This document shows, one piece after another, positions 1 through 64,000 of a DNA stretch of 64,000 nucleotides. Position 1 is the first letter of the stretch. Each line of letters begins with the position of its first letter. Under the pieces are notes generated by a model that saw nothing but the letters and a program-made list of their open reading frames with translations, was not told the DNA's origin and made no database searches. The stretch lies in the NCBI GenBank assembly GCA_020072645.1, contig JAIQGK010000011.1, forward strand, positions 62,001 to 126,000. Direction: 5' to 3'. This DNA comes from Terriglobia bacterium. GTDB taxonomy: Bacteria > Acidobacteriota > Terriglobia > Terriglobales > Acidobacteriaceae. The translations under genes were made by a program, and so were the position numbers.

Positions 1-221
1 GATTAATCATCGCGATTTTTGTCACTTGGAATTGTAAGCATGAAGCGGGAAAAGGCCTTATTAAAGGCCGATTCCACAGTGACAACGCCTAACGAATGGC
101 GATGCCGGACTTTGATACTTTCAATTTGAAACAATTCCCATATAAAATTAAAGATCTCCCCCAATCTAACTGTTGCGGGCGCGCCCATATACTTTAGCCA
201 GCGGCGATTACCGGGGTTTTT

Positions 222-1319
222 GTGCTTTTGGACGACGACTCACAAGATAAACGCGTTCGAGAGTTGCTCGATACAACCCTCGACCCATCTCTACCCTCTC
301 ATTTAGCGATGGCACCCATATCGGAAAGGGCAAGGGAGGAGTATGGCCGCTTTAAGCAGCGGGCGCCAAGAATTCTGGTTGTCGACGACAAACTAGACAC
401 GCTCTTACTTCTTCGTGAACTCCTTTCCTCTCGCGGTTACGACATCATTACAGCCACAGAAGCGGAAGAAGCCAAGCAGATGGTCCACACGGAGCGGCCG
501 GAGCTGATCCTGCTGGACGTGGTCATGCCGGGCAAGTCCGGTTATGACCTTTGCCGTGAACTCAAGGAAGATCCTTTTACCCGTCTGATACCGGTGGTGA
601 TGATCACCGGACTTTCTGATCGCGACGACCGTGTGCGCGGCATCGAGGCCGGAGCGGATGATTTCCTGAGCAAGCCGCTGTATCCGGAAGAGCTGTTTGC
701 GCGCGTCAAGTCGCTGCTGAAGCTCAAAGAGTTTACTGACGAACTGGAAAACGCCGAGGCCGTGCTGGTGGCTTTGGCGCTGGGCATTGAATCGCGCGAC
801 CCGTACACCGGCAACCACTGTGAGCGGCTGGCACATTACGCCGCCGATCTGGGACACCATGTTGGCCTCGACGGCGACAGCATCATCGCTTTGAAGCGCG
901 GCGGTTATCTGCATGACCTGGGCAAAGTTTCCATCCCCGATGAAATTCTCAAAAAAGGCACACGCCTGACCCCGGATGAATGGGAGATCATGAAGCAGCA
1001 TCCCGTCATAGGAGAGTCAATCTGCCGTCCGCTGAAATCGTTCCAGAACGTGTTGCCTATCATCCGCCATCACCATGAGCATTGGGACGGCAGCGGCTAT
1101 CCGGACCGGCTTACGGGCTACGATATTCCTCTGCTGGCGCGTGTTCTCCAGGTTGTTGACGTGTATGACGCGTTGCGCACCGCCCGCCCTTACAAACCGG
1201 CATTGACCCATGAAGAAGCCAAGCGCACCATGATTGAAGAAGCGGCGCGCGGCTACTGGGACCCCAATCTGGTACCTGAATTTTTCTCCATGCTCAAAAA
1301 GAAGGAACAAGCCGCATGA
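222..1319 (+). CDS. Response regulator with HD-GYP domain, probable cyclic-di-GMP phosphodiesterase
   Basis: 365 residues with two clear domains. An N-terminal receiver domain spans about 50-168, with the acidic pair D55/D56, phosphoacceptor D99 (LILLDV) and K151 in the conserved K-P. An HD-GYP domain spans about 175-355, with an intact H231-D232-LGK motif, the HHHEHWDGSGYP block (283-294) and a downstream VDVYDA motif. This is the RpfG arrangement, in which phosphorylation of the receiver controls hydrolysis of cyclic-di-GMP in the cytoplasm. All expected metal ligands are present, so activity is likely. The start is uncertain: GTG at 222 gives a 50-residue leader, and ATG at 309 (residue 30) also precedes the receiver domain. 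The stop overlaps the ATG of the next gene by 4 bp, so the two are probably translationally coupled. The partner sensor kinase is not in the window. Confidence 0.93.
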   Translation: MLLDDDSQDKRVRELLDTTLDPSLPSHLAMAPISERAREEYGRFKQRAPRILVVDDKLDTLLLLRELLSSRGYDIITATEAEEAKQMVHTERPELILLDVVMPGKSGYDLCRELKEDPFTRLIPVVMITGLSDRDDRVRGIEAGADDFLSKPLYPEELFARVKSLLKLKEFTDELENAEAVLVALALGIESRDPYTGNHCERLAHYAADLGHHVGLDGDSIIALKRGGYLHDLGKVSIPDEILKKGTRLTPDEWEIMKQHPVIGESICRPLKSFQNVLPIIRHHHEHWDGSGYPDRLTGYDIPLLARVLQVVDVYDALRTARPYKPALTHEEAKRTMIEEAARGYWDPNLVPEFFSMLKKKEQAA

Positions 1320-2104
1320 GCCTGGCCATAGAGTTCCCCTTGTCGAACGAAAATTTACAGGCAGCCCAGCCGCAATACAGCATCGTGGTACCGGCTTACA
1401 ATGAGCGCGAGCGCATTGGCGGATCGCTGGAGCAGGTGCTGAAACACATCCGCGCGCAAAAATGGAGCGCTGAAGTAGTAGTGGTAAATGACGGCTCGCG
1501 CGACGATACCGCCGGCTTTGTCAGTCAGTTTGCCGCCGACCATCCCGAGGTGCGGCTGATCGAAAACCCCGGCAACCAGGGCAAAGGATACGCCGTGCGC
1601 AATGGCGTGCTCAACGCCCGGGGCAAAGTGATCCTTTTTACTGACGCCGATCTGTCTTCGCCGATCACCGAAGCAACCAAACTTTTTGCCGCGCTGGAAA
1701 AAGGCGCGGACGTGGCCATTGGTTCGCGCTGGCTCGATCCTTCACTGCAATTTCAGCGGCAGCCCCTGAAGCGGCAGATCATGTCCCGCGCCTTCAACCT
1801 GTTTACGCGGGCCGTGCTGACCTTTCCTTACCACGATACGCAATGTGGTTTTAAGGCCTTCACGCAGCGCGCGGCCCGAATGATCTTTCCTCTGCAGAAG
1901 GTCAACCGCTGGGGCTTTGACGCGGAAATCATTTACCTCGCGCACCACTTGAAGCTGGAAGTGGCTGAAGTGCCGGTGGCGTGGGGCAATGACGAGCGTT
2001 CCAAAGTACATCCCTGGCGCGATGGCTTTTATATGGGCGTGGACACGCTGAAAATCCGCTGGATGTCGCTGACCGGCGGCTACCGCAAACCTGTTGCAGA
2101 GTAA
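1316..2104 (+). CDS. Family 2 glycosyltransferase, dolichyl/polyprenyl-phosphate sugar synthase type
   Basis: 262 residues, GT-A fold. Visible motifs are VVPAYNE (24-30), VVVNDGS (55-61), the metal-binding DAD (110-112) and the TQCGFKAF block (175-182), followed by GFDAEI (200-205). The GFK(A/L)F and FD(A/V)E motifs are typical of Alg5/DPM1-like enzymes, which move a sugar from a nucleotide donor to a lipid phosphate on the cytoplasmic face of the membrane. No transmembrane anchor follows the catalytic domain, unlike GtrB/ArnC enzymes with C-terminal helices. It starts inside the stop of the HD-GYP regulator (ATGA overlap). That suggests one transcript, possibly linking c-di-GMP turnover to envelope or exopolysaccharide glycosylation; this link is inference. 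Confidence 0.88.
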   Translation: MSLAIEFPLSNENLQAAQPQYSIVVPAYNERERIGGSLEQVLKHIRAQKWSAEVVVVNDGSRDDTAGFVSQFAADHPEVRLIENPGNQGKGYAVRNGVLNARGKVILFTDADLSSPITEATKLFAALEKGADVAIGSRWLDPSLQFQRQPLKRQIMSRAFNLFTRAVLTFPYHDTQCGFKAFTQRAARMIFPLQKVNRWGFDAEIIYLAHHLKLEVAEVPVAWGNDERSKVHPWRDGFYMGVDTLKIRWMSLTGGYRKPVAE

Positions 2105-2145
2105 TTCCTTTCAAAGCTACAAAAAGCCGCCCTGCTCCAAGCGGT

Positions 2146-2174
2146 TTGATGATTCGCCATATATTCGCTATAAT
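2146..2174 (+). promoter_or_regulatory. Sigma-70-like promoter for the 2244 gene
   Basis: TTGATG at 2146-2151 and a perfect TATAAT at 2169-2174 are separated by 17 bases. The site lies about 70 bases upstream of the ATG at 2244 and downstream of the glycosyltransferase stop, so it would give the small gene its own transcript. Confidence 0.55.
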
Positions 2175-2243
2175 ATCTGAATCCCGTCAGTCTGCAAGCG
2201 CTCCCCGATTCGTAGGCGGCGGGTCGTGGCTGCGAGGCGAAAA

Positions 2244-2669
2244 ATGGCGAATCAAGAGAACAAAGAGAATCCTTATTCCGCTATTGAGGAAAAGGTGAAG
2301 AAGATCATGGCCGGAATCGCGGAGGAGATAGAGAAACTTTCTCCTAATGACAGGGCCGTGCTACAGCGGGCGATTAAATTCCTGATGCGGAAGACCCGCG
2401 CCGGAGCAGAGCGGCTGGCCATTCTGCACATGCTGGGCAGACATGAAGCGGTGCCGGGGACCGTGCTCTATCAGCTCTGCAGCCGGCGGGTGGATAAGCG
2501 TGTGCGCGAATTACAGTCCATTGGTATGGATATACGCCGCTGGTCTGAGACGCGGCCTGATGGTTATTCGCATTCAGTCTACGGCTGGAGCGCTTTCAGG
2601 TTGTGGCAAGAGCACCGGCTGCTGAACGAAACAGAAGAAAACCAGCCCAGCTTGAAAAGAGTGATGTGA
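2244..2669 (+). CDS. Small protein with a possible winged-helix fold, function unknown
   Basis: 141 residues from the ATG at 2244; a GTG at 2226 in the same frame would add six residues but lacks a better ribosome site. The N-terminal half (about 1-60) is charged and predicted helical. The C-terminal half, RLAILHMLGRHEAVPGTVLYQL then KRVRELQSIGMDIRRW, resembles a winged-helix motif of the type found in small phage-like regulators: a first helix, a turn, a recognition helix and a wing ending in YGWSAFRLW. DNA binding is therefore plausible but not proven. A good promoter (TTGATG-17-TATAAT) lies just upstream. It is not obviously co-transcribed with its neighbours. Confidence 0.6.
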   Translation: MANQENKENPYSAIEEKVKKIMAGIAEEIEKLSPNDRAVLQRAIKFLMRKTRAGAERLAILHMLGRHEAVPGTVLYQLCSRRVDKRVRELQSIGMDIRRWSETRPDGYSHSVYGWSAFRLWQEHRLLNETEENQPSLKRVM

Positions 2670-3006
2670 CGACGATAGCCTTTAACCTGATTTAAAGAGG
2701 AGTGCAAAGAGCATTCTCTACGGCCGTGGATTCATCACGCTGCGGTTCCTGCCCGGTGTCCGCACTTTGCGCTTGGAGCAAACCTGACTGCTGTATCTCC
2801 TCGGATAAATGAGGGAACGCGCCAGATTCCGGCTGACCCGCCGCAGAACTCACACTGGCAGTGGGGCCTACAGTCCCAAGTCGCCTCATAGAAACGAATA
2901 GATCAAGAGGAATGGCGGAGATAGAAGCACATTCTGAATAATTCCGCGCCAAATTCTCATTTTAGTCATCGACGTTTGCCTTTTGTTTGTCTATTATATT
3001 TGCGTC
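2670..3006 (+). other. Non-coding spacer upstream of the HD phosphohydrolase
   Basis: About 340 bases without a supported gene. An 86-codon minus-strand frame at 2692-2952 has no recognisable domain. The last 30 bases are T-rich with TATTATATT at 2992-3000, immediately before the ATG at 3007. This could be a -10 element giving a leaderless or near-leaderless transcript. Confidence 0.45.
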
Positions 3007-4275
3007 ATGCCGAGTCCTCATCGTCTTTATGAAATCCGGTGTCCAGTCCACGGATTTATCCGGCTCAATGATTGGGAGTGGACGGTGATCTCCCAACCGG
3101 CCTTTCAGCGTCTCAGGAGAGTTCGGCAGTTGGCTTGGACTGACTATGTGTACCCTGGTGCAATGCACACACGATTTGAGCACTCGCTAGGAGTCATGCA
3201 TACCGCCACCATGCTGTATGACTCTATAGTGAGGAACTCCGAAGAGCTCTTAAAGTCGGAACTGGCATATAACGAAGCAGGGTTCGAGCGGGACAGGCAG
3301 TTGGTTCGGTTCGCAGCATTACTGCATGATGTCGGTCACGCACCGTTCTCACATGCAGCCGAAGAACTCTTCCCTGAACGCTCCCTTGGGGAAAGGTATG
3401 TTCACGAAGACTATTCCGTTGCCATCATCGAAGCGGAGCTTCGCGCCGCGATTGAGGACCACCCGCTGAACAGCAACTACAATCTGCGCGCTGCAGAGAT
3501 AACGGCCCTGATTAAGGGCGGCTCCAGTGCCCGGAAGACAGTATTCTGGCGCGATCTCATCACCAGCCAGATGGACGCAGACCGAATGGACTATCTATTG
3601 CGGGATTCCTACCACGCCGGTGTCCAATACGGAAAATTCGATCTTCACCGGTTGATCAATACTATCCGCGCTATTCCTTTTCAGGACAAGGATCCTCGCT
3701 TGGGAATCTCTGAAGGCGGCATTCACGCAGCCGAGGGATTAGTGTTGGCCCGATACTTCATGTTTACGCAGGTATATTTCCACAAGACCCGTGTCGCATA
3801 TGATGTACATTTGCGTAAAGCGATGAAACAGCTTCTTCCCGGCGGCCATTTTCCCCGTCCTGCCGGGGAGGGCCTGGCAGCGTTTCTGCAATGGGAAGAT
3901 TGGAAGGTATTGGGTCTATTGAACGGGGGAGGTGGCGGGGAGCACGGTGAAAGGATCAGGTCCCGTAACCACTTCAGGCAGGTATTTCACACTCCGGAAG
4001 CGCCGTCCGCTGATGATGTGGAACAACTGCACAAGGTGAAATCGAAATTGGGAGGTCTGGTGATGGCAGAGGAGCCTGCCGAAAAGAGTTGGTATAAGAC
4101 GGGCCCGCTGGATGTCCCGGTTCTGAGTGATATCGGCAAGAACAGGGTGAGCCCTTTGTCACAGCATTCCAGCGTGGTCGCAAGCATGAAGCCCAACAAC
4201 CAGGTGTTCTTGTACGTAAAGCCTGAGGATGTGCCCAAGGCAAAACAAATCGTAGATGAGGTATTGAAGAAATGA
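3007..4275 (+). CDS. HD-domain phosphohydrolase of the SAMHD1/YwfO type
   Basis: 422 residues from the ATG at 3007; a TTG at 2983 would add eight residues and lies in AT-rich promoter-like DNA. The signature HTRFEHSLG (54-62) and the HD motif LLHDVGHAPFSH (105-116) place it in the COG1078 family, which includes dNTP triphosphohydrolases (SAMHD1) and B. subtilis YwfO. SQMDADRMDYLLRDS (about 187-201) supplies the last conserved aspartate of the metal site. Such enzymes hydrolyse nucleoside triphosphates or related nucleotides in the cytoplasm; the substrate here cannot be told from sequence. No Shine-Dalgarno sequence is seen before 3007. The stop overlaps the next gene's ATG (ATGA), indicating tight coupling with the 185-residue partner. 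Confidence 0.88.
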   Translation: MPSPHRLYEIRCPVHGFIRLNDWEWTVISQPAFQRLRRVRQLAWTDYVYPGAMHTRFEHSLGVMHTATMLYDSIVRNSEELLKSELAYNEAGFERDRQLVRFAALLHDVGHAPFSHAAEELFPERSLGERYVHEDYSVAIIEAELRAAIEDHPLNSNYNLRAAEITALIKGGSSARKTVFWRDLITSQMDADRMDYLLRDSYHAGVQYGKFDLHRLINTIRAIPFQDKDPRLGISEGGIHAAEGLVLARYFMFTQVYFHKTRVAYDVHLRKAMKQLLPGGHFPRPAGEGLAAFLQWEDWKVLGLLNGGGGGEHGERIRSRNHFRQVFHTPEAPSADDVEQLHKVKSKLGGLVMAEEPAEKSWYKTGPLDVPVLSDIGKNRVSPLSQHSSVVASMKPNNQVFLYVKPEDVPKAKQIVDEVLKK

Positions 4276-4829
4276 CAGAGCAGCAAGAAAAGCGCCTTGC
4301 TCTTATTCCCGCGTTGGTGGAAAACTCGTCCCATCGCCAGATCGGCCGGACTGCACTGATGAAATACATGTATTTTCTGCAGATCCTGCGCCAGGTTCCG
4401 CTCGGATACCGCTTCACTCTTTACTCGTATGGTCCTTTTGATTCGACCGTGCTGGCAGACCTGTCGGTGGCGGAGTCATTGCATGCAGTTGAATCCAGGA
4501 CTGTTCTTTATTCCGGAGGATATGGATATGAGATCAGCCCGGGGGAGAAATCCAAATGGCTGAAGCGTAGAGCCGAAAGCTTTGTCGATAAGCACGAAAA
4601 AGACATTCGTTGGGTAATGCAGAAGTTTGGGCAGTATTCCAGCGCCCAACTTGAGCTTATTGGCACGATAATTTATGTGGATCGTGAAGCGAGGGAAAGC
4701 CACAAAAATCTAACCATGGACGTTCTGTCCAGGAAGGTTCATGAAATAAAACCACACTTTGAAGAAGCAGAAATTGCGCGCTTTGCCGCCTTCCTGCTCA
4801 AGGAAAAGCTACTTCAGGCCACGCACTAA
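4272..4829 (+). CDS. YwgA/SocA (Panacea)-like protein coupled to the HD phosphohydrolase
   Basis: 185 residues. The region GRTALMKYMYFLQ (25-37) followed by FTLYSYGPFDS (48-58) matches the general pattern of SocA-like/Panacea and YwgA-like proteins: a first helix with LxK-hydrophobic-Y, then a beta hairpin with a YGPF-type motif. The rest is mostly charged helix. SocA-like domains act as adaptor-type antitoxins in some systems; YwgA has no settled function. In B. subtilis ywgA is, as I recall, next to ywfO, so the same pair here argues for a conserved functional unit. Four bases overlap with the HD gene. Family assignment is moderate because it rests on two short motifs. Confidence 0.55.
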   Translation: MTEQQEKRLALIPALVENSSHRQIGRTALMKYMYFLQILRQVPLGYRFTLYSYGPFDSTVLADLSVAESLHAVESRTVLYSGGYGYEISPGEKSKWLKRRAESFVDKHEKDIRWVMQKFGQYSSAQLELIGTIIYVDREARESHKNLTMDVLSRKVHEIKPHFEEAEIARFAAFLLKEKLLQATH

Positions 4830-4950
4830 TCGACTCTTTGCTCGCTATGTCCGCCCTTGAGATCGTGGAGGGGGCTGGTCACCTTTTGGTAGATCGCGCA
4901 AACCTGTTGCTTTTGAAGCTCACTCCGTCCTAAACCCGAAAAAAAACGGC

Positions 4951-4972
4951 GTTACCCTAAAATTCTGGTAAC
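4951..4972. repeat. Inverted repeat upstream of ftsQ
   Basis: GTTACC (4951-4956) and GGTAAC (4967-4972) form a perfect 6-bp inverted repeat, preceded by A8 and followed by A5. On the minus strand it would read as a hairpin followed by T8, but no minus-strand gene ends nearby. A regulator site for the division operon is an alternative. Confidence 0.35.
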
Positions 4973-5002
4973 AAAAAGGAAAGAAACCGGATATATTGGT
5001 TC

Positions 5003-6310
5003 GTGCTGGCGCACAACTCCGTCGACCGCGACTTAATGGCGCGCGACTCTATCGAGTTGACACAATACGAACCCGTCTCTTCACGAGGGAAACCTCGTGC
5101 TTCGTCGTCACAGCTACGTGGCGAGGAAACGAGCACTCAGCGTTCAGCAATCAGCCTTCAGTCAGATCAAGATGATGAGTCACGGGCAAGAGTGCCCGTG
5201 CCACAGAACCGTCGCTCGCAGCCGAGGGCGGCTGCACTCCACGACGATGATGACTCCGAACTGCTGATCAACCGTGAAGACCTGGACCTGGATCTGGATG
5301 GCGAAGAGGCGCAATTTCTAAGAACAAACCGGCGCGTGCCGGTGCGCCGCAACGCGATCCCGAAAAAAGCCGCCAGCCAGTTGAAGATTGCCGGCGTGAT
5401 TGCCGCGGTGGTTGTCGTGTGTGGCGGAATTTCTGCCTGGGCATACAGCTATGGCATGACCTCTTGGCGCTTCCGTATTCAATCGAGCGATGCGGTAGAA
5501 ATTTCTGGCGTGAAGAATGCCTCGCGCGCGCATGTGATGGAAGTAGCGGGCGCCGATATTGGCCGCAACGTTTTCTTTGTCCCCTTGGACGAGCGCAAGA
5601 AACAACTGGAGCAGATTCCCTGGGTGCAGGAAGCGACCGTGATGCGGCTGCTGCCGAACCGTATCGCGGTGACCATCCACGAGCGTACGCCGGTGGCGTT
5701 TGCCCAGATTGGCTCGCGCATCAGCCTGATCGACGCCAATGGCGTGGTGATGGGCCTGCCCGCCAATCGCCAGACCAAATATTCCTTCCCGGTAATTCGC
5801 GGGATTACGGACACCGAGCCGCTTTCGTCGCGCGCGGCGGCGATGAAGATTTACAACCGGCTGGTGAGCGAACTTGGTGGGAACGATGGCGATAGCGCAA
5901 CTTCGAGCGGCAGCCCGAATTACGTCAAGCAGCTGAGCGAGGTTGATCTTTCCGATCCGGAGAACGTGAAAGTCACGGCGAATGATCCGGGCGGGACAAT
6001 GGTTGTCCACTTGGGCAAGGAAGACTTTCTGCCGCGCTACAAGCTTTATGTGACGCACATAGCGGAGTGGCGGCAGCAGTTCCAGAACGTACAGTCCGTG
6101 GACCTGCGGTATGAAGGACAGGTGGTGGTGAATCCGGACAAGACTGCGGAATCAAACCCACCACGGAGTCACGGAGACACGGAGAAAGCCGGGGCGAATG
6201 TGCCTTCAGTAAAGCCGGTGTTTAAACCGGTAAGCGCAAAAGCAGCCAAGCCCAAACCGGCGAAAGCGAAAAAGAGTTCACCGCCAAGGACGCAAAGAGC
6301 GCAAAGGTGA
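5003..6310 (+). CDS. ftsQ: Cell division protein FtsQ
   Basis: 435 residues. A long charged cytoplasmic N-terminus (1-125) is followed by one transmembrane helix (about 127-150, AGVIAAVVVVCGG). Then comes a periplasmic POTRA domain (about 160-230) with the typical PLDERKKQLEQIPWVQEATV and LPNRIAVTIHERTPVA segments, and the beta domain. FtsQ links the cytoplasmic Z-ring to FtsB/FtsL at the divisome. The start is GTG 5003, with ATG 5036 as an alternative. It is larger than the usual 250-300 residues because both tails are low-complexity. Residues about 27-66 and the last 60 residues are encoded by palindromic and word-like repeats that resemble intergenic DNA (see repeat entries). ftsA and ftsZ follow in order; murG, murC and ddl do not precede it here. 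Confidence 0.9.
   Translation: MLAHNSVDRDLMARDSIELTQYEPVSSRGKPRASSSQLRGEETSTQRSAISLQSDQDDESRARVPVPQNRRSQPRAAALHDDDDSELLINREDLDLDLDGEEAQFLRTNRRVPVRRNAIPKKAASQLKIAGVIAAVVVVCGGISAWAYSYGMTSWRFRIQSSDAVEISGVKNASRAHVMEVAGADIGRNVFFVPLDERKKQLEQIPWVQEATVMRLLPNRIAVTIHERTPVAFAQIGSRISLIDANGVVMGLPANRQTKYSFPVIRGITDTEPLSSRAAAMKIYNRLVSELGGNDGDSATSSGSPNYVKQLSEVDLSDPENVKVTANDPGGTMVVHLGKEDFLPRYKLYVTHIAEWRQQFQNVQSVDLRYEGQVVVNPDKTAESNPPRSHGDTEKAGANVPSVKPVFKPVSAKAAKPKPAKAKKSSPPRTQRAQR
5082..5099. repeat. Perfect hairpin repeat inside ftsQ (first)
   Basis: CACGAGG (5082-5088), GAAA loop, CCTCGTG (5093-5099): a perfect 7-bp stem with a GNRA-type tetraloop in the region coding for the disordered N-terminus of FtsQ. 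Confidence 0.7.
5181..5200. repeat. Perfect hairpin repeat inside ftsQ (second)
   Basis: CACGGGCA (5181-5188), AGAG loop, TGCCCGTG (5193-5200): a perfect 8-bp stem. It looks like an interspersed palindromic element rather than codon-selected sequence, and the word-like CAGCGTTCAGC / CAGCCTTCAG repeats lie just upstream at 5138-5162. Confidence 0.7.
6158..6190 (+). repeat. Tandem 8-bp repeat near the ftsQ 3' end
   Basis: Three copies of an 8-base unit, ACGGAGTC / ACGGAGAC / ACGGAGAA, are read through as residues around 387-394 of FtsQ. Similar CACGGAGG-type words occur in non-coding DNA at 39121-39140, supporting an intergenic repeat origin. Confidence 0.6.
6277..6307 (+). repeat. Interspersed repeat forming the FtsQ C-terminus
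   Basis: The words GCCAAGGACGCAAAG and AGCGCAAAGG encode the final residues of FtsQ and end directly at its TGA (6308-6310). The same style of GGACGCAAAG text is common as interspersed repeat DNA in this type of genome (general knowledge; not searched). Confidence 0.5.
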
Positions 6311-6454
6311 TTTGGTAAGTGACACGGTGCCCGATCTTTGTGATTTGTGAGTTTCGCGAGCAAGTGAAGGGCTAAGCCAAAGGGCTTGCAGTCAAGAGAC
6401 AAAGCTAAAGGCCAAAAGCCAATAGCTAAGAGCTTTTTTATAAAGGACGCACTC

Positions 6455-7693
6455 ATGAGCAGTAACGGCAACGGCAAACATCCTTTGAACTTGATTACGG
6501 TGCTGGACGTGGGCAGCGCGAAGACAGTCGCGCTGATCTGCGAAGCCACGGACGCGGGGCTCAAATATCGCGGGCACGGCATGGCGGAGAGCCGGGGATC
6601 GCGCAAGGGCATCATCGTTGAGCTGGATAAAGCGGTGCAGAGTATCCATAAAGCGGTGGAGGAAGCGGAAAAGGTTGGCGGATGCCAGGTGGGGAATGCC
6701 GTGATCTCCGTCGCAGGCTCACATATTAAAGGAGTGACGAGCCGTGGCGGCGTAACGCTGGGCTCGCGCCCCAGAGACGTGACGCGTGAAGACATTCGTA
6801 CCGCAGTGGAGAAAGCCCGGTCGGTGACGCTGCCCGATGATCGCGAAGTGCTGCATCTGCTGCCGCAGGAATTCATCCTGGATGACCAGTCAGGCGTGCG
6901 CGATCCGGCGGGCATGATGGGCCGAAGGCTGGAAGTGAACCTGCACATGGTGACGGCCTCTGCCAGCGCCACACAGAACGTGGTGACGGCGGCGAACAAG
7001 GCCGGCCTGCACGTGGACAACATGGTGTATGAAGCGTTGATGTCCGCCGACAGCACGCTACGCGCCGACGAAAAAGAACTGGGCGTGTGCCTGGCCGATA
7101 TCGGCGCGGGATCGACTGACATGATTGTTTATTCCGACGGCATGGTGGCCCATACAGGCGTGGTGCCAGTCGGTGGAGACCACTTTACTAATGATGTGGC
7201 CGTTGGATTGAGAACTCCGCTGGTTGCGGCGGAAAAAATCAAGAAGCAGTTTGGTCATACGATCAGCGCGCAGGTGGCCGAAGGAAATGAAATTGAAGTG
7301 CCGGCCGTGGGAGATAGGCCGTCAAGGCTGATGCCGCAACGGTTTCTGGCGGAGATACTCGAGCCGCGCGCGCAGGAGCTGTGCGAATTGATGCGTGATC
7401 ACTTAAAGCAAGCCGGCGTGATGGAACTGTGTCCGGCGGGCGTGGTGCTCACGGGCGGCGGATCGCGTATGACGGGATTAGCGGAAGTCTGCCAGAAGAC
7501 GCTGGACCGTCCAATCCGCCTGGCGGTGCCGGAGCCGCCGATTGCCGATATGCCTGAACCATTGAGCGAGCCGGAATTTGCCACTGTGGTCGGCTTGGCG
7601 ATGTATGCGCATCGGACGACGATGGCGAAGATGAATCCGGAACAGGGATTTGGCCACAAGCTGCGCGCACTGTTGGCAAAGCTGGGAGCGTAG
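6455..7693 (+). CDS. ftsA: Cell division protein FtsA
   Basis: 412 residues from the ATG at 6455, which has AAAGGA seven bases upstream; an upstream ATG at 6386 lies in repeat-like spacer and is unlikely. The actin-like fold shows phosphate-1 VLDVGSAKT (about 14-22), the SHS2/1C insertion with the conserved SVAGSHIKG, phosphate-2 CLADIGAGSTDMIVY, and the adenosine motif VLTGGGSRM. The C-terminus HKLRALLAKLGA is a short amphipathic helix for membrane attachment. FtsA tethers FtsZ polymers to the inner membrane. The gene sits between ftsQ and ftsZ in the standard order, with a 144-bp repeat-rich spacer after ftsQ. Confidence 0.95.
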   Translation: MSSNGNGKHPLNLITVLDVGSAKTVALICEATDAGLKYRGHGMAESRGSRKGIIVELDKAVQSIHKAVEEAEKVGGCQVGNAVISVAGSHIKGVTSRGGVTLGSRPRDVTREDIRTAVEKARSVTLPDDREVLHLLPQEFILDDQSGVRDPAGMMGRRLEVNLHMVTASASATQNVVTAANKAGLHVDNMVYEALMSADSTLRADEKELGVCLADIGAGSTDMIVYSDGMVAHTGVVPVGGDHFTNDVAVGLRTPLVAAEKIKKQFGHTISAQVAEGNEIEVPAVGDRPSRLMPQRFLAEILEPRAQELCELMRDHLKQAGVMELCPAGVVLTGGGSRMTGLAEVCQKTLDRPIRLAVPEPPIADMPEPLSEPEFATVVGLAMYAHRTTMAKMNPEQGFGHKLRALLAKLGA

Positions 7694-7977
7694 GAGGAAA
7701 TCCCGAGCGGAGCGAGGGAGCTCTGTAGCGGCCAGGGAACATCGGGTGGAAAGTGATTGTAGTGCGCTGCGAGTGACTGAAAGGGAATAGCGATCCCTCA
7801 CCCGCAAAAAACGCGCGTTCGGGATTACAGAAAAAGTTTGGGTTGGACGGGGGGAATCAGGCGTCACCCGAGAAAGAACGTGGGACGCAAAACTTAAACG
7901 CAACGCTGGAGCGCAGCTTGGAGTTCCAGCAAAGGTGACGCAAGCGAGCGGGACCAAACGGATCAGGAGTGTGATGT
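7694..7977 (+). other. ftsA-ftsZ spacer with an interspersed repeat
   Basis: 284 bases. AATCCCGAGCGG-AGCGAGGGA at 7699-7719 matches a word at 42634-42654 with one difference. The rest is G/A-rich and ends with the ftsZ ribosome site. No gene is supported; a minus-strand frame across 7478-7957 is mostly the complement of ftsA. Confidence 0.5.
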
Positions 7978-9285
7978 ATGAGCGATCAGCAGAAACGAGC
8001 GGACGGAGAAGTGAGAATCCAATTCAATGAAGACCCCAGGACCAACGCGAAGATCAAGGTGATTGGCGTGGGCGGCGGAGGCGGCAACGCGGTGAACCGG
8101 ATGATCTGCGCCGGAGTTGAAGGCGTGGAATTTATTGTGGCCAATACCGATTTGCAGGCGCTGCAGATGTCGCGTGCGCCGGTAAAGATCCAGCTGGGCA
8201 CCAAGCTGACCAACGGTCTGGGCGCGGGCGCCAACCCTGAAATGGGACGTCGCGGCGCGTTGGAAGATGCCGACAAAATTATTGAAGCCCTGGAAGGCGC
8301 GGACATGGTGTTTGTCACGACCGGTTTGGGCGGTGGCACGGGCACAGGCGCCGCACCGATCATTGCGTCGCTGGCAAGTGAGATGGGCGCGCTGACCGTG
8401 GCGGTGGTCACCAAGCCGTTTGCGTTTGAAGGACGCCGTCGCATGGCGCAGGCGGAACGCGGACTGGCCGAACTGATTGACAGCATCGATACAACGATCG
8501 TGATTCCCAACGAAAAGTTGCTGGCGGTGGCGCAGAACGCCGGCTTCTTTGAGTCGTTCCGCATTGCTGACGACATTCTTCGCCAGGCGGTGCAGGGAAT
8601 TTCTGACATCATTACGATTCCCGGCATCATCAATCGCGACTTTGCCGACGTGAAAACGATCATGGCCGGCATGGGTTATGCCGTGATGGGAACGGCCGTG
8701 GCTAAGGGTGAACGTCGCGCGACCGACGCGGCGCAGGCGGCGATTTCGTCTCCGCTGCTGGAAGCCGGAGCAATCGACGGAGCGCGGGGAATCCTGATCA
8801 ACATCACCGGTTCGTCTTCGCTCAAGCTGGCGGAGGTCAATGAGGCTTCTACCATTATTCAGTCCGCCGCGCATGAAGATGCCAACATTATCTTTGGCGC
8901 CGTGCAGGACGAGAAAATGAAAGACGATCTAAAGATCACCGTGATCGCGACCGGCTTCAAGAACGACGTTCCGGCGCGCAAGGACCGCACTGTGAACGCG
9001 GCGCAAGCAGCCATCTCTACGGCCCGCACAGCTTCCGCCTATCAGGTGCAGCAGTCTACAGCGGCTCCGCGAGTGGTAAATGCCACCCATATACCTCATG
9101 TTCCTCATGGTTCCCCGGTTGCGGCCCACGCGGCCGGTGCTCAGGCAGCTGTTCCCACCCGCGTGATGGTTCCGCCGCGCGAAAGCCCAAACCTGGCCAC
9201 CATGACTGACTCTATCCGGACGGCCGTCGAGCAGGACGACCTGGACGTGCCGGCCTTTATCCGCAAGCGCGGAGAGATCAACTAA
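7978..9285 (+). CDS. ftsZ: Cell division GTPase FtsZ
   Basis: 435 residues, tubulin-like. Visible are [16 protein letters not shown] near residue 22, the signature [11 protein letters not shown] (about 117-127), the NxD-containing [16 protein letters not shown] and the T7 loop region [12 protein letters not shown]. After residue 340 comes a variable linker, then the C-terminal peptide [12 protein letters not shown], which binds FtsA/ZipA-type partners. FtsZ polymerises into the cytokinetic ring. The start ATG 7978 is preceded by CAGGAG at a usable distance. The H/P/A-rich linker is longer than in model species but within the normal range. Confidence 0.98.
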
Positions 9286-9805
9286 CAGTTTCCGACCGGC
9301 AGAGCGATCATCGCCTGCAAGATCGCAACTGCATGCAACAGCAACCATTTACCGGGACGCAAACCGCAGCGTCCCCGATCTTTCAACCATAGCGCGGTCG
9401 CCAGCCAAAAGTGGGCAGCCGCCAAAAAGCCGCCAGCCGCAAACGGCTGCCACAAAAATTAACAACATTAATGCGCATCTAAGGCAGAACCAACAGCAGG
9501 ATCTTAGGGTTAATACTGGCAAAGACTTTAGATTTCTGGCCGCTGCGGATAAATCCAACCGGCATGCAGCCAGCAACAAAGGGCAGAGCAGCTGCATCTT
9601 TTTAACTAAGAGAAAGGTACTACTTCAGTACTAGGAGAATTGACAGTTGCGCGCGATGCAAAGTTTCACTTACTATCGCGATAAGAGCAAAATTTTCCGC
9701 GTCGGTCTTCAGTTTCTGGCCCTTATTCGTGGCTGACGATACATTCGCGGAAAACCAAGCGGCGACAAAGAAATTTTCCAGGGTATCCAGGTGGCAGTGA
9801 TTCCA
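9286..9805 (+). other. Non-coding spacer between ftsZ and the transpeptidase gene
   Basis: About 520 bases with no supported gene; the 82-codon minus-strand frame at 9349-9597 is low-complexity. It includes CAGCCGCCAAAAAGCC/GCCAGCCGCAAACGGC words (9416-9448) and a TTGACA at 9640-9645, but no -10 hexamer at the usual 16-18 bp distance. A promoter for the downstream gene is likely somewhere here but not resolved. Confidence 0.45.
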
Positions 9806-11113
9806 ATGACATTTCGTCTTCGGCTCCTCATCTTTTTCGTTTCTATTTTTGGTTTGTCCAGCGGTTCGTTCGCGCTCGCATCCAGCTCAAGCAGCACCAC
9901 CACCAAAGCCAAGGCCAGCGGACACGTAACTGAAAGCGCCCGTGCGCAAAAACGCATGGCGCGGCTCCGCCACCAGCGCGCCGCAAGAAGACATGTAGCT
10001 GCACGCTCCGCCACCCCGCGCACTACCACTGCAAAAGCTATTCGCGCAAAAGCCGCCAATAGCGCGACCCTCAAGACCGCAAGTCTCCATCGCCGCCATG
10101 CTCGCCACCGCTGGGTTGAAACATTCACTGCTAGTTCATTTGCCGACGACATCACCGACGGCGACATCGTTGAAGGTGAAGATCCCGTCGTGCGCCAGGC
10201 CGCTATTGATGCGCTGGGCAACATGAACGGTACCGTCGTCGCCATTGATCCCACCAGCGGACGCATTCTTGCCATGGTCAACCAGAAGCTTGCGCTCAGT
10301 GAAGGCGCGCAGCCCTGCTCCACCATCAAGGTTGCTGTGGCGCTGGCCGGCCTCAGTGAAAAAGTTATTACCCGGCAGGAATCCATCTCTCTGGGCGGCC
10401 GCTCGCACATGAGTCTTACGCAGGCCCTGGCGCACTCCAACAACGCTTACTTTGAGGCTGTCGGGCGCCGTCTCGGCTTCCCCAAGGTCAGCTTTTACGC
10501 CCACCAGTTCGGACTCGGTGAGCTTGCCGGTTATGGCATTCAAGGTGAGCATCTCGGCACGTTCCCCGATCATGAGCTCCCTGCAAACCTGGGCGGCGTC
10601 GGCAAGATGTGTTCTTTTGGTGAAAGCATTTCCATGACTCCGCTGCAACTCGGCGCGCTCGTTTCCGCCGTCGCCAACGGAGGCACGCTCTATTACCTCC
10701 AGCATCCCACGTCTGTCGATCAGGTCATCAACTTTGAGCCGCGCATAAAGCGCCAGCTTGATATTGGCCCGCTCGTTCCTGAAATTGCAGAAGGCATGAC
10801 CGGCGCCGTTCGATACGGGACCGCCCGCCGCGTTGGCCTGAACTTTAGTGAAGAGCAAATCCTGGGCAAGACCGGCACCTGCTCCAAAGATGGTACGCGC
10901 TTCGGATGGTTCGCTTCATACGCTGACACGCAGTACGGACACATCGTCACCGTGGTCTTTCTCCAGGGTGGCCGTCCGACCTTTGGCCCCAAGGCCGCCG
11001 AAATCAGCGGCAAATTCTACCGCGCGCTGTACGACCATAACTTCTTCGCCGCCCGCGCCACCACCGCCAGCGGCACTCCGGCAGAAAAACCGGCAGTAGG
11101 CGTGCAGCAGTAA
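9806..11113 (+). CDS. Penicillin-binding transpeptidase, single catalytic domain
   Basis: 435 residues from the ATG at 9806, which has AGGTGG about 11 bases upstream; a GTG at 9791 would add five residues. A signal peptide or anchor (about 1-26, LRLLIFFVSIFGLSSGSFA) is followed by a very basic Ala/Arg/Thr-rich linker to about residue 105. The transpeptidase domain carries all three active-site motifs: S172-T-I-K175, S211-N-N213 and K355-TGT. It lacks the N-terminal dimerisation domain of class B PBPs and is shorter than PBP2/PBP3, so it may be a divergent division- or sporulation-type PBP acting in the periplasm on peptidoglycan. It lies directly downstream of ftsZ, which suggests a septal role (inference). 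Confidence 0.85.
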   Translation: MTFRLRLLIFFVSIFGLSSGSFALASSSSSTTTKAKASGHVTESARAQKRMARLRHQRAARRHVAARSATPRTTTAKAIRAKAANSATLKTASLHRRHARHRWVETFTASSFADDITDGDIVEGEDPVVRQAAIDALGNMNGTVVAIDPTSGRILAMVNQKLALSEGAQPCSTIKVAVALAGLSEKVITRQESISLGGRSHMSLTQALAHSNNAYFEAVGRRLGFPKVSFYAHQFGLGELAGYGIQGEHLGTFPDHELPANLGGVGKMCSFGESISMTPLQLGALVSAVANGGTLYYLQHPTSVDQVINFEPRIKRQLDIGPLVPEIAEGMTGAVRYGTARRVGLNFSEEQILGKTGTCSKDGTRFGWFASYADTQYGHIVTVVFLQGGRPTFGPKAAEISGKFYRALYDHNFFAARATTASGTPAEKPAVGVQQ

Positions 11114-11160
11114 ACTCGGGACTTTAACGGCGTAGCGGTTCCAAAATAAATCTCAACGTA

Positions 11161-11182
11161 GAGACGTAGCATGCTACGTCTC
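11161..11182. repeat. 22-bp perfect palindrome, copy 1
   Basis: Arms GAGACGTAGCA / TGCTACGTCTC meet without a spacer, preceded by CGTA. Copy 2 at 11372-11394 has the same arms and flank with one extra central base. Confidence 0.8.
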
Positions 11183-11203
11183 GATTCCGAATAAGATTGA
11201 ATG

Positions 11204-11232
11204 GCGTCCTGCAACGGACGTCTTTCTTTTTT
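11204..11232 (+). terminator. Rho-independent terminator after the transpeptidase gene
   Basis: GCGTCC, a TGCAAC loop and GGACG, followed by a T-rich tract TCTTTCTTTTTT (11221-11232). It lies about 90 bases after the transpeptidase stop. Confidence 0.5.
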
Positions 11233-11371
11233 GCTCGTCATCCCGACGGCCGTTAAATGAGCCGCGTTTTTACCAGCGGGCAAATAGGCCGGGGGATCTT
11301 GTGTTTTCTTATAAAGATTTGTTCGTCACTGCGCCCACGTCATGCGGCGCTATGGCCATACAGTTAGCGTA

Positions 11372-11394
11372 GAGACGTAGCACTGCTACGTCTC
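11372..11394. repeat. 23-bp palindrome, copy 2
   Basis: Arms GAGACGTAGCA (11372-11382) and TGCTACGTCTC (11384-11394) around a single C. It shares its 5' flank (GCGTA or ACGTA) and 3' flank (CGAT) with copy 1, 211 bases away. Confidence 0.8.
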
Positions 11395-11745
11395 GATCTT
11401 TAAAGCGACGGCGTTCCGAGAAGACGCTCCGAGAGGACGCCTCTTTTATTTCCTCCAAACTCTCAACCCCTGTCATCCTGACCGAAGCCGCGCGACCGAA
11501 TGGGAGCAAGGCTGAGTGGAAGGCCCCCGAGGATTTATCCAGCGACCATGCCGCCGCCGTTTCAACGTTTGGGAAAAGGAAACGAAGGCCTTCATCCTCG
11601 CGCCGCAGGCCAGCGCGCAGCGGCCATCCCCTGATAGGTGATGGGGAACACAGACATATACGGGGATTCATCATTCAATTCTTACTGGAAATCTTTGTTG
11701 AAAAGCTCCGCTTGGAAGCGGAGCGGAGTGAAAGGAAGTAAGACA

Positions 11746-12723
11746 ATGTCGAACATTAGGATTCTCAAAATAAACGTTTGTCGGAACGCATGGCTTTTGA
11801 CTGTGATTCTAGCCATTTCATCTGTAGCTATTGCGTTGCCACAACCATCATCGTTTGCTTGCGGTGATGTGATCAAGACAAGCATCAAGCTCACCCGTGA
11901 TTTAGGGCCGTGTCCGGCCGACGGCATACACATTGTGGCGGCCACGCCGGTGACTCTGGACCTCAATGGACACAAGATTACCGGACAAGGTTCTGGTACG
12001 GGAGTTAATCTGGGTGGCGACTCAATTATCGTGAAAGGCCCCGGGCGCATCGTAAACTTTGGCATAGGAATCAACCTTGATCACGGCACCGGGGACGTAA
12101 TGATTTACGACCTTGATTTGGTCCGGAACATGAATGGGATTAATCTGGACGCCAACCGTGTCAGGATCCTCGACAACACCATTGATGGACGAGACCGAGG
12201 CAAAGCAGGAATCACTATCTCCGGTCCAGGCCACTTCGTCTATCGCAACATCATACGAAACCACTCTGATTTCGGACTTATACTGCTAAGGGCGAACCCA
12301 GTGGTCTCACAGAACGTCATCACTGAAAATCATGTAGGGATCCATTTCGAAAGCGAGGGTTCGCATACGATTCGTGGAAATATGATCTTCCGAAATGAGA
12401 CGAATGGCATTGAAGCTGAGGTCACGGACCCTGGAAACTGCGGGAACATTGAAGATAATTTCCTCAGAGCTAATGGTGGAAACGGTCTGCTTGTGACTGG
12501 AGACAATCGTTTCCAGGCGTGCACGATCCTCGATAATGTTGTTGAGGACAATCGGTTGAACGGGATCAGCATCGCTGGCGGTACGGGCAATACCGTGAGT
12601 GGCAATCGGGCATCGCACAATGGTGTTGATCTGCAATGGGATGGCGTTGCGGGGGCATGCTGGAGCCAAAACATTTTTTCCACCAGTTCACCTCAGACGT
12701 TGCCTCAATGTCCACCTTTTTAG
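11746..12723 (+). CDS. Secreted right-handed parallel beta-helix protein
   Basis: 325 residues from the ATG at 11746, which follows GAAAGGAAG at good spacing; a longer frame from 11638 would put a basic leader before the signal peptide. A signal peptide (about 1-38, AWLLTVILAISSVAIALP) precedes repeats such as VTLDLNGHKITG, GINLDANRVRILDNTIDG, GNMIFRNETNGIEAE, and GNTVSGNRASHNGVDL. This spacing and N/G-rich pattern is that of the NosD/pectate-lyase-like beta-helix (PbH1 repeats). Catalytic residues cannot be assigned; such proteins often bind or cleave polysaccharide outside the cell. It stands alone between repeat-rich spacers. Composition is less GC-rich than the division genes. Confidence 0.75.
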   Translation: MSNIRILKINVCRNAWLLTVILAISSVAIALPQPSSFACGDVIKTSIKLTRDLGPCPADGIHIVAATPVTLDLNGHKITGQGSGTGVNLGGDSIIVKGPGRIVNFGIGINLDHGTGDVMIYDLDLVRNMNGINLDANRVRILDNTIDGRDRGKAGITISGPGHFVYRNIIRNHSDFGLILLRANPVVSQNVITENHVGIHFESEGSHTIRGNMIFRNETNGIEAEVTDPGNCGNIEDNFLRANGGNGLLVTGDNRFQACTILDNVVEDNRLNGISIAGGTGNTVSGNRASHNGVDLQWDGVAGACWSQNIFSTSSPQTLPQCPPF

Positions 12724-13191
12724 CTAGGTGGTAATCAAGGCCAGCTATCACGCTCGGAACCGGCTGCGGTTTGTAAATCCCAAAAGGACCCGGGAGAAGT
12801 CGCGAAGGCTTCTCCCCTGGGCGTCTCCAACGCTGCTATCGGCCTAGTGTCGTTTTTGGGCCCCTCGAAGACGTTTTTCTCAATATTTATTTTCGGTGTC
12901 CGATCACTCGAACCATCTTTGTCAATTACAGCCGCCGCTCGTCAAGCTCGACTGAGAAAAATCTCCCTCTACTTATATATGCACCGTTTTCGGCCTTCCC
13001 GGGACATGTTTTTCGATATTTATCTTCAGCCCTCATCATTCGCCGCCTCGACACCCTTACCGTGATCGCCAAAATGGCTACAAAAACAAAACGGCAACCC
13101 CGGACAAAGGGTTGTCGTTTCCTGGCTGCGCTCTAACTCATAGGGCTGCCGAGTGTTTAGCCCGCCAGCCCTTTTGGATGAACAAAGACCC
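12724..13191. other. Non-coding convergent spacer
   Basis: About 470 bases between two converging genes. GGGAGAAG (12792-12799) and CTTCTCCC (12809-12816) form an 8-bp hairpin without a T tract. A clear minus-strand terminator lies at 13083-13117. Small frames here have no recognisable content. Confidence 0.5.
13083..13117 (-). terminator. Rho-independent terminator of the large surface protein gene
   Basis: Read on the minus strand: CGACAACCC (13117-13109), loop, GGGTTGCCG ending at 13092, then TTTTGTTTTTG over 13091-13081. It lies about 75 bases past the stop of the minus-strand gene. Confidence 0.7.
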
Positions 13192-15810
13192 CTATTGACG
13201 GATCTTGGTCAAGGCAAAAGGCAGGCTGTCGCCGCCCCCGCTCGATTTAATATCCAGCGGTTTTGCCGGACAGGGAGTAGCGTAGGCCGCCGGATTGCCG
13301 CAGGCCGGCGCGGGCGCTCCTGTAATGTCAAGCGTGAAAACGCCCGCCGCCAGGGTGAATGTATCTCCCAATCCCCCGGCTGAAGCAGCCGGATTGTAAA
13401 CCAGACCTGTGCTGGTCAGGTACGGTTGGAGTTTTAACGTCACTGGCCCAACGGCATTCGACGTTGCCGTGAGGATCAGCCGTTGCTTGCTCGTCCGGTA
13501 CTCTGCCGCTGTAACCAGCACAGTATCCGCGATCACAGCCGGATTGATAGTGATGGAAACAATCGTAGGAGCTGAAGTCAGCGGGGCCGTGTTGGTTGCC
13601 GTAAGGCTTAGCGTCGCCGTTGAAGAAACTGCCACGGCTGGCGCGGTGAAGCTCACGGTCGCCGTCGTTGGACTTGAAGGCGTCACGGCAATGCCGATCA
13701 AAGCCGGGCCTGAAGTCTGAACAACCGTGAAAGTGAGCGGCGTGAGCGCGGGAACGTTAGGATCAGATCCGCTGGCGACAAAGCTTGCGCCCGTGCCGGA
13801 AACCACCGTGAGCGGAGCCACAGAATTTACGGTCGGGTTTCCAGGTGCGTTGATGGTTACAGAAGTGGCCGCCACTGAAGCGCCACCGCAATTCGTCGCG
13901 GTGAAAGTCAGAGGCACGACCGTAGTCGCAGCAACCACTGGCGCCGTGTAAACCGGGTTCGCGATCGATAAATTAGACAACGTTCCCACTCCCGGAGCAG
14001 CCCAGGAGAAAGTTACGGGGGCCGTCCCCGGTGACGATCCGGCCAGGGTCACCGCTCCGCCCGATGCGACCGTATAAGGCCCACCAGCATTGGCGATTGC
14101 TGCTGTGCAAGCCGGAGCCGGCGTAACATTGCTGGGCCACGGATTGAGTTGCCCCACTTGCGTTCCCGCAGCCGAGGTATATCCGCCCTGTGCGAGGAAC
14201 GGAATCGTGTTGAAATTATTTTCTGGGATCGGCGCGCCGGGCACGTTCTCTGGGAAGATGTATTCGAGAATCGGCGCGTGGTACTGGCCGTAAACAATCC
14301 CGTTGGCCGACCGCGGCGAAGCAGCGGTAATGGGCGCCGTAAATGCTCCCTGGATCACGGCGCGCATCTCTCGCGGCGGCGGCAGGAAGTTGCCGGCGGC
14401 GTTCATCACGCAGTTCTTCACGGTTGCAGCCGAGCCAAAAGGCAAACAAGGCGGACGAAAACGCCAGCGCCCTTTCACCGCACCAATCGGCGGGCCAGGA
14501 TCCACGCTGATGGTGCCAAAGTCGCGGTCCGTGGCTGCTCCGGTGATGCCATCGAAATCGATGCCATAAAGATGGATAATTCTCTGCGCCAAGCCGGTGG
14601 GATCAACGTCAGTCGTCATTCCTTCAAAGCGCGTGCGGACCACCGCTTCACCAGCGCCCAGCACCGTAAGTCCTCCAGTGCCGATGATCGTGACTTCAGT
14701 GGCAACATACGCTGGATTGGTGCCCGGGAAAGTGTAGATAGCAACGTTGTTGCTGATTGTGTGCGCGGAGATGTAAGTGTTGGCGTCGCCCGGCCATGGG
14801 CCGGCAGTTTGGCCGGCGGTGAGCCCTGGATCTGCAACCACTGTTCCCGCGAACGTGATCCAGTCGCCAACTTCCAGCGGTGCCTGAATGGTTGGATCAG
14901 GTGAGCCGCCACCCGGAGGAAGCGTTGTGAAATTAGTGGCAAACCCAACCGCGGGCGCGACGGCGAGAGGCCTCTGCGTCAACGGGCATCGCGCATCGTC
15001 CGGATTGCCGGGGACCGATGGATCAGCCAGAACGCGCGGCATGCACATGGGGAAGCCCGTTGCAGAAGCAATGGTGGGATTGTCCTGGTCGGCCTGGAAG
15101 TGCGGATCAGGTGATTGTCCGCGGCTGTAACGTCCCGTTCCTACAGCAACGTCTCCAGCGGCAGTGATTACAGGATCATTAATTTGCACGCGCGCGCCGC
15201 TGGCGCAATTGCCAATCACGCCGCCCACACGCATCTCACCATTGGTGTAGTTGATGCAGTTGATGTATCCAGAGCCGGTGTTCAGGGCGTGCTGGGAAAT
15301 GTAAATCAGTCCGGCTATGTACACGTCCGCACCCGCGGGCCCGCCCAGCACACGATTGCCAACGACTTGCGCTTCATACGTAGTAAGAGGCGCTGGAACG
15401 TCTGAAAGGGCCATGCCTGTGCTCGGTCCGCCGGCGGCCAGCAAGCCATACGGGGCTGGAGCGTTGGCAAAAAGTTCCTGCCACGTCAGCGCGCTTGCGG
15501 GCAGGATCACAATCGTTTCCGCCGGAACAATAATCACATGGCCGTTCACGGTAATCGATCCGCCCTGGTGTGCGGTGCCGGCGGCTGGAATGGGGCCGCC
15601 CAGTGAAGCCGATTGAATAAAGCCTGAAATGTCAAATTGCGTCGATGCCGGTATTGGCAGCTGTGCCCATGCTGGGCTCGCCATGGCGAGCAGGTTGAGA
15701 AGCAGGATGCCTAGCACCCTTGTAAACGTGCTGCTTGTTGTGCTGAACCGTGGAAGCCTGGAGCAGGCGTAACTGGAGCCTGCACCCTGGGGGAGTTGTG
15801 CCGTCATCAT
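13192..15810 (-). CDS. Large exported protein with Ig/PKD-like repeats
   Basis: 872 residues from the ATG at 15810, preceded by AAGGATGAG; a TTG at 15828 is less likely. The signal peptide reaches about residue 50 (ILLLNLLAMASPAWA). The N-terminal 500 residues are a unique G/P/A-rich region, with stretches such as HVIIVPAETIVILPASA and GGLTVLGAGEAVVRTRFEGM. From about 540 on there are at least two Ig-like or PKD-like domains (ANAGGPYTVASGGAVTLAG; SVAPLTVVSGTGASFVASG), then a small C-terminal beta domain. No cell-wall anchor, TonB, autotransporter or sorting motif is seen, so it is probably secreted or outer-surface associated. It is divergent from the ECF sigma gene region at 16.4-17.1 kb only by position; both lie on the minus strand. 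Confidence 0.75.
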   Translation of the reverse strand: MMTAQLPQGAGSSYACSRLPRFSTTSSTFTRVLGILLLNLLAMASPAWAQLPIPASTQFDISGFIQSASLGGPIPAAGTAHQGGSITVNGHVIIVPAETIVILPASALTWQELFANAPAPYGLLAAGGPSTGMALSDVPAPLTTYEAQVVGNRVLGGPAGADVYIAGLIYISQHALNTGSGYINCINYTNGEMRVGGVIGNCASGARVQINDPVITAAGDVAVGTGRYSRGQSPDPHFQADQDNPTIASATGFPMCMPRVLADPSVPGNPDDARCPLTQRPLAVAPAVGFATNFTTLPPGGGSPDPTIQAPLEVGDWITFAGTVVADPGLTAGQTAGPWPGDANTYISAHTISNNVAIYTFPGTNPAYVATEVTIIGTGGLTVLGAGEAVVRTRFEGMTTDVDPTGLAQRIIHLYGIDFDGITGAATDRDFGTISVDPGPPIGAVKGRWRFRPPCLPFGSAATVKNCVMNAAGNFLPPPREMRAVIQGAFTAPITAASPRSANGIVYGQYHAPILEYIFPENVPGAPIPENNFNTIPFLAQGGYTSAAGTQVGQLNPWPSNVTPAPACTAAIANAGGPYTVASGGAVTLAGSSPGTAPVTFSWAAPGVGTLSNLSIANPVYTAPVVAATTVVPLTFTATNCGGASVAATSVTINAPGNPTVNSVAPLTVVSGTGASFVASGSDPNVPALTPLTFTVVQTSGPALIGIAVTPSSPTTATVSFTAPAVAVSSTATLSLTATNTAPLTSAPTIVSITINPAVIADTVLVTAAEYRTSKQRLILTATSNAVGPVTLKLQPYLTSTGLVYNPAASAGGLGDTFTLAAGVFTLDITGAPAPACGNPAAYATPCPAKPLDIKSSGGGDSLPFALTKIRQ

Positions 15811-16355
15811 GTTTAGCTCATCCTTCAATGCTTAAAATTTGCGCAAGTATGCATGCCATTGAGCCGAGTACTGCTCGGAAGAGCTCATTGGCAAAACAAT
15901 TTTCTATTGTTTGCTTGCTTGTAAGTTAGCTGTAACGCCTGGCGCGAACGGAATTACTCGCGTTTCTGGCCTGTAATGGTTCCTGTCCGGAAAACAGGCC
16001 CCTCCGGAAGTTCTGGCCCAGTGAAAGGAGGTTGCGGATTTGCGATCTGGTCCGCGGTCTGCTTATTACAAAAGCGCCGGACCCAGGAGCCGGCGCAAAC
16101 ATCTCGCCGCGCTGTCCGGGTTCTTTAACAATTTTTTAATTGAATGGAGGATTCGAGTACTCACATTCAGTTTGTGATTTGTAACTGTCATCTATGTAGT
16201 GCGAGTCAGGTGTTCATCTGATACAGCTTGACCATAATTAATTTCCCTAATCACATTCTTTCGCCGGCAATTTGGAATGCGGAAAAAGATGAAAGGAGTT
16301 CCAATTTGGCCATATGCACCATTGCCAAACTGATAGGCGTCACGCCATAAGTTCT
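15811..16355 (-). other. Spacer between the sigma factor gene and the surface protein gene
   Basis: About 545 bases. It holds a hairpin with a short minus-strand T run (16070-16096) and a smaller CCTGT/ACAGG hairpin near 15979-15996. The promoter of the 13192-15810 gene is expected here, but no clear sigma-70 pair was found. A non-standard promoter read by the neighbouring ECF sigma factor is possible. Confidence 0.4.
16070..16096 (-). terminator. Probable terminator of the minus-strand sigma factor gene
   Basis: GCGCCGG (16074-16080) and CCGGCGC (16090-16096) form a perfect 7-bp GC stem. On the minus strand it is followed by TTTTG. The weak T run limits confidence. Confidence 0.45.
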
Positions 16356-17099
16356 TTACAGCCAAGTTCCGGCAGTGGTGGGGACATTAGTTGCGTGCAG
16401 GGGCGGCAGAAAGACCGTTGCTGGGCGAGATATTGCGCTTTTCGGCGACGATGGGCGCGAAGAGATGACTTGAACTAGGGTTCTCCGTTTAGATCTCGAT
16501 GAGCGGCGCAAATGCACGGCGCTTTTCTTGCTCATTTGCTCTCGCGCGCAACGGCTGAGTGTCTTCTTCGCGCGGCAAATTAGCAGGCGCAGGTGATTGC
16601 GATTGACTCCAAACTTCACGCAGATCTCGTCTCGGTCTTTCTCTTCCAGAAAGGTGGCCTTCAGGATGGCGCGGGCCCGAGGAGACAGGCCCGAAAGCAT
16701 TCTTTGTACGCGGTCCGCTCTTTCAGCGGCCATCGCACGTGCATCTGGGCCGGGCGCGTTGCTGACCACGTCGAGTTCCGGATCCAAAGGCGCCACCTTC
16801 TTCTGTCGCCGATATGTCTCATGCAGCACGTTATTGCACACCCCGAGCACAAAATATTCAAAACGCTCAGGGTCGCGAATGCTCTGGTTCGAGCGAAGAA
16901 ATGTCAGGACTCGCAAAAATGTTTCTTGCCGCAGCTCGCGCGCCAACTCGGTGGAGCGCAGATGCTTGCGCAACTTCCGCAGCAACATGGGGCTGAAGTG
17001 TGAGACAAAATGTTCTTCCGTAGCAGGATCTCTCTGCCGTAGTGAATGAACATATGTCGCATTGAATTCAAATGAAGGCAATACACCTGGGGAAGCCAT
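16356..17099 (-). CDS. ECF-type RNA polymerase sigma factor with a long basic C-terminal tail
   Basis: 247 residues. Region 2 is at about 25-95 (ELARELRQETFLRVLTFLRS, then RFEYFVLGVCNNVLHETYRRQ) and region 4 at about 128-182 (LSPRARAILKATFLEEKDRDEI, then a helix-turn-helix with VNRNHLRLLICRAKKTL). It directs RNA polymerase to a specific promoter set. About 60 extra residues follow region 4, rich in K/R/S, whereas ordinary ECF factors end soon after the helix-turn-helix. No anti-sigma gene is adjacent. The divergent neighbour (17390) is a second ECF factor, so the 290-bp region between them may carry both control regions. The start ATG at 17099 is the only good one. Confidence 0.85.
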   Translation of the reverse strand: MASPGVLPSFEFNATYVHSLRQRDPATEEHFVSHFSPMLLRKLRKHLRSTELARELRQETFLRVLTFLRSNQSIRDPERFEYFVLGVCNNVLHETYRRQKKVAPLDPELDVVSNAPGPDARAMAAERADRVQRMLSGLSPRARAILKATFLEEKDRDEICVKFGVNRNHLRLLICRAKKTLSRCAREQMSKKSAVHLRRSSRSKRRTLVQVISSRPSSPKSAISRPATVFLPPLHATNVPTTAGTWL

Positions 17100-17326
17100 G
17101 GTTTCTCGCTCCTCGCACCGGGTTTCTTGCGTTTAGCGGATGACTGATGCGCTCAATCCGCGTAGCTTGTACCCGGTAAAAAATTGGCTCGGTTTCATTT
17201 GAAGTAGCGATGCGAACAATGAAATTCCGCCAACTTGTCTGGAATCTTTCTTGCAATTGCTCCATTTGCCATGGCCGGCGACAATCTGTTCTAGTTTCGG
17301 CTTTGAATGGGAAGCTACGGAAAGTC

Positions 17327-17354
17327 TTGCACTTCTGCTACTTAGACCTATAAT
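17327..17354 (+). promoter_or_regulatory. Promoter of the sigma-kinase operon
   Basis: A perfect TATAAT (17349-17354) with TTGCAC (17327-17332) 16 bases upstream. Transcription would start near 17361, so the TTG at 17354 cannot be the start codon and GTG at 17390 is favoured. Confidence 0.5.
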
Positions 17355-17389
17355 TGGCCGATCTGAACCACCAAGAGGCAAGAAAGACT

Positions 17390-17950
17390 GTGTCCACGAA
17401 CGATAAGGACCTCACCGTGCTTCTCCATAGATGGAGGGACGGGGACCCGGATGCGGAAGAACAACTCTTCCGGTTGCTCATGCCGGATCTCCGCAAGCTT
17501 GCGGCTCGCTGCCTGCGGAGCGAGCGTCCTGACCATTCTGTGCAAAAAAGTGATCTGGTAAATGAATGTTTTATAAGGCTTTTGAATGCCAGAAAGATTG
17601 ATTGGCGGGATCGGGGCCATTTCTTCGCTATAGTCACTGTGAAGATGCGGCGTTTTCTTATCGATTACGCCAGAAAGAAACATATCAAGCCCCTGCCTTT
17701 GGAAGGGTTACCCGAAGGCCTTCTGGCAGGACGCAACTGGCTTGAAAAAGCCGTAGTGATCGACGAGTTATTAGATGAGCTAGAGAAAGAATTTCCCATC
17801 CGGTGCAGCGTGGTGGTATTCCGGTCCTATTTAGGGCTAAGCACGAAAGAAACCGCGGAAAAGCTCGCCTTGACGGAGGCAAGCGTTGAACACGAATGGC
17901 ACCGCGGCAAAAAATGGCTTCATCAGAAATTGAGCGAGGGGAAATGCTAG
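17390..17950 (+). CDS. ECF sigma factor of the kinase-associated type (TIGR02999-like)
   Basis: 186 residues from GTG 17390; the in-frame TTG at 17354 overlaps the -10 hexamer. Visible are region 2 (HRWRDGDPDAEEQLFRLLMPDLRKLAARCL, written here only to mark about residues 13-43), KSDLVNECFIRLLNARKIDW, HFFAIVTVKMRRFLIDYAR, and region 4 with LGLSTKETAEKLALTEASVEHEW. This pattern is that of sigma factors in Acidobacteriota and Planctomycetota whose genes sit next to Ser/Thr kinases instead of anti-sigma factors. In those systems the kinase is thought to act on the sigma factor. The stop overlaps the kinase ATG at 17944 (ATGCTAG), so the two are translationally coupled. Confidence 0.88.
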   Translation: MSTNDKDLTVLLHRWRDGDPDAEEQLFRLLMPDLRKLAARCLRSERPDHSVQKSDLVNECFIRLLNARKIDWRDRGHFFAIVTVKMRRFLIDYARKKHIKPLPLEGLPEGLLAGRNWLEKAVVIDELLDELEKEFPIRCSVVVFRSYLGLSTKETAEKLALTEASVEHEWHRGKKWLHQKLSEGKC

Positions 17951-19455
17951 ACAGAGAAGAGCGGCTGATGGGCCTGGTGCGGGAGACGCTCCGAACCCCT
18001 CCCGGTCAGCGCGAAACCTATCTGCGTGCCGCGTGTCATCAAGATCAAGACCTTTATTCGGAAGTATCCGAGATAGTGGAGTGGGAAGAACGCATGGGGG
18101 ACTTCATGCGTGATCCTTTAGTTGGACTCATCGATCTGGAGGCCCTGGATCGTCCTTTCAAGCCGCACCAGGTGATTGCAGACGGGTTTGAAATCATACG
18201 CGAAGTCGGCGATGGCGGCATGGGCGTCGTATATGAAGCTTATGATCGCAAGCGGCAGCAGCGCATCGCCATTAAGTGCGCCAAATTAGGGTATGAGCGT
18301 CTCTCGCCGGAATTGCGTGGTGCGCTAAAGGTACGCCATCCAAACGTCTGTCTGGTAAATGAGATACATACGGCGGACACGGATCTGGGCGAGTTGGATT
18401 TCCTCACGATGGAGTTTCTCGATGGGGAAACCCTGCTCAGCCGCCTATCCCGTGGCAAGCTGGAACATGAAGAGGCATTAAAGTTTGCCCGCCAGCTTTG
18501 CGCCGGATTGGCTGAAGCCCATCGTTGCGGCGTTCTGCACCGCGATTTAAAGCCTGCCAACATAATCCTCTCTCCCGGAACAAATAAAGAACTGCGCGCA
18601 GTGATCACGGATTTCGGGCTGGCAGCTGACCAGGATGGAAACACTGATCTCATCGGCGGTACTCCCAGCTACATGGCGCCTGAATTGAAGCAGGACGGCA
18701 CCGCATCGCCCGCCTCGGATATTTATGCGCTCGGAGTAATTCTCCATGAGATGGTGACCGGATCAAAGCCATTCACCCAAGCCGCCAACAGTCATGACGA
18801 CGCGCAATTGTATGCTGTCCCCGGCAAGCCTATTAAGAAGTTGCCGCGAATTTGGGCTGATGCTATTCGCCCCTGCCTTGCAACCCTTCCAGAAAAAAGA
18901 CCTTCCGCCGAAAAAGTCCTTGCTGTTCTTGACCGTAAGCCTTTCTACCGCCGGCCTTGGGTTGCCATCGCGGCGCTGGTACTCCTTGCTACCGGCGCTT
19001 TCCTGTGGCAGCCAATCTATGAATACTTCCGGCCTGCGGACGTCAGCTTGGCAATTCTTCCCGTCCAGAGCACAGCAGATCTGCAAAATTTTGGCCAGGG
19101 CGTTTTGCATGACGTCACTGAGAGGCTTGCCCGGGAGCCAGGGAGTAAACCAAAGTTTCGTTTGATCTCATCTGAAGCTGCTGCCATGCGGGGTGTTACA
19201 ACTCCCGGGCAAGCGGGAAGTATCCTGCACGCAACGCATGCTCTGCAGCTTGAACTGCACCGCGATAGCAATGGCGTTGCCGTAGAAGCAGCCGTGGTTG
19301 ACGCAAATACCCATGCTGAGGTTCGCCATTATTCCGGACACTTCGCTCAATCCGACGTGGAAGACTTGCCCGGTGGCCTTGCAGGGTTGGTCTCTGCACC
19401 TGCCCCGAGCAGCAGGACTAGAGGCGGTCTCGCCGGTCGCCAAAGCAGCCTATGA
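17944..19455 (+). CDS. Ser/Thr protein kinase with membrane segment and FlgO/TolB-like domain (N-terminal part of a frameshifted gene)
   Basis: 503 residues from ATG 17944, chosen because GAGGGG lies just upstream and it overlaps the sigma stop; ATG 17896 is weaker. The kinase domain shows G-loop GDGGMG (89-94), K111, HRDLKPAN (199-206), DFGLA (223-227) and GGTPSYMAPE. One transmembrane helix (about 338-358) leads to a domain resembling the periplasmic TolB/FlgO-type domain of acidobacterial kinases (SLAILPVQS). The frame then runs out in a Pro/Ser/Arg tail at 19407-19455 that looks out of frame. The +1 frame continues with sequence expected for the same protein, so the true product is probably about 870 residues. 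Role: signal-responsive kinase acting with the upstream sigma factor. Confidence 0.88.
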   Translation: MLDREERLMGLVRETLRTPPGQRETYLRAACHQDQDLYSEVSEIVEWEERMGDFMRDPLVGLIDLEALDRPFKPHQVIADGFEIIREVGDGGMGVVYEAYDRKRQQRIAIKCAKLGYERLSPELRGALKVRHPNVCLVNEIHTADTDLGELDFLTMEFLDGETLLSRLSRGKLEHEEALKFARQLCAGLAEAHRCGVLHRDLKPANIILSPGTNKELRAVITDFGLAADQDGNTDLIGGTPSYMAPELKQDGTASPASDIYALGVILHEMVTGSKPFTQAANSHDDAQLYAVPGKPIKKLPRIWADAIRPCLATLPEKRPSAEKVLAVLDRKPFYRRPWVAIAALVLLATGAFLWQPIYEYFRPADVSLAILPVQSTADLQNFGQGVLHDVTERLAREPGSKPKFRLISSEAAAMRGVTTPGQAGSILHATHALQLELHRDSNGVAVEAAVVDANTHAEVRHYSGHFAQSDVEDLPGGLAGLVSAPAPSSRTRGGLAGRQSSL

Positions 19456-20575
19456 AAGCGGCCGCAACTATCTTCGCCAGGGCCGCTTTAGCTATGACCA
19501 GGCGATCGCGCAATTCCAGCAAGCTGCCGCCGCAGACCGCCATTCACCCTTGCCCTTTGCCGGGCTGGCGGATGCCTATATCGCAAAATACAGTGTGGAG
19601 AAAAGCAGCCAAGCGCAGGAGGCTGCTCGAACTTATTTGCTGGCCGGTGAGATGCTGGACCCGGATTCGCCCCGGGTACGGACTGCGTCCGCGGGCCTGA
19701 ATATTGCTTTGGGCAGGAACGCGCAAGCATTGGAAGATAGCCGCCGCGCGCTGGAGGTCGATCCGAGTAATGCGGAAGCATGGCTGCGGGCCGGGTTCGC
19801 TTACGAAATGCAGGGCACCTTTGACAAGGCGCTGGAAGCTTACCATAAGGCAATCCAGCTCGATCCCGGCTACTACAAACCCTATCAATATCTTGGAGGC
19901 TTTTACTATTACCAGGGCAAGTTTGCCGAAGCCGCGCAGCAATACAGGAAAGAAGTAGAACACTCGGTAAACGATCTGGATGGTTATAGCAACCTGGGCT
20001 CCATATTGACGGAGCTGGGCAAATATGCGGAAGCCGAGACCGCTTTCAGGGCGGCGGTACAACTGAAAGAGACTCCATTTAACCTAAACAACCTGGGGGC
20101 CACACTGGTCTATCTGGGGCGCGACGCTGAAGCCCTGCCCCTTTATCAGCAGGCTGTGGCGCTGCAGCCGGCAAGCCATTTGTATTGGATTAACCTCGGC
20201 GATTCTCAACGTAGACTAGGCCATGCTAAGGAATCAATCGCAGCTTATAAGAGAGCTCTTAGTTTGACATCAGCGAATCTTCAGATTAACCCTTCCAGTG
20301 GATCTATCCGGGCATTTAAGGCGTATGCCCAGGCCAGACTTGGTCAAAAGAGCGATGCAGAACAGGAAATAGGTCAGGCGTTGCAAGTTCCCACAAATGA
20401 CAACCAACTCATTCGGAACGCGATATTAACCTATGAAGCCCTGGGAAACAGGGAGATGGCCTTCAAAGTCGCCTCACGTGCCACCCCGGAAGCGAGAATT
20501 GCGTTAGAACATCATCCAGACCTGGCGGATTTTCGGCAGGATTCTCGCTTTAAACAATTGATGGCACCAAAATAA
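19298..20575 (+). CDS. TPR domain, C-terminal part of the frameshifted kinase gene
   Basis: 425 codons from a TTG at 19298, but the credible coding part begins near 19400 (LPRAAGLEAVSPVAKAAYES). It contains about six to eight TPR units, for example AEAWLRAGFAYEMQGTFDKA, YKPYQYLGGFYYYQGKFAEA, and DGYSNLGSILTELGKYAEAE. Such repeats form a protein-binding superhelix. With one base skipped in or near CCCC at 19403-19406 the frame joins the upstream kinase. Kinase plus membrane segment plus TPR is a standard layout in this phylum. No ribosome site precedes 19298, so an independent gene is unlikely. The 3' end is 18 bases before the next gene. Confidence 0.75.
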   Translation: MTQIPMLRFAIIPDTSLNPTWKTCPVALQGWSLHLPRAAGLEAVSPVAKAAYESGRNYLRQGRFSYDQAIAQFQQAAAADRHSPLPFAGLADAYIAKYSVEKSSQAQEAARTYLLAGEMLDPDSPRVRTASAGLNIALGRNAQALEDSRRALEVDPSNAEAWLRAGFAYEMQGTFDKALEAYHKAIQLDPGYYKPYQYLGGFYYYQGKFAEAAQQYRKEVEHSVNDLDGYSNLGSILTELGKYAEAETAFRAAVQLKETPFNLNNLGATLVYLGRDAEALPLYQQAVALQPASHLYWINLGDSQRRLGHAKESIAAYKRALSLTSANLQINPSSGSIRAFKAYAQARLGQKSDAEQEIGQALQVPTNDNQLIRNAILTYEALGNREMAFKVASRATPEARIALEHHPDLADFRQDSRFKQLMAPK

Positions 20576-20593
20576 CTAAGGAGGAATGGCCAA

Positions 20594-20950
20594 ATGGTAT
20601 CCCCAACCCTGATTGCAAACGGATCCGGCACTGGGTCGTCCGACGTGATAGAGATCGTGCTTGATTACGATCCTGAAACAGGAGTGGTTACTGCGACGCC
20701 CGGTACCGTTGAAGAAGGAACAATCATTGAAAAAGATACAACCATCTGCTTCAAAGGTCGTGAAGGTAGAGTCCGTGTAGTGTTCCTCTCTCCTTTCAAT
20801 GACAACACGATAGAAATGCTCGATTCTCAGGAGCGCAAGCTGACTGTAGGAGGCGTCTATCACTTCCGCTGCTTCTTCACCGAACCAGGAGGGAGGGAAA
20901 TTGAAGGTACTACGGGCGGTATCCTCGACGTACAACCGAACCGGCCGTGA
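20594..20950 (+). CDS. Small beta-rich protein at the end of the sigma-kinase operon
   Basis: 118 residues, with AAGGAGG nine bases before ATG 20594, a near-perfect ribosome site. I do not recognise the family. The sequence is acidic, without signal peptide or membrane segment, and alternates beta-type segments (DVIEIVLDYDPETGVVTA, RVRVVFLSPFNDN, KLTVGGVYHFRCFF), suggesting a beta sandwich. It follows the kinase-TPR gene by 18 bases, so it is almost certainly co-transcribed. It could be a kinase substrate or a ligand of the TPR domain (inference). Confidence 0.65.
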   Translation: MVSPTLIANGSGTGSSDVIEIVLDYDPETGVVTATPGTVEEGTIIEKDTTICFKGREGRVRVVFLSPFNDNTIEMLDSQERKLTVGGVYHFRCFFTEPGGREIEGTTGGILDVQPNRP

Positions 20951-21134
20951 TCGCAGTGCTCTTTCGATCTGCCTAGTAGAAGGTAGTTTCTTCGGAGAAG
21001 ATGAAGATCCAAGAGACGGTCCGGGCCGTCTCTGTTTGCCGTGTCCTGCGCTCGTGGGTCCGATTTCCAGACTATTCTTCCATTCTCTTCACCCATCTTC
21101 CTCAACTCCACCAATTCAGAAGGAATTATGGGTT

Positions 21135-21932
21135 TCAGTCGCCATCGACGGCCAGAGCCTCATCATCCTCCGTCAGTTCATCGTCCTCAAACTCAAAAGC
21201 TTCCTGCTGGCTGCCCTGGCACATCCATACCGGAGCAAATGACAGACGGTGCAGCGGCGTGGGACCAAGCTCATTGAGTGCGGCAAGGTGTTTGGGCGAG
21301 CGGTAGCCCTTGTTTGACGCCAGATCATACTCGGGATACACCGGCGACCAGCGGCGAATCATTTCGTCGCGATGGACTTTGGCAATGATGGAAGCGGCGG
21401 CAATCGAGATGGAAAGCGCGTCGCCATGGATGATCTTGGTCTGAGGACACTCCCAGTTCACGCGGACGGCGTCCACCAGAAGATGGTCAGGGCCGGGAGA
21501 AAGCTGCGCCACGGCTTCTCGCATGGCAAGCAGTGAGGCCCAATAAATATTGATTTGGTCGATCCGCGCCACGTCCACGGCTGCTACGGCGTAAGCGATG
21601 GCATGTTGCTTAATTCGCTCGGCCAGCGTCTCGCGGGTCTTCTGGTCAATCAGTTTGGAATCGCGCAGGCCTTTGATGCGATAGCCGGGTTCGAGAATCA
21701 CCGCACCTGCCACGACGGGACCAAACAGGCAGCCGCGGCCAACTTCATCCACGCCGGCAACAAGGCGCGCGCCTGATTCCCACGCCAGTTTCTCAAATTT
21801 CTGTGTGCATTTGAGCCGCTTGAGCAGCCGCATCTTCATGGTGCCCTTGGAAAACGGCAGTCCCGTGGCCGGATTCACCGGGATGACGCGCTTCTTGCGC
21901 TTCACGCGCGCGGGTTGGGGAGCGGCGGACAT
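21135..21932 (-). CDS. rnhB: Ribonuclease HII
   Basis: 265 residues from ATG 21932; a GTG at 21947 would overlap the upstream gene. The catalytic carboxylates are all visible: D62-E63 in GVDEVGRG, D154 in LLVDAV and D189 in KVHRDEM. The enzyme cuts RNA in RNA-DNA hybrids and removes single ribonucleotides from DNA. The basic N-terminal 45 residues (KRKKR) exceed the usual start and may be an extension. It is last in the rpsP-to-rnhB series, and the 119-residue gene ends one base before it. The rplS-rnhB neighbourhood is common in bacteria. Confidence 0.95.
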   Translation of the reverse strand: MSAAPQPARVKRKKRVIPVNPATGLPFSKGTMKMRLLKRLKCTQKFEKLAWESGARLVAGVDEVGRGCLFGPVVAGAVILEPGYRIKGLRDSKLIDQKTRETLAERIKQHAIAYAVAAVDVARIDQINIYWASLLAMREAVAQLSPGPDHLLVDAVRVNWECPQTKIIHGDALSISIAAASIIAKVHRDEMIRRWSPVYPEYDLASNKGYRSPKHLAALNELGPTPLHRLSFAPVWMCQGSQQEAFEFEDDELTEDDEALAVDGD

Positions 21933-21933
21933 T

Positions 21934-22293
21934 TTATTCGAAGACACTTCCGTCAGCGGTTTCTTTCCACAAATTGTAACCCTGTAGCTCTTCGGGTTTC
22001 ACTTCCGCATGCGTCAGGAACATGGGCTCATGATTGATAAAAGTTGCCAACCGAAGGGGCAAATGTCCTATGCCAAGACGGTCTCTATCGCGGATGGTTC
22101 CCACAGCGAGTGCGCCAGGATCAATCGAGCGCGGGCGCTGTTGGAAATACTGCTGGTAGATCCTTACGTGAACGATCTCCGGCTCCAGCTTCAGCACTTT
22201 GGCGATGCTGAAACCCTCGCTATCGGTGACGGAGTAGTACGCTCCCTCAAAAAGTTTAGACGGGACGCTACGAGTGGAAACAGAATCAGCCAT
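21934..22293 (-). CDS. Unknown 119-residue protein between rplS and rnhB
   Basis: 119 residues from ATG 22293; the longer upstream frame overlaps rplS on the same strand and is not coding. No family recognised. It is acidic to neutral, soluble, beta-rich at the start (FEGAYYSVTDSEGFSIAKVLKLE) and carries YQQYFQQRPRSIDPG and FINHEPMFLTHAEVKPEELQGY. It has no signal peptide or cysteines. It follows the rplS terminator and abuts rnhB, so it probably shares a transcript with rnhB. The conserved operon position suggests a housekeeping role, perhaps in translation or RNA metabolism (inference). Confidence 0.65.
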   Translation of the reverse strand: MADSVSTRSVPSKLFEGAYYSVTDSEGFSIAKVLKLEPEIVHVRIYQQYFQQRPRSIDPGALAVGTIRDRDRLGIGHLPLRLATFINHEPMFLTHAEVKPEELQGYNLWKETADGSVFE

Positions 22294-22347
22294 GAGGATC
22301 AGTGAACTCGAGAAGGTCTGTGGTCCATTATGCCCCAGCCGACAGTG

Positions 22348-22384
22348 GAAAAAGAAAAAGCTGCGGAAAATTTCTTCCCGCAGC
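22348..22384 (-). terminator. Rho-independent terminator after rplS
   Basis: On the minus strand GCTGCGG, an 11-base loop, CCGCAGC (22384-22360) and then TTTTTCTTTTT. It lies 18 bases beyond the rplS stop and separates the ribosomal genes from the downstream pair. Confidence 0.8.
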
Positions 22385-22402
22385 CTGGAGCGTGTAAGAA
22401 AA

Positions 22403-22804
22403 TTATTCGGCTTGCGCGGCAGTTTCAGCGGCTTCAGCCTTTGCGGCCACGGCACGATGATCGACTTCACGCAGGCGTGCAGCCTTGCCTTTGAGTGCGC
22501 GCAGGTAAAATAGTTTGGCGCGGCGCACCTGGTTGGAACGCACGACCTCAACTTTATCCAACACCTTGGAGTTGAACGGGAAGATACGCTCCACGCCCTG
22601 GCCAAAGCTGACTTTGCGCACGGTAAAGCTGCCTTGCGGGCCGCTGCGCATGGAAATTACGGTGCCTTCAAACGCCTGTACGCGCTCTTTGTCGCCTTCT
22701 TTGATCTTGACCTGAACGCGGACGCTGTCGCCCGGCTTTACGTCAGGAATGTCCTTGCGCTGCAGCTTGGCAGCGAGTTTTTCCATTATTGGGTGCTGTG
22801 ACAT
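22403..22804 (-). CDS. rplS: 50S ribosomal protein L19
   Basis: 133 residues. The [22 protein letters not shown] and [12 protein letters not shown] segments are characteristic of L19, which sits at the 30S-50S interface. The C-terminal tail [19 protein letters not shown] is a lineage-type Ala-rich extension. It follows trmD as in most bacteria. Confidence 0.97.
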
Positions 22805-22849
22805 GATCGTATTCCTTCTTTATCTCTTCTTTTAATTTTAGCAATTAGT

Positions 22850-22924
22850 AGCTAGCAAATGGCAAATAGCGAACTTCGTTGATCCATGCAGTTGCTATTT
22901 GCTGATTGCCAGTTGCTATTTGCT
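22850..22924. repeat. Word-like repeats between rplS and trmD
   Basis: CAGTTGCTATTTGCT at 22889-22903 recurs at about 22910-22924, and an inverted relative (GCAAATGGCAAATAGC) lies at 22855-22870. The second direct copy runs into the trmD stop, so the last codons of trmD (S-K-stop) are written in repeat sequence. Confidence 0.6.
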
Positions 22925-23737
22925 CTTCTTGCCGACTTCAGCTAGAAACTTTTTGTCTTCCTCGCTCAGCGGCTGCCGTTCCAGCAGGTCCGGACGATTA
23001 CGCAATGTCTTTTCCAGCGCCTTGCCGCGACGCCACTTGCGTATCTGCTCATGGTTGCCGCCGATCAAAACTTCCGGCACCGCCATCCCGCGAAACTCCG
23101 CCGGCCGCGTGTAATGCGGATAATCCAGCAACCCGCCCGATCCGCATGTGCTGTCCGGCCCATCAACGCCGGCTTTTTGGGGGTTACTAAAAGAAGCCCC
23201 GCTAAAACTTTCCTGCCGTGCCGACGCCGCGTTTCCCAGTGCTCCCGGAACCAGCCGCGTGATGGTGTCAATCATCACCGCCGCGCCCAACTCGCCGCCA
23301 CTCAGAACGTAGTCGCCAATGGAAATTTCCTGGTCCGCCAGGCTCTCGGCCACCCGCTCGTCCACGCCTTCATAGCGCCCGCAGATCAAAATAATCCGCT
23401 CCAGCGCGGCCATCTCTTCCGCCACTGCCTGCGTAAAAATCCGGCCTTGTGGAGAGAGCAACACCACAGTCTCTTTCGCCTCGCCCGCCAGTCGTTGATC
23501 GCGCGTCGCCAGTTTCAACGACTCTACGCATTCAAACAGCGGTTCCGGCTTCAACACCATTCCTTCACCACCGCCAAACGGGCGGTCATCCACCGTCTTG
23601 TGCCGGTCCGTGGTAAAGGCCCGCAGGTCGTGAATTTTTATTTCAATGAACGAGGCTTCGCGCGCCCTGCGCACAATGCCGTAATCCAGCGGCCCGCTAA
23701 AAAAGTCCGGAAAAATAGTTACGATCTCGAACTTCAT
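22916..23737 (-). CDS. trmD: tRNA (guanine-37-N1)-methyltransferase
   Basis: 273 residues from ATG 23737 (a TTG at 23755 would add six and overlap rimM). Motifs include FEIVTIFPDFF at the start, DDRPFGGGEGMV, LICGRYEGVDERV and SIGDYVLSGGE, which form the trefoil-knot SAM-binding site. It methylates G37 of tRNAs to prevent frameshifting. It lies 14 bases after rimM. The length is slightly above the usual 240-255. Confidence 0.97.
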   Translation of the reverse strand: MKFEIVTIFPDFFSGPLDYGIVRRAREASFIEIKIHDLRAFTTDRHKTVDDRPFGGGEGMVLKPEPLFECVESLKLATRDQRLAGEAKETVVLLSPQGRIFTQAVAEEMAALERIILICGRYEGVDERVAESLADQEISIGDYVLSGGELGAAVMIDTITRLVPGALGNAASARQESFSGASFSNPQKAGVDGPDSTCGSGGLLDYPHYTRPAEFRGMAVPEVLIGGNHEQIRKWRRGKALEKTLRNRPDLLERQPLSEEDKKFLAEVGKKSK

Positions 23738-23751
23738 TTGTGCGGACCCGA

Positions 23752-24342
23752 TCAAGACTTCTCATGCTGCCGCTGTTTTTCTTCCTGGTTCAGCGGCGCA
23801 TCCAGCTCAAGCAGTCCTTCCGGAAGCTTCATCTCCAGGCGCTTCTGCTCCAGCGCAATCTTTTCAATGTAAGCAGCAGCAAATGGGACCAGGTATTCCT
23901 TCTCGCCCTGGATCACCAGCAGCGGCGCTTCTCCGCTGCCAAACTGGACATCTTTAATCCGTCCGATCTCGCGGCCGGAATCCGTTACGGTGCAGCCTGC
24001 TAGATCGCTTACGTAAAACTCGTCGTTGCCCAGTGCAGCGCGTTCGCTGCGTGGGATCTGGATCTCGCTTCCCACCAGCGTTTCCGCATCGCTGATGGAA
24101 TCCACGCCGGCAAACTTGAGCACCACCATGCCTTTGTGGAACCAGTGCTCGTCCAGGTCAAGCTTTCGCCGCTTCAGCTCAGCCGCGCCGCTTAGCTTCC
24201 CCCTGTCGCCAAGCGCAAAAAGTTTCCTGCGCGATTCAAACAGCTCGGGGAAATCGGTGAGCAAGGTTGCGGCAACTTCGCCGTGGCGTCCCTGCGTTTT
24301 GGCCACCCGGGCAATCGTGACGAACTCAGCTTCTTCAGTCAT
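23752..24342 (-). CDS. rimM: 16S rRNA processing/ribosome maturation factor RimM
   Basis: 196 residues from ATG 24342. The N-terminal VTIARVAKTQGRHGEVAATL segment and the PRC-barrel half with EFYVSDLAGCTV, IGRIKDV and YLVPFAAAYI match RimM, which binds S19 during 30S assembly. It sits in the standard rpsP-rimM-trmD-rplS order with khpA inserted after rpsP. Confidence 0.95.
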   Translation of the reverse strand: MTEEAEFVTIARVAKTQGRHGEVAATLLTDFPELFESRRKLFALGDRGKLSGAAELKRRKLDLDEHWFHKGMVVLKFAGVDSISDAETLVGSEIQIPRSERAALGNDEFYVSDLAGCTVTDSGREIGRIKDVQFGSGEAPLLVIQGEKEYLVPFAAAYIEKIALEQKRLEMKLPEGLLELDAPLNQEEKQRQHEKS

Positions 24343-24383
24343 CCGCGCTGCCGGGCCCAATCAGGGCAGAAAGATCAGCAAAG

Positions 24384-24668
24384 CTATTCCGCCGGGCCAG
24401 TTTCCTCGTCGTCTTCGTCTTCAATAATCTCCAGCATGTAGCGTTTCTTGTACTTCATGCTGGCCGCGCCCAATAGCGTGCGGATTGATTTGGCCGTGCG
24501 TCCCTGCCGGCCGATCACCTTGCCCAGGTCCGTTGCCGCCACGCGCAATTCCAGGATCGTGGCGTCGCCATCTTCAACCGGGGTCACTTGAACTTGTTCT
24601 GGAGCGTCTACAAGAGCCTGAGCAATCTGCTCCACGAGCATACGCATATCGCCGCCCGTTTCCGTCAT
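24384..24668 (-). CDS. khpA: KH-domain RNA-binding protein (KhpA-like)
   Basis: 94 residues from ATG 24668 with AAGGA upstream; a GTG at 24683 is an alternative. It is a single type II KH domain with the GxxG loop GRQG in [20 protein letters not shown]. KhpA binds RNA, often with KhpB, and influences cell size and small RNA function. The location right after rpsP is conserved across many phyla. The tail is acidic (EDEDDEETG). Confidence 0.93.
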
Positions 24669-24751
24669 GGGGGAGTCCTTCACCTAGCTAAGCTTGGGGC
24701 CCAAACTTCTCTGACTGTGTCCCGGAAAAGAACTGACTCTTGCTTCTTGCC

Positions 24752-25000
24752 TCAGGCCGCCGGCGCCGGTGCGGCTTTTGCTTTGGTGAGCAGACGCCCC
24801 ACGGTATCAGAAAGCTGCGCGCCCTTTGAGACCCAATAATCAATACGGTCACGTTTCAAGTCGATTGTAGTGGGATTGGTCCGGGGATTGTAAAGTCCCA
24901 CCACTTCCACAGAGCGACCATTGCGGGCGCACTCCTTATCAATCACCACCACACGGTAATACGGCTGCTTGCGCGCACCAATGCGCGCCAATCGAATCAT
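24752..25000 (-). CDS. rpsP: 30S ribosomal protein S16
   Basis: 82 residues from ATG 25000. IRLARIGARKQPYYRVVV, VEVVGLYNP and KRDRIDYWVSKGAQLSDTV are diagnostic for S16. It is the first gene of the operon and carries a well-formed promoter 60 bases upstream. Confidence 0.97.
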   Translation of the reverse strand: MIRLARIGARKQPYYRVVVIDKECARNGRSVEVVGLYNPRTNPTTIDLKRDRIDYWVSKGAQLSDTVGRLLTKAKAAPAPAA

Positions 25001-25059
25001 TAGCACAGTTGCACTGAATCCTTTCCTGATTGACGCCCGGACATGCTGGGCAAGTTGTT

Positions 25060-25088
25060 ATTATCGCGCAAGTTGCGGGTATTGGCAA
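25060..25088 (-). promoter_or_regulatory. Sigma-70-like promoter of the rpsP operon
   Basis: On the minus strand TTGCCA (25088-25083), 17 bases, GATAAT (25065-25060); each hexamer matches consensus at 5 of 6 positions. The leader to rpsP would be about 50 bases. Confidence 0.6.
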
Positions 25089-25367
25089 GGCGGATGGCTG
25101 CTGCTTTGCGCGCTTTGCAATTTTCAATCTGTCTTTTGTGAGACCACTTTGCGTTGCAAACAATGAAAGCCAAATTTCAATCGCTTTTAGACGAGCATAT
25201 TTTTTCTTAAGAGCCCTCGATATTTTGCCTTCATTTGTTTCCTAGTGAGAGCCTAAGGGCGACCCCTAACTGCTTTTCCATTTCTCGACAATCGCTTCAT
25301 CCCGATTCAGTTTTCGAAAGTGGCGATTTACCGAAAATACAATAATTTAATCATTATATTGTTATAA

Positions 25368-25393
25368 CATAATAATAATATATTATTATCATG
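25368..25393. promoter_or_regulatory. 26-bp AT-rich palindrome upstream of fic, possible operator
   Basis: CATAATAATAATA (25368-25380) faces TATTATTATCATG (25381-25393); 12 of 13 base pairs match. It ends 20 bases before the Fic start codon and lies in AT-rich DNA. A binding site for a dimeric regulator, perhaps the C-terminal winged helix of the Fic protein itself, fits best. Confidence 0.5.
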
Positions 25394-25413
25394 TTGATGT
25401 ACAAGGTCGTTAT

Positions 25414-26532
25414 ATGATTTTTAGAGCTCCAGCGTTGCTGGCATCAGAGTTGGAAGTGCTTGAAAAGATAAAGGCAATGCGCCAATCCCTAAAATATTCA
25501 ATCAGCTCCCCGGGGCGCTGGTTTGGGGCTCTTCGGCGAGCTACTCTGGCCCGGAATATCAGGCACTCCAATAGCATTGAAGGTATCAATGTCACCAGGG
25601 ACGATGCCCTTGCCGCAGTGGACGATGACGAGCCTCTCTCGGCTGAAAGAACAACATGGCAGGCTACGGTGGGATATAGAAACGCAATGACGTACGCTCT
25701 GCAACTCGCCGATGATCCGCATTTTTCTTACAGTGAGGGCTTAATCCGCAGTTTGCACTTCATGATGATTCAGCATGACCTGGGGAAGAAGCCGGGCAGG
25801 TATCGGCCTGGCGTCATTTATGTCCGTGACGAACGAAAGCAGCAAAATATCTATGAAGGGCCGGACGCTGAGTTGGTGCCAAGGCTCATGCAGGAACTCG
25901 TTACATCCCTGAATGAAACGTCTGACGTGCCGGTAATGATACGTGCAGCGATGGGTCACCTGAATTTGGTAATGATCCATCCATTTTCAGACGGCAATGG
26001 CAGAATGGCCCGCTGCCTGCAAACCTTGATTTTGGGAAGGGAGCAAATCATCGAACCGCCTTTTTGCAGTATCGAAGAATATCTGGGCAGGTACACGCAG
26101 GACTATTATGACGTTCTTGCAGAAGTCGGTAAGGGAGCGTTTCATCCGGAAAACGACTGCCGGCCCTGGATTCGATTCAATCTCGTCGCCCATTTTCGGC
26201 AGGCGTCATGGCTTCTTCAGCGCAGCCGGATGTCTCAGCGCGTCTGGACTGAAATTGAGCAACTTGTAGTCACAAAAGGCATCCATGAGAGGTCGATTCC
26301 GGCGTTGTTCGATGCCGCATCTGGTTTTCGCATCAGGCGCACGCACTACAGGAACTCGACAGGAGTATCCGAACAGGTTGCGAGCCGGGACTTAAGAATC
26401 CTGGTCGATCTTGGCTTATTAGTCGCAAAAGGCGAAACGCGAGGAAGGGTTTATGACGCATCGGCGGCGCTGCATGACATTTATTTGCGGCACTATGAAT
26501 CAAGATCGAATGTTGATCCATTTACACAGTGA
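25414..26532 (+). CDS. Fic-family AMP-transferase with inhibitory helix and C-terminal winged helix
   Basis: 372 residues. The Fic motif H189-PFSDGNGRMAR200 contains every catalytic and ATP-binding residue. The class II autoinhibition motif SxxxEG is present as S52-NSI-E56-G57, in which the glutamate blocks the ATP phosphate site until displaced. The C-terminus (about 300-355, STGVSEQVASRDLRILVDLGLL) resembles a winged helix. Fic enzymes transfer AMP to hydroxyl side chains of target proteins such as gyrase or topoisomerase IV; the target here is unknown. There is no separate antitoxin. The AT-rich upstream region and the isolated position suggest horizontal acquisition. Confidence 0.92.
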   Translation: MIFRAPALLASELEVLEKIKAMRQSLKYSISSPGRWFGALRRATLARNIRHSNSIEGINVTRDDALAAVDDDEPLSAERTTWQATVGYRNAMTYALQLADDPHFSYSEGLIRSLHFMMIQHDLGKKPGRYRPGVIYVRDERKQQNIYEGPDAELVPRLMQELVTSLNETSDVPVMIRAAMGHLNLVMIHPFSDGNGRMARCLQTLILGREQIIEPPFCSIEEYLGRYTQDYYDVLAEVGKGAFHPENDCRPWIRFNLVAHFRQASWLLQRSRMSQRVWTEIEQLVVTKGIHERSIPALFDAASGFRIRRTHYRNSTGVSEQVASRDLRILVDLGLLVAKGETRGRVYDASAALHDIYLRHYESRSNVDPFTQ

Positions 26533-26628
26533 AGGATTGCCCTTTTTCGATCCAGGGACGTGACGTATTAAGAATCGCGTGGACTGCGACATGCAGAGCG
26601 TCACTGCCAAACATTGTCTGGTCTTCTG

Positions 26629-27909
26629 CTATAGCCTGCTCAGATCTTCCAACATTTTGCCCAGCACCCTTCTTACATCGTCCGCCGATCTCACCTCAAA
26701 GCTCCGTATCTTCAGTGGCTTCAACATCTTCTCCACGTTACCGATCGCGCCAGTGACTCCTTCTCTCTGCGTGAATTCAAATTGCAGATAGTAAATGACA
26801 CAATCCTTCTCTTCTCCGGTTTCAATTTCCGGCAGCTTGGGAAACGTATAAAAATCCATCGGGCTTCCCAGCAAAATGAAGACATGCAATGGTCTTTCCC
26901 CAGATTTGCTCGCTTGTTCCGACCCGGCTTTCAGCCTGCGCACGATCTCGTCCCGCAGATACACCGGACTCTGTTGCTTGTTTTGCAGGTCCTTTACGCT
27001 CACTGTTCCCGGTCCGCTGTCGGGAGAAAGGGTCTTGCGCAAAGTTGCCCAGTCAAGATCTTTGCCGTCATTCTGTTCAAAAACAATGTGGCGCTGCACC
27101 AGGTCTAGCGCCGCAGCGTCGCGGGAACCGTTTTTAAGCTTGATCTGATTGAAAAGCTTGAACGTGGGCAGGGCCGCGCCAAGATAGCGATTGTATTGAC
27201 CATAGCTACCACGAAAAATTTCCGCCGAAGGCGTCATGTCAAACAGCACTTCCATGTCTATTGGTCGCCGCGTGGCCAGCGACAGATTTGGCCGCCCCTC
27301 GATGTCGGCATGAAACATGTAATCCGGGCCGTCGCGCTTGGTTGACCAGAATTCGAAAGCCGGAAGTCCGCGCCACATCTCCGGCAACGGATCGTTGCGG
27401 TAGGCATCCACATGAAAAAGACGATGCAGAAAATTGTGCTCGCCAGATTTCTTGTCCCATAGCGCCACGGAAAGTTCATACTGCCCCGGCACCGCAAAGG
27501 CCTGCCAGGAGAATTCAACGTCACTGCGCTTCATCTCCGGCTTCAGGTTATTCAGCTCCAGCAGGCCAAAATTTCTGACAGACACGCCTTGACCGTTCCT
27601 CACTTCCACCAGCAGAGTGATGTGGTCATCATGGCTGCGCTTCAACAACTCCGGCCCCGGCACCTGGACTTGGATCGTGGCAATCAGCCGTTGATGGAAA
27701 GAAAGCCGGTCGGCGGACGTTTGCACCTGCCACGCCATGTCCTGGTGGTTTCCCTGTGCCGCCCATTTATCAAAAGGTGCATCGGCAAAAACTGAGTCTG
27801 TGGTGGGTTCTTTTTCCTGCGCGCACGCGGCAAGGCCGCAGATCATCCAGCACAAAAATAGCAAACCCATGGAACACTGCAGGAACTTCGAATTAAAGTT
27901 GATTGACAT
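26629..27909 (-). CDS. Exported lipoprotein of unknown function
   Basis: 426 residues from ATG 27909; the longer frame to 28044 is upstream non-coding DNA overlapping the divergent gene. The N-terminus MGLLFLCWMICGLAAC carries a lipobox-like LAAC, suggesting a lipoprotein. Middle segments such as HDDHITLLVEVRNGQGVSV, VPGQYELSVALWDKKSG, and the later PLHVFILLGSPMDFY followed by CVIYYLQFEF resemble VWFA-related acidobacterial exported proteins, but no MIDAS motif is visible. I do not recognise a named family. It converges with the Fic gene. Confidence 0.6.
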   Translation of the reverse strand: MSINFNSKFLQCSMGLLFLCWMICGLAACAQEKEPTTDSVFADAPFDKWAAQGNHQDMAWQVQTSADRLSFHQRLIATIQVQVPGPELLKRSHDDHITLLVEVRNGQGVSVRNFGLLELNNLKPEMKRSDVEFSWQAFAVPGQYELSVALWDKKSGEHNFLHRLFHVDAYRNDPLPEMWRGLPAFEFWSTKRDGPDYMFHADIEGRPNLSLATRRPIDMEVLFDMTPSAEIFRGSYGQYNRYLGAALPTFKLFNQIKLKNGSRDAAALDLVQRHIVFEQNDGKDLDWATLRKTLSPDSGPGTVSVKDLQNKQQSPVYLRDEIVRRLKAGSEQASKSGERPLHVFILLGSPMDFYTFPKLPEIETGEEKDCVIYYLQFEFTQREGVTGAIGNVEKMLKPLKIRSFEVRSADDVRRVLGKMLEDLSRL

Positions 27910-28070
27910 GGGGATAAAGCCGACTACCACAGCATAAATGGCTCGGCTTATCAATGCTTCTTCATAGCGATTCGATACGATCTTGCATTCTGCAGCACGC
28001 TGGTTGCTAATTGCGGATTTTGGTGTATAAGAAGGCCTTAACACTTTTTGTTGTCAGGAGAAACACAACC

Positions 28071-28709
28071 GTGAAACAGAGGCTCTCTGTCACTTTCGCC
28101 GCCTGCGTCCTGGTGTTATGGAGCGTTTCCGCTCTGGCCCAGATGCCGCAGCCCTTTTCCGCCGACATGTCAACCACTTCGTCCACTGGCAACGCTGGTA
28201 TGAAAGGCAAATTTTTCATGTCGCTTCCCAAGATGCGTGTGGACATCGCTGAAACGGCCCAGCGCCAGGGCGGCCCCTTTGGCGGCAAAATGAGCATGAT
28301 TATGGATGGCGACAGCAAAATGGCCTACATGCTGATGCCGGATGCGCAAATGTACATGGAATTTCCCGCTGACGCCAAGAGTCCCATGATGCAACGCATG
28401 CCCAATTTGAGGGATTTGAACAGCGATCCCTGCGCCGGACGGCAGGACGTTACCTGTAAAAAAATGGGAACTGAGACGGTCAATGGCCGCTCCTCCGACA
28501 AGTGGGAATCCACGGACAAGACTGGCAACAAGGAAACTTTTTGGATCGACCAGAAGTTACATTTTCCCATCAAGAGCCAGACCGCCGGCGGCATGACTAC
28601 TGAATTCACCAACATCAAAGAAGGTGCGCAGGATCCCGCGCTCTTCAAGGTCCCGGCCGGATATCGCAAGTTCGATGCCGCTGCCATGGGTGGCCAGCGC
28701 CCACATTAA
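28071..28709 (+). CDS. Exported DUF4412/LolA-like protein
   Basis: 212 residues from GTG 28071, with AGGAGA upstream; a frame start at 28011 would give a poor leader. A signal peptide (to about 24, LSVTFAACVLVLWSVSALA) precedes a Met-rich beta domain. Segments such as KGKFFMSLPKMRVDIAE, SMIMDGDSKMAYMLMPD, KMGTETVNGRSSDKWE and ETFWIDQKLHFPIKSQT match the general pattern of outer-membrane lipoprotein sorting-like beta barrels (DUF4412). It probably resides in the periplasm; ligand unknown. It is divergent from the lipoprotein gene, and their 5' regions overlap. Confidence 0.7.
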   Translation: MKQRLSVTFAACVLVLWSVSALAQMPQPFSADMSTTSSTGNAGMKGKFFMSLPKMRVDIAETAQRQGGPFGGKMSMIMDGDSKMAYMLMPDAQMYMEFPADAKSPMMQRMPNLRDLNSDPCAGRQDVTCKKMGTETVNGRSSDKWESTDKTGNKETFWIDQKLHFPIKSQTAGGMTTEFTNIKEGAQDPALFKVPAGYRKFDAAAMGGQRPH

Positions 28710-28903
28710 GTGGGCAAACAATATAGTTTCTGCACTGTATTTGCGGCGACCGCGGGAACTCCACGTTCCCACGCGCGTCCCTGAAGTTCTAAGCCATGTC
28801 CCATTGAGTAGCGATAACCTCGAAACCCAGCCTCTCTCCTGTGACATCCGTCACATCTCTTTTGGTGGTTCCAGATGCACTCTAAAGAAAAGCTAGCTTA
28901 GAC

Positions 28904-30496
28904 ATGCCCTTGCCCAAAGCAAATCCCGAAGTGTGTATTGGTGTCGAACCGGCCCCGCCGCTGCGTTCGAATGAAGATAGGTTTGGCCGCCTGCTGGAAG
29001 CCGCGCCGGACGCCATTCTTGAAGTTAACTCTAATGGGCGCATCACTCTGGTCAACGCAGCCGCGGAGCAGATCTTTGGGTATACACGCGCCGAACTCAT
29101 GGGCCAGACGATCGAAATGCTTGTTCCGGAAAGCAAGCGGTCTGTTCACACTCGATATCGCGCGGGCTATGCTGGAAATCCAAAGGTGCGCCCCATGGGA
29201 CCGGGACTGGAATTGGAAGTCCAGAGAAAAGACGGCACGCTTCTCCCTGTTGAAATCAGCCTGAGCCCAAACAGCTCCCACGGCGCGGAAAGCGTGATCG
29301 CGATTGTGCGTGACGTAAGCCAGCGCACTCATATGGAAGCAATGCTCAAGCTTTCCCAGGAGCGCCTGCGGCAGGCGGAAAAACTTGAAGCGCTGGGACG
29401 GCTTGCCGGTGGCGTGGCGCATGAGTTCAACAATCTGCTCAGCATGATCCTTGGCTATTCTGAGCTTTTGCTGCCGTCGCTGGAATCTGCATCGTCCAGG
29501 GATTACGTGGCAAAAATTTCGACTTCAGCCAAGCGTGCAGCCGCATTGACGCGCCAGTTACTGGCATTTGGGCGACGGCAGGTGCTTACGCTTCGCTTCC
29601 TGGACATGAATGCTGTCGTCAAGGATAACTGTGAGATAGCTTCGAAATTGCTGGAAGACACCATCCAGATAATCACGCTGCCGGCTGCCGAACCTGCATG
29701 GATCAAGGCTGATCCTGCACAGATTGAACAGATCATGGCCATTCTGGCTTCCAATGCGCAGGCCGCAATGCCGGAGGGTGGCAAGATGACTTTTGCCGTC
29801 TCCACCGTTGACGTCGATGACGAGAGCGCGCCCCAATATCCCAATCTCATGCCGGGCAATTATGTTTTGCTCTCTGTGAGCGATACAGGAGAGGGGATGA
29901 TGCCGGAGGTGAAAGCGCGGCTGTTCGAGCCGTTCTTCAGCACGCGTGAATTTGGCCAGGGAACCGGTTTGGGCTTGGCGTCAATGTATGGAATTGTGCT
30001 GCAAAGCGGCGGTGGCGTCAGTGTGCAAAGCGAGCCCGGCAAGGGAACCACGTTTCATGTATTTCTGCCTCGCGTTCAACCGGACGCGCCAAGTGAGTTG
30101 ACGGTGGCTCCCAGGAAGGACATTGAATCGCTACGCGGAACAGAAACCATTCTGCTGGTGGAAGACCACGAACCTCTGCTGGAACTGGCGCGAGAGTTCC
30201 TGAGCGGCCTGGGTTATCACCTGTTGACGGCGAACCTCCCGCTCAAGGCGCTGGAGATTTCCAGCCGATATACGCATAAGATTGACCTGCTTCTTACTGA
30301 CGTCCTCATGCCAGGTATGAACGGTAATGAGCTGGCCCAGCAACTTAAAACCCAGCGGCCTGATATGAAGGTCCTGTATGTTTCCGGCTTCGCCGATCGG
30401 GCATTTGAAGATAGCGACCCTTCCGGGCCGGAAGCCTTCATGGAAAAGCCCTACGAGTTCGATGAACTGGCGCGCAAAATCCGGGAAATCCTATAA
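28904..30496 (+). CDS. Hybrid histidine kinase, PAS-HisKA-HATPase-receiver
   Basis: 530 residues, no membrane segment, so cytoplasmic. PAS domain about 24-140 (PDAILEVNSNGRITLVN); HisKA with H173 in GGVAHEFNNLL; ATPase domain with N284 (N box), DTGEGM (327-332) and GTGLGL; receiver domain about 415-530 with D466 in LLLTDVLMPGMNG and EKPYEF. It senses a small-molecule or redox signal through PAS and passes phosphate internally to its own receiver. No response regulator gene is adjacent. The HEFNN motif identifies the HPK family typical of NtrB-like kinases. Confidence 0.93.
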   Translation: MPLPKANPEVCIGVEPAPPLRSNEDRFGRLLEAAPDAILEVNSNGRITLVNAAAEQIFGYTRAELMGQTIEMLVPESKRSVHTRYRAGYAGNPKVRPMGPGLELEVQRKDGTLLPVEISLSPNSSHGAESVIAIVRDVSQRTHMEAMLKLSQERLRQAEKLEALGRLAGGVAHEFNNLLSMILGYSELLLPSLESASSRDYVAKISTSAKRAAALTRQLLAFGRRQVLTLRFLDMNAVVKDNCEIASKLLEDTIQIITLPAAEPAWIKADPAQIEQIMAILASNAQAAMPEGGKMTFAVSTVDVDDESAPQYPNLMPGNYVLLSVSDTGEGMMPEVKARLFEPFFSTREFGQGTGLGLASMYGIVLQSGGGVSVQSEPGKGTTFHVFLPRVQPDAPSELTVAPRKDIESLRGTETILLVEDHEPLLELAREFLSGLGYHLLTANLPLKALEISSRYTHKIDLLLTDVLMPGMNGNELAQQLKTQRPDMKVLYVSGFADRAFEDSDPSGPEAFMEKPYEFDELARKIREIL

Positions 30497-30505
30497 TGCT
30501 CTAAC

Positions 30506-30979
30506 TTATCCCTTCTCAGCCGCCTGCTTCAGCTTTTCTATATCAATCTTGTCCATCTGCAGCATTGCCTGCATTACTCGCTTTGCTTTTGCCGGGTCTT
30601 TATCTTGCAACAGCTTGCTCAGGATCGTCGGCACAATTTGCCAGGACACGCCGAATTTATCTTGCAGCCACCCGCACCGGTCTGTTCGTCCGCCGGCCGA
30701 AAGCTTCTCCCACAACTCGTCCACTTCCTGCTGCGCTTCGCAGTTCACCACGAATGAAATGGCCGGCGTAAATTTGTATTGCGGCCCGCCGTTGAGGGCG
30801 ACAAAATCCTGGCCATCCAGTTGAAATGCTGCTGTCATTACGCTGCCCTTTGGCCCTGGACCGGCATCGCCATAGCGTGCGACTGTTACCACCTTTGAAT
30901 TCTTGAAAATCGAGATATAAAGATTCATCGCTTCTTCGGCCTGGCCATCAAACCAGAGAAAGGGAGTGATTTTTGACAT
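30506..30979 (-). CDS. VOC-superfamily PhnB-like protein
   Basis: 157 residues. PFLWFDGQAEEAMNLYISIF at the start and GWLQDKFGVSWQIVPTIL near residue 105 are the two beta-alpha-beta repeats of PhnB/3-demethylubiquinone-type VOC proteins. The metal ligand pattern is incomplete, so catalysis is uncertain. AGGAGGG precedes ATG 30979. The start overlaps the end of the membrane protein gene by 32 bases, which couples them. Confidence 0.85.
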   Translation of the reverse strand: MSKITPFLWFDGQAEEAMNLYISIFKNSKVVTVARYGDAGPGPKGSVMTAAFQLDGQDFVALNGGPQYKFTPAISFVVNCEAQQEVDELWEKLSAGGRTDRCGWLQDKFGVSWQIVPTILSKLLQDKDPAKAKRVMQAMLQMDKIDIEKLKQAAEKG

Positions 30980-31466
30980 GTGAAGGGCCCTCCTGTTTTA
31001 TTTCGATTCTTATTTTGATACCGGCAGCACACCCCCGCGAAGCTACTTCTTCTGATACAGGAACCCCACCAAGCCAGGCACACGGCAAAGCGGTGACCAC
31101 CAGTGAGACCGGATACCAGACAGGGCCTATATTTGTGTGAGTGAGGACAAATATCGCTCCGGACACGCTCAAAACGAATCCTATAGCTCCCAGAATCAGC
31201 GCGTGACGCATGGGATTGCGCGGGGCAAACTTTGCCGCAATATAGCTCCCGAGCACCGAGTAAACCATCCGATACGACAATGTCAGAAGGTTTAATCGCG
31301 GTTCAAACATCGGCTGTCCCCACGGTGGATAGATTTTGAGCAAATGCAGTACCTCGTCTGTACCAAGCGAAAGAACAACTACGCCAAGAAATCCCAGAAT
31401 TATCGCGCCTGTGCTGCGCCAGAGATTGCGGGGCTCTGTGCCCAGTGCTGTTGCCTGCATCGTCAT
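30948..31466 (-). CDS. Four-helix membrane protein of unknown function
   Basis: 172 residues from ATG 31466, preceded by AGGAGG; the longer frame to 31655 has no ribosome site. Hydrophobic segments are at about 17-37, 55-78, 86-108 and 112-132. Characteristic pieces are WGQPMFEPRLNLLTLSYRMVY and MRHALILGAIGFVLSVSGA. No family is certain. The C-terminal 40 residues (KIKIRIEIKQEGPSH) are polar and overlap the next gene's start. Confidence 0.65.
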   Translation of the reverse strand: MTMQATALGTEPRNLWRSTGAIILGFLGVVVLSLGTDEVLHLLKIYPPWGQPMFEPRLNLLTLSYRMVYSVLGSYIAAKFAPRNPMRHALILGAIGFVLSVSGAIFVLTHTNIGPVWYPVSLVVTALPCAWLGGVPVSEEVASRGCAAGIKIRIEIKQEGPSHVKNHSLSLV

Positions 31467-31663
31467 TTTGTTCCTCCTGGCGCAATTGCGGCCAGCCCAT
31501 CGGTAAGCCGGCCATAACTCGCACCCATACCCTTCTCCATAGACGATTGAATCATTTTTTTGGTACCCACGATGTGGGCTTTCTTGGCGCACGAGCTTCT
31601 TTGCCCGCCACAAAATTGCACCCGGTTTGCCGGAAATGCCCTCTAACAGAGACAATGGTCGCC

Positions 31664-34399
31664 ATGCGCTTAAAGCTCATCCGCCAGGCCCTGGCTTGTG
31701 CCTGCCTGCTTTTCCTTCTTGCTTCCACCCTTCATTCAGACACACGTCCGCTGCCGGAAGACCTGGGCTCGCTCCATCTGGCACAGTTGCTCACCAAGCT
31801 CAAGACCACGGCGCGCATCATGCAGGTAGTCGCCCATCCGGACGATGAAGACGGCGGCCTGCTGACGCTCGAAGCTCGCGGCAAAGGCGCGAGCGTTTTG
31901 CTCTTTACCGTCACGCGGGGCGAAGGCGGCCAGAATAAATTCGGCACGGAAAGCTCTGATGAGCTCGGCATCCTGCGGACATTGGAACTTCTTGAAGCTG
32001 ACAAGTATTACGGCGTGGAGCAGCGCTTCAGCCACGTGACCGACTTCGGCTTCTCCAAGACCGCCGATGAGACCTTCAACAAGTGGCACGGGCATGACAT
32101 CGCCTTGGGCGATCTCGTGCGCGCCGTTCGCACCTTCCGGCCGGACGTGCTGATCGCGCGCTTCAGCGGCACGCCGCGCGATGGTCATGGCCATCACCAG
32201 GCTTCGGCTATTCTCACCGTGGAGGCTTTCCGGGCTGCCGCCGACCCCAACAAATTCCCCGATCAAATCAAAGAAGGCCTTCTGCCCTGGCAGGCAAAGA
32301 AGCTTTATGTTGGCAATCCGCCGCGCATGTTCCAGGGCGGCAATGTGGCTGACGACGACTACACGGTCAAGCTCAACATCGGAGAGTACTCTCCGCTGCT
32401 CGGCATGTCGTACACGCAGTTTGCGCTGGAAGGCCTGTCGCACCAGACGTCACAGGGCACCGGCGGCATCCGCGTCCCTCCAGGCCCGCGCTATACCTAT
32501 TACAAGCTCACGGATTCCACGCTGCCCAAGCCGGCGGCGCATGAAGCAGATTTCTTTGATGGCATCGACACTTCGCTGGTCGGGCTCGCTTCGCGGCTTG
32601 GCGCGGAGGAATCGAAGGTTCCGTTCCTGCGGCCAGCGCTAGAGTCTTTGCAGAAACATATCGAGGCAGCCAGTAAAGCTCTTTCGTTGCAAGACCCTTC
32701 GGCCTGCGCGCCGGACCTGCTTGGCGGTAAAGCGGAGACGGAACATTTGATCAACGAAATAAGCAGTGAGCGGGGACTCTCGCCCGCCGCCAAACGCGCG
32801 CTTGAGATCGCGCTTTGGACCAAACAGAATCAGTTCCGCGATGCCGCCAATGAGGCGCTGGGCATCTCCTTTGAAGTCTCCGTGGATCCTCCCGGTCCGC
32901 CGCCGGGGCCTTCCTACTTTCCCCGCATGGAGCAGACTATGCCTCTGGCCGTCCCCGGACAGACATTCACCATGACTGCGCGCCTATACAATCGCGGCAA
33001 AACAGTGATCGCGCCCCAGGATTTTCGCGTGGAGGTAGCGGAGGGCTGGAAGAGCGAACAGGTCACGCCTGCTTCAAATGCGCGGCCCACTTTGACGCCA
33101 GGCGAAGTTGCCGCGGTTCAGTTTAGGATCACCGTTCCGGAGAATGCCCGCTACACAAAACCCTACTTCACCCGCGCTGATCCGGAGACGGAAACGGTCT
33201 ACACCATCAGCAATTTGTGCATGCTTACCATGCCCTGGCCGCCTTACCCAGTACACGCCCTCGCAAATTTCTCGATAATGGACGGCAACAAGCCGGCGCC
33301 GAGCCAAATCTCTGCCGTCGCCAAGATCAAATTCATTGATCCCACGCTGGGCCAGTCAGAGCGGCCTCTGGCGGTTGGCCCGCCGATCTCCGTGTTGCTG
33401 ACATCGCCGGTCGTCGTCGCTCCGGTTGGCGGGACGGGAAAATCGCAGATTGGTGTGAGCGTCCGCAGCAATGTGCAAAGCGCGATCCATGCCAAGCTTA
33501 AACTAGATACGCCGCAAGGTTGGAAGGTTGAACCAGCCGAAATTGCCGTCGACCTGGATCATGATGGCGACATGAATAATTACGCGTTCCAGATCACGCC
33601 GCAGAACCTGCATGAAGGCACATACAAGGTCACAGCGCGCGCGGAATACAACGGCAAACAGTATGCTGAAGGCTTCAAGATCATCACTCGCCCCGATCTT
33701 GATTCCTACCCCGCCTATCGACCCGCGACTGAAAACGTGCAAGCGGTTGACGTAAAGCTGCCGGGGCAGCTCAGGGTCGGCTACATCATGGGCACTGGCG
33801 ACGAAATTCCTTCCGTGCTGCAAAGCGTTGGATTGAACACCGCGATCATCACGCCGCAGGAGCTAGCCTCGGGCGATCTCAGCCGCTACGGAACAATCAT
33901 CGTTGGCATTCGTGCCTATGACACACGGACCGATGTGCGCGAACACAACCGCCGCCTGCTGGACTATGTGAACAACGGCGGAACGCTCATCGTCCAGTAC
34001 AACCAGAGCACCGGCGCGTTCAATGAAGGACATTACACGCCATACCCCGCGACCGAGGCCAATGTGCGTGTCTCAGTGGAAGAGCAGCCGGTGGAAATTC
34101 TTGCGCCGGAAGAGCGCGTCTTTAACTGGCCGAACAAGATCACCCAAAAAGACTTTGACGGCTGGGTGCAGGAGCGCGGACTTTACTTCATGTCTCAATG
34201 GGATCCGCAATTCAAGCCGCTGCTAGCCTGCAATGACCCGGGCGAGCCGCCGCAAAAAGGCGGCCTGTTGCTGGCACACTTTGGCAAAGGCATTTACATT
34301 TTCTCCGCGTATGGATTTTCTCGCCAGCTTCCTGCGGGAGTTCCCGGAGCAATACGTCTGTTTGTGAACCTGGTCAGCGCGGGACATCAGGAAAAGTAA
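31664..34399 (+). CDS. Exported PIG-L/LmbE-family deacetylase, large multidomain form
   Basis: 911 residues from ATG 31664; ATG 31655 is possible and both lead into a signal peptide (LIRQALACACLLFLLASTLHS). The LmbE-type zinc motif is intact: VVAHPDDE (55-62) and the HGHH block at 175-178. LmbE enzymes deacetylate N-acetylglucosaminyl compounds. Beyond residue 300 there is a long beta-rich region with an NPCBM-associated (NEW3-like) pattern (GQTFTMTARLYNRGKTVI) and a C-terminal alpha/beta domain with GTIIVGIRAYDTR and NNGGTLIVQYNQSTGA resembling a glutamine-amidotransferase-like fold. Acting outside the cytoplasm on a glycan or glycolipid is likely. Confidence 0.85.
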   Translation: MRLKLIRQALACACLLFLLASTLHSDTRPLPEDLGSLHLAQLLTKLKTTARIMQVVAHPDDEDGGLLTLEARGKGASVLLFTVTRGEGGQNKFGTESSDELGILRTLELLEADKYYGVEQRFSHVTDFGFSKTADETFNKWHGHDIALGDLVRAVRTFRPDVLIARFSGTPRDGHGHHQASAILTVEAFRAAADPNKFPDQIKEGLLPWQAKKLYVGNPPRMFQGGNVADDDYTVKLNIGEYSPLLGMSYTQFALEGLSHQTSQGTGGIRVPPGPRYTYYKLTDSTLPKPAAHEADFFDGIDTSLVGLASRLGAEESKVPFLRPALESLQKHIEAASKALSLQDPSACAPDLLGGKAETEHLINEISSERGLSPAAKRALEIALWTKQNQFRDAANEALGISFEVSVDPPGPPPGPSYFPRMEQTMPLAVPGQTFTMTARLYNRGKTVIAPQDFRVEVAEGWKSEQVTPASNARPTLTPGEVAAVQFRITVPENARYTKPYFTRADPETETVYTISNLCMLTMPWPPYPVHALANFSIMDGNKPAPSQISAVAKIKFIDPTLGQSERPLAVGPPISVLLTSPVVVAPVGGTGKSQIGVSVRSNVQSAIHAKLKLDTPQGWKVEPAEIAVDLDHDGDMNNYAFQITPQNLHEGTYKVTARAEYNGKQYAEGFKIITRPDLDSYPAYRPATENVQAVDVKLPGQLRVGYIMGTGDEIPSVLQSVGLNTAIITPQELASGDLSRYGTIIVGIRAYDTRTDVREHNRRLLDYVNNGGTLIVQYNQSTGAFNEGHYTPYPATEANVRVSVEEQPVEILAPEERVFNWPNKITQKDFDGWVQERGLYFMSQWDPQFKPLLACNDPGEPPQKGGLLLAHFGKGIYIFSAYGFSRQLPAGVPGAIRLFVNLVSAGHQEK

Positions 34400-34436
34400 G
34401 GCTGTCGATGCACGATTTCAGGAGTATGTACCACGC

Positions 34437-34811
34437 ATGACCACGCGAAAGATCCGTGACACGGTTAGCATGTTCGGAGTAGTTGTTCTTTCCGCGGCTG
34501 CCCTCTATTTCGCCATGGCTGCCGCAAAATATCCGTCTGTTTTTTCCATTGCATACATCGCGTGTTTTCTGCTCATCCTTCTTAAAAGGAGGTTGGACAA
34601 GGAATCATTGAGCATCCCTCGCTGGCAACGTTTTTATTTATCTTTGTTGTTCTTTCTGCTGGCCCTTTTTTACCTCGTTAAAGCACTCATGAATCCTTTG
34701 AATGGCTGGCTAGCTGGCCGCCTGTGGATATTTGGCACTGGCTGGCTCGCTCTTGCGGTATTCGAACTGTACCTTTTCTATCAGAACGAAACGACACAGG
34801 AGTTGCAATGA
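34437..34811 (+). CDS. Small membrane protein coupled to the amino acid permease
   Basis: 124 residues with four hydrophobic segments (about 13-31, 35-48, 62-80, 92-112). No family recognised. The stop overlaps the permease ATG (ATGA), so the two are translated from one mRNA. It could be an accessory subunit. Confidence 0.6.
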   Translation: MTTRKIRDTVSMFGVVVLSAAALYFAMAAAKYPSVFSIAYIACFLLILLKRRLDKESLSIPRWQRFYLSLLFFLLALFYLVKALMNPLNGWLAGRLWIFGTGWLALAVFELYLFYQNETTQELQ

Positions 34812-36280
34812 GTCCTCCGCCGCAGCCGGGTCTGGCGCGCGAAGTCAATCTGCGCGAAGCCACGGCGCTCAACATCATTGACATGATCGGAGTGGGGCCA
34901 TTTGTTACGATCCCACTCATTATTCATGCTATGCATGGCCCGCAAGCGATGCTGGGTTGGGTGCTGGGCGCGGGGCTGGCCATGTGTGACGGTCTGGTCT
35001 GGGCGGAACTCGGCGCATCCATGCCGCAGGCGGGTGGATCATATCAATATCTAAAAGAAAGCTACGGCGCAAAACGGCTCGGCCGCCTGATGTCATTCCT
35101 CTTCGTCTGGCAGCTGATCTTCAGTGCGCCGCTCTCTATTGCTTCCGGCTGTCTGGGAATTGCGCGCTACGCAGAATTTGTTTGGCCGTCTCTTGCGCAC
35201 GTGGTCGCCGATCACACAGTTTCATTGGGATTGGGGCCGATGGGCGCTTTGGAATTTCGCCTCTTTATTACTCATGGCACGTTTGTTGCGATGGGAAGTT
35301 GTCTGCTCGCGTTATGGCTTCTGTATCGTCGCGTATCAGTCATTGGACAGCTTGCTCGTTATCTTTCCGTGGGCGTGCTCGGCGCAATCCTGTTGGTGAT
35401 CGTGGCCGGCTTGAGCCACTTTAATAGCGCGCGCGCTTTCACGTTTGCCCCCGGCGCGTTTAATTTCTCTTCCGGCTTTATCACCGGCCTGGGCGCGGCC
35501 ATGCTGTTGGCTACTTATGATTACTGGGGCTATTACAACGTGTGTTTTCTGGGAGCGGAGATCAAGCGCCCGGAGCGCAACATTCCCCGTGCCATCCTGC
35601 TTTCCATTGTGATTGTCGGCGCACTCTATCTGGTGATGAACATCAGCATATTGGGCGTGCTGCCATGGCAGGAGTTGGACCAGATAGGCGCCAATGAAGC
35701 GCGTTATTACATCGCCTCCACGCTGCTGCAACGCACATTTGGGACGTGGTGGGGAATGTTCGGCACGTTCCTCATCATGTGGACGGCGTTCGCTTCCGTT
35801 TTTTCGCTCATGCTTGGCTATTCGCGCGTGCCTTACGCCGCCGCTGAAGATGGCAACTTCTTTCGGGCCTATGCCAAGCTGCATCCCAAACATCATTTTC
35901 CGCACCGCTCATTGCTGACACTGGGATTGGTTACCACCGTATTCTGCATGCTGCGCCTGCAGGACCTGATCGCGGCGCTGGTGGTGATCCGCATTATGGT
36001 GCAATTTCTTATGCAGGTATTCGGGCTCCTGCTGTTGCGCTCGCGACATCCGGAATTCCCGCGTCCTTTCCGCATGTATCTTTATCCCATTCCCGCGTTG
36101 CTGGCAGCGCTGGGCTTTGTCTATATCCTTTACGCCCGTCCCAATCTGAAAGAAATTCGCTTTGGCGCGGCAATCGCCTTTGTTGGGATCATTCTCTTCC
36201 TGGTGCGTTCCTGGCAGCGCAAGGAATGGCCGTTTTCCGGGCAGCCTGCTCACGATCCTGTGGGAGAAGCAGTCCAATGA
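34808..36280 (+). CDS. APC-superfamily amino acid permease
   Basis: 490 residues from ATG 34808, with CAGGAGTT upstream; the longer frame overlaps the previous gene. The N-terminus LREATALNIIDMIGVGPFVTIP is the APC signature, and about 12 hydrophobic segments follow. MSFLFVWQLIFSAPLSIASG and YYNVCFLGAEIKRPERNIPR are typical internal motifs. It imports or exchanges an amino acid at the inner membrane; the substrate cannot be told. An MFS exporter follows six bases after the stop. Confidence 0.88.
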   Translation: MSPPPQPGLAREVNLREATALNIIDMIGVGPFVTIPLIIHAMHGPQAMLGWVLGAGLAMCDGLVWAELGASMPQAGGSYQYLKESYGAKRLGRLMSFLFVWQLIFSAPLSIASGCLGIARYAEFVWPSLAHVVADHTVSLGLGPMGALEFRLFITHGTFVAMGSCLLALWLLYRRVSVIGQLARYLSVGVLGAILLVIVAGLSHFNSARAFTFAPGAFNFSSGFITGLGAAMLLATYDYWGYYNVCFLGAEIKRPERNIPRAILLSIVIVGALYLVMNISILGVLPWQELDQIGANEARYYIASTLLQRTFGTWWGMFGTFLIMWTAFASVFSLMLGYSRVPYAAAEDGNFFRAYAKLHPKHHFPHRSLLTLGLVTTVFCMLRLQDLIAALVVIRIMVQFLMQVFGLLLLRSRHPEFPRPFRMYLYPIPALLAALGFVYILYARPNLKEIRFGAAIAFVGIILFLVRSWQRKEWPFSGQPAHDPVGEAVQ

Positions 36281-36286
36281 TTTGTC

Positions 36287-37570
36287 ATGTCCGCCAGCCC
36301 CACGAGGCCCGCTATACCCATGGAAAGTCCGGTTTCAGTTCAGCCTGTAGCGATCCATGATTCCGTTCTCTCGCCTCTGCGTGAGCCGCTCTTCCGCAGC
36401 CTGTGGATTGCCGCCGTGATTTCTTACACCGGAAGCTGGATGCAGAACGTGGCCACCGGTTGGCTCATGACTTCGCTCACAAGTTCTCCAATGTGGGTTG
36501 CCCTGGTGCAGGTAGCCGTTAGTTTGCCGGTGCTGTTGATCGCGTTGCCGGCCGGCGCGCTGGCGGATATTTTTGATCGCCGCAAGTTCCTGCTTTTTAC
36601 CCAGGCGTCCATGGTGGCGGCCGCTACCGTTTTGGGAATCATGACGCTCACGGGAACCGTGACACCGCAAATTCTCCTGGTCTTTACTTTCCTGCTGGGC
36701 GTGGGCGCGGTGATGAACGATCCTGCATGGCAAGCACTCACTCCCGACCTTGTTCCACCAAACCAACTTGCATCTGCGGTGGCGCTCAACTCTGCGGGCT
36801 TCAATATCGCCCGCGCCATTGGTCCCGCGCTGGGTGGTTTGTTAATTGCCACCATCTGTTGCGGCACTACCGGATCAGGCTGGGCTTTTCTGCTCAACGC
36901 GGTTTCATTCTTTGGCGTGATTCTATTTCTCTATCACTGGAAGCCCGCACAAGCGAAGCCGCGCAATGGGGCCGCCACGTTCATGGGAGAAATCGGCATC
37001 GGGTTGCGTTACGCACGGCGGGATCCGCGTATTCGCACCGTGCTGGTGCGCACGCTGCTGTTTTCCATTTTTGCCAGCGTGTTCTGGGCATTGCTTCCGC
37101 TGATTGCCAGCAAGTTTGGCGCGGAAGGCTTTGGCGCAATGCTGGCTTTCTTTGGACTGGGCGCGCTCGGCGGGACGGGAGTTCTTGCCGTCGCGAGGCG
37201 GCTGCTCTCGCCCGATGCAGTCATCGCCTACGCAACATTAGTTTTTGCCGTTGCGCTTTGTGGGCTGGTGCGTTCGCCTTCGCTCGCAGTCGCATCGGCA
37301 TTTTCCGCGGCAGCAGGGTTGGCATGGATCAGTATTCTCGCGACGCTGAACCTCGCCGCACAGACGGCCGCTCCGCACTGGGTTCGGGCGCGCGTAATTT
37401 CAATGTACGTGCTGGTCCTGCAGGGCGGATTGGCTTTGGGCAGCGCGGTTTGGGGAGCTGTGGCGTCCAGCGCGGGAGTGCACTTCACGCTTACTTTCGC
37501 GGCCATTGCTCTGACTGCCGGCTTGCTGCTCTCGCCGTGGTATCGTTTACAGCAATCCACCAATGCATAA
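36287..37570 (+). CDS. Major facilitator transporter, EntS/MFS_3 type
   Basis: 427 residues, about 12 hydrophobic segments. LFRSLWIAAVISYTGSWMQN at the start, the loop ADIFDRRKFLLF (motif A region) and DPAWQALTPDLVPPNQL are characteristic of the EntS-like efflux group. It probably exports a small lipophilic or siderophore-like compound. It starts six bases after the permease stop and is likely in the same operon. Confidence 0.88.
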   Translation: MSASPTRPAIPMESPVSVQPVAIHDSVLSPLREPLFRSLWIAAVISYTGSWMQNVATGWLMTSLTSSPMWVALVQVAVSLPVLLIALPAGALADIFDRRKFLLFTQASMVAAATVLGIMTLTGTVTPQILLVFTFLLGVGAVMNDPAWQALTPDLVPPNQLASAVALNSAGFNIARAIGPALGGLLIATICCGTTGSGWAFLLNAVSFFGVILFLYHWKPAQAKPRNGAATFMGEIGIGLRYARRDPRIRTVLVRTLLFSIFASVFWALLPLIASKFGAEGFGAMLAFFGLGALGGTGVLAVARRLLSPDAVIAYATLVFAVALCGLVRSPSLAVASAFSAAAGLAWISILATLNLAAQTAAPHWVRARVISMYVLVLQGGLALGSAVWGAVASSAGVHFTLTFAAIALTAGLLLSPWYRLQQSTNA

Positions 37571-37592
37571 ATGAGAGAAAGAGGAGAACAAC

Positions 37593-38210
37593 ATGAAACA
37601 TCTTAGAATTTTCTGTTTGCTCGCGCTGGCCTGCTTTGCCATGAGCGCGTTTGCGCAGGCGGCCAAACCGGCAGCTAAGCCCAATGCACAGGCCAAGAAG
37701 ACTGCGCCTCCAACCATCGCATCCGTTGTTGACCAGGAAATCAGCAACCTCGAAAGAGAATTTGTGGGCGCGGCAGAGGCTATGCCCGACGACAAGTTCA
37801 ATTTCACTCCCATCACCCTCAACATCCCCGGCAGTGAATATAAGACCGTGAAGACGTTTGCCGAGGAGGTAAGGCACGTAGCCGCCACCAACTATCTGCT
37901 GTGGGGCGCGATTACCGGCGACAAGTCGCCAATCGAGTCCAAGGAAGACAACGGCCCTTCCGAGCTAAAGACGAAAGCCGAGATTGTGAAGTATTTGAAA
38001 GACTCTTTCGCGGTTGGGCACAAAGCGGCGAAGTCTTTAACCGCGGAAAATGTGATTGCCCAGGTTCCCAGCCCGTTTGGACAAGGACAGACAACGAAGC
38101 TCTTCTGCGCCACGTTTGCCGTGGGCCACGCCTTTGATCACTATGGGCAGATGGTGGAATACCTGCGCATGAACGGCATCATTCCGCCAGCCAGCCGGGG
38201 TGGCAACTAA
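37593..38210 (+). CDS. Exported DinB-like protein 1
   Basis: 205 residues. Signal peptide 1-22 (ending AFAQA), then a Pro/Lys/Ala linker and a DinB four-helix domain. Probable metal ligands are H95 (EEVRHVAATN), H179 and H183 (VGHAFDHYGQ); this copy has all three. The C-terminal signature YGQMVEYLRMNGIIPPAS is shared with two other copies in this window. DinB/YfiT proteins bind divalent metals and in some cases act as thiol-dependent S-transferases, but an exported version is unusual. GAGGAG precedes ATG 37593. It follows the MFS gene closely. Confidence 0.85.
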   Translation: MKHLRIFCLLALACFAMSAFAQAAKPAAKPNAQAKKTAPPTIASVVDQEISNLEREFVGAAEAMPDDKFNFTPITLNIPGSEYKTVKTFAEEVRHVAATNYLLWGAITGDKSPIESKEDNGPSELKTKAEIVKYLKDSFAVGHKAAKSLTAENVIAQVPSPFGQGQTTKLFCATFAVGHAFDHYGQMVEYLRMNGIIPPASRGGN

Positions 38211-38215
38211 GTCTC

Positions 38216-38247
38216 TTAACCACAAAGGACGGGAACACGAAGGTAGG
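38216..38247 (+). repeat. Interspersed repeat after DinB-like gene 1
   Basis: TTAACCACAAAGGAC and ACACGAAGGTAGG begin six bases after the stop. A related element follows DinB-like gene 2 (39107-39142), so the flank may have been duplicated with the gene. Confidence 0.5.
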
Positions 38248-38309
38248 TGCGCTAAAAGATATTTTTAGTGACCGTGTTTACGAATGCCAAACAGCCCGAT
38301 GAAATCGGG

Positions 38310-38336
38310 AGATTTAAAGTTTGATATTTCAAATCT
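38310..38336. repeat. AT-rich inverted repeat between the DinB-like genes
   Basis: AGATTTAAA (38310-38318) and its near complement ending AAATCT (38331-38336). The function is unknown. Confidence 0.35.
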
Positions 38337-38475
38337 AAATTCGGGCGCCGCGCGTACTAAAGTTGCCCCTTTGTGTTGCTTCGGGTCCTTTGTGGTTTCT
38401 GCTTTGGTAGCACAGAGGCCAAGCCCGTGATATCTTTCTTCGTCGCTTGAGATTGCATATATGAGGAGTTTCAAA

Positions 38476-39102
38476 ATGAAACAGATGAGAGTGTTTTGTC
38501 TTCTGGCTATCATGATCTTTGCCGTGAGCGCGTTTGCCCAAGGCGGAACAAAGCCAGCCGCCCCTGCTGCCTCACCTGCGCCGCAAGCGCAAGCCACACC
38601 CGCGCCTATTACCAGTCTCTCCGCGTTAGTCGACCGCCAGGTAAGCCAATACGAGAAGAACGTAGTGGACGCAGCGGAAGCCATGCCGGCGGACAAGTTT
38701 GACTTCACTCCGGCCAGCCTGAATATTCCTAACGCCACTTACAAAGACGTCCGCACCTTCGCTCAGCTGATAAAGCACACAGCCGCAGCCAACTATTTCT
38801 TCTGGAGCCGCGTGACCGGAGAAAAGATGCCGGAAAACATCAAGGGTGGAAATGGCCCCGATGAGCTGAAAACCAAAGCCGAGATCATCCAATTCCTGAA
38901 AGACTCGTTTGCTGTGGGACATCGGGCCGCCAAAATGATCACACCGCAAAATGCGCTTGACCAGGTGCCCTCTTTCCGGGGCACACAGCCGCGGCTGCTC
39001 GTAGCTTCGGGAGCGGTCATTCATGACGCCGACGAATACGGCCAGATGGTCGAATACCTGCGCATGAATGGAATTGTTCCGCCGGCGAGCCGGGGCAACT
39101 AA
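38476..39102 (+). CDS. Exported DinB-like protein 2
   Basis: 208 residues from ATG 38476, which has GAGGAG upstream; ATG 38461 is five codons earlier and lies in the ribosome-site region. Signal peptide MKQMRVFCLLAIMIFAVSAFA. The DinB domain keeps H101 (LIKHTAAANY) and H183 (VIHDADEYGQ), but the third ligand position is E187 instead of His. Sequence identity to copy 1 is high across the domain, so this is a recent paralogue. Role as for copy 1. Confidence 0.85.
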   Translation: MKQMRVFCLLAIMIFAVSAFAQGGTKPAAPAASPAPQAQATPAPITSLSALVDRQVSQYEKNVVDAAEAMPADKFDFTPASLNIPNATYKDVRTFAQLIKHTAAANYFFWSRVTGEKMPENIKGGNGPDELKTKAEIIQFLKDSFAVGHRAAKMITPQNALDQVPSFRGTQPRLLVASGAVIHDADEYGQMVEYLRMNGIVPPASRGN

Positions 39103-39106
39103 AGAC

Positions 39107-39142
39107 TTAACCACAGATAGCACAGAGGAACACGGAGGTAGG
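39107..39142 (+). repeat. Interspersed repeat after DinB-like gene 2
   Basis: TTAACCACAGATAGCACAG and ACACGGAGGTAGG immediately follow the stop. It is related to 38216-38247 and to the CACGGAG words in ftsQ. Confidence 0.5.
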
Positions 39143-39185
39143 TAACGGGGCCTCCGTGTTTTCTCGTTTTCTGGCAGAGCAATTT

Positions 39186-40421
39186 CTACTTTGAACTCTC
39201 TTCGTACACGCGGATTTGCTGGTTGATCCCCTGCATCTCGCTTCTGGAAATAAGAGGATGGCCAGTGCAAAAATCCTGCGGGGCATAGAGGTTGAATACA
39301 TTCAAGCTGGGCGCGTAAGCATTGGAATCTTTCTCGGCCAAACTCTTTCCTACAGCGAGGACGTAGTCGTGCAAGATTCTCCGTGCTTCCGGATAAAACT
39401 GTTTCCTATAAGAAGAATCGTTGCGATCAAACGCCGCTGGAAACTCACTTTGGACTTTCATCGCTGTCAGCTGGTCGACTACTCTCTCGGACACCCAGAA
39501 GTCAGGTTGCAGCATTCTTTCTGACAGCAAATCAATGGCTAGAGAGTTGTGTTTGGACTGAATAATTCCATCGTAGAGGATATAACGGTAATAATCCCAG
39601 CCGATGTTGGCTCCATCATAACGTCGAACGATTTCAGCAAGAGACTCCTCGGTATCCAAGAGTTTCATCTTTTCAGCGGCCTCTTGCATCTCGCCTTCCA
39701 GATTTATGCGTTCACCGATTCCCTCGGTACCCATCTGACTCATGGCCAATTTGTCCCATCCGTGAGAAACATATTTTGCTTCTGCTTTTTCGAACTGTTC
39801 GATTGCTGCCGCAAGAGTCTCCCTGGACCATAGAGGGTCTTCGACGACTTCGATTTCAAGAATGTTGGACGTGAGAGTGATCGGGGAATTCAGTTGCTCC
39901 GCTGTAGGCGCCAAAACCACGTTTGCGGCCTTTGTCTGAAGAAAGTAGTGTCCAGGTTGAGTGATCTGGAATTGACGCGTCAAATTGAACGGAATCTTTA
40001 TCGGAGAAGATGAAAGTCGCGACTGTGTATCACAATCGGCGCAGCCGCTCCCGATCCCACCACCAACACCACCACAGTTCGCATGCATAATGGATTCAAC
40101 GCTGCGCACGCCTTCATCCAGGACCCGATCGATTACACCATGGTTCGGTTCAATGGTCATTTGGGCGGCGTGGCCGTTGACTTTCTTTGGCTGGCTGAGG
40201 AGAAGATATTTATCTGGCACTTCGGCGGAGTAGGCTTCTTCCAATTCAATGATCTCGCCTAAATGAAATATGAGTCGGCCATCTTTAGTGGCAAGCTGGT
40301 AATGCAGGTCTGGCGGCTGGTACTCTCTCGCGTTCGCTGCCTTGTCAGCCTGTGCCATTGCAGGCAAAGACAGCAAAAGGAACAATACAGCGCAAAGGAC
40401 AAAGGTTGGAGTTGGCTTCAT
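39186..40421 (-). CDS. Exported protein of unknown function
   Basis: 411 residues. Signal peptide 1-24 (TFVLCAVLFLLLSLPAMAQA). The mature protein starts with a beta domain (GRLIFHLGEIIELEEAYSA) containing a Cys/Gly-rich segment (ANCGGVGGGIGSGCADCDTQ, about 114-133). A longer helical, HEAT-like region follows from about 200 (KYVSHGWDKLAMSQMGTEGI; SLAEIVRRYDGANIGWDYYR). No family recognised. It lies between DinB-like genes 2 and 3. Confidence 0.6.
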   Translation of the reverse strand: MKPTPTFVLCAVLFLLLSLPAMAQADKAANAREYQPPDLHYQLATKDGRLIFHLGEIIELEEAYSAEVPDKYLLLSQPKKVNGHAAQMTIEPNHGVIDRVLDEGVRSVESIMHANCGGVGGGIGSGCADCDTQSRLSSSPIKIPFNLTRQFQITQPGHYFLQTKAANVVLAPTAEQLNSPITLTSNILEIEVVEDPLWSRETLAAAIEQFEKAEAKYVSHGWDKLAMSQMGTEGIGERINLEGEMQEAAEKMKLLDTEESLAEIVRRYDGANIGWDYYRYILYDGIIQSKHNSLAIDLLSERMLQPDFWVSERVVDQLTAMKVQSEFPAAFDRNDSSYRKQFYPEARRILHDYVLAVGKSLAEKDSNAYAPSLNVFNLYAPQDFCTGHPLISRSEMQGINQQIRVYEESSK

Positions 40422-40558
40422 TCGAGTCAGATCATTCCAGCAAATTTCTGCAGAGATTGAGCGATTGTTTGTCGCCGCTTCATGCTTTAGACACCAACAG
40501 CAGCTTCTCAGGTCCTGTTCAAACGCACTACGGCAAAGCTGGCATTTGACGGATCAGA

Positions 40559-41116
40559 TCAGCTCCTTTCTGGATCAATGCCATTCATCCGCAGGTATTC
40601 AATCATTTGCCCATAGATATCCCACGGGTGCGCGATAGCCGCGGTCACAATGGAAAGACGAGGTGCCCGGCCGCCTCCAGGCAGCTCCACCACCCCCATA
40701 AGATTGTGTTCGTTGACCGTGGCCATTGCCTTGTGCAGATAGACAAACGATTCCCGCAAAAACTGCACCACGTCGGCCTTGCTGCGAAGCGAATCGGGGC
40801 CATTGTTGTGCGGGCCGGGTTCGATCGGCACTGTTTCTCGCAGCAAGGCGGCGCCCATCTGGTAGTTTGCGACTGCGATGTGCGTTGCTAATTTAGCAAA
40901 CGTGCGGACGCCCTTGAACTCGCCGCGGGTAGGCACAAAGTTATAACGACAATCGGGCATTTTCTCTGCCAGCGCCAAGGTCGCTCGTTCAGACCCGTCA
41001 ACGGACCTATTAAAGACTTCTTCCACCGAGATTGGCGGCGTACTCTTTCTCACCTGGCCAAATACTAGAGCGGTGCAGTCTAGCAGCATCAGGCATTCCA
41101 TTCGCGCAAACGTCAT
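40559..41116 (-). CDS. DinB-like protein 3
   Basis: 185 residues from ATG 41116 with GGAGA upstream; the frame extends farther upstream without a ribosome site. The N-terminus MLLDCTALVFGQ resembles a weak signal peptide. The DinB domain keeps H79 (LATHIAVANY) and H163 (AIAHPWDIYG), but the third ligand position is I167. The C-terminus IYGQMIEYLRMNGIDP is the same signature as copies 1 and 2. It is the most divergent of the three and on the opposite strand. Confidence 0.8.
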   Translation of the reverse strand: MTFARMECLMLLDCTALVFGQVRKSTPPISVEEVFNRSVDGSERATLALAEKMPDCRYNFVPTRGEFKGVRTFAKLATHIAVANYQMGAALLRETVPIEPGPHNNGPDSLRSKADVVQFLRESFVYLHKAMATVNEHNLMGVVELPGGGRAPRLSIVTAAIAHPWDIYGQMIEYLRMNGIDPERS

Positions 41117-41299
41117 AGCTGTCTCCGTACATGGTGCCAAAGGCAGAACGCGACAGCAGATTGGACTTGCGGGCAAACTGTGTAGTGTTTTTAGTTCCAA
41201 ATCTATGGCTTCCTGGAGAAAGTAAGCCTGCAAAGCCTTTCCTGTTAACCATCCCGATACTTAGACCTTTCTGATTGGGAATTAAGCTGCTACGCTAAG

Positions 41300-42625
41300 G
41301 TGCTCTGGAAGATCGCGCCGCTCGAAAAATTGGCCGACTCCTTTTTTACTAGCAGGCCTCCGCTGCTCGCTTCCCAGGTCCTGGCCGAACTGGGTCCCGT
41401 GCTCACGGGTGAGCGAGACCTTTCCCAGACCGCCAATGGCGCGCTGGAAGTGGTAATGGCGGCAATACGGGCCGGCTCAGGCGCGCTATTTCGCTTCCAG
41501 GAAAAACCGGCCATGCTGGCGTCCATCGCGGCGCAAGGCTTTGTCGTGTTCCCCCAAACCGCCGTCTTCCCACTGCTTTCCAAGCATGTGCATGCCCTGA
41601 CCAACGTCACCGGGCCACAAAGAATTTCGCGCGAGCGCTGTGACACCTTCTTAAGTTCCACGGGAAATATCTCCAGCGTATGGTTCCGGTGCATTGCGCC
41701 GTTGAAGGTCCATGGCAAGTTGATTGGCGCGCTGCTGCTGGGCGAGCGTGAAGCCGGAGCGGAGTACACGCCGGAGGTGCTGAAGCAGATTGGCGACCTG
41801 GCCCCGTTTATCGCGCTGGCCATGTACAACCACCAGTTAATGATGTCACTGGAAGAGCGTACGGCCGACAATCTGAAATTGATCGCTTCTGTCCACTCTT
41901 TCTGGGACGACGCTTTGGCAGCTTTTGCCGCAACGATTGATGTGAAAGCCGTACAGATGCACGGCCATTCTTTGCGCGTGGGCCGCTACGCGGCAGGCAT
42001 AGCGGAATCACTGGGCATGAGCGCCGCTGAGGCCAGCGAGATGCGCGCCGCCGGCTACCTGCACAACATTGGCATGGTGACGGTGGATAAACACCTACTG
42101 AGCAAACCCGGCGCGCTGGAGCCCGGCGAATTCCAGGAAATGGCAGACCACACCGTGCAGGGCCATCGCATTGTTTCCACTGTGCAGTTCCCGTGGCCCA
42201 AGATCCCTGAAGTAGTGCGCTCACATCATGAACGCGCCGATGGCTCCGGCTATCCTGATCGCCTTCATAATGACGAAGTTTCATTGCCGGTAAAGATCGT
42301 GGCGGTGGCGGACACATTTGACGCCATGTTGAGCGAGCGCCCGTATCGCAAGAAGCTTGCCCTGGGTGAGGCTGCCGCGCAATTGAGCTGGCTGGCGCCG
42401 GCCAAGCTGGATGGCGAAGTTGTTCAAGCTCTGCTGGTGCAACTGCGTCGCGATGCTGTAAGCCATGTCTCGCCGCCGCGCCCGTGGGCGTCGGCCGGGG
42501 AAACCCGCACACGGAAGATGTTTCTTGACCCCAGTGTGGCCTGCAACATTTCGCCTCCGGATATCGATCACATGGTTTCCGAGCTGCATCGCCGCATGAC
42601 GCGCGGGCGGGTAACGCTGTCGTAG
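41300..42625 (+). CDS. GAF-HD-GYP protein with a degenerate HD motif
   Basis: 441 residues from GTG 41300. A GAF domain (about 25-180) is followed by an HD-GYP domain (about 195-400). Retained are H223, H284, the HHERADGSGYP block (309-319) and D338 (ADTFDA). However the HD motif reads H255-N256-IG-M259, so the metal-bridging aspartate and the conserved lysine of HDxGK are lost. Such a protein probably cannot hydrolyse cyclic-di-GMP and may bind it or a partner instead. Compare the intact HD at 222-1319. The last 34 bases recur 210 bases downstream. Confidence 0.85.
   Translation: MLWKIAPLEKLADSFFTSRPPLLASQVLAELGPVLTGERDLSQTANGALEVVMAAIRAGSGALFRFQEKPAMLASIAAQGFVVFPQTAVFPLLSKHVHALTNVTGPQRISRERCDTFLSSTGNISSVWFRCIAPLKVHGKLIGALLLGEREAGAEYTPEVLKQIGDLAPFIALAMYNHQLMMSLEERTADNLKLIASVHSFWDDALAAFAATIDVKAVQMHGHSLRVGRYAAGIAESLGMSAAEASEMRAAGYLHNIGMVTVDKHLLSKPGALEPGEFQEMADHTVQGHRIVSTVQFPWPKIPEVVRSHHERADGSGYPDRLHNDEVSLPVKIVAVADTFDAMLSERPYRKKLALGEAAAQLSWLAPAKLDGEVVQALLVQLRRDAVSHVSPPRPWASAGETRTRKMFLDPSVACNISPPDIDHMVSELHRRMTRGRVTLS
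42592..42625 (+). repeat. Direct repeat at the end of the HD-GYP gene
   Basis: CCGCATGACGCGCGGGCGGG and CTGTCGTA recur at 42802-42835 with two differences. The second copy is non-coding. Confidence 0.7.
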
Positions 42626-42908
42626 TTTTCTGTAATCCCGAGCGAAGCGAGGGAACCCTACCCTCATAAAAATTGTTTCCCCTGACGATGTGAGCATGTA
42701 ATTTATTGTTCTTAGGTTATATGCGTTCATGAGTGATAGATTTTGCAGACTATAGGGTCCCCCTCCTCTTCGGCAAGCTCAGGGTCGGGATTTTAGAAAA
42801 ACCGCATGACGCGCGGGCGGGTCACCCTGTCGTAATCTTTCTTTCTTCACAACTTTTGCTTACCGTAGGGTTAATATTTCCTGACTAAGAAGAGTTCCTG
42901 GAGCATCT
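42626..42908 (+). other. Repeat-rich spacer before the DUF1800 gene
   Basis: It holds the AATCCCGAGCGAAGCGAGGG word (42634-42653, also at 7699), the second copy of the HD-GYP gene end (42802-42835), and an AGCTCAGGGTCGGGATTTTA word at 42777-42796. No gene is supported. Confidence 0.5.
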
Positions 42909-44987
42909 ATGCCCGCTGCGCGCAAGCAATTGATTCTGCTGGGCCTCATTGTGCTGATCTCCACCGCTGTGCTGTTTGCCGGCGACAAGAAATCCAAAGC
43001 AAAACATGCTGATTCCGTCGCTGCGGCGCCTATGGAAGACGACAAGCGCATCGTCCACGCGCTCAACCGTTTTACCTTTGGCGTGCGTCCCGCCGATGTT
43101 GAACGCGTGCGGGCTGAAGGGCTGGAAAAATGGTTTGACGAACAGCTGCATCCGGAAAAAATTGATGATGCCGCGCTGGAATCGCGGCTGGAGCCTTTCC
43201 GTACGCTGAAGATGAGCACCAAGGAGATGGTGGAAAATTTCCCTCCGCCACCGGTGCTGAAAGCGATTGAGAACGGGCGCATGTCCATGCCGCGCGATCC
43301 CGCAAAGAAAGCGGTTTATGAGTCGCGCATGGCAGCCTATCAGCAGCGCCAGCAGAATAAACAAGACAAAGTCGCCATGGGCAATGCCGCTGTGGGCGAT
43401 CCTGAAATGTCCGCGGCGAAAGCACAACCGGCCATAGTTACACAAAGCGTTGGCGATCAAAAAGACGCATCACAGGATATGTCCGCTGGCAATGAGCCTT
43501 TGCCCACCGCAGATCAGCGCAAGCGTGAAGACGCGATGTATGCCGACCTGGATACAGATCGTCTATTAAAGTTGCCGCCTGACGACCGTTATAAAGCCAT
43601 CCTGAAAATGCCAGTCGAAGAACGCCTGGATCTGGCCAAGACTTACAAAGGCCCGCGCGCCATGCAGCTAGTGGATGACATGAAGCCAGAGCAGCGCGAG
43701 ACCGTGGAAGCGATGATCCAGCCACAGGCAGTGCTGGGCGAACTAGCTGAAGCTAAGCTGCTGCGTGCCATCTACAGCAACCGCCAGCTTGACGAGGTGA
43801 TGACGGATTTCTGGTTCAACCACTTCAACGTCTTCATCGGTAAAGGGCCGGACCGCTACATGGTGAGCGCTTATGAGCGTGACGTGATCCGTCCGCACGC
43901 GCTGGGTAAATTCAAAGATATTCTGGCCGCGACAGCAAAGAGTCCCGCCATGCTTTTTTATCTGGACAACTGGCAGAGCGTGGGACCGAATTCTGAGCTC
44001 GCGCTATATGGCCCCGGACGTTTCCGGGGACCTCGCGGGCGTTTTGCGCGGCCAAGGCCGCAAGCGAAGAACCGTCCAAGCGGACTGAACGAAAATTACG
44101 CGCGTGAAATCATGGAACTGCACACGCTTGGCGTGGATGGCGGCTATACGCAAAAAGACGTTACGGAACTGGCCAAGGTGCTTACAGGGTGGACCATTGA
44201 GCGGCCGCAGTTGGGCGGCGAATTTAAATTTAATGAGCGTGCGCATGAGCCCGGGCCTAAATATGTCCTGGGACGCAAGATCGGCGAGAGCGGTGAAAAA
44301 GAAGGCGAGGAGATGCTGGACGTGCTGGCACATCATCCTTCGACGGCCAAATTTATTTCGCGCAAGCTGGCGATGCGGTTTGTTTCCGACAATCCGCCGC
44401 AAGCCCTGGTGGACCGCATGGCGGAAACGTTTTTGAAGAAGGATGGGGACATACGCGAAGTGTTGCGCACCATGTTCCACTCGCCTGAATTCTGGGCCGC
44501 CGATGCCTACCGCGCCAAGATGAAAACGCCGTTTGAGTTTGTGGCCTCCGCGGCGCGCGCCTCCGGCGCGGACATCCAGAATGCGCTCCCACTTGTTGCC
44601 ATCCTCAATCGCATGGGCATGCCGCTCTATGCGATGCAGCCGCCCACGGGTTATTCCATGAAGGCGGAAACGTGGGTCAACTCGTCAGCGCTGTTGAACC
44701 GCATGAACTTTGCGCTGCAACTTGCCTCAGGCAGGCTGCCGGGAACATCGCTCGATCCGCAAGCCCTGATCCCCGGCCCTGCACCGGCTGATCCACAATC
44801 GGCGCTCGCATTACTGGAGCAATCAATACTTGCGGGTGATGTTTCGTCGCAGACCCATGCAGTGATACAGAAACAGTTGGGCGATCCGCAGATTTCCCAG
44901 CGCAAACTGGACGACGCGGATAAGAGATCAAACTATGGCGCGATTGCCGGGCTGATTATGGGCTCGCCAGAATTTCAGAGAAGGTAA
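42909..44987 (+). CDS. DUF1800 domain-containing exported protein
   Basis: 692 residues. A signal peptide or anchor (about 8-24, LIVLISTAVLFAG in part) precedes DUF1800, marked by HALNRFTFGVRP (about 50-61), FWFNHFNVF, ENYAREIMELHTLGVDGGYTQ (about 397-417) and RKLAMRFVSDNPP. The usual length is 450-550; this one has a K/Q-rich insertion at about 130-200. DUF1800 and DUF1501 genes are commonly paired in Acidobacteriota, Planctomycetota and Bacteroidota; the biochemical function is unknown. The DUF1501 gene follows 170 bases downstream. Confidence 0.93.
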   Translation: MPAARKQLILLGLIVLISTAVLFAGDKKSKAKHADSVAAAPMEDDKRIVHALNRFTFGVRPADVERVRAEGLEKWFDEQLHPEKIDDAALESRLEPFRTLKMSTKEMVENFPPPPVLKAIENGRMSMPRDPAKKAVYESRMAAYQQRQQNKQDKVAMGNAAVGDPEMSAAKAQPAIVTQSVGDQKDASQDMSAGNEPLPTADQRKREDAMYADLDTDRLLKLPPDDRYKAILKMPVEERLDLAKTYKGPRAMQLVDDMKPEQRETVEAMIQPQAVLGELAEAKLLRAIYSNRQLDEVMTDFWFNHFNVFIGKGPDRYMVSAYERDVIRPHALGKFKDILAATAKSPAMLFYLDNWQSVGPNSELALYGPGRFRGPRGRFARPRPQAKNRPSGLNENYAREIMELHTLGVDGGYTQKDVTELAKVLTGWTIERPQLGGEFKFNERAHEPGPKYVLGRKIGESGEKEGEEMLDVLAHHPSTAKFISRKLAMRFVSDNPPQALVDRMAETFLKKDGDIREVLRTMFHSPEFWAADAYRAKMKTPFEFVASAARASGADIQNALPLVAILNRMGMPLYAMQPPTGYSMKAETWVNSSALLNRMNFALQLASGRLPGTSLDPQALIPGPAPADPQSALALLEQSILAGDVSSQTHAVIQKQLGDPQISQRKLDDADKRSNYGAIAGLIMGSPEFQRR

Positions 44988-44999
44988 GCAGTTAGCCAT

Positions 45000-45145
45000 T
45001 AGCAATAGCCGTTAGCTTTTGTTTTTTCGATAGGTGCAGGATTGGCTAAAGGCAAGCAGGAGCAAGCACGATTAGCTGAAGGCAAGCAGAACAGAACTGG
45101 CTAAAGTCTAAGGGCCAAAGGCTGATATCCCAAAGCCGAAAGCTG
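45000..45145 (+). repeat. Word-like spacer repeats (GGCTAAAGGCAAGCAG type)
   Basis: TGGCTAAAGGCAAGCAG, TTAGCTGAAGGCAAGCAG and CTGGCTAAAGTCTAAG follow one another in the 170-base gap between the DUF1800 and DUF1501 genes. Similar GCTAAAGGCCAAAAGCCAA text lies upstream of ftsA at 6402-6420. Confidence 0.6.
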
Positions 45146-45157
45146 AGGAGCAACGTC

Positions 45158-46402
45158 ATGTCGATCACTCGTAGAGTTTTTTTGAAGAACGGCGCGCTGG
45201 CCATTGTGGGCACCAGCGTTGTGCCCGGTTTCCTTACGCGCGCAGTGTATGCCGCGGAAACCGCTGCTCCGGGCGCAAAGCGCCTGATCGTGCTCTTTCA
45301 GCGCGGCGCGGCTGACGGCTTGAACATCGTGGTGCCTTATGGCGAACAGGCGTATTACAACATGCGCCCGAGCATCGCTATTCCTCGGCAAAGCGTGCTC
45401 GACCTCGACGGCTTCTTCGGTTTGCATCCGTCGATGTCCGCATTCAAGCCGCTGTGGGACCAAAAGCATCTCGCCATCGTGCATGCGGCGGGCTCGCCGG
45501 ACAACACACGCTCGCATTTTGATGCGCAGGATTACATGGAATCAGGCACTCCCGGGGTAAAGTCCACTGAAGACGGCTGGCTGAATCGGGCGATTGCAGG
45601 CGTGAAGGAGGCTGATGCATCTCCTTTCCGTGCCGTGGCCATGGGCGGCGCGCTTCCGCGCACGCTCAGCGGCTCGGTCCCGGCAGTCGCCATGGATAAC
45701 ATTCGCGCATTTGCCGTGGGCGGACGTGGGCCGAAAGCCAGCGTGGCCAGCAATACTTTTGAAGCCATGTATGAGCAGTCCGTCGATTCAGTGTTGCATG
45801 GCACGGGCAACGAGACATTTGAAGCGGTAAAGATGCTGCGCTCTGCCGATCCGGAAAAATATTCGCCCGCCGCCGGCGCAAACTATCCCAACGGCCGCTT
45901 TGGTGACAGCCTTCGCCAGGTAGCGCAACTGGTCAAAGCGAATCTGGGCGTTGAGGTGGCATTCGCCGACATCGGAGGATGGGACCACCATGTAAATGAA
46001 GGCAACGTGCAAGGACAGATCGCCAATCTTACGCGCGAATTTTCGCAGTCGATTGCCGCGCTGTGGACCGACTTGGGAGACCTTGCGGAAGGCACAGTAA
46101 TCGTCACGATGTCAGAGTTCGGACGCACGGCGCGTGAAAATGGAAATCGCGGCACCGACCACGGTCACGCCAATGTGATGTTTGTTCTTGGCGGCCCGGT
46201 AAAAGGCGGCAGGATCTATGGCCGCTGGCCCGGCCTGCAGCAAGAACAACTTTATGAAGAGCGCGATTTGGCCGTAACGACAGACTTCCGGCAGATTCTC
46301 AGTGAAGCCGTGGCTAACCATCTTGGCAATAAGAATCTAACCAAAGTATTTCCGGGCTTCGATAAGAGCACGCCGAAAGATTTCCTGAAGTATCTGGGAT
46401 AG
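45158..46402 (+). CDS. DUF1501 protein exported by the Tat pathway
   Basis: 414 residues. N-terminal TRRVFLKNGALAIVGTSVVP with the twin-arginine motif indicates folded export. The DUF1501 core shows LIVLFQRGAADGLNIVVP, HFDAQDYMESG and TMSEFGRTARENGNRGTDHG, the sulfatase-like metal-binding region. It may act with the DUF1800 protein on an extracellular substrate. GAGG precedes ATG 45158. Confidence 0.93.
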   Translation: MSITRRVFLKNGALAIVGTSVVPGFLTRAVYAAETAAPGAKRLIVLFQRGAADGLNIVVPYGEQAYYNMRPSIAIPRQSVLDLDGFFGLHPSMSAFKPLWDQKHLAIVHAAGSPDNTRSHFDAQDYMESGTPGVKSTEDGWLNRAIAGVKEADASPFRAVAMGGALPRTLSGSVPAVAMDNIRAFAVGGRGPKASVASNTFEAMYEQSVDSVLHGTGNETFEAVKMLRSADPEKYSPAAGANYPNGRFGDSLRQVAQLVKANLGVEVAFADIGGWDHHVNEGNVQGQIANLTREFSQSIAALWTDLGDLAEGTVIVTMSEFGRTARENGNRGTDHGHANVMFVLGGPVKGGRIYGRWPGLQQEQLYEERDLAVTTDFRQILSEAVANHLGNKNLTKVFPGFDKSTPKDFLKYLG

Positions 46403-46782
46403 TCTTTTCCTTATCAGCGGAGCGGCGTGAAGCTGGCAATGCGAACGAGCAAGTTCAGCCGGCCTTGATCCGACGGCCTGTCTCCTCAAAGTCTGGCCGC
46501 GGACCTTTCCAGCAAAGTCCTCGACCGACTCAAACACCGGGCGATCGACAGCTGGGCGACTTCTAGCTTAAGTCTCGTAACTTCTGTAGTTTGCGCCGCT
46601 ACAAACACTATTTCTACCTAAAGTACATGGCCCAACTTTGCATTTGCAGTGTCCTTGCGGCAATTGACGCTCCTTTGAGGTCAAAGTAACTTCTAGATAT
46701 CTCCCCACAGGCTTTAACAGCTTTCTCTTTACAAAATGTAGTTAAACCATTTCGGCTCGACGAATCGCAAGGAGAGAACCTG
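46403..46782 (+). other. Non-coding spacer before the pilin operon
   Basis: 380 bases without a supported gene or clear repeat. The last 20 bases hold AAGGAGAG, the ribosome site of the first pilin gene. Confidence 0.45.
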
Positions 46783-47379
46783 GTGCGTATCAGCAAATCT
46801 CAGGGCGGCTTTAGCTTGACCGAACTTCTGGTCACAGTGGCAATTCTTATGGCTGGCGGGGCCGTGGCGGTCATGAACGTTGCGGGCGCGGTGCGGGGTT
46901 CGCACGTGGAAACCGCTTACCAGAACACGTTGGACCAGCTGCGCTTTGCGCGTCAGGTTGCCATTGACAAGCGGACTGTTTGCCGTGTGGATTTTACAGC
47001 TCCCGGCACAATATCGGTCACGCAAGCATTTGCCGATGGTACTCCGGTGCAGACGGAAACCATCACCTTGCCGCCGGATGTCCAGTACACAATTGTGGCG
47101 GGAATGCCAACTCCGCCCACGCCTACACCGGACAATCTTGGCAACGGGAATGTCGCAATCGATTTTGACCGGGCCGCTGGTGGAAGCGGCACCACAATTT
47201 TTTTCCAGCCTGATGGCTCCGCATTAGACGCAGCCGGCCGGACGAATGACGGCGTAATCTATGTCGCTCGGCCTAATGAATTGACGGGGGCACGCGCGAT
47301 CACGCTCCTGGGCACCACCGGCCGTATTCGTGGCTGGAGACTGGGACCGAAGCCGGGTGGAGGTGTGATATGGGAGTAA
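46783..47379 (+). CDS. Type IV pilin-like protein, GspH/FimT type
   Basis: 198 residues from GTG 46783, preceded by AAGGAG. The prepilin signature GGFSLTELLVTVAIL (9-23) places the cleavage site after Gly9, with Glu5 of the mature protein present. The C-terminal half is a beta domain (CRVDFTAPGTISVTQ). It is a minor pilin or pseudopilin processed by a prepilin peptidase and assembled at the pilus tip. It is the first of four overlapping or closely spaced pilin-like genes. Confidence 0.88.
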   Translation: MRISKSQGGFSLTELLVTVAILMAGGAVAVMNVAGAVRGSHVETAYQNTLDQLRFARQVAIDKRTVCRVDFTAPGTISVTQAFADGTPVQTETITLPPDVQYTIVAGMPTPPTPTPDNLGNGNVAIDFDRAAGGSGTTIFFQPDGSALDAAGRTNDGVIYVARPNELTGARAITLLGTTGRIRGWRLGPKPGGGVIWE

Positions 47380-47945
47380 GCCGCAAGGCCCGTCAAGAGC
47401 GGGGCTTCACCCTGATGGAAGCAATGGTTGCCGCCATTGTGCTGGCCACGGGACTTCTCAGCGTGCTCTCTCTGTTCGCGTATTCGTTGAGCAATCTGCA
47501 GATGTCACAAGAAGATTTGGTTGCCCGGGCGAAGGCCAAAGAAGGACTAGAAAGCGTTTTCAGCGCGCGCGATTCGGCGCAGATTGACTTCAGCCAGATC
47601 AACAACAAGGCCAATGGCGGCATATTCCTGGATGATTTTGCGCCGATCTACGATCCGCCGGGAGCCGACGGGATCGCCAACACGGACGATGACAGCAACA
47701 GCGCCGGCTCGCAGATCGACGCGATCATGCTTCCTGGCCCGGACGGCATCCTGGGGACGGTGGATGATATTCGCCAGCCGTTGAACAACTTCCAGCGCCG
47801 CATCATCTTGTCCCCGGTCTTTCTCACTGGAACGACTACGGTGAACAACAACTTGCGGCTGATCACCGTCACGGTGAAGTACACGGTCCCGCAGTACGGG
47901 ACAAGGCAATACCAGATCAGCGCTTATATCTCCAAGTACCGTTAG
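47370..47945 (+). CDS. Minor pilin, PilV-like
   Basis: 191 residues. Prepilin motif RGFTLMEAMVAAIVLATGLL (11-30) with Glu5 present. The start overlaps the previous stop by 10 bases. It belongs to the FimU/PilV/PilW/PilX minor pilin set. The C-terminal beta region contains NTDDDSNSAGSQIDAIMLPG, a possible Ca-loop-like Asp-rich segment. Confidence 0.85.
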   Translation: MGVSRKARQERGFTLMEAMVAAIVLATGLLSVLSLFAYSLSNLQMSQEDLVARAKAKEGLESVFSARDSAQIDFSQINNKANGGIFLDDFAPIYDPPGADGIANTDDDSNSAGSQIDAIMLPGPDGILGTVDDIRQPLNNFQRRIILSPVFLTGTTTVNNNLRLITVTVKYTVPQYGTRQYQISAYISKYR

Positions 47946-47955
47946 GAAGCAGATC

Positions 47956-49005
47956 ATGAGCAAAATAAAAAAAGGCCAACAAGGTTTGTCGCTGATGGAA
48001 GCGCTCGTGGCGATGCTGGTGGCAAGCATCGTTCTCGCCGCTGGAAGCAGCTTGGTTATCAAGGCGCTTCAGATCACAGATCTGGTCACGGTGCGCTCTG
48101 AAATGCAGCAGGATGGCCGCGCGGCAATCAACAGCATCCTTAAAGATCTCAGCCTATCGGGAACCGGAATGCCCGTCGGCGGTGTTCAGCTGCCCACCGG
48201 CGCCAACTCCACGAAATCACTGTTGGCTTGTGCGGGAGGAGTTTGCTTCCTCAGGAATCACTTCTTCCCAGGGAACCACATGTATCCCGTGCTGCCCGAC
48301 CCAAATGACGGCAACGTTCAGCAAGGCACGCCGGATGCCCTCACAACTGTTTATCTTGACCGGACTTTAAACCTGGGTACGGCTTCCAACATCACGCCCG
48401 CAGGATCGCAGATTGATCTCGCGAACGTTGCCGGCGTCAATATCGGCGATCTGATTATTCTCAGCAATGTGCATGGCAGCGCCATCGGCATGGTGACCAA
48501 TGTGCTCGCCAACAGCAACACTCTGGTGTTCGGCAATTCTGATCCGCTCAACATCAATCAGCCCAACGCAGCCAATGGAAATATTGCCGCGCTGCAGGAC
48601 CCGGGTCCGGGGAACAAATATCCGCCAACAACAGCTGCCCGAATTCTTGTGATCAGCTATTACCTGCAACAAAATGCCGGCCCGGATGGCACCTTTGGCA
48701 ATGACGATGACAACTGGCAACTCATGCGACAGGTCAACGGCCAGCAGCCGGTCCCAGTCATGGATGGCGTAGAAAATCTGCAGGTCACGTATGACGTGTA
48801 TGACGATACGGCAAACAACTCGTCGAGCACATTGATCACTAACAGCAAGACCGCAAATGGCACGCCGGGTCTCGTTCGAAAAGTAAATGTCGTGCTGAAT
48901 CTGCGTTCAACGCGCAAGGTGGGACCAACGAAATCCTTGAGTCATCTTACTTTGGCCGCAGCCGTAAGTCCGCGGAACTTGAGTTTTCGCGACCGGTACA
49001 AGTGA
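47956..49005 (+). CDS. Minor pilin, PilW-like
   Basis: 349 residues. Prepilin motif QGLSLMEALVAMLVASIVLA (9-28) with Glu5 present. The C-terminal domain ends in a beta-rich region with DNWQLMRQVNGQQPVPVMDG, typical of PilW-like proteins, including the DGVENLQVTYDVYDD hint. The gene starts ten bases after the PilV-like stop. It probably works in pilus initiation. Confidence 0.85.
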   Translation: MSKIKKGQQGLSLMEALVAMLVASIVLAAGSSLVIKALQITDLVTVRSEMQQDGRAAINSILKDLSLSGTGMPVGGVQLPTGANSTKSLLACAGGVCFLRNHFFPGNHMYPVLPDPNDGNVQQGTPDALTTVYLDRTLNLGTASNITPAGSQIDLANVAGVNIGDLIILSNVHGSAIGMVTNVLANSNTLVFGNSDPLNINQPNAANGNIAALQDPGPGNKYPPTTAARILVISYYLQQNAGPDGTFGNDDDNWQLMRQVNGQQPVPVMDGVENLQVTYDVYDDTANNSSSTLITNSKTANGTPGLVRKVNVVLNLRSTRKVGPTKSLSHLTLAAAVSPRNLSFRDRYK

Positions 49006-49030
49006 GTTCGTTTACAAGTCAGGAGCAGGT

Positions 49031-51541
49031 ATGGTGATGTCTGGAAAAACTCGTGAAAAGGGCTTTGCTTTAATCGGCGTGCTGCTGTTTCTCGTCCTGC
49101 TTTCAGCCATGGCGATAACCCTGTCATACACCGTGCGGACGGAAAAGCGCATTGGCGGCTCTGACCAGGAAGGTAACCTGGCATATTACGATGCGGAAGC
49201 CGGCATGGAAAAAATGACGGCTGATCTGGGAGCGCTCTACGAGAAAACCAAATCACCGTCAGCCGCCACCATCGCTGGTCTAGGCAATGATAAGCCAGTC
49301 CTCCCCGACGTTGGGTACAAGTACGTTTTCAACGTGGTGGCGAATGCTGACGGCAGCCCGCAAAGCCACGTTCAGACCATCAGCGCAGGCGACTTTGCCG
49401 GCCTTTCCGCGCAGATCATACCCATCAACCTGGATGTGACTGCAACGCGCGTTTCCGGCGCCCAGGCGCACATGACGCGCGACGTTGAAGTGGCGCAGAT
49501 TCCCGTATTTCAGTTTGGCGTTTTTTCAGATAGTGACCTGAGTTATTTTGCCGGACCGAATTTTGATTTCGGCGGACGTGTCCACACCAACGGCGACCTT
49601 TACCTGGCAGAGGGAAACGGTTCGACGCTTACTTTCCATGACAAGCTTACAGCCCATGGGGAAGTCATTCGTCAAACACTGGTAAACGGCCTGACGACGA
49701 GCGGAAACTATACCGGAACAGTCGACGTGCCGACCGCGCCCAACGGTTGCGGCACTCCCACAAATTCCTGTCGTCCGCTGGCCGTGACTGAGGGCAGCCT
49801 GGTTGGCGGCAAGGGCAGTTCTCCCACGTCGGGATGGGACACGTTTTCGCAGAGCACGTACTTCGGCAATCTGGTTCACCACGCCGCGCAATTGACTTTG
49901 CCGTTTGTGGCTGATGGCGCGCCCATTGAGATCATCCGTGAACCGTTGCCGGGTGAAGATCCAACCGGCAATCTGGGCTCCTCACGTTTGTACTCGCAGG
50001 CGCAAATCAGGGTACTGTTTGCTGATACAGCAGCAGACCTGCCCGGTGGAGCAGAGGCGGGCGATCTTTCACTGGATACACCCAATACGTGTTTTGCCGC
50101 TGGCTGCATTGGCGCGGCCAATGACACAGTAGACAATCACTGGAAGCGTCCTGCTGGAGCCACTGGCGATTGGTCCATTCTGGGCGGATGGGTTCGTGTG
50201 GAGTTTCGCAAGGCAGACGGCACCTACCAGAACGTTACCCAGGAATGGCTCGACCTCGGCTTTTCGCGCGGACTGCAGACCCCTGATTCCGAACATGGCC
50301 GGGCGAACACAGAGAACCCCAACGCCATCATGATTCTGCAACAGCGCAGAGAAAACCCTGGCAGTTCCAGGGGAACCTTGCTGACAACAGGGCCTACGAA
50401 ATACTGGTGGGCACCGTTGAATTTCTATGATACGCGTGAAGGTGAGCGCCGCGAAAATCCACTCACGGGAACCACGTGCTCTGTTGGCGGAATTATGACC
50501 TCCACTGAGATCGACGTGGGCAACCTCAAAAAATGGCTGGTCGGCACGATAGGAACGAACGGTAAGAGCGTGGAATCCGCGAGCCAGAACGGATACATCC
50601 TGTATTATTCGGACCATCGCGGCATGCTGGCTGATCCTGATCCCACGGCAACCATTACCGTCAAACATGGCGACTATGGCTATGAGGATTTCATTAATCC
50701 CAGCAGCGGCACGGGCGCTTCCAATAGCTCTCTTGATGCCGGCGAAGATGTAAACGGCGACGGCAAGCTGCAGACCTATGGCGCCGGGAACCTTGGCAAT
50801 GCTTTTGCGGTATCGAATGGCGATCCCACCGCGGCGCTGGATTGCTCCACCGTGGGCCGCATGAATCGTGTGAGCGGCGCGCGCCACGCCATTGTGATTG
50901 AAAACGGCACACTGGGGAACCTGCCCATTAACTTTCTCGCCAACGCCGGCGGGTTTACCGTCGCCAGTGAAGAACCTGCTTATATTCTGGGTAACTACAA
51001 CGCGAGCGATGCCGCCGGTTTCGGCGATCCGCATGCATCGTCAGCGGTCATCGCGGATACAGTGACTCTGCTTTCAAAGAACTGGAGCAATGAGCAGAGC
51101 ATGTTCAATCCGCGCACCGCGGCGGGAACCGCAAGTTGTCCAGCCACCGCTTCTTTGGCCAGTCCAGCCGGCAACGGAACGGGCAGGCAGGCCTGCACAA
51201 CGTCATATCGAGTGGCAATCGCCTCCGGAAAGAGTATTCCGTTCCCGCGTCCTTCCGGCGCCGGTAACGATTTTGGCACCGATGGCGGCGTCCACAACTT
51301 TCTGCGCTACCTGGAAGAATGGGGCGGCCAGACTTCAAACTATGAGGGTTCGCTCGTGAGCCTCTATTTCTCGCAATACGGTGTGGGCGCGTTTAAATGC
51401 TGCAACATGGTCTATAACCCGCCGGGCCGTAATTACTCTTTCGACCTTGACTTCACGGATCCCAGCAAGATGCCTCCGGGAACGCCGCGATTTATTGACG
51501 TGGTGAACGTTGACATGGTGCAGGACCTGAAGCCCCGGTAA
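49031..51541 (+). CDS. Large PilX-like protein, probable pilus-tip adhesin
   Basis: 836 residues from ATG 49031, with AGGAGCAGG upstream. The N-terminus KGFALIGVLLFLVLLSAMAI resembles PilX, including the weak prepilin site with Gly in place of Glu5. Beyond residue 40 it is far longer than PilX (about 180-200): large beta-rich, Gly/Asn-rich regions such as LSYFAGPNFDFGGRVHTNGD and SRLYSQAQIRVLFADTA. This places a large extracellular domain on a minor pilin, like a PilY1-type adhesin built into PilX (inference). No VWA or beta-propeller motif is obvious. Confidence 0.8.
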   Translation: MVMSGKTREKGFALIGVLLFLVLLSAMAITLSYTVRTEKRIGGSDQEGNLAYYDAEAGMEKMTADLGALYEKTKSPSAATIAGLGNDKPVLPDVGYKYVFNVVANADGSPQSHVQTISAGDFAGLSAQIIPINLDVTATRVSGAQAHMTRDVEVAQIPVFQFGVFSDSDLSYFAGPNFDFGGRVHTNGDLYLAEGNGSTLTFHDKLTAHGEVIRQTLVNGLTTSGNYTGTVDVPTAPNGCGTPTNSCRPLAVTEGSLVGGKGSSPTSGWDTFSQSTYFGNLVHHAAQLTLPFVADGAPIEIIREPLPGEDPTGNLGSSRLYSQAQIRVLFADTAADLPGGAEAGDLSLDTPNTCFAAGCIGAANDTVDNHWKRPAGATGDWSILGGWVRVEFRKADGTYQNVTQEWLDLGFSRGLQTPDSEHGRANTENPNAIMILQQRRENPGSSRGTLLTTGPTKYWWAPLNFYDTREGERRENPLTGTTCSVGGIMTSTEIDVGNLKKWLVGTIGTNGKSVESASQNGYILYYSDHRGMLADPDPTATITVKHGDYGYEDFINPSSGTGASNSSLDAGEDVNGDGKLQTYGAGNLGNAFAVSNGDPTAALDCSTVGRMNRVSGARHAIVIENGTLGNLPINFLANAGGFTVASEEPAYILGNYNASDAAGFGDPHASSAVIADTVTLLSKNWSNEQSMFNPRTAAGTASCPATASLASPAGNGTGRQACTTSYRVAIASGKSIPFPRPSGAGNDFGTDGGVHNFLRYLEEWGGQTSNYEGSLVSLYFSQYGVGAFKCCNMVYNPPGRNYSFDLDFTDPSKMPPGTPRFIDVVNVDMVQDLKPR

Positions 51542-51556
51542 AAGCTACTCGGGCGG

Positions 51557-53149
51557 TTACTTGAGCCCCACTGAGAAATGCGTGTGGCCGTAAGTGCCGG
51601 TCATTCTGATCGGCACTTCCGCGCCCGCGCCTTTTTTCTTTTTCTTGTAAAAAGGATCAAGTATTTTCAGGAAGATTGATTTCGCTCCGGTAGAGGCCTG
51701 TGAAACGGTCGCGAGCATGCGCATTTTGCCTCCTAGGGCAATGCGCTTATTGAGCAGATTGTACGTGCCTTTCATATCAGCCTCAGCGCCGGGCACGGCG
51801 AAGGAGACGGGTGAAAACGTCGCCACCCCGTCTTTCATTACTACGTCACCTTTCAGGTCAGTGAGCACACGCTCAAAACCATTTTCGTCGTCGTCCTGGT
51901 CGTAATCCTTCTGTTTGTCTTTTTTCCCTTCAGCACGTTCACTCAGTTGGTCAACATCTTTCTGCGTATTCGTGGACGTGAAGCGCGCACGGGCGATGCT
52001 GAAATTTCCATTCAGGCGCACCCGCTCTTTGAACGGCCTGTGCTCCGGTGGAAGCACAGCGTGAGTTTGGAATACAACCGGGCCAACAAGAGGTGAAGTC
52101 CTGGCGTCAGAGAAGAGAAGTATCAAGTCCTGAATCTCTCCCTGGCCGTGAGTCACGTCAAGGGTGACGATCTTTGGCTTGCCGGAAACGCTGCCATGGG
52201 CGAGCAAATTGGTGTTGCCCAGTCTGGCCTCAAGCGAAGGCAGAAACAGATCGCCATTTTTCATGTCGAGCACGCCACGAAATTGGGTACTCAGGTGAAA
52301 CGGATGTCCGCTCTCTTTCACTTCAAAGTCCGGTGTGTCCGTCATTCCGGCCAAGTTTAACTTTTCCAGATTGCCTGAGAATTCACCGCGTGAAGAAACA
52401 ATTCCGCCCAGCGCCTTGAAAACGCCAAGATCGGCCCGGGTCAGCACGTATTTACCTGAAATTGCCGTGCTGCGCACCGTTCCTTTTTGGTCTCTCCATG
52501 GACCTATGGAGCCGCTGGATTCCACTTCTCCCGGCGGCACGGGAAGACGCAGTGACACCTGGAAGGGAACTGCGTTGCGTCCTCCAATCTCATGGAAAAG
52601 GGCATGATGAATCTGGAAGACGAGTTTGTTCTCGCCGTTCTGGCCGGTCGCCAGTTCAAGCAGAGCGTTGTCCGCGCGAAGCTCTTCAATAATGGTCTGA
52701 TCGTTGCCTGAGCTCTCTTCACTGTGCAGGTTTGCACCCTCATGGGGCACGTGGATGCGCAGACCATCGGCAATGATTCTTCTAATCCTTCCCGGCTTGC
52801 TCAACAGCCCGGAGAAGGTGCTTTCAATGGTTAGCTTGCGGATCGTAATGATGGGTTCGGACGGCTTTTGTCCCGGGGCGGAAGTTTTCTGCCGAAATAC
52901 AACGTCCTCAGCAACACATCCTGGGAAAGGGAAATACGTGCTGTGGAACCCGCGCATCTCCACCTGCGCGGACGATGCGCGCTCCAGCCGTTTGGTCATG
53001 GCTTCTCTGGTAAACGGCCACTTCATGGCCATGATGATGAGGAATGCAACCGCGCAAATTGAAACAGCCAACAGAATCCAGCGAAATTTTTGAGCAGGCG
53101 CTCTCGTCGCTGTGGTTTTTTCAGGAAGTGCGACTTCTGTGGACGGCAT
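51557..53149 (-). CDS. AsmA-like membrane-anchored protein
   Basis: 530 residues. One N-terminal transmembrane helix (about 25-45, WILLAVSICAVAFLIIMAM), then long beta-rich repeats typical of AsmA/DUF748 proteins: SAQVEMRGFHSTYFPFPGCV, LADGLRI-type positions near 125-135, and an AsmA C-terminal portion with GDVVMKDGVATFSPVSFAVP (about 429-448). AsmA-like proteins bridge inner and outer membranes and help move lipids. A Lys/Asp-rich stretch (KDKQKDYDQDDDENGFE, about 403-420) is an insertion. It is convergent with the pilin operon. Confidence 0.8.
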   Translation of the reverse strand: MPSTEVALPEKTTATRAPAQKFRWILLAVSICAVAFLIIMAMKWPFTREAMTKRLERASSAQVEMRGFHSTYFPFPGCVAEDVVFRQKTSAPGQKPSEPIITIRKLTIESTFSGLLSKPGRIRRIIADGLRIHVPHEGANLHSEESSGNDQTIIEELRADNALLELATGQNGENKLVFQIHHALFHEIGGRNAVPFQVSLRLPVPPGEVESSGSIGPWRDQKGTVRSTAISGKYVLTRADLGVFKALGGIVSSRGEFSGNLEKLNLAGMTDTPDFEVKESGHPFHLSTQFRGVLDMKNGDLFLPSLEARLGNTNLLAHGSVSGKPKIVTLDVTHGQGEIQDLILLFSDARTSPLVGPVVFQTHAVLPPEHRPFKERVRLNGNFSIARARFTSTNTQKDVDQLSERAEGKKDKQKDYDQDDDENGFERVLTDLKGDVVMKDGVATFSPVSFAVPGAEADMKGTYNLLNKRIALGGKMRMLATVSQASTGAKSIFLKILDPFYKKKKKGAGAEVPIRMTGTYGHTHFSVGLK

Positions 53150-53421
53150 GGCTATCTACTTGGATGCGGAATTTCAGGAGCACTCGAGCAGCCGCTCTCG
53201 TTTTCCACTCACCTAAAGCGCTGACTCAACATTTAGGCATTTACTGCTTGCGGCTGCTCGATTGAAAGCGCAGTGGATTTTCTCCCGGATTGCGCACCCA
53301 TCACATGCCGCAAAACAAGAGTAGAGGCTGGCACAGCGCCGCAAGTACTGAAAGGTGAGTTGAACTGTGTCTCTGAACAGAGAGGAGACTGCCGCAGCAG
53401 CCCCCTCTTATCACACGCAAT

Positions 53422-53781
53422 TTACTTTTTGGTTTTGCCCGCAGCGGAGCAACTCTGCCGGATCACGGTAAATTTTGTTACGTCCACCGGCGTTCCCTGC
53501 TGGCACGTGGTCGGACCTTCATGCGCCTTGCCCGTAAAACGGATGGCAGTGTTGATGCTCGGCGGCGTACCTTTAAAGAAAAGATTGAAAAGTGTCCCAG
53601 TCTTTGTGTCTTTGAGCACCAGGCACCCAGCTTCCACGCCTGCTTCAACGCAACCTGATCCTGTGATCGTTTTTGCTGCAGGTGCGGACTTATCCTGTTT
53701 GGTCTGAGCAGCGGCAATTCCTGTGAATAGGAGGGCTGTCAGGAAGATCGTGGAAAACCTTATCGCCAGATGATGTTTCAT
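53422..53781 (-). CDS. Small exported protein
   Basis: 119 residues from ATG 53781 with AAGGAG upstream; the longer frame to 53892 is not supported. Signal peptide to about 25 (FSTIFLTALLFTGIAAA). The mature domain has GSGCVEAGVEAGCLVLKD, TCQQGTPVDVTKFTVI and a final Cys-containing segment, so four cysteines may form two disulfides. Similar small exported proteins are frequent in Acidobacteriota; function unknown. Confidence 0.65.
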   Translation of the reverse strand: MKHHLAIRFSTIFLTALLFTGIAAAQTKQDKSAPAAKTITGSGCVEAGVEAGCLVLKDTKTGTLFNLFFKGTPPSINTAIRFTGKAHEGPTTCQQGTPVDVTKFTVIRQSCSAAGKTKK

Positions 53782-54627
53782 GGATAGAACTCCTTTCTTT
53801 GCTGCTAAGTGTAAACCTCGAGCGACGTCGCACCGTTGGGCAAGCGGGTTTTCGTGCTCGGCTATCCCAAGTCGGGAACTGCTGGCACCCACTCAAGCGC
53901 GGCAAGCTGAAGTAGCCTTGAAAAGTTCTGGCGCGGGGAATAACGGACGATTTCTGGAATTTTGCCCTGTTAAGTCCCTTAAATGGCATAGAAGGGCAAT
54001 CCAGTCCTGTTCCATTCTTACGGTGTTGAGTCTTCGGCACATTTCTCCCTGTGCAGGTCTTCCGCTGTTTGCTGCACGTTGTTGCTTGTGTGCAAATCCC
54101 GCCTCCATTACGCTCATGGGGGTCACAGGTGGGACACATGGCCGAACGAGCTTACAAGTTTTCTGGTATCGATGGTTTGCCAGCAATCATCAAGGTCGGT
54201 TGTGCGCTTTTCATTCTATTGCTCTGCAGAAGTGGAATATTAATAGAATATTGGAATGGCAACAATCTTTTGGCGTGGCGCAGGTGAGAACAGCCCCCGA
54301 CAAGATCGGAATTTCTTGGGCGTTCGAGCAATCTGAGGGCTTTCAGTTATATTCCGATTCGCTGGGGCCTTCGCGCTCTGCGCGCAGGATTTCAGTTACA
54401 GGCTCAGACGCCTCCAAAAATGCCTCAACTTACACGTCTAAGAGCTATCTTAATCTGCGGCGGCACACTCCAATGTCAGAAATTCACATATCGTAATTTT
54501 CCAATCACTGCACTGGGTGATGATGGTCACATATGTGCGCACGGCAATCGCATAGCATGCAAGCAAGAGAAGGATGAGTTGGCCTCCATTCGATACTGAC
54601 TCATTCTTGCCTCGCAAGGAGGTTTGT
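53782..54627. other. Long non-coding or uncertain region
   Basis: About 850 bases. A 238-codon plus-strand frame at 53780-54496 and several shorter ones have no recognisable domain, no ribosome site and an amino acid composition unlike the neighbours, so no gene is called. The region is less GC-rich than its surroundings. Confidence 0.45.
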
Positions 54628-55113
54628 ATGAGGCTAGCAAGGTTAGTTCCAAGTATAGTTATATGTGCGTTGCTCTTCGGCCCGACCATTGCGTCTGCGG
54701 CTGCAGCCGGCCAGAATGAGTCTGTATACGTAAGTGATATTGAGAACAGGTTGGACAGAGTTACGGCAACGCTGGCTCTCGGCTACGCCATTATTCCCGA
54801 TGCTGACAATGCAAGGAAGGTAGGGATTTTGTGGGGAGGTTCTACGTCGGCAGAAATTCCCTACCGTTTACAGGCTGGGAGAGCTTATCTGTTCATTGGA
54901 GTGTGTGACAAGGATTGTTCGGATCTGGACTTCACATTATTTAATCAAAACCGCTCTGTCGTTGCGATCGAAATGGTTAGCAACAGTCATGGCGTTCCCA
55001 TATTTGCATTCGCGCCGCAGCAGACTGGCACTTATTATTTGCGAGCTACAATGCAACAGTGCCGGACAAGAGGTTGCTATTGGGGCGTCGATATTTTTAG
55101 AAAAGCTGAGTGA
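54628..55113 (+). CDS. Small exported protein of unknown function
   Basis: 161 residues from ATG 54628 with AAGGAGG upstream, a strong site. Signal peptide to about 26 (PSIVICALLFGPTIASA). The mature domain is beta-rich: RAYLFIGVCDKDCSDLDFTL, then TGTYYLRATMQQCRTRGCYW, with two cysteine pairs. This resembles the pre-peptidase C-terminal (PPC)-like fold, as in the pattern of D-L-D plus a tyrosine-rich final strand, but the assignment is tentative. A probable terminator follows. Confidence 0.65.
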   Translation: MRLARLVPSIVICALLFGPTIASAAAAGQNESVYVSDIENRLDRVTATLALGYAIIPDADNARKVGILWGGSTSAEIPYRLQAGRAYLFIGVCDKDCSDLDFTLFNQNRSVVAIEMVSNSHGVPIFAFAPQQTGTYYLRATMQQCRTRGCYWGVDIFRKAE

Positions 55114-55143
55114 CGGCTAAAACTGTTACCGACATACTAAGAA

Positions 55144-55171
55144 GAAGGGGATCATCCTGATGATCCTCTTC
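55144..55171 (+). terminator. Probable terminator after the 54628 gene
   Basis: GGATCATC (55149-55156) and GATGATCC (55159-55166) extend outward with GAAG/CTTC. The T tract is short, so confidence is moderate. Confidence 0.45.
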
Positions 55172-55241
55172 ACATTATATTCCTGATCCCGAAGGCTAAA
55201 TACTCAGAATCGAGATGGGATCGATCCCCAAATATAGCATC

Positions 55242-55331
55242 TGGCGGAGGGAGAGGGATTCGAACCCCCGATACCCTTTCAGGTATAACGGTTTTCAAGA
55301 CCGTCTGTTTCAACCGCTCACACATCCCTCC
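55242..55331 (-). tRNA. tRNA-Ser (anticodon UGA)
   Basis: On the minus strand the acceptor stem GGAGGGA (55331-55325) pairs with TCCCTCC (55252-55246), followed by discriminator G and an encoded CCA (55244-55242). The anticodon TGA is at 55297-55295. The TTCGAAT T-loop (near 55258-55264) and a long variable arm (TACCTG-AAA-GGGTA region) are as expected for a class II tRNA. Confidence 0.97.
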
Positions 55332-55503
55332 GCGTGATTGGTATCAACAGTTTACCAGCACTCGGAAATCGCCGCTGGCATAAGCGATCATTACCTGGTA
55401 CTCAGGGAACTGGAACCGATGGGCCGGACACGTCGCTTTTGGTGGGCAGAAGCTTTGAAAATGTTAATATTTCGTGCAAGGTTTTCGTTCACTCCAAACC
55501 CAG

Positions 55504-56244
55504 ATGCTTAGCAACGTTCCGAACTGGCCGTATCGTTTGTGCAGGCTCCGGTCTGCGCGAACACTTGCATTGTCGTGTAGCGTGGTCGCGGCGGTGGGCA
55601 CTCTAGCAGGTTTCTTTTGCAATGATGCGCACGCTGAGCAGAAAGGTGCGCCGGGGCCAGTAGTGGTCCAGCCGGGATCGCCCGGAAAACCGAGTAAGAG
55701 GCTGCCGCCGTCTACAACGGGAAAGCTGCCGCCGCGGTCGCAAGCGGAAGTGGAGTTCATGCAAGGCATGATCATGCACCATGCGCAAGCCGTGGAGATG
55801 ACGGCGCTGATTCCGTCGCATACGGAAAATAAGGACTTGCAGTTGCTGGGAGCGCGCATCAGCAGTTCACAGTCCAGCGAGATCAACTTTATGAAGCGAT
55901 GGCTGGCGGCCCGTGGGGAACCAGCTTCCATGGCGATGCCGGGAATGAAGGACATGGACATGTCTCGCCATCCGATGCCGCTCATGCCCGGCATGCTTAC
56001 AGCGGAGCAAATGACGGCGCTACGAAAGGCGAAGGGCGCCGAGTTTGACCATTTATTTTTAACCGGGATGATTCAGCACCACAACGGCGCATTAACCATG
56101 GTTAAGGACCTGTTCGATACCGCAGGCGCGGGACAGGATGCCGAGCTGTTTGACTTCGCAACCGATGTGGACAGTGGCCAGCGAGCCGAAATCAGAATTA
56201 TGCAAGGGATGTTAGACAAGAAAACTCCAGAGGAGAAACAATGA
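55504..56244 (+). CDS. Exported DUF305 protein
   Basis: 246 residues from ATG 55504; a TTG at 55474 is less likely. Signal sequence to about 41 (LSCSVVAAVGTLAGFFCNDA). Two DUF305 halves are visible: FMQGMIMHHAQAVEM (about 91-105) and FLTGMIQHHNGALTMV (about 187-202), each with the HH pair typical of this ferritin-like, possibly copper-binding family. It acts in the periplasm. The stop overlaps the next ATG (ATGA), so the DUF305 and LVIVD genes are coupled. Confidence 0.9.
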   Translation: MLSNVPNWPYRLCRLRSARTLALSCSVVAAVGTLAGFFCNDAHAEQKGAPGPVVVQPGSPGKPSKRLPPSTTGKLPPRSQAEVEFMQGMIMHHAQAVEMTALIPSHTENKDLQLLGARISSSQSSEINFMKRWLAARGEPASMAMPGMKDMDMSRHPMPLMPGMLTAEQMTALRKAKGAEFDHLFLTGMIQHHNGALTMVKDLFDTAGAGQDAELFDFATDVDSGQRAEIRIMQGMLDKKTPEEKQ

Positions 56245-58283
56245 ACCGAGTGCCCAGTTTTGTGTTTTGCGTGGCGGTGGCTGCAATGATTTTATTTCCC
56301 GGCGTGAGCCGGCTGCGGGCGCAAGCGCAGACGCCTTCACCCACGCCGGCGGTACAGACGCCTTCGCCCACACCTTCCGCAGCGGAACCAGATGAAGAGG
56401 ACAAGAATCCATTTGCTCCGGAGCCGGCTCCTGTGCTGCAACCGGGCATGAAGGGGTCGGATACAAACGATCCGCGCGCAAAGCTGGCCCCGGGCCTCTA
56501 CAACGCGGGCGAAGCAGCCATGGGGATCAAACACCTTCAGCTCGTTAAAAAGCCGGCCGCATTTCAACTCGGGACTAACAATCCAGATGATCCCAAAGTG
56601 CAGAAGATGCTGGCGCAGCTCAACTCGCCTAATCTGGCAAAGGCGCCAGCCCCCATGCGTTTGGTCATTGCCCAGCTGGCTTTCGCGAACTCCGATCTTG
56701 CGTTCCAGGGCAACCACTTGTTTCAGGGAAATTTTTATGGCGTAAATATCTTTGACATTTCCAATCCGGCAAAGACCACACTGGTGACCTCGCTGGTGTG
56801 CCCTGGTGGACAGGGTGATGTATCGGTGTATAAGAACCTGCTTTTCATGTCTGTGGAGCAGCCAAACGGACGCCTGGATTGCGGCGTGCAGGGCTTCCCT
56901 CCCGATCCTGCACCCCCGGCGGGCGAGCCAAAACCGAAGAAACGCCCAGTGCCGTCAGCGCAGAAAGACCGCTTCCGCGGCGTGAGAATCTTTGATATTT
57001 CTGACATCAAGAATCCCCGGCAGGTGGCGGCGGTGCAGACGTGCCGCGGGTCGCACACACATACGCTGGTCGTGGATCCCAATGACAAAGACAATGTTTA
57101 TATCTACGTGTCAGGCACATCGTTTGTGCGCAGGCCAGAGGAACTGGCTGGATGCTCAGGAGAAGAGCCGGACAAAGACCCGAATACGGCACTGTTTCGC
57201 ATCGACGTGATCAAGGTCCCGGTGGCTTCGCCGCAGGACGCGAAAGTGGTATCGAACCCGCGCGTGTTCATGGACGCCCGGACAGGCGCGATCAATAGCC
57301 TGACCAACGGCGGCACTCATGGCAAGAAAGGCCCGGAGAAGCCGAAGGAGACAAACCAGTGCCACGACATCACCGTATATTCGGCGATCGGGTTGGCGGC
57401 GGGCGCATGCTCCGGAAATGGAATTTTGCTCGATATTAAAGATCCCGTGAATCCCAAGCGTGTGGACGCGGTGAACGACCCGAACTATTCGTACTGGCAT
57501 TCGGCTTCTTTCTCAAACGATGGAAGCAAAGTGCTGTTTACTGATGAATGGGGCGGCGGTTTGGGGGCGCGGTGCCGTCCGAACGATCCGAATGTATGGG
57601 GCGCGGACGCGATCTTTGGTTTGAATAATGATAAGTTAACTTTTGAGAGCTATTACAAAATGCCCGCCGCGCAGAGTGACTCAGAAAACTGTGTGGCGCA
57701 CAACGGCTCGCTGGTTCCAGTGCCTGGCCGCGATATAGAGGTACAAGCCTGGTATCAGGGAGGCATCTCCGTCGTGGACTTCACAGACGCGGCGCACCCA
57801 TATGAAATTGCCTACTTTGATCGTGGACCTATCGATCCGAAGGTGCTGGTGCTGGGCGGCGACTGGTCAGCATATTGGTACAACGGCTACATTTATGGTT
57901 CAGAGATTGCGCGCGGCCTGGACGTGTTTGAACTGACGCCGAGCAAATTTTTGACGCAGAATGAGATTGATGCTGCAAAGACCGTCCGCGTAAGCGAGCT
58001 GAATGTGCAGAACCAGCAAAAAATCGAGTGGCCGGCAAAGCTGGTTGTCGCCAAGGCATATGTGGACCAGTTGTCCCGGTCGCAAGCGTTGCCAGCGGAT
58101 AAAATCACCGCTCTGCAAAAGGCAATCCAGAGCGCGGAGAGCTCACACATGAGCAATGGTGCGGTGGCGAAGTTGAAAGGCATGGCGTCGTCGTTGGCGA
58201 GTGACGCCGGCTCGGCGAAAAGCCCGGCGGATACGACGCGGCTAAAGGCTTTGGCTGAGATTTTGGAGCATCCGGCAGCGTAA
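56241..58283 (+). CDS. Exported LVIVD-repeat protein
   Basis: 680 residues. Signal peptide to about 26. A Pro/Thr-rich linker leads into beta-propeller-type LVIVD repeats: GVNIFDISNPAKTTLVTSLV, GVRIFDISDIKNPRQVAAV, KDPVNPKRVDAVNDPNYSYW and ISVVDFTDAAHPYEIAYFDR. The C-terminal 90 residues are helical. It is probably a periplasmic or surface partner of the DUF305 protein, with which it is translated (4-bp overlap). A strong terminator follows. Confidence 0.9.
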   Translation: MNRVPSFVFCVAVAAMILFPGVSRLRAQAQTPSPTPAVQTPSPTPSAAEPDEEDKNPFAPEPAPVLQPGMKGSDTNDPRAKLAPGLYNAGEAAMGIKHLQLVKKPAAFQLGTNNPDDPKVQKMLAQLNSPNLAKAPAPMRLVIAQLAFANSDLAFQGNHLFQGNFYGVNIFDISNPAKTTLVTSLVCPGGQGDVSVYKNLLFMSVEQPNGRLDCGVQGFPPDPAPPAGEPKPKKRPVPSAQKDRFRGVRIFDISDIKNPRQVAAVQTCRGSHTHTLVVDPNDKDNVYIYVSGTSFVRRPEELAGCSGEEPDKDPNTALFRIDVIKVPVASPQDAKVVSNPRVFMDARTGAINSLTNGGTHGKKGPEKPKETNQCHDITVYSAIGLAAGACSGNGILLDIKDPVNPKRVDAVNDPNYSYWHSASFSNDGSKVLFTDEWGGGLGARCRPNDPNVWGADAIFGLNNDKLTFESYYKMPAAQSDSENCVAHNGSLVPVPGRDIEVQAWYQGGISVVDFTDAAHPYEIAYFDRGPIDPKVLVLGGDWSAYWYNGYIYGSEIARGLDVFELTPSKFLTQNEIDAAKTVRVSELNVQNQQKIEWPAKLVVAKAYVDQLSRSQALPADKITALQKAIQSAESSHMSNGAVAKLKGMASSLASDAGSAKSPADTTRLKALAEILEHPAA

Positions 58284-58296
58284 AATATAGAGGCTC

Positions 58297-58334
58297 GGCG
58301 GCTCGTTCATGAGAACGGGCCGCCAAAGTTTTTT
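58297..58334 (+). terminator. Strong rho-independent terminator after the LVIVD gene
   Basis: GGCGGCTCGTTC (58297-58308), ATGA loop, GAACGGGCCGCC (58313-58324) with one G-T pair, then AAAG and T6. It is 14 bases after the stop. Confidence 0.85.
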
Positions 58335-58486
58335 GCGGTGTCAAAAGAAGTGTTAAGACTGGTTGTCACTCGCTTCGATATCCTCATTGACGGTTAACAC
58401 ATCTGGGCTGAAAGAAGCCATTGCCCCGGAAGCATTCCAGGCTCGGACGGCATCCAAAATGAAATAATCATAAGGGGAGAGATGCC

Positions 58487-59914
58487 ATGAGTACCCAAAA
58501 AGTGATTGAGCTGCCGCGCCGGACTGTCTCCAGCGTAAGCCCCCTGACCGGTGAATTGCTGCGGGAATTTGAGCAGCACTCCGATGATGTAGTTGAAAAC
58601 AAGATCGCTCTTGCTGCCAGGACTTTTCGCGATTATCGCAAAGTCCCTTTTGCTCAGCGCGCCGCCATGATGATGCGCGCAGCGGAGATCCTGGAACACG
58701 AAAAAGATACTTTTGGCCGGATGATGACCCAGGAGATGGGCAAGACGCTGATATCGGCTGTGCAGGAAGCGGAGAAAAGCGCTTTTGGCTGCCGCTTCTA
58801 TGCTGACAATGCAGAGCGGTTCCTGGCCGACGAAGAGGCCAAGACTAATGCCACGCGCAGCTTTGTGCGCTACCAGCCGATCGGTCCAGTCCTGGCCGTA
58901 ATGCCGTGGAATTTTCCCTTCTGGCAGGTGTTTCGCTTTGCCGCACCCGCGCTCATGGCCGGTAACGTTGGATTGCTGAAGCACGCTTCCAATGTGCCGC
59001 AGTGCGCGCTTGCCATTGAAGATATTTTCCGCCGTGCCGGATTCCCTGAAGGCGCTTTTCAGACATTGCTGATCGGCCCAGACCGCGTGAACAACATTAT
59101 CGCCGACCGTCGCATTGCCGCCGCCACACTCACCGGCAGCGTGGGCGCGGGAAGCAGCGTAGCCACGGCAGCCGGAAAGGCCATCAAGAAGTGCGTTCTG
59201 GAGCTTGGCGGCAGTGATCCGTTTATCGTGATGCCCAGTGCGGATTTGGACAAAGCGGTGGAAACCGCAGTGCAGGCCAGGGTGATCAACAATGGACAAT
59301 CATGCATCGCGGCGAAGCGGTTCATTGTTCATCAGCAGATTGCGGAGCAATTTGAAAAGAAATTTGTGGCGCGCATGGCGTCACTCAAAGTTGGGGATCC
59401 CATGGAGGCCTCTACTGATGTTGGGCCGCTGGCGACCGAAGACGTCCTGAAGGGCTTGGAACAGCAGGTGCAAAAAACAATCGAGATGGGCGCCCGCGTT
59501 CTGCTGGGAGGAAAGCGGATCGATCGCAAAGGTAATTTCTTTGCGCCAACTGTCCTGACGGATATTCCACAAGGCTCGCCGGCTTTCGACGACGAGCTCT
59601 TTGGCCCGGTGGCATCGCTCTATCGCGCGACTGACATGGGCGAGGCGATTGAGATTGCCAACAATTCCATCTTTGGATTGGGCGCGTGCGCGTGGACCAA
59701 CGACGCGAAGGAGCGCGACATGTTCATCAATGAGATTGAGTCAGGGCTGGCCTTTATCAATGGAATGGTGGCCTCTGATCCGCGTATTCCTTTTGGCGGC
59801 GTGAAGCATTCAGGTTATGGACGCGAACTGAGCCATCACGGCATCATGGAATTTGTGAATGTAAAGTCGGTTTGCATTCAGAAAGCGGATTTGGGAAAAA
59901 GCCGCACGGAATAG
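58487..59914 (+). CDS. NAD(P)-dependent semialdehyde dehydrogenase (succinate-semialdehyde type)
   Basis: 475 residues, an aldehyde dehydrogenase. Catalytic C273 in NNGQSC, general base E239 in LELGG, N142 in PWNFPFW and the GFGGVK-like [15 protein letters not shown] segment are all intact. The length and the motif set match the GabD/YneI group, which oxidises succinate semialdehyde to succinate. It is convergent with the fusion gene, with only 17 bases between stops. It may supply a linked catabolic step. Confidence 0.9.
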
Positions 59915-59931
59915 AGCGGAATTGTTTGCGC

Positions 59932-62268
59932 TCAGTGAATAATTTTGACCAAGTGGCGGTCATTTGCGATTTGCTTGACGACAGGTTCCAACCGGTCAAA
60001 GGCTTCCTGCAGAATACGCCGTGAAGTAGCAAAGCAGATACGGAGATGTCCGCTGGCGCCGGGGCCAAACCATCGCGGCGCGCCCGGAACCAGCGCAACG
60101 CGGGCTCGTTCACGCAGTTGCTGGCACAGTGTTTCTGAATTGTCACTCATGCTGCTTACGTTTGGAAACACCACATAGGTCCCTTGAGGCGGCTGCGCTG
60201 TTACACCCGGCCATTTTGCCAAACGGCCGATAACGTAATCACGCTGTGCCTGCAGATGCTGGACAAATTGTGCGAGCCACTCACGACCGTCGTTGAGCGC
60301 GGCGACGACGGCAATCTGCGACAACACCGAGACACCATAGACGGTGCTTTCAGCGTCTGAGGCGGCGACGATTTCTTTGCGCCATTGCGAGTCCGTGCAG
60401 ATCAGGCAGCCGACACGCAGCCCGGCCAAAGCAAAGTTCTTGGAGAAGCCATAAACCGTTACGGTGTTGCGGGCAATCTCCGGCGAGATCGACGCCAGGC
60501 TGACATGGTGGTGCGGAGCGTAAACAATGTCAGACCAGATTTCGTCTGAAACAATCCGCAAGCCGCGAGAGATGGCCCATTCAGCAACGCGCTGCTGCCA
60601 CTCGCGCGAATACACCACGCCCAGCGGATTGTGAGGATTGCAAAGCCAGAGCATGCGCGTGCGCGCCGTAAGGCGGGACTCCATGCCGCGAATGAAGTCT
60701 TCCGCGCTGGTGCCCAGCTCTACCCTTACGCGAACAGGCACAGCTCCGGCGCGCTGCACGGTGTGGTGCAGAAGAAAATCCACGGGATCGGGAATAAGAA
60801 CTTCGTCCCCGGCTGCCAAGCTTGCCCGGGCCAGCACGGCCATGCCAGATGCAGCGCTGTCTGTGGCGAATATCTCTTCTGCTTTGCAAGCCATCTGCCG
60901 AGTTTCGTTCATCCAGCGCGCAATCGATTCACGGAACTGCGGCAGCCCCTCGGGAGGTCCGTAGCTAAGCACGCCATCACGGACGTAACGCACAAGCTGT
61001 TCCTGAATCGCAGGACAGACCGGAAAGTCAGGATCGGCAGCGGTGAGCGGGATCACGTCAACAGGCTGCTGTGCCCAACGCATGTTGAACGCGCGTTCGC
61101 GCAGAAGATCAAGCCGGACGATGTTGTCTGAAAACGAGCCGGGCTGCGCATGGTCGGGTTCCGCTATGGGCAGCAGAATGGTGCTGCCGATTTCCGGAGT
61201 AAGGAAGTGACGCGTCAACTCACGGCCTTTGGCCACATAGGGCGCGCACTGCTCGCGCCGCTCCGTTGAATAGCGGGACAGCGCGTGCTCCAGATCAGAT
61301 GGCGCTTTCACGTTCTGTGGACGAAGATTTTCCGCCAGAGCCACAGCGTCTGCCACCGCGGAAGAAACGCCCTGACTGGTAAAGGGTGAAAGAGGATGAG
61401 CAGCGTCGCCCACGAGCACCAGATTTCCGCGATAAAAAGCGGGGACCAGATCTGTATCCAGCGGACGCCAAAGATGGGTGCGGAAAAAATCCGCGATGCT
61501 GAGAAGGTGGGGAATCGGGTCCGCCCACTCTCCGACGAGGGAGCTGACAAATTTCTTGCGCGTTTCGGCGAAACTCGCAGCATCTTCCGCAGGCTGGGGA
61601 AAGCGCTGGGAATCAAATTGCAGGTACCAGATCAGGTGCTCAGAGTCGACTGCCAACGTGCCTAGCGCAATGCCGCCGCTGACGGCATGGAATTTATTAA
61701 AGTTGTTGCTGGCCCAGCGCACGGTGCTCTTACACTTCACCATGCCAACGATCTCAAGCACCTGCGCCTGCGTGGCAGGCCAAGCGGGGAACAGGGCATG
61801 ACGCGCGCGAGAGCGGATTCCTTCCGCGCTGACATAGAGATCGGCTTTAACGTGTGTGCCGGTATTTAGGCGCGCCTGCGTCACGTTGCCCGCATCGTCA
61901 AAGTCGAGCGCTGCAAGCTCGGCGTCAAACAGGGGAGTGCTTCCGGACGGTAAAGCGCGCATCAGGGCGTCAATCAATTGGCGGCGGCGGATGCTGCGCG
62001 TGCCTGACGGCAAGGGCTGTTCATAGAGTATCTGCCCGCTGGAGCTGCGGCAAAAATAACGCTGCAGCGGAGCGCCGCTGTTTTCGCCGGTCAGGTCCAC
62101 GCCAAAACTCTGGAGACAATCAATGCCTTCCGGCATGAGGATGAAGCCCATGCCAGTTTCCTGGCCCTGGCGCATGCGCTCGTAAATCTGGCAGTGGTGG
62201 CCTTGAGCGCGCAAAGTAATTGCGCTCATCAAGCCGGCGATTCCAGCGCCAAAAATTGCGATCTCCAT
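59932..62268 (-). CDS. Fusion of FAD-dependent monooxygenase and PLP aminotransferase
   Basis: 778 residues in one uninterrupted frame. Residues 1-375 form a group A flavin monooxygenase: GAGIAG (7-12) and LVGDAAHPLSPFTSQG (285-300). Residues about 395-778 form a fold-type I aminotransferase: LSYGPPEG (435-442), NPHNPLG (544-550), SDEIWSD (574-580) and the PLP lysine K610 in GFSKNFALAGLRVG. Both active sites are complete. The linker (375-395) is short. Such a fusion suggests hydroxylation and transamination of the same amino acid or aromatic substrate in one pathway, with the aldehyde dehydrogenase and the second FAD enzyme as neighbours. Substrate unknown. Confidence 0.9.
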   Translation of the reverse strand: MEIAIFGAGIAGLMSAITLRAQGHHCQIYERMRQGQETGMGFILMPEGIDCLQSFGVDLTGENSGAPLQRYFCRSSSGQILYEQPLPSGTRSIRRRQLIDALMRALPSGSTPLFDAELAALDFDDAGNVTQARLNTGTHVKADLYVSAEGIRSRARHALFPAWPATQAQVLEIVGMVKCKSTVRWASNNFNKFHAVSGGIALGTLAVDSEHLIWYLQFDSQRFPQPAEDAASFAETRKKFVSSLVGEWADPIPHLLSIADFFRTHLWRPLDTDLVPAFYRGNLVLVGDAAHPLSPFTSQGVSSAVADAVALAENLRPQNVKAPSDLEHALSRYSTERREQCAPYVAKGRELTRHFLTPEIGSTILLPIAEPDHAQPGSFSDNIVRLDLLRERAFNMRWAQQPVDVIPLTAADPDFPVCPAIQEQLVRYVRDGVLSYGPPEGLPQFRESIARWMNETRQMACKAEEIFATDSAASGMAVLARASLAAGDEVLIPDPVDFLLHHTVQRAGAVPVRVRVELGTSAEDFIRGMESRLTARTRMLWLCNPHNPLGVVYSREWQQRVAEWAISRGLRIVSDEIWSDIVYAPHHHVSLASISPEIARNTVTVYGFSKNFALAGLRVGCLICTDSQWRKEIVAASDAESTVYGVSVLSQIAVVAALNDGREWLAQFVQHLQAQRDYVIGRLAKWPGVTAQPPQGTYVVFPNVSSMSDNSETLCQQLRERARVALVPGAPRWFGPGASGHLRICFATSRRILQEAFDRLEPVVKQIANDRHLVKIIH

Positions 62269-62480
62269 GCTGCTCCTTGCGAGTAGTGGCTTTCCTGGTC
62301 GTTCGATTTAGCGAGCTGATTGTGAATCTGCGAACTCTTCTTGCGTGAACGAGCTGCTTCAGCCTTGAAGAGTCCAACCGCAATCATCGATCAGATTAGC
62401 GGCGTTTTATAGTTGTGAAGCAAAGTGAACGAACGTTGCAAAATTTCCATCGCAATACGAGCGTTCACGGCCATTGACAA

Positions 62481-63701
62481 TCAGGAAGTTGCAGCCTGCT
62501 TCTGTTTGCTGAAGATGGCCTGCATATTTTCCGGCGAAAAAAATTCCGGCACCGGCACGGTATGCGCCAGCATTCCAAAGAACCGGCTGCGCTGCTCAGG
62601 ATTTTCCCGCAGGGCCTCCAGAAGCTGTTGCACCTCCGGCGGAGGCGGCTCCAGGGCCGCCAGCTGCGTTGTCAAATCAAAGTAGGGCAGCTCAGTGTTG
62701 TTACGTGTCTGCTCATAGGCAGCCAGCGCATCTTCCAGAGGCTGGCGGCCGCTGAAGCCTGCATGAATGGCCTCGGCCAGCCACTCAGCGCTGCCGAACG
62801 CATCTGTGATTCCGGAAGCCGTGCAGGGATCTTTCTGATAGCCCGCATCGCCCACCAGCGCCCATCCAGGGCCATAAGGCTTACGGACGTGGCTGGGAAT
62901 TGCGCCGCCCACGTAGCGCGATTCGCGCTTGCCGGCCTGTATCCGTTCCCACAACTCCGGCGCGTGCTGGGCGATGACGGCGCTGTGGTGCTTTTCAATG
63001 TTGGTGCGGACCGTAGGGAGATCACGGGCGGCAAACGCCACGCCGATGAGGGAAAGATTGTCATTGGTGTTGTAAGCAAAAATCACATTGCCGGGACGCA
63101 GCCACAGATGCCAGCCGACCATCGGAACACCGCTGTAATAGGCGTACCAGGAACCTTCCAGCGCGGGACCGGTCTTGTACTCAGGGGCTTCGACGGCCTT
63201 GGCCACCATGCTGAACATGCCATCGGCGCCAATGGTGATGCGCGCTTTCTCTGTAACCATGGGGCCATTTTTTTCATGGCCGCGAATGCCAACGACACGG
63301 CCATCTTCAAAAAGCACTTCCTGGGCGGAAAAGCCTTCGCGCAGCTCCGCCCCGGATTTCACGGCGGCATCGACCAGGATGGGATCAAGCCTGATGCGGC
63401 GCGGCGCAAACGCCTCAGTAACTCCGCCTTCCGCGGGAACGGGTGAGCCTGTAAGCGAGAATGCGCCATAATCAAAATGGTTGGTCAAAATCGGCGGGCA
63501 ATTGGAGGCTTTCAGCGTATCCAGCAGGCCCCAGCGCTTCAGCCGGGCAGATCCGGTCTGGTGCACGTAATGGTTGGAGAACGGCATATCGCTGGGAAAG
63601 GTCCCCCGATCGAGCAGCAGGACTTTGTAACCCTTGCGTGCCAATAACAGAGCGGTAGGAGCGCCGGCGCAGCGCGCGCCAACGATAATCGCGTCATACA
63701 T
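62481..63701 (-). CDS. FAD-dependent oxidoreductase, geranylgeranyl-reductase/halogenase-like
   Basis: 406 residues. N-terminal FAD motif IVGARCAGAPTALLLARKG (6-24), a variant of GxGxxG, and a second motif GDAGYQKDP (about 288-296). The TIGADGMFS segment is the middle FAD motif. It belongs to the large flavin-dependent reductase/monooxygenase family with many unannotated members. The tryptophan-halogenase WxWxIP motif is absent. It is upstream of the fusion gene on the same strand, 212 bases away. Confidence 0.85.
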   Translation of the reverse strand: MYDAIIVGARCAGAPTALLLARKGYKVLLLDRGTFPSDMPFSNHYVHQTGSARLKRWGLLDTLKASNCPPILTNHFDYGAFSLTGSPVPAEGGVTEAFAPRRIRLDPILVDAAVKSGAELREGFSAQEVLFEDGRVVGIRGHEKNGPMVTEKARITIGADGMFSMVAKAVEAPEYKTGPALEGSWYAYYSGVPMVGWHLWLRPGNVIFAYNTNDNLSLIGVAFAARDLPTVRTNIEKHHSAVIAQHAPELWERIQAGKRESRYVGGAIPSHVRKPYGPGWALVGDAGYQKDPCTASGITDAFGSAEWLAEAIHAGFSGRQPLEDALAAYEQTRNNTELPYFDLTTQLAALEPPPPEVQQLLEALRENPEQRSRFFGMLAHTVPVPEFFSPENMQAIFSKQKQAATS

Positions 63702-63897
63702 GGAATTTTTTTCCCCGGCCAGTGTCCGTTGCGATCCGAACCCGGCTATCAGTTCAGCCTTGTGCTTATTATCGTTCCCAAAATGGGATAAGCGTTACAA
63801 AATTCTTAGAAAAAAGATTAGAATTCATGAGATTTTTACCCAAGAAAACCGCAACCCGCCTGTTTTCTTTGTGCTGCGGGTGCAAAAGAGGTGGCTC

Positions 63898-64000
63898 ATG
63901 AAGACAAACCTGGAAACGATCCAAGGTATATATAAAGGCGACGCCGAACAAATTGCGAGGAACCTCCAATCCGCGCTGGCCCCGCGCTTTGAATGGACTG
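63898..64000 (+). CDS. Start of a gene cut by the window edge, possibly SnoaL/NTF2-like
   Basis: The first 34 codons from ATG 63898, with AGAGG upstream. The start NLETIQGIYKGDAEQIARNL followed by LAPRFEWT resembles the helical N-terminus of SnoaL-like proteins (IxxIYxxFxxGDxxxI...LAxDxxWT). Only partial, so tentative. Confidence 0.4.
   Translation, partial: MKTNLETIQGIYKGDAEQIARNLQSALAPRFEWT

Follow-up and report, generated by a model that had tools for sequence, protein, structure and literature searches.

The 64,000-nucleotide stretch of acidobacterial DNA analysed here (the window) carries a real and maintained fusion, in a soil bacterium, of two enzymes of well-known kinds, a flavin monooxygenase (FMO) and a PLP enzyme. 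We regard its product as probably a genuine bifunctional protein that originated by gene fusion within one genus, and propose that it would take part in two steps of a pathway. The coordinates of the gene, its parts and its neighbours are collected in Table 1. The window's own genome (G000) is a draft of 42 contigs that is 99.14% complete.

Table 1. Positions of the fusion gene, its functional elements and the adjacent genes in the window.
Feature	Position	Strand	Basis or remark
FMO-PLP fusion gene, 778 aa, ATG start	59932..62268	-	Single ORF; two full-length Pfam domains; fused orthologues in G445 and G412
Class A flavin monooxygenase (FMO) half, residues 1-369	61162..62268	-	FAD_binding_3 at 2-339; alignment with nine acidobacterial orthologues, core end ...LPIA
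GAGIAG dinucleotide-binding motif, residues 7-12	62233..62250	-
AEG at the DG motif, residues 148-150	61819..61827	-
GDAAHP motif, residues 287-292	61393..61410	-
Linker, residues 370-383	61120..61161	-	Junction comparison; start-codon scan
PLP enzyme half, residues 384-778	59932..61119	-	Aminotran_1_2 at 404-760
K610, predicted PLP Schiff-base lysine	60439..60441	-	Motif GFSKNFALAGLR; alignment to solved aminotransferases
W578 in SDEIWSD (residues 574-580)	60535..60537	-	Tyr or His there in other homologues with a readable motif
AAGGAG, Shine-Dalgarno-like, 4 nt 5' of the fusion ATG	62273..62278	-
FAD2, second FAD enzyme, 406 aa; FAD_binding_3, weakly geranylgeranyl-reductase-like	62481..63701	-	Same strand, upstream; completes the core of the module as its third gene
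Aldehyde dehydrogenase, 475 aa, convergent	58487..59914	+	Of the ten loci read, adjacent in the three fused ones alone

Both Pfam domains of the fusion are essentially full length. The FMO half matches FAD_binding_3 (PF01494) with 80 bits (cut-off 22; profile positions 3-340 of 349), and the PLP half matches Aminotran_1_2 (PF00155) with 179.1 bits (cut-off 19.7; profile positions 2-361 of 361). With gathering scores exceeded on both sides, the GxGxxG and GD motifs place the former among the class A flavin monooxygenases and the PLP lysine K610 places the latter in aminotransferase class I/II. A sequence-only reading of this DNA had described one frame encoding a complete FAD monooxygenase followed by a complete PLP aminotransferase, and had proposed a domain-architecture search; Pfam finds both domains in one protein, and the motifs quoted at the time (GAGIAG, GDAAHP, SDEIWSD and K610) are all present. 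The linker that it put at residues 375-395 exists too, with slightly earlier boundaries at about 370-383. This segment is the counterpart of the stop codon, the spacer and the first PLP-gene residues of unfused relatives, and contains neither a stop nor an in-frame start codon. Indeed, a scan of the window's gene found no in-frame ATG, GTG or TTG after the FMO core, which ends in LLPIA, and before Met396; this makes a separate start of the PLP half unlikely; judged from the reading frame, this half would most simply be made only within the fusion protein. An AlphaFold model computed from a four-row alignment had a mean pLDDT of 30.1 and a pTM of 0.24.

Relatives of the gene show how the two halves are arranged elsewhere. 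In a sample of 398 genomes of the same family, the FMO half used as the query at 1e-25 matched 11 genomes; weak rows from G605 (29%) and G412:C10 (32%) were dropped as paralogues, leaving FMO orthologues in ten genomes at 53-100% identity. Orthologues of the PLP half occur in the same ten at 72-100% identity. Three of these ten loci are fused (G000, G445 and G412, the latter two from the same genus as the window's genome) and seven are unfused. Among the unfused, the FMO and PLP genes of G378, G360 and G471 are adjacent and share a frame, interrupted at the junction by a stop codon that is followed by an ATG (spacers of 9 nt in G360 and G471 and of 24 nt, to the first ATG, in G378), about 1.8 kb holding other genes separates them in G257, G429 and G388, and in G321 they lie on different contigs. 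The gene-neighbourhood comparison suggested in the earlier reading supports the view that the two halves belong together, as they are neighbours in three unfused relatives; the sharing of their orthologues by the same ten genomes supports it too. A sequencing artefact in the unfused relatives was considered as well and is unlikely: three of them have both the stop codon and the ATG, while the genes of the other four are apart or on different contigs.

The junctions can be compared almost codon by codon. When codons are counted from the shared LPIA and aligned by eye, the stop position is TAG in G360 and G471 and TGA in G378, while the fused genes have TCG (G412), TCC (G445) and CCC (G000); thus G360 reads AAG TAG AAT against AAG TCG AAC in the fused G412. 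The ATG that begins the PLP gene of the unfused relatives is also missing in the three fused genomes, which have a linker of 13-14 residues instead. The original reading had named two outcomes that would undo it, namely homologues occurring only as two separate genes and an assembly error at this site. The mixture of fused and unfused loci answers the first. An assembly or sequencing error that joined two genes might be suspected in a draft of 42 contigs, yet G445 and G412 carry the same uninterrupted fusion, and the three assemblies, whose junction sequences have diverged, all read through. The dN/dS ratios are low in both halves (Nei-Gojobori method): 0.086 for FMO and 0.066 for PLP between G000 and G445, and 0.087-0.107 and 0.069-0.073, respectively, in comparisons with G412, which are rough because dS exceeds 1. 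Two further fused genomes of the genus and strong purifying selection on both halves therefore exclude such an error for practical purposes. Judged by these ratios, the two halves seem to be retained in working form.

The three fused genes form one clade (support 100/99 for FMO and 98/95 for PLP), and this was the one node of the gene trees on which we relied. The PLP tree included two outgroup rows, L011 and L015, taken from incorrect reading frames, and left 12 of its 16 inner forks open; in the FMO tree, the fused clade is nested beside G378 and G321 with support of only 82-89%, and the outgroups are long-branched. A homologous pair in Persicobacter, described below, consists of two genes that overlap and are read in different frames, so separate genes are likely to be ancestral. 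From these comparisons, we infer that two neighbouring genes most likely became fused when the stop codon separating them was lost.

FMO, PLP and the upstream FAD2 constitute a three-enzyme module, since their orthologues co-occur in the same ten of 398 family genomes. For FAD2, the search at 1e-60 returned 11 genomes, and after one row (G476, 51%) had been set aside as a paralogue the orthologues in the ten showed 71-100% identity. The protein scores 80 bits against the geranylgeranyl reductase family (TIGR02032), below its cut-off of 158.8. Co-occurrence holds despite physical scatter: the three genes of G321 are on contigs 17, 22 and 118, and FAD2 is on contig 124 in G378 and on contig 79 in G471. 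The FAD2 family is wider than the module, with relatives in 52 plasmid records (best identity about 48%), and this spread speaks against a strict module; Persicobacter is absent from the 30 of these 52 records that were listed. In G257, FAD2 is split over two frames (L041:5173-6314), which is either a draft error or a broken gene, and FMO and PLP are kept.

Other genes accompany the module in some genomes. We searched for them in 13 genomes, the ten above and three without an orthologue (G458, G483 and G605). A gene for an SRPBCC protein (Polyketide_cyc2) was found in five of the 13, all five among the ten, and in G388 the order FMO, FAD2, SRPBCC, PLP makes up four consecutive genes on one strand. 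A DUF6875 gene was found in three of the 13 (G412, G378 and G360), always directly upstream of FMO, with scores of 139.3-151.2 bits against PF21780 (gathering cut-off 24.5). Neither DUF6875 nor SRPBCC had a match in the window's genome, and tblastn for a DUF6875 remnant between FAD2 and the fusion gave chance-level matches only (best E 0.64 in the window and 0.036 in G445). G257 and G429 have, upstream of the module, a conserved gene that is UbiD-like by sequence reading, followed by a small gene; in G471 the two precede the SRPBCC gene alone (L041:159-1784, L056:7367-8989 and L083:4896-6536). The aldehyde dehydrogenase gene is probably a neighbour of the fusion and not part of the module. Further along, a 680-aa protein (56241-58283) with a weak choice-of-anchor B match only is encoded by a gene that overlaps the preceding DUF305/CopM-like gene (55474-56244) by 4 bp, and a similar pair is present in L038.

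Beyond the family, the arrangement becomes scarce. FMO orthologues at E 1e-40 or better were found in three of 399 genomes of the class, all from the window's genus. With the whole fusion as the query against 297 genomes of the phylum, an FMO-half match at E 1e-40 appeared only in the genome itself and in G257, in a search that scored three candidates per genome, so that PLP matches could crowd out FMO. In the plasmid collection, a single record out of 1702 matching ones covers at least 80% of the fusion, and that is the Persicobacter record, with two genes. No description of an FMO-PLP fusion was found in the open-licence PMC literature, and the earlier statement that no named family has this fusion holds to that extent. 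The FMO-PLP-FAD2 module is apparently rare and undescribed. Seven other loci from Acidobacteriota (L018, L019, L022, L024, L027, L032 and L037) contain different frames of about 780 aa (for example L022:385-2727, minus strand), in which an aspartate-type aminotransferase is followed by about 380 residues that, by reading, include a P-loop-like stretch (GxxGxKKT in L022, GxxGxGRT in L018); Pfam searches of two of the seven, L022 and L018, matched the aminotransferase part alone.

The closest solved relatives of the FMO half include 6-hydroxynicotinate 3-monooxygenase and salicylate hydroxylase, and the top match is 3rp6, which we take to be the urate hydroxylase HpxO; the score against the HpxO model (NF033623) is 121.4 bits for a cut-off of 500. 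The DG motif of class A flavin monooxygenases carries an Asp. At this site, the three fused proteins have AEG, while the seven unfused acidobacterial orthologues and the Persicobacter FMO have ADG. Such a replacement of Asp by Glu could mean altered handling of NADPH or FAD. Taken further, it might indicate that the oxygenase chemistry of the FMO half disappeared or was altered in the fused lineage, leaving this half mainly as a partner domain, given that AEG separates the three fused proteins from all seven unfused acidobacterial ones. We consider this quite improbable: both GxGxxG and GDAAHP are preserved, and purifying selection constrains the FMO half no less tightly than its counterparts in three unfused pairs (dN/dS 0.086-0.107 versus 0.125-0.156). 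A working monooxygenase half is the reading that we retain.

The reaction of the PLP half is harder to assign. None of the 25 NCBIfam models listed reached its curated cut-off; the best of them was the PatB C-S lyase (TIGR04350; 230.5 bits, cut-off 340), followed by the GntC cyclodehydratase (NF041364; 199 bits, cut-off 415). By bit score, the solved chains closest to it are those of prephenate (157) and aspartate (155) aminotransferases, with 4dgt next (154); PatB (6qp3) scores 140 bits. The Tyr of the SDEIY motif has a role at the PLP ring. The last residue of the SDE[IV]x motif is Trp in all 11 clade members (ten acidobacterial and Persicobacter), whereas the 35 other homologues have Tyr in 18 cases, His in nine and an unreadable motif in eight. 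The Trp at this place, occupied by Tyr or His in relatives, marks the family (SDE[IV]WSD), and 'aminotransferase' is best taken as one reading, a superfamily label. The name used in the sequence-only reading accordingly fits the fold, with its full Aminotran_1_2 domain, and fits less well the best NCBIfam match and the residue at the Tyr/His position. The half may instead be a lyase of the MalY/PatB kind, breaking a C-S (or C-C/C-N) bond in an amino acid already oxidised by the FMO, in which case sulfoxidation or ring hydroxylation would prime the elimination. TIGR04350 ranks first among the 25 listed models here and also for G388 and Persicobacter, and the NPHNP...SDEIxSDI pattern is closer to that of 4dgt (lcNPHNPvGrv...SDEIHSDI), read as MalY/PatB-like, than to those of the aminotransferases aligned alongside. 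However, the score stays under the family cut-off, the best solved relatives by E-value are the two aminotransferases, and the His of the DEIH motif is Trp in the fusion; a lyase is therefore a serious candidate that still falls short of likely.

A possible hint at the substrate comes from DUF6875. Proteins of this family are reported to have been identified recently as haem-binding proteins that oxidise L-tryptophan, and one of them, ZigI, is expected to be a C-7 hydroxylase (PMC13307353). On this analogy, a tryptophan-type precursor, tryptophan or a hydroxytryptophan, would be the likeliest, an assignment that we make tentatively. DUF6875 is absent from seven of the ten module genomes, the window's included, which makes the link to the window's gene indirect. 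DUF6875 matches were also present in 21 plasmid records, and nine neighbourhoods were inspected. In four of the nine (by Pfam), a PLP decarboxylase is either fused to DUF6875 (H73 and H68) or adjoins it (H64 and H70); in H62 a class V PLP gene lies upstream at a distance of two genes, and an annotated trpA lies within the stretch in H62, H64 and H70. A valine-pyruvate transaminase gene and lysA are present at a greater distance in H76 and were not counted, and no PLP decarboxylase, class V PLP gene or trpA was seen near DUF6875 in H61, H67 and H77. Two Streptomyces plasmids encode Pyridoxal_deC-DUF6875 fusions of 605 and 606 aa (L087:6711-8528 and L090:6696-8516); this composition suggests a decarboxylase plus a hydroxylase, with tryptophan perhaps as the substrate.

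Together, these observations allow a working model. The FMO half would hydroxylate (or epoxidise) a small aromatic or heteroaromatic substrate with FAD, NAD(P)H and O2. In the step immediately before or after, the PLP half would transaminate the amino-acid side chain of that molecule or catalyse an elimination there; an aromatic metabolite, possibly derived from tryptophan, would thus undergo both steps. FAD2, and DUF6875 and SRPBCC where present, may carry out other steps of the pathway. Fusion would provide the two enzymes in equal amounts and close together, and channelling is conceivable. Alternatively, the fusion could be mainly neutral, if the two steps are not consecutive and FAD2 acts between them, so that joining neighbours was merely cost-free. 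FAD2 and SRPBCC do sit between FMO and PLP in G388, and closeness is evidently not required, since G321 has its three genes on three contigs. Yet the fusion has persisted through the divergence of the three fused genomes (FMO-half identity to G000 of 91% in G445 and 71% in G412), and the adjacent pair in G378, G360, G471 and Persicobacter is FMO with PLP, not with FAD2; we therefore think a neutral fusion rather unlikely and prefer two linked steps. At its broadest, in a reading that we hold to be less likely than not, the undescribed paired FMO/PLP family (SDE[IV]WSD) and the second flavoenzyme might be central to a novel pathway of aromatic amino acids that certain members of this acidobacterial family possess; its further partners (a DUF6875 haem oxygenase, SRPBCC) would be interchangeable, and in one lineage the pair would have turned into a single channelling enzyme.

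Fusion proteins reveal functional partnerships between enzymes, and in this case the full set of arrangements can be seen among close relatives, from genes with others intervening, through neighbours one stop codon apart, to the fusion itself. The fusion, the phyletic pattern and the gene neighbourhoods agree on one three-enzyme module, which offers those looking for new pathways in Acidobacteria a concrete target. Moreover, the fused and the in-frame unfused orthologues are a natural pair for asking whether fusion buys channelling.

Each part of the system resembles known ones and departs from them in a defined way. The FMO half shares FAD_binding_3 at full length and the GxGxxG and GD motifs with the class A flavoprotein monooxygenases HpxO, 6-hydroxynicotinate 3-monooxygenase and salicylate hydroxylase, and differs from them in its PLP partner and in AEG at the DG motif. 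With class I/II aminotransferases of the aspartate/prephenate type, the PLP half shares the complete Aminotran_1_2 domain and Lys610, Asp575 and Arg743, which we take to be the residues with known aminotransferase roles, whereas their SDEIY Tyr is Trp578 here. MalY/PatB C-S lyases are alike in the NPHNP and SDEIxSD regions and provide the top-scoring NCBIfam model, but the fusion lies below its cut-off and has Trp in place of the His of SDEIx. DUF6875 ('cytochrome P422') clusters, such as zig of Micromonospora zingiberis, likewise combine a DUF6875 gene and a PLP enzyme in one small-molecule gene set; the named zig genes include P450s, a prenyltransferase and a terpene cyclase (PMC13307353), none of which was seen in the present module, and, unlike these clusters, the window's genome has no DUF6875 gene. 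The nearest parallel is found on plasmid pPP3 of Persicobacter psychrovividus (Bacteroidota). The annotation of 24.5 kb around its pair names no FAD2, DUF6875 or SRPBCC gene, and the pair differs from the fusion in consisting of two genes that overlap by 8 bp in different frames, with 31% and 36% identity. Nevertheless, these genes (AABK40_RS20425 and RS20420) are likewise an adjacent FMO and PLP gene in the same order, and the PLP enzyme likewise carries SDEIWSD.
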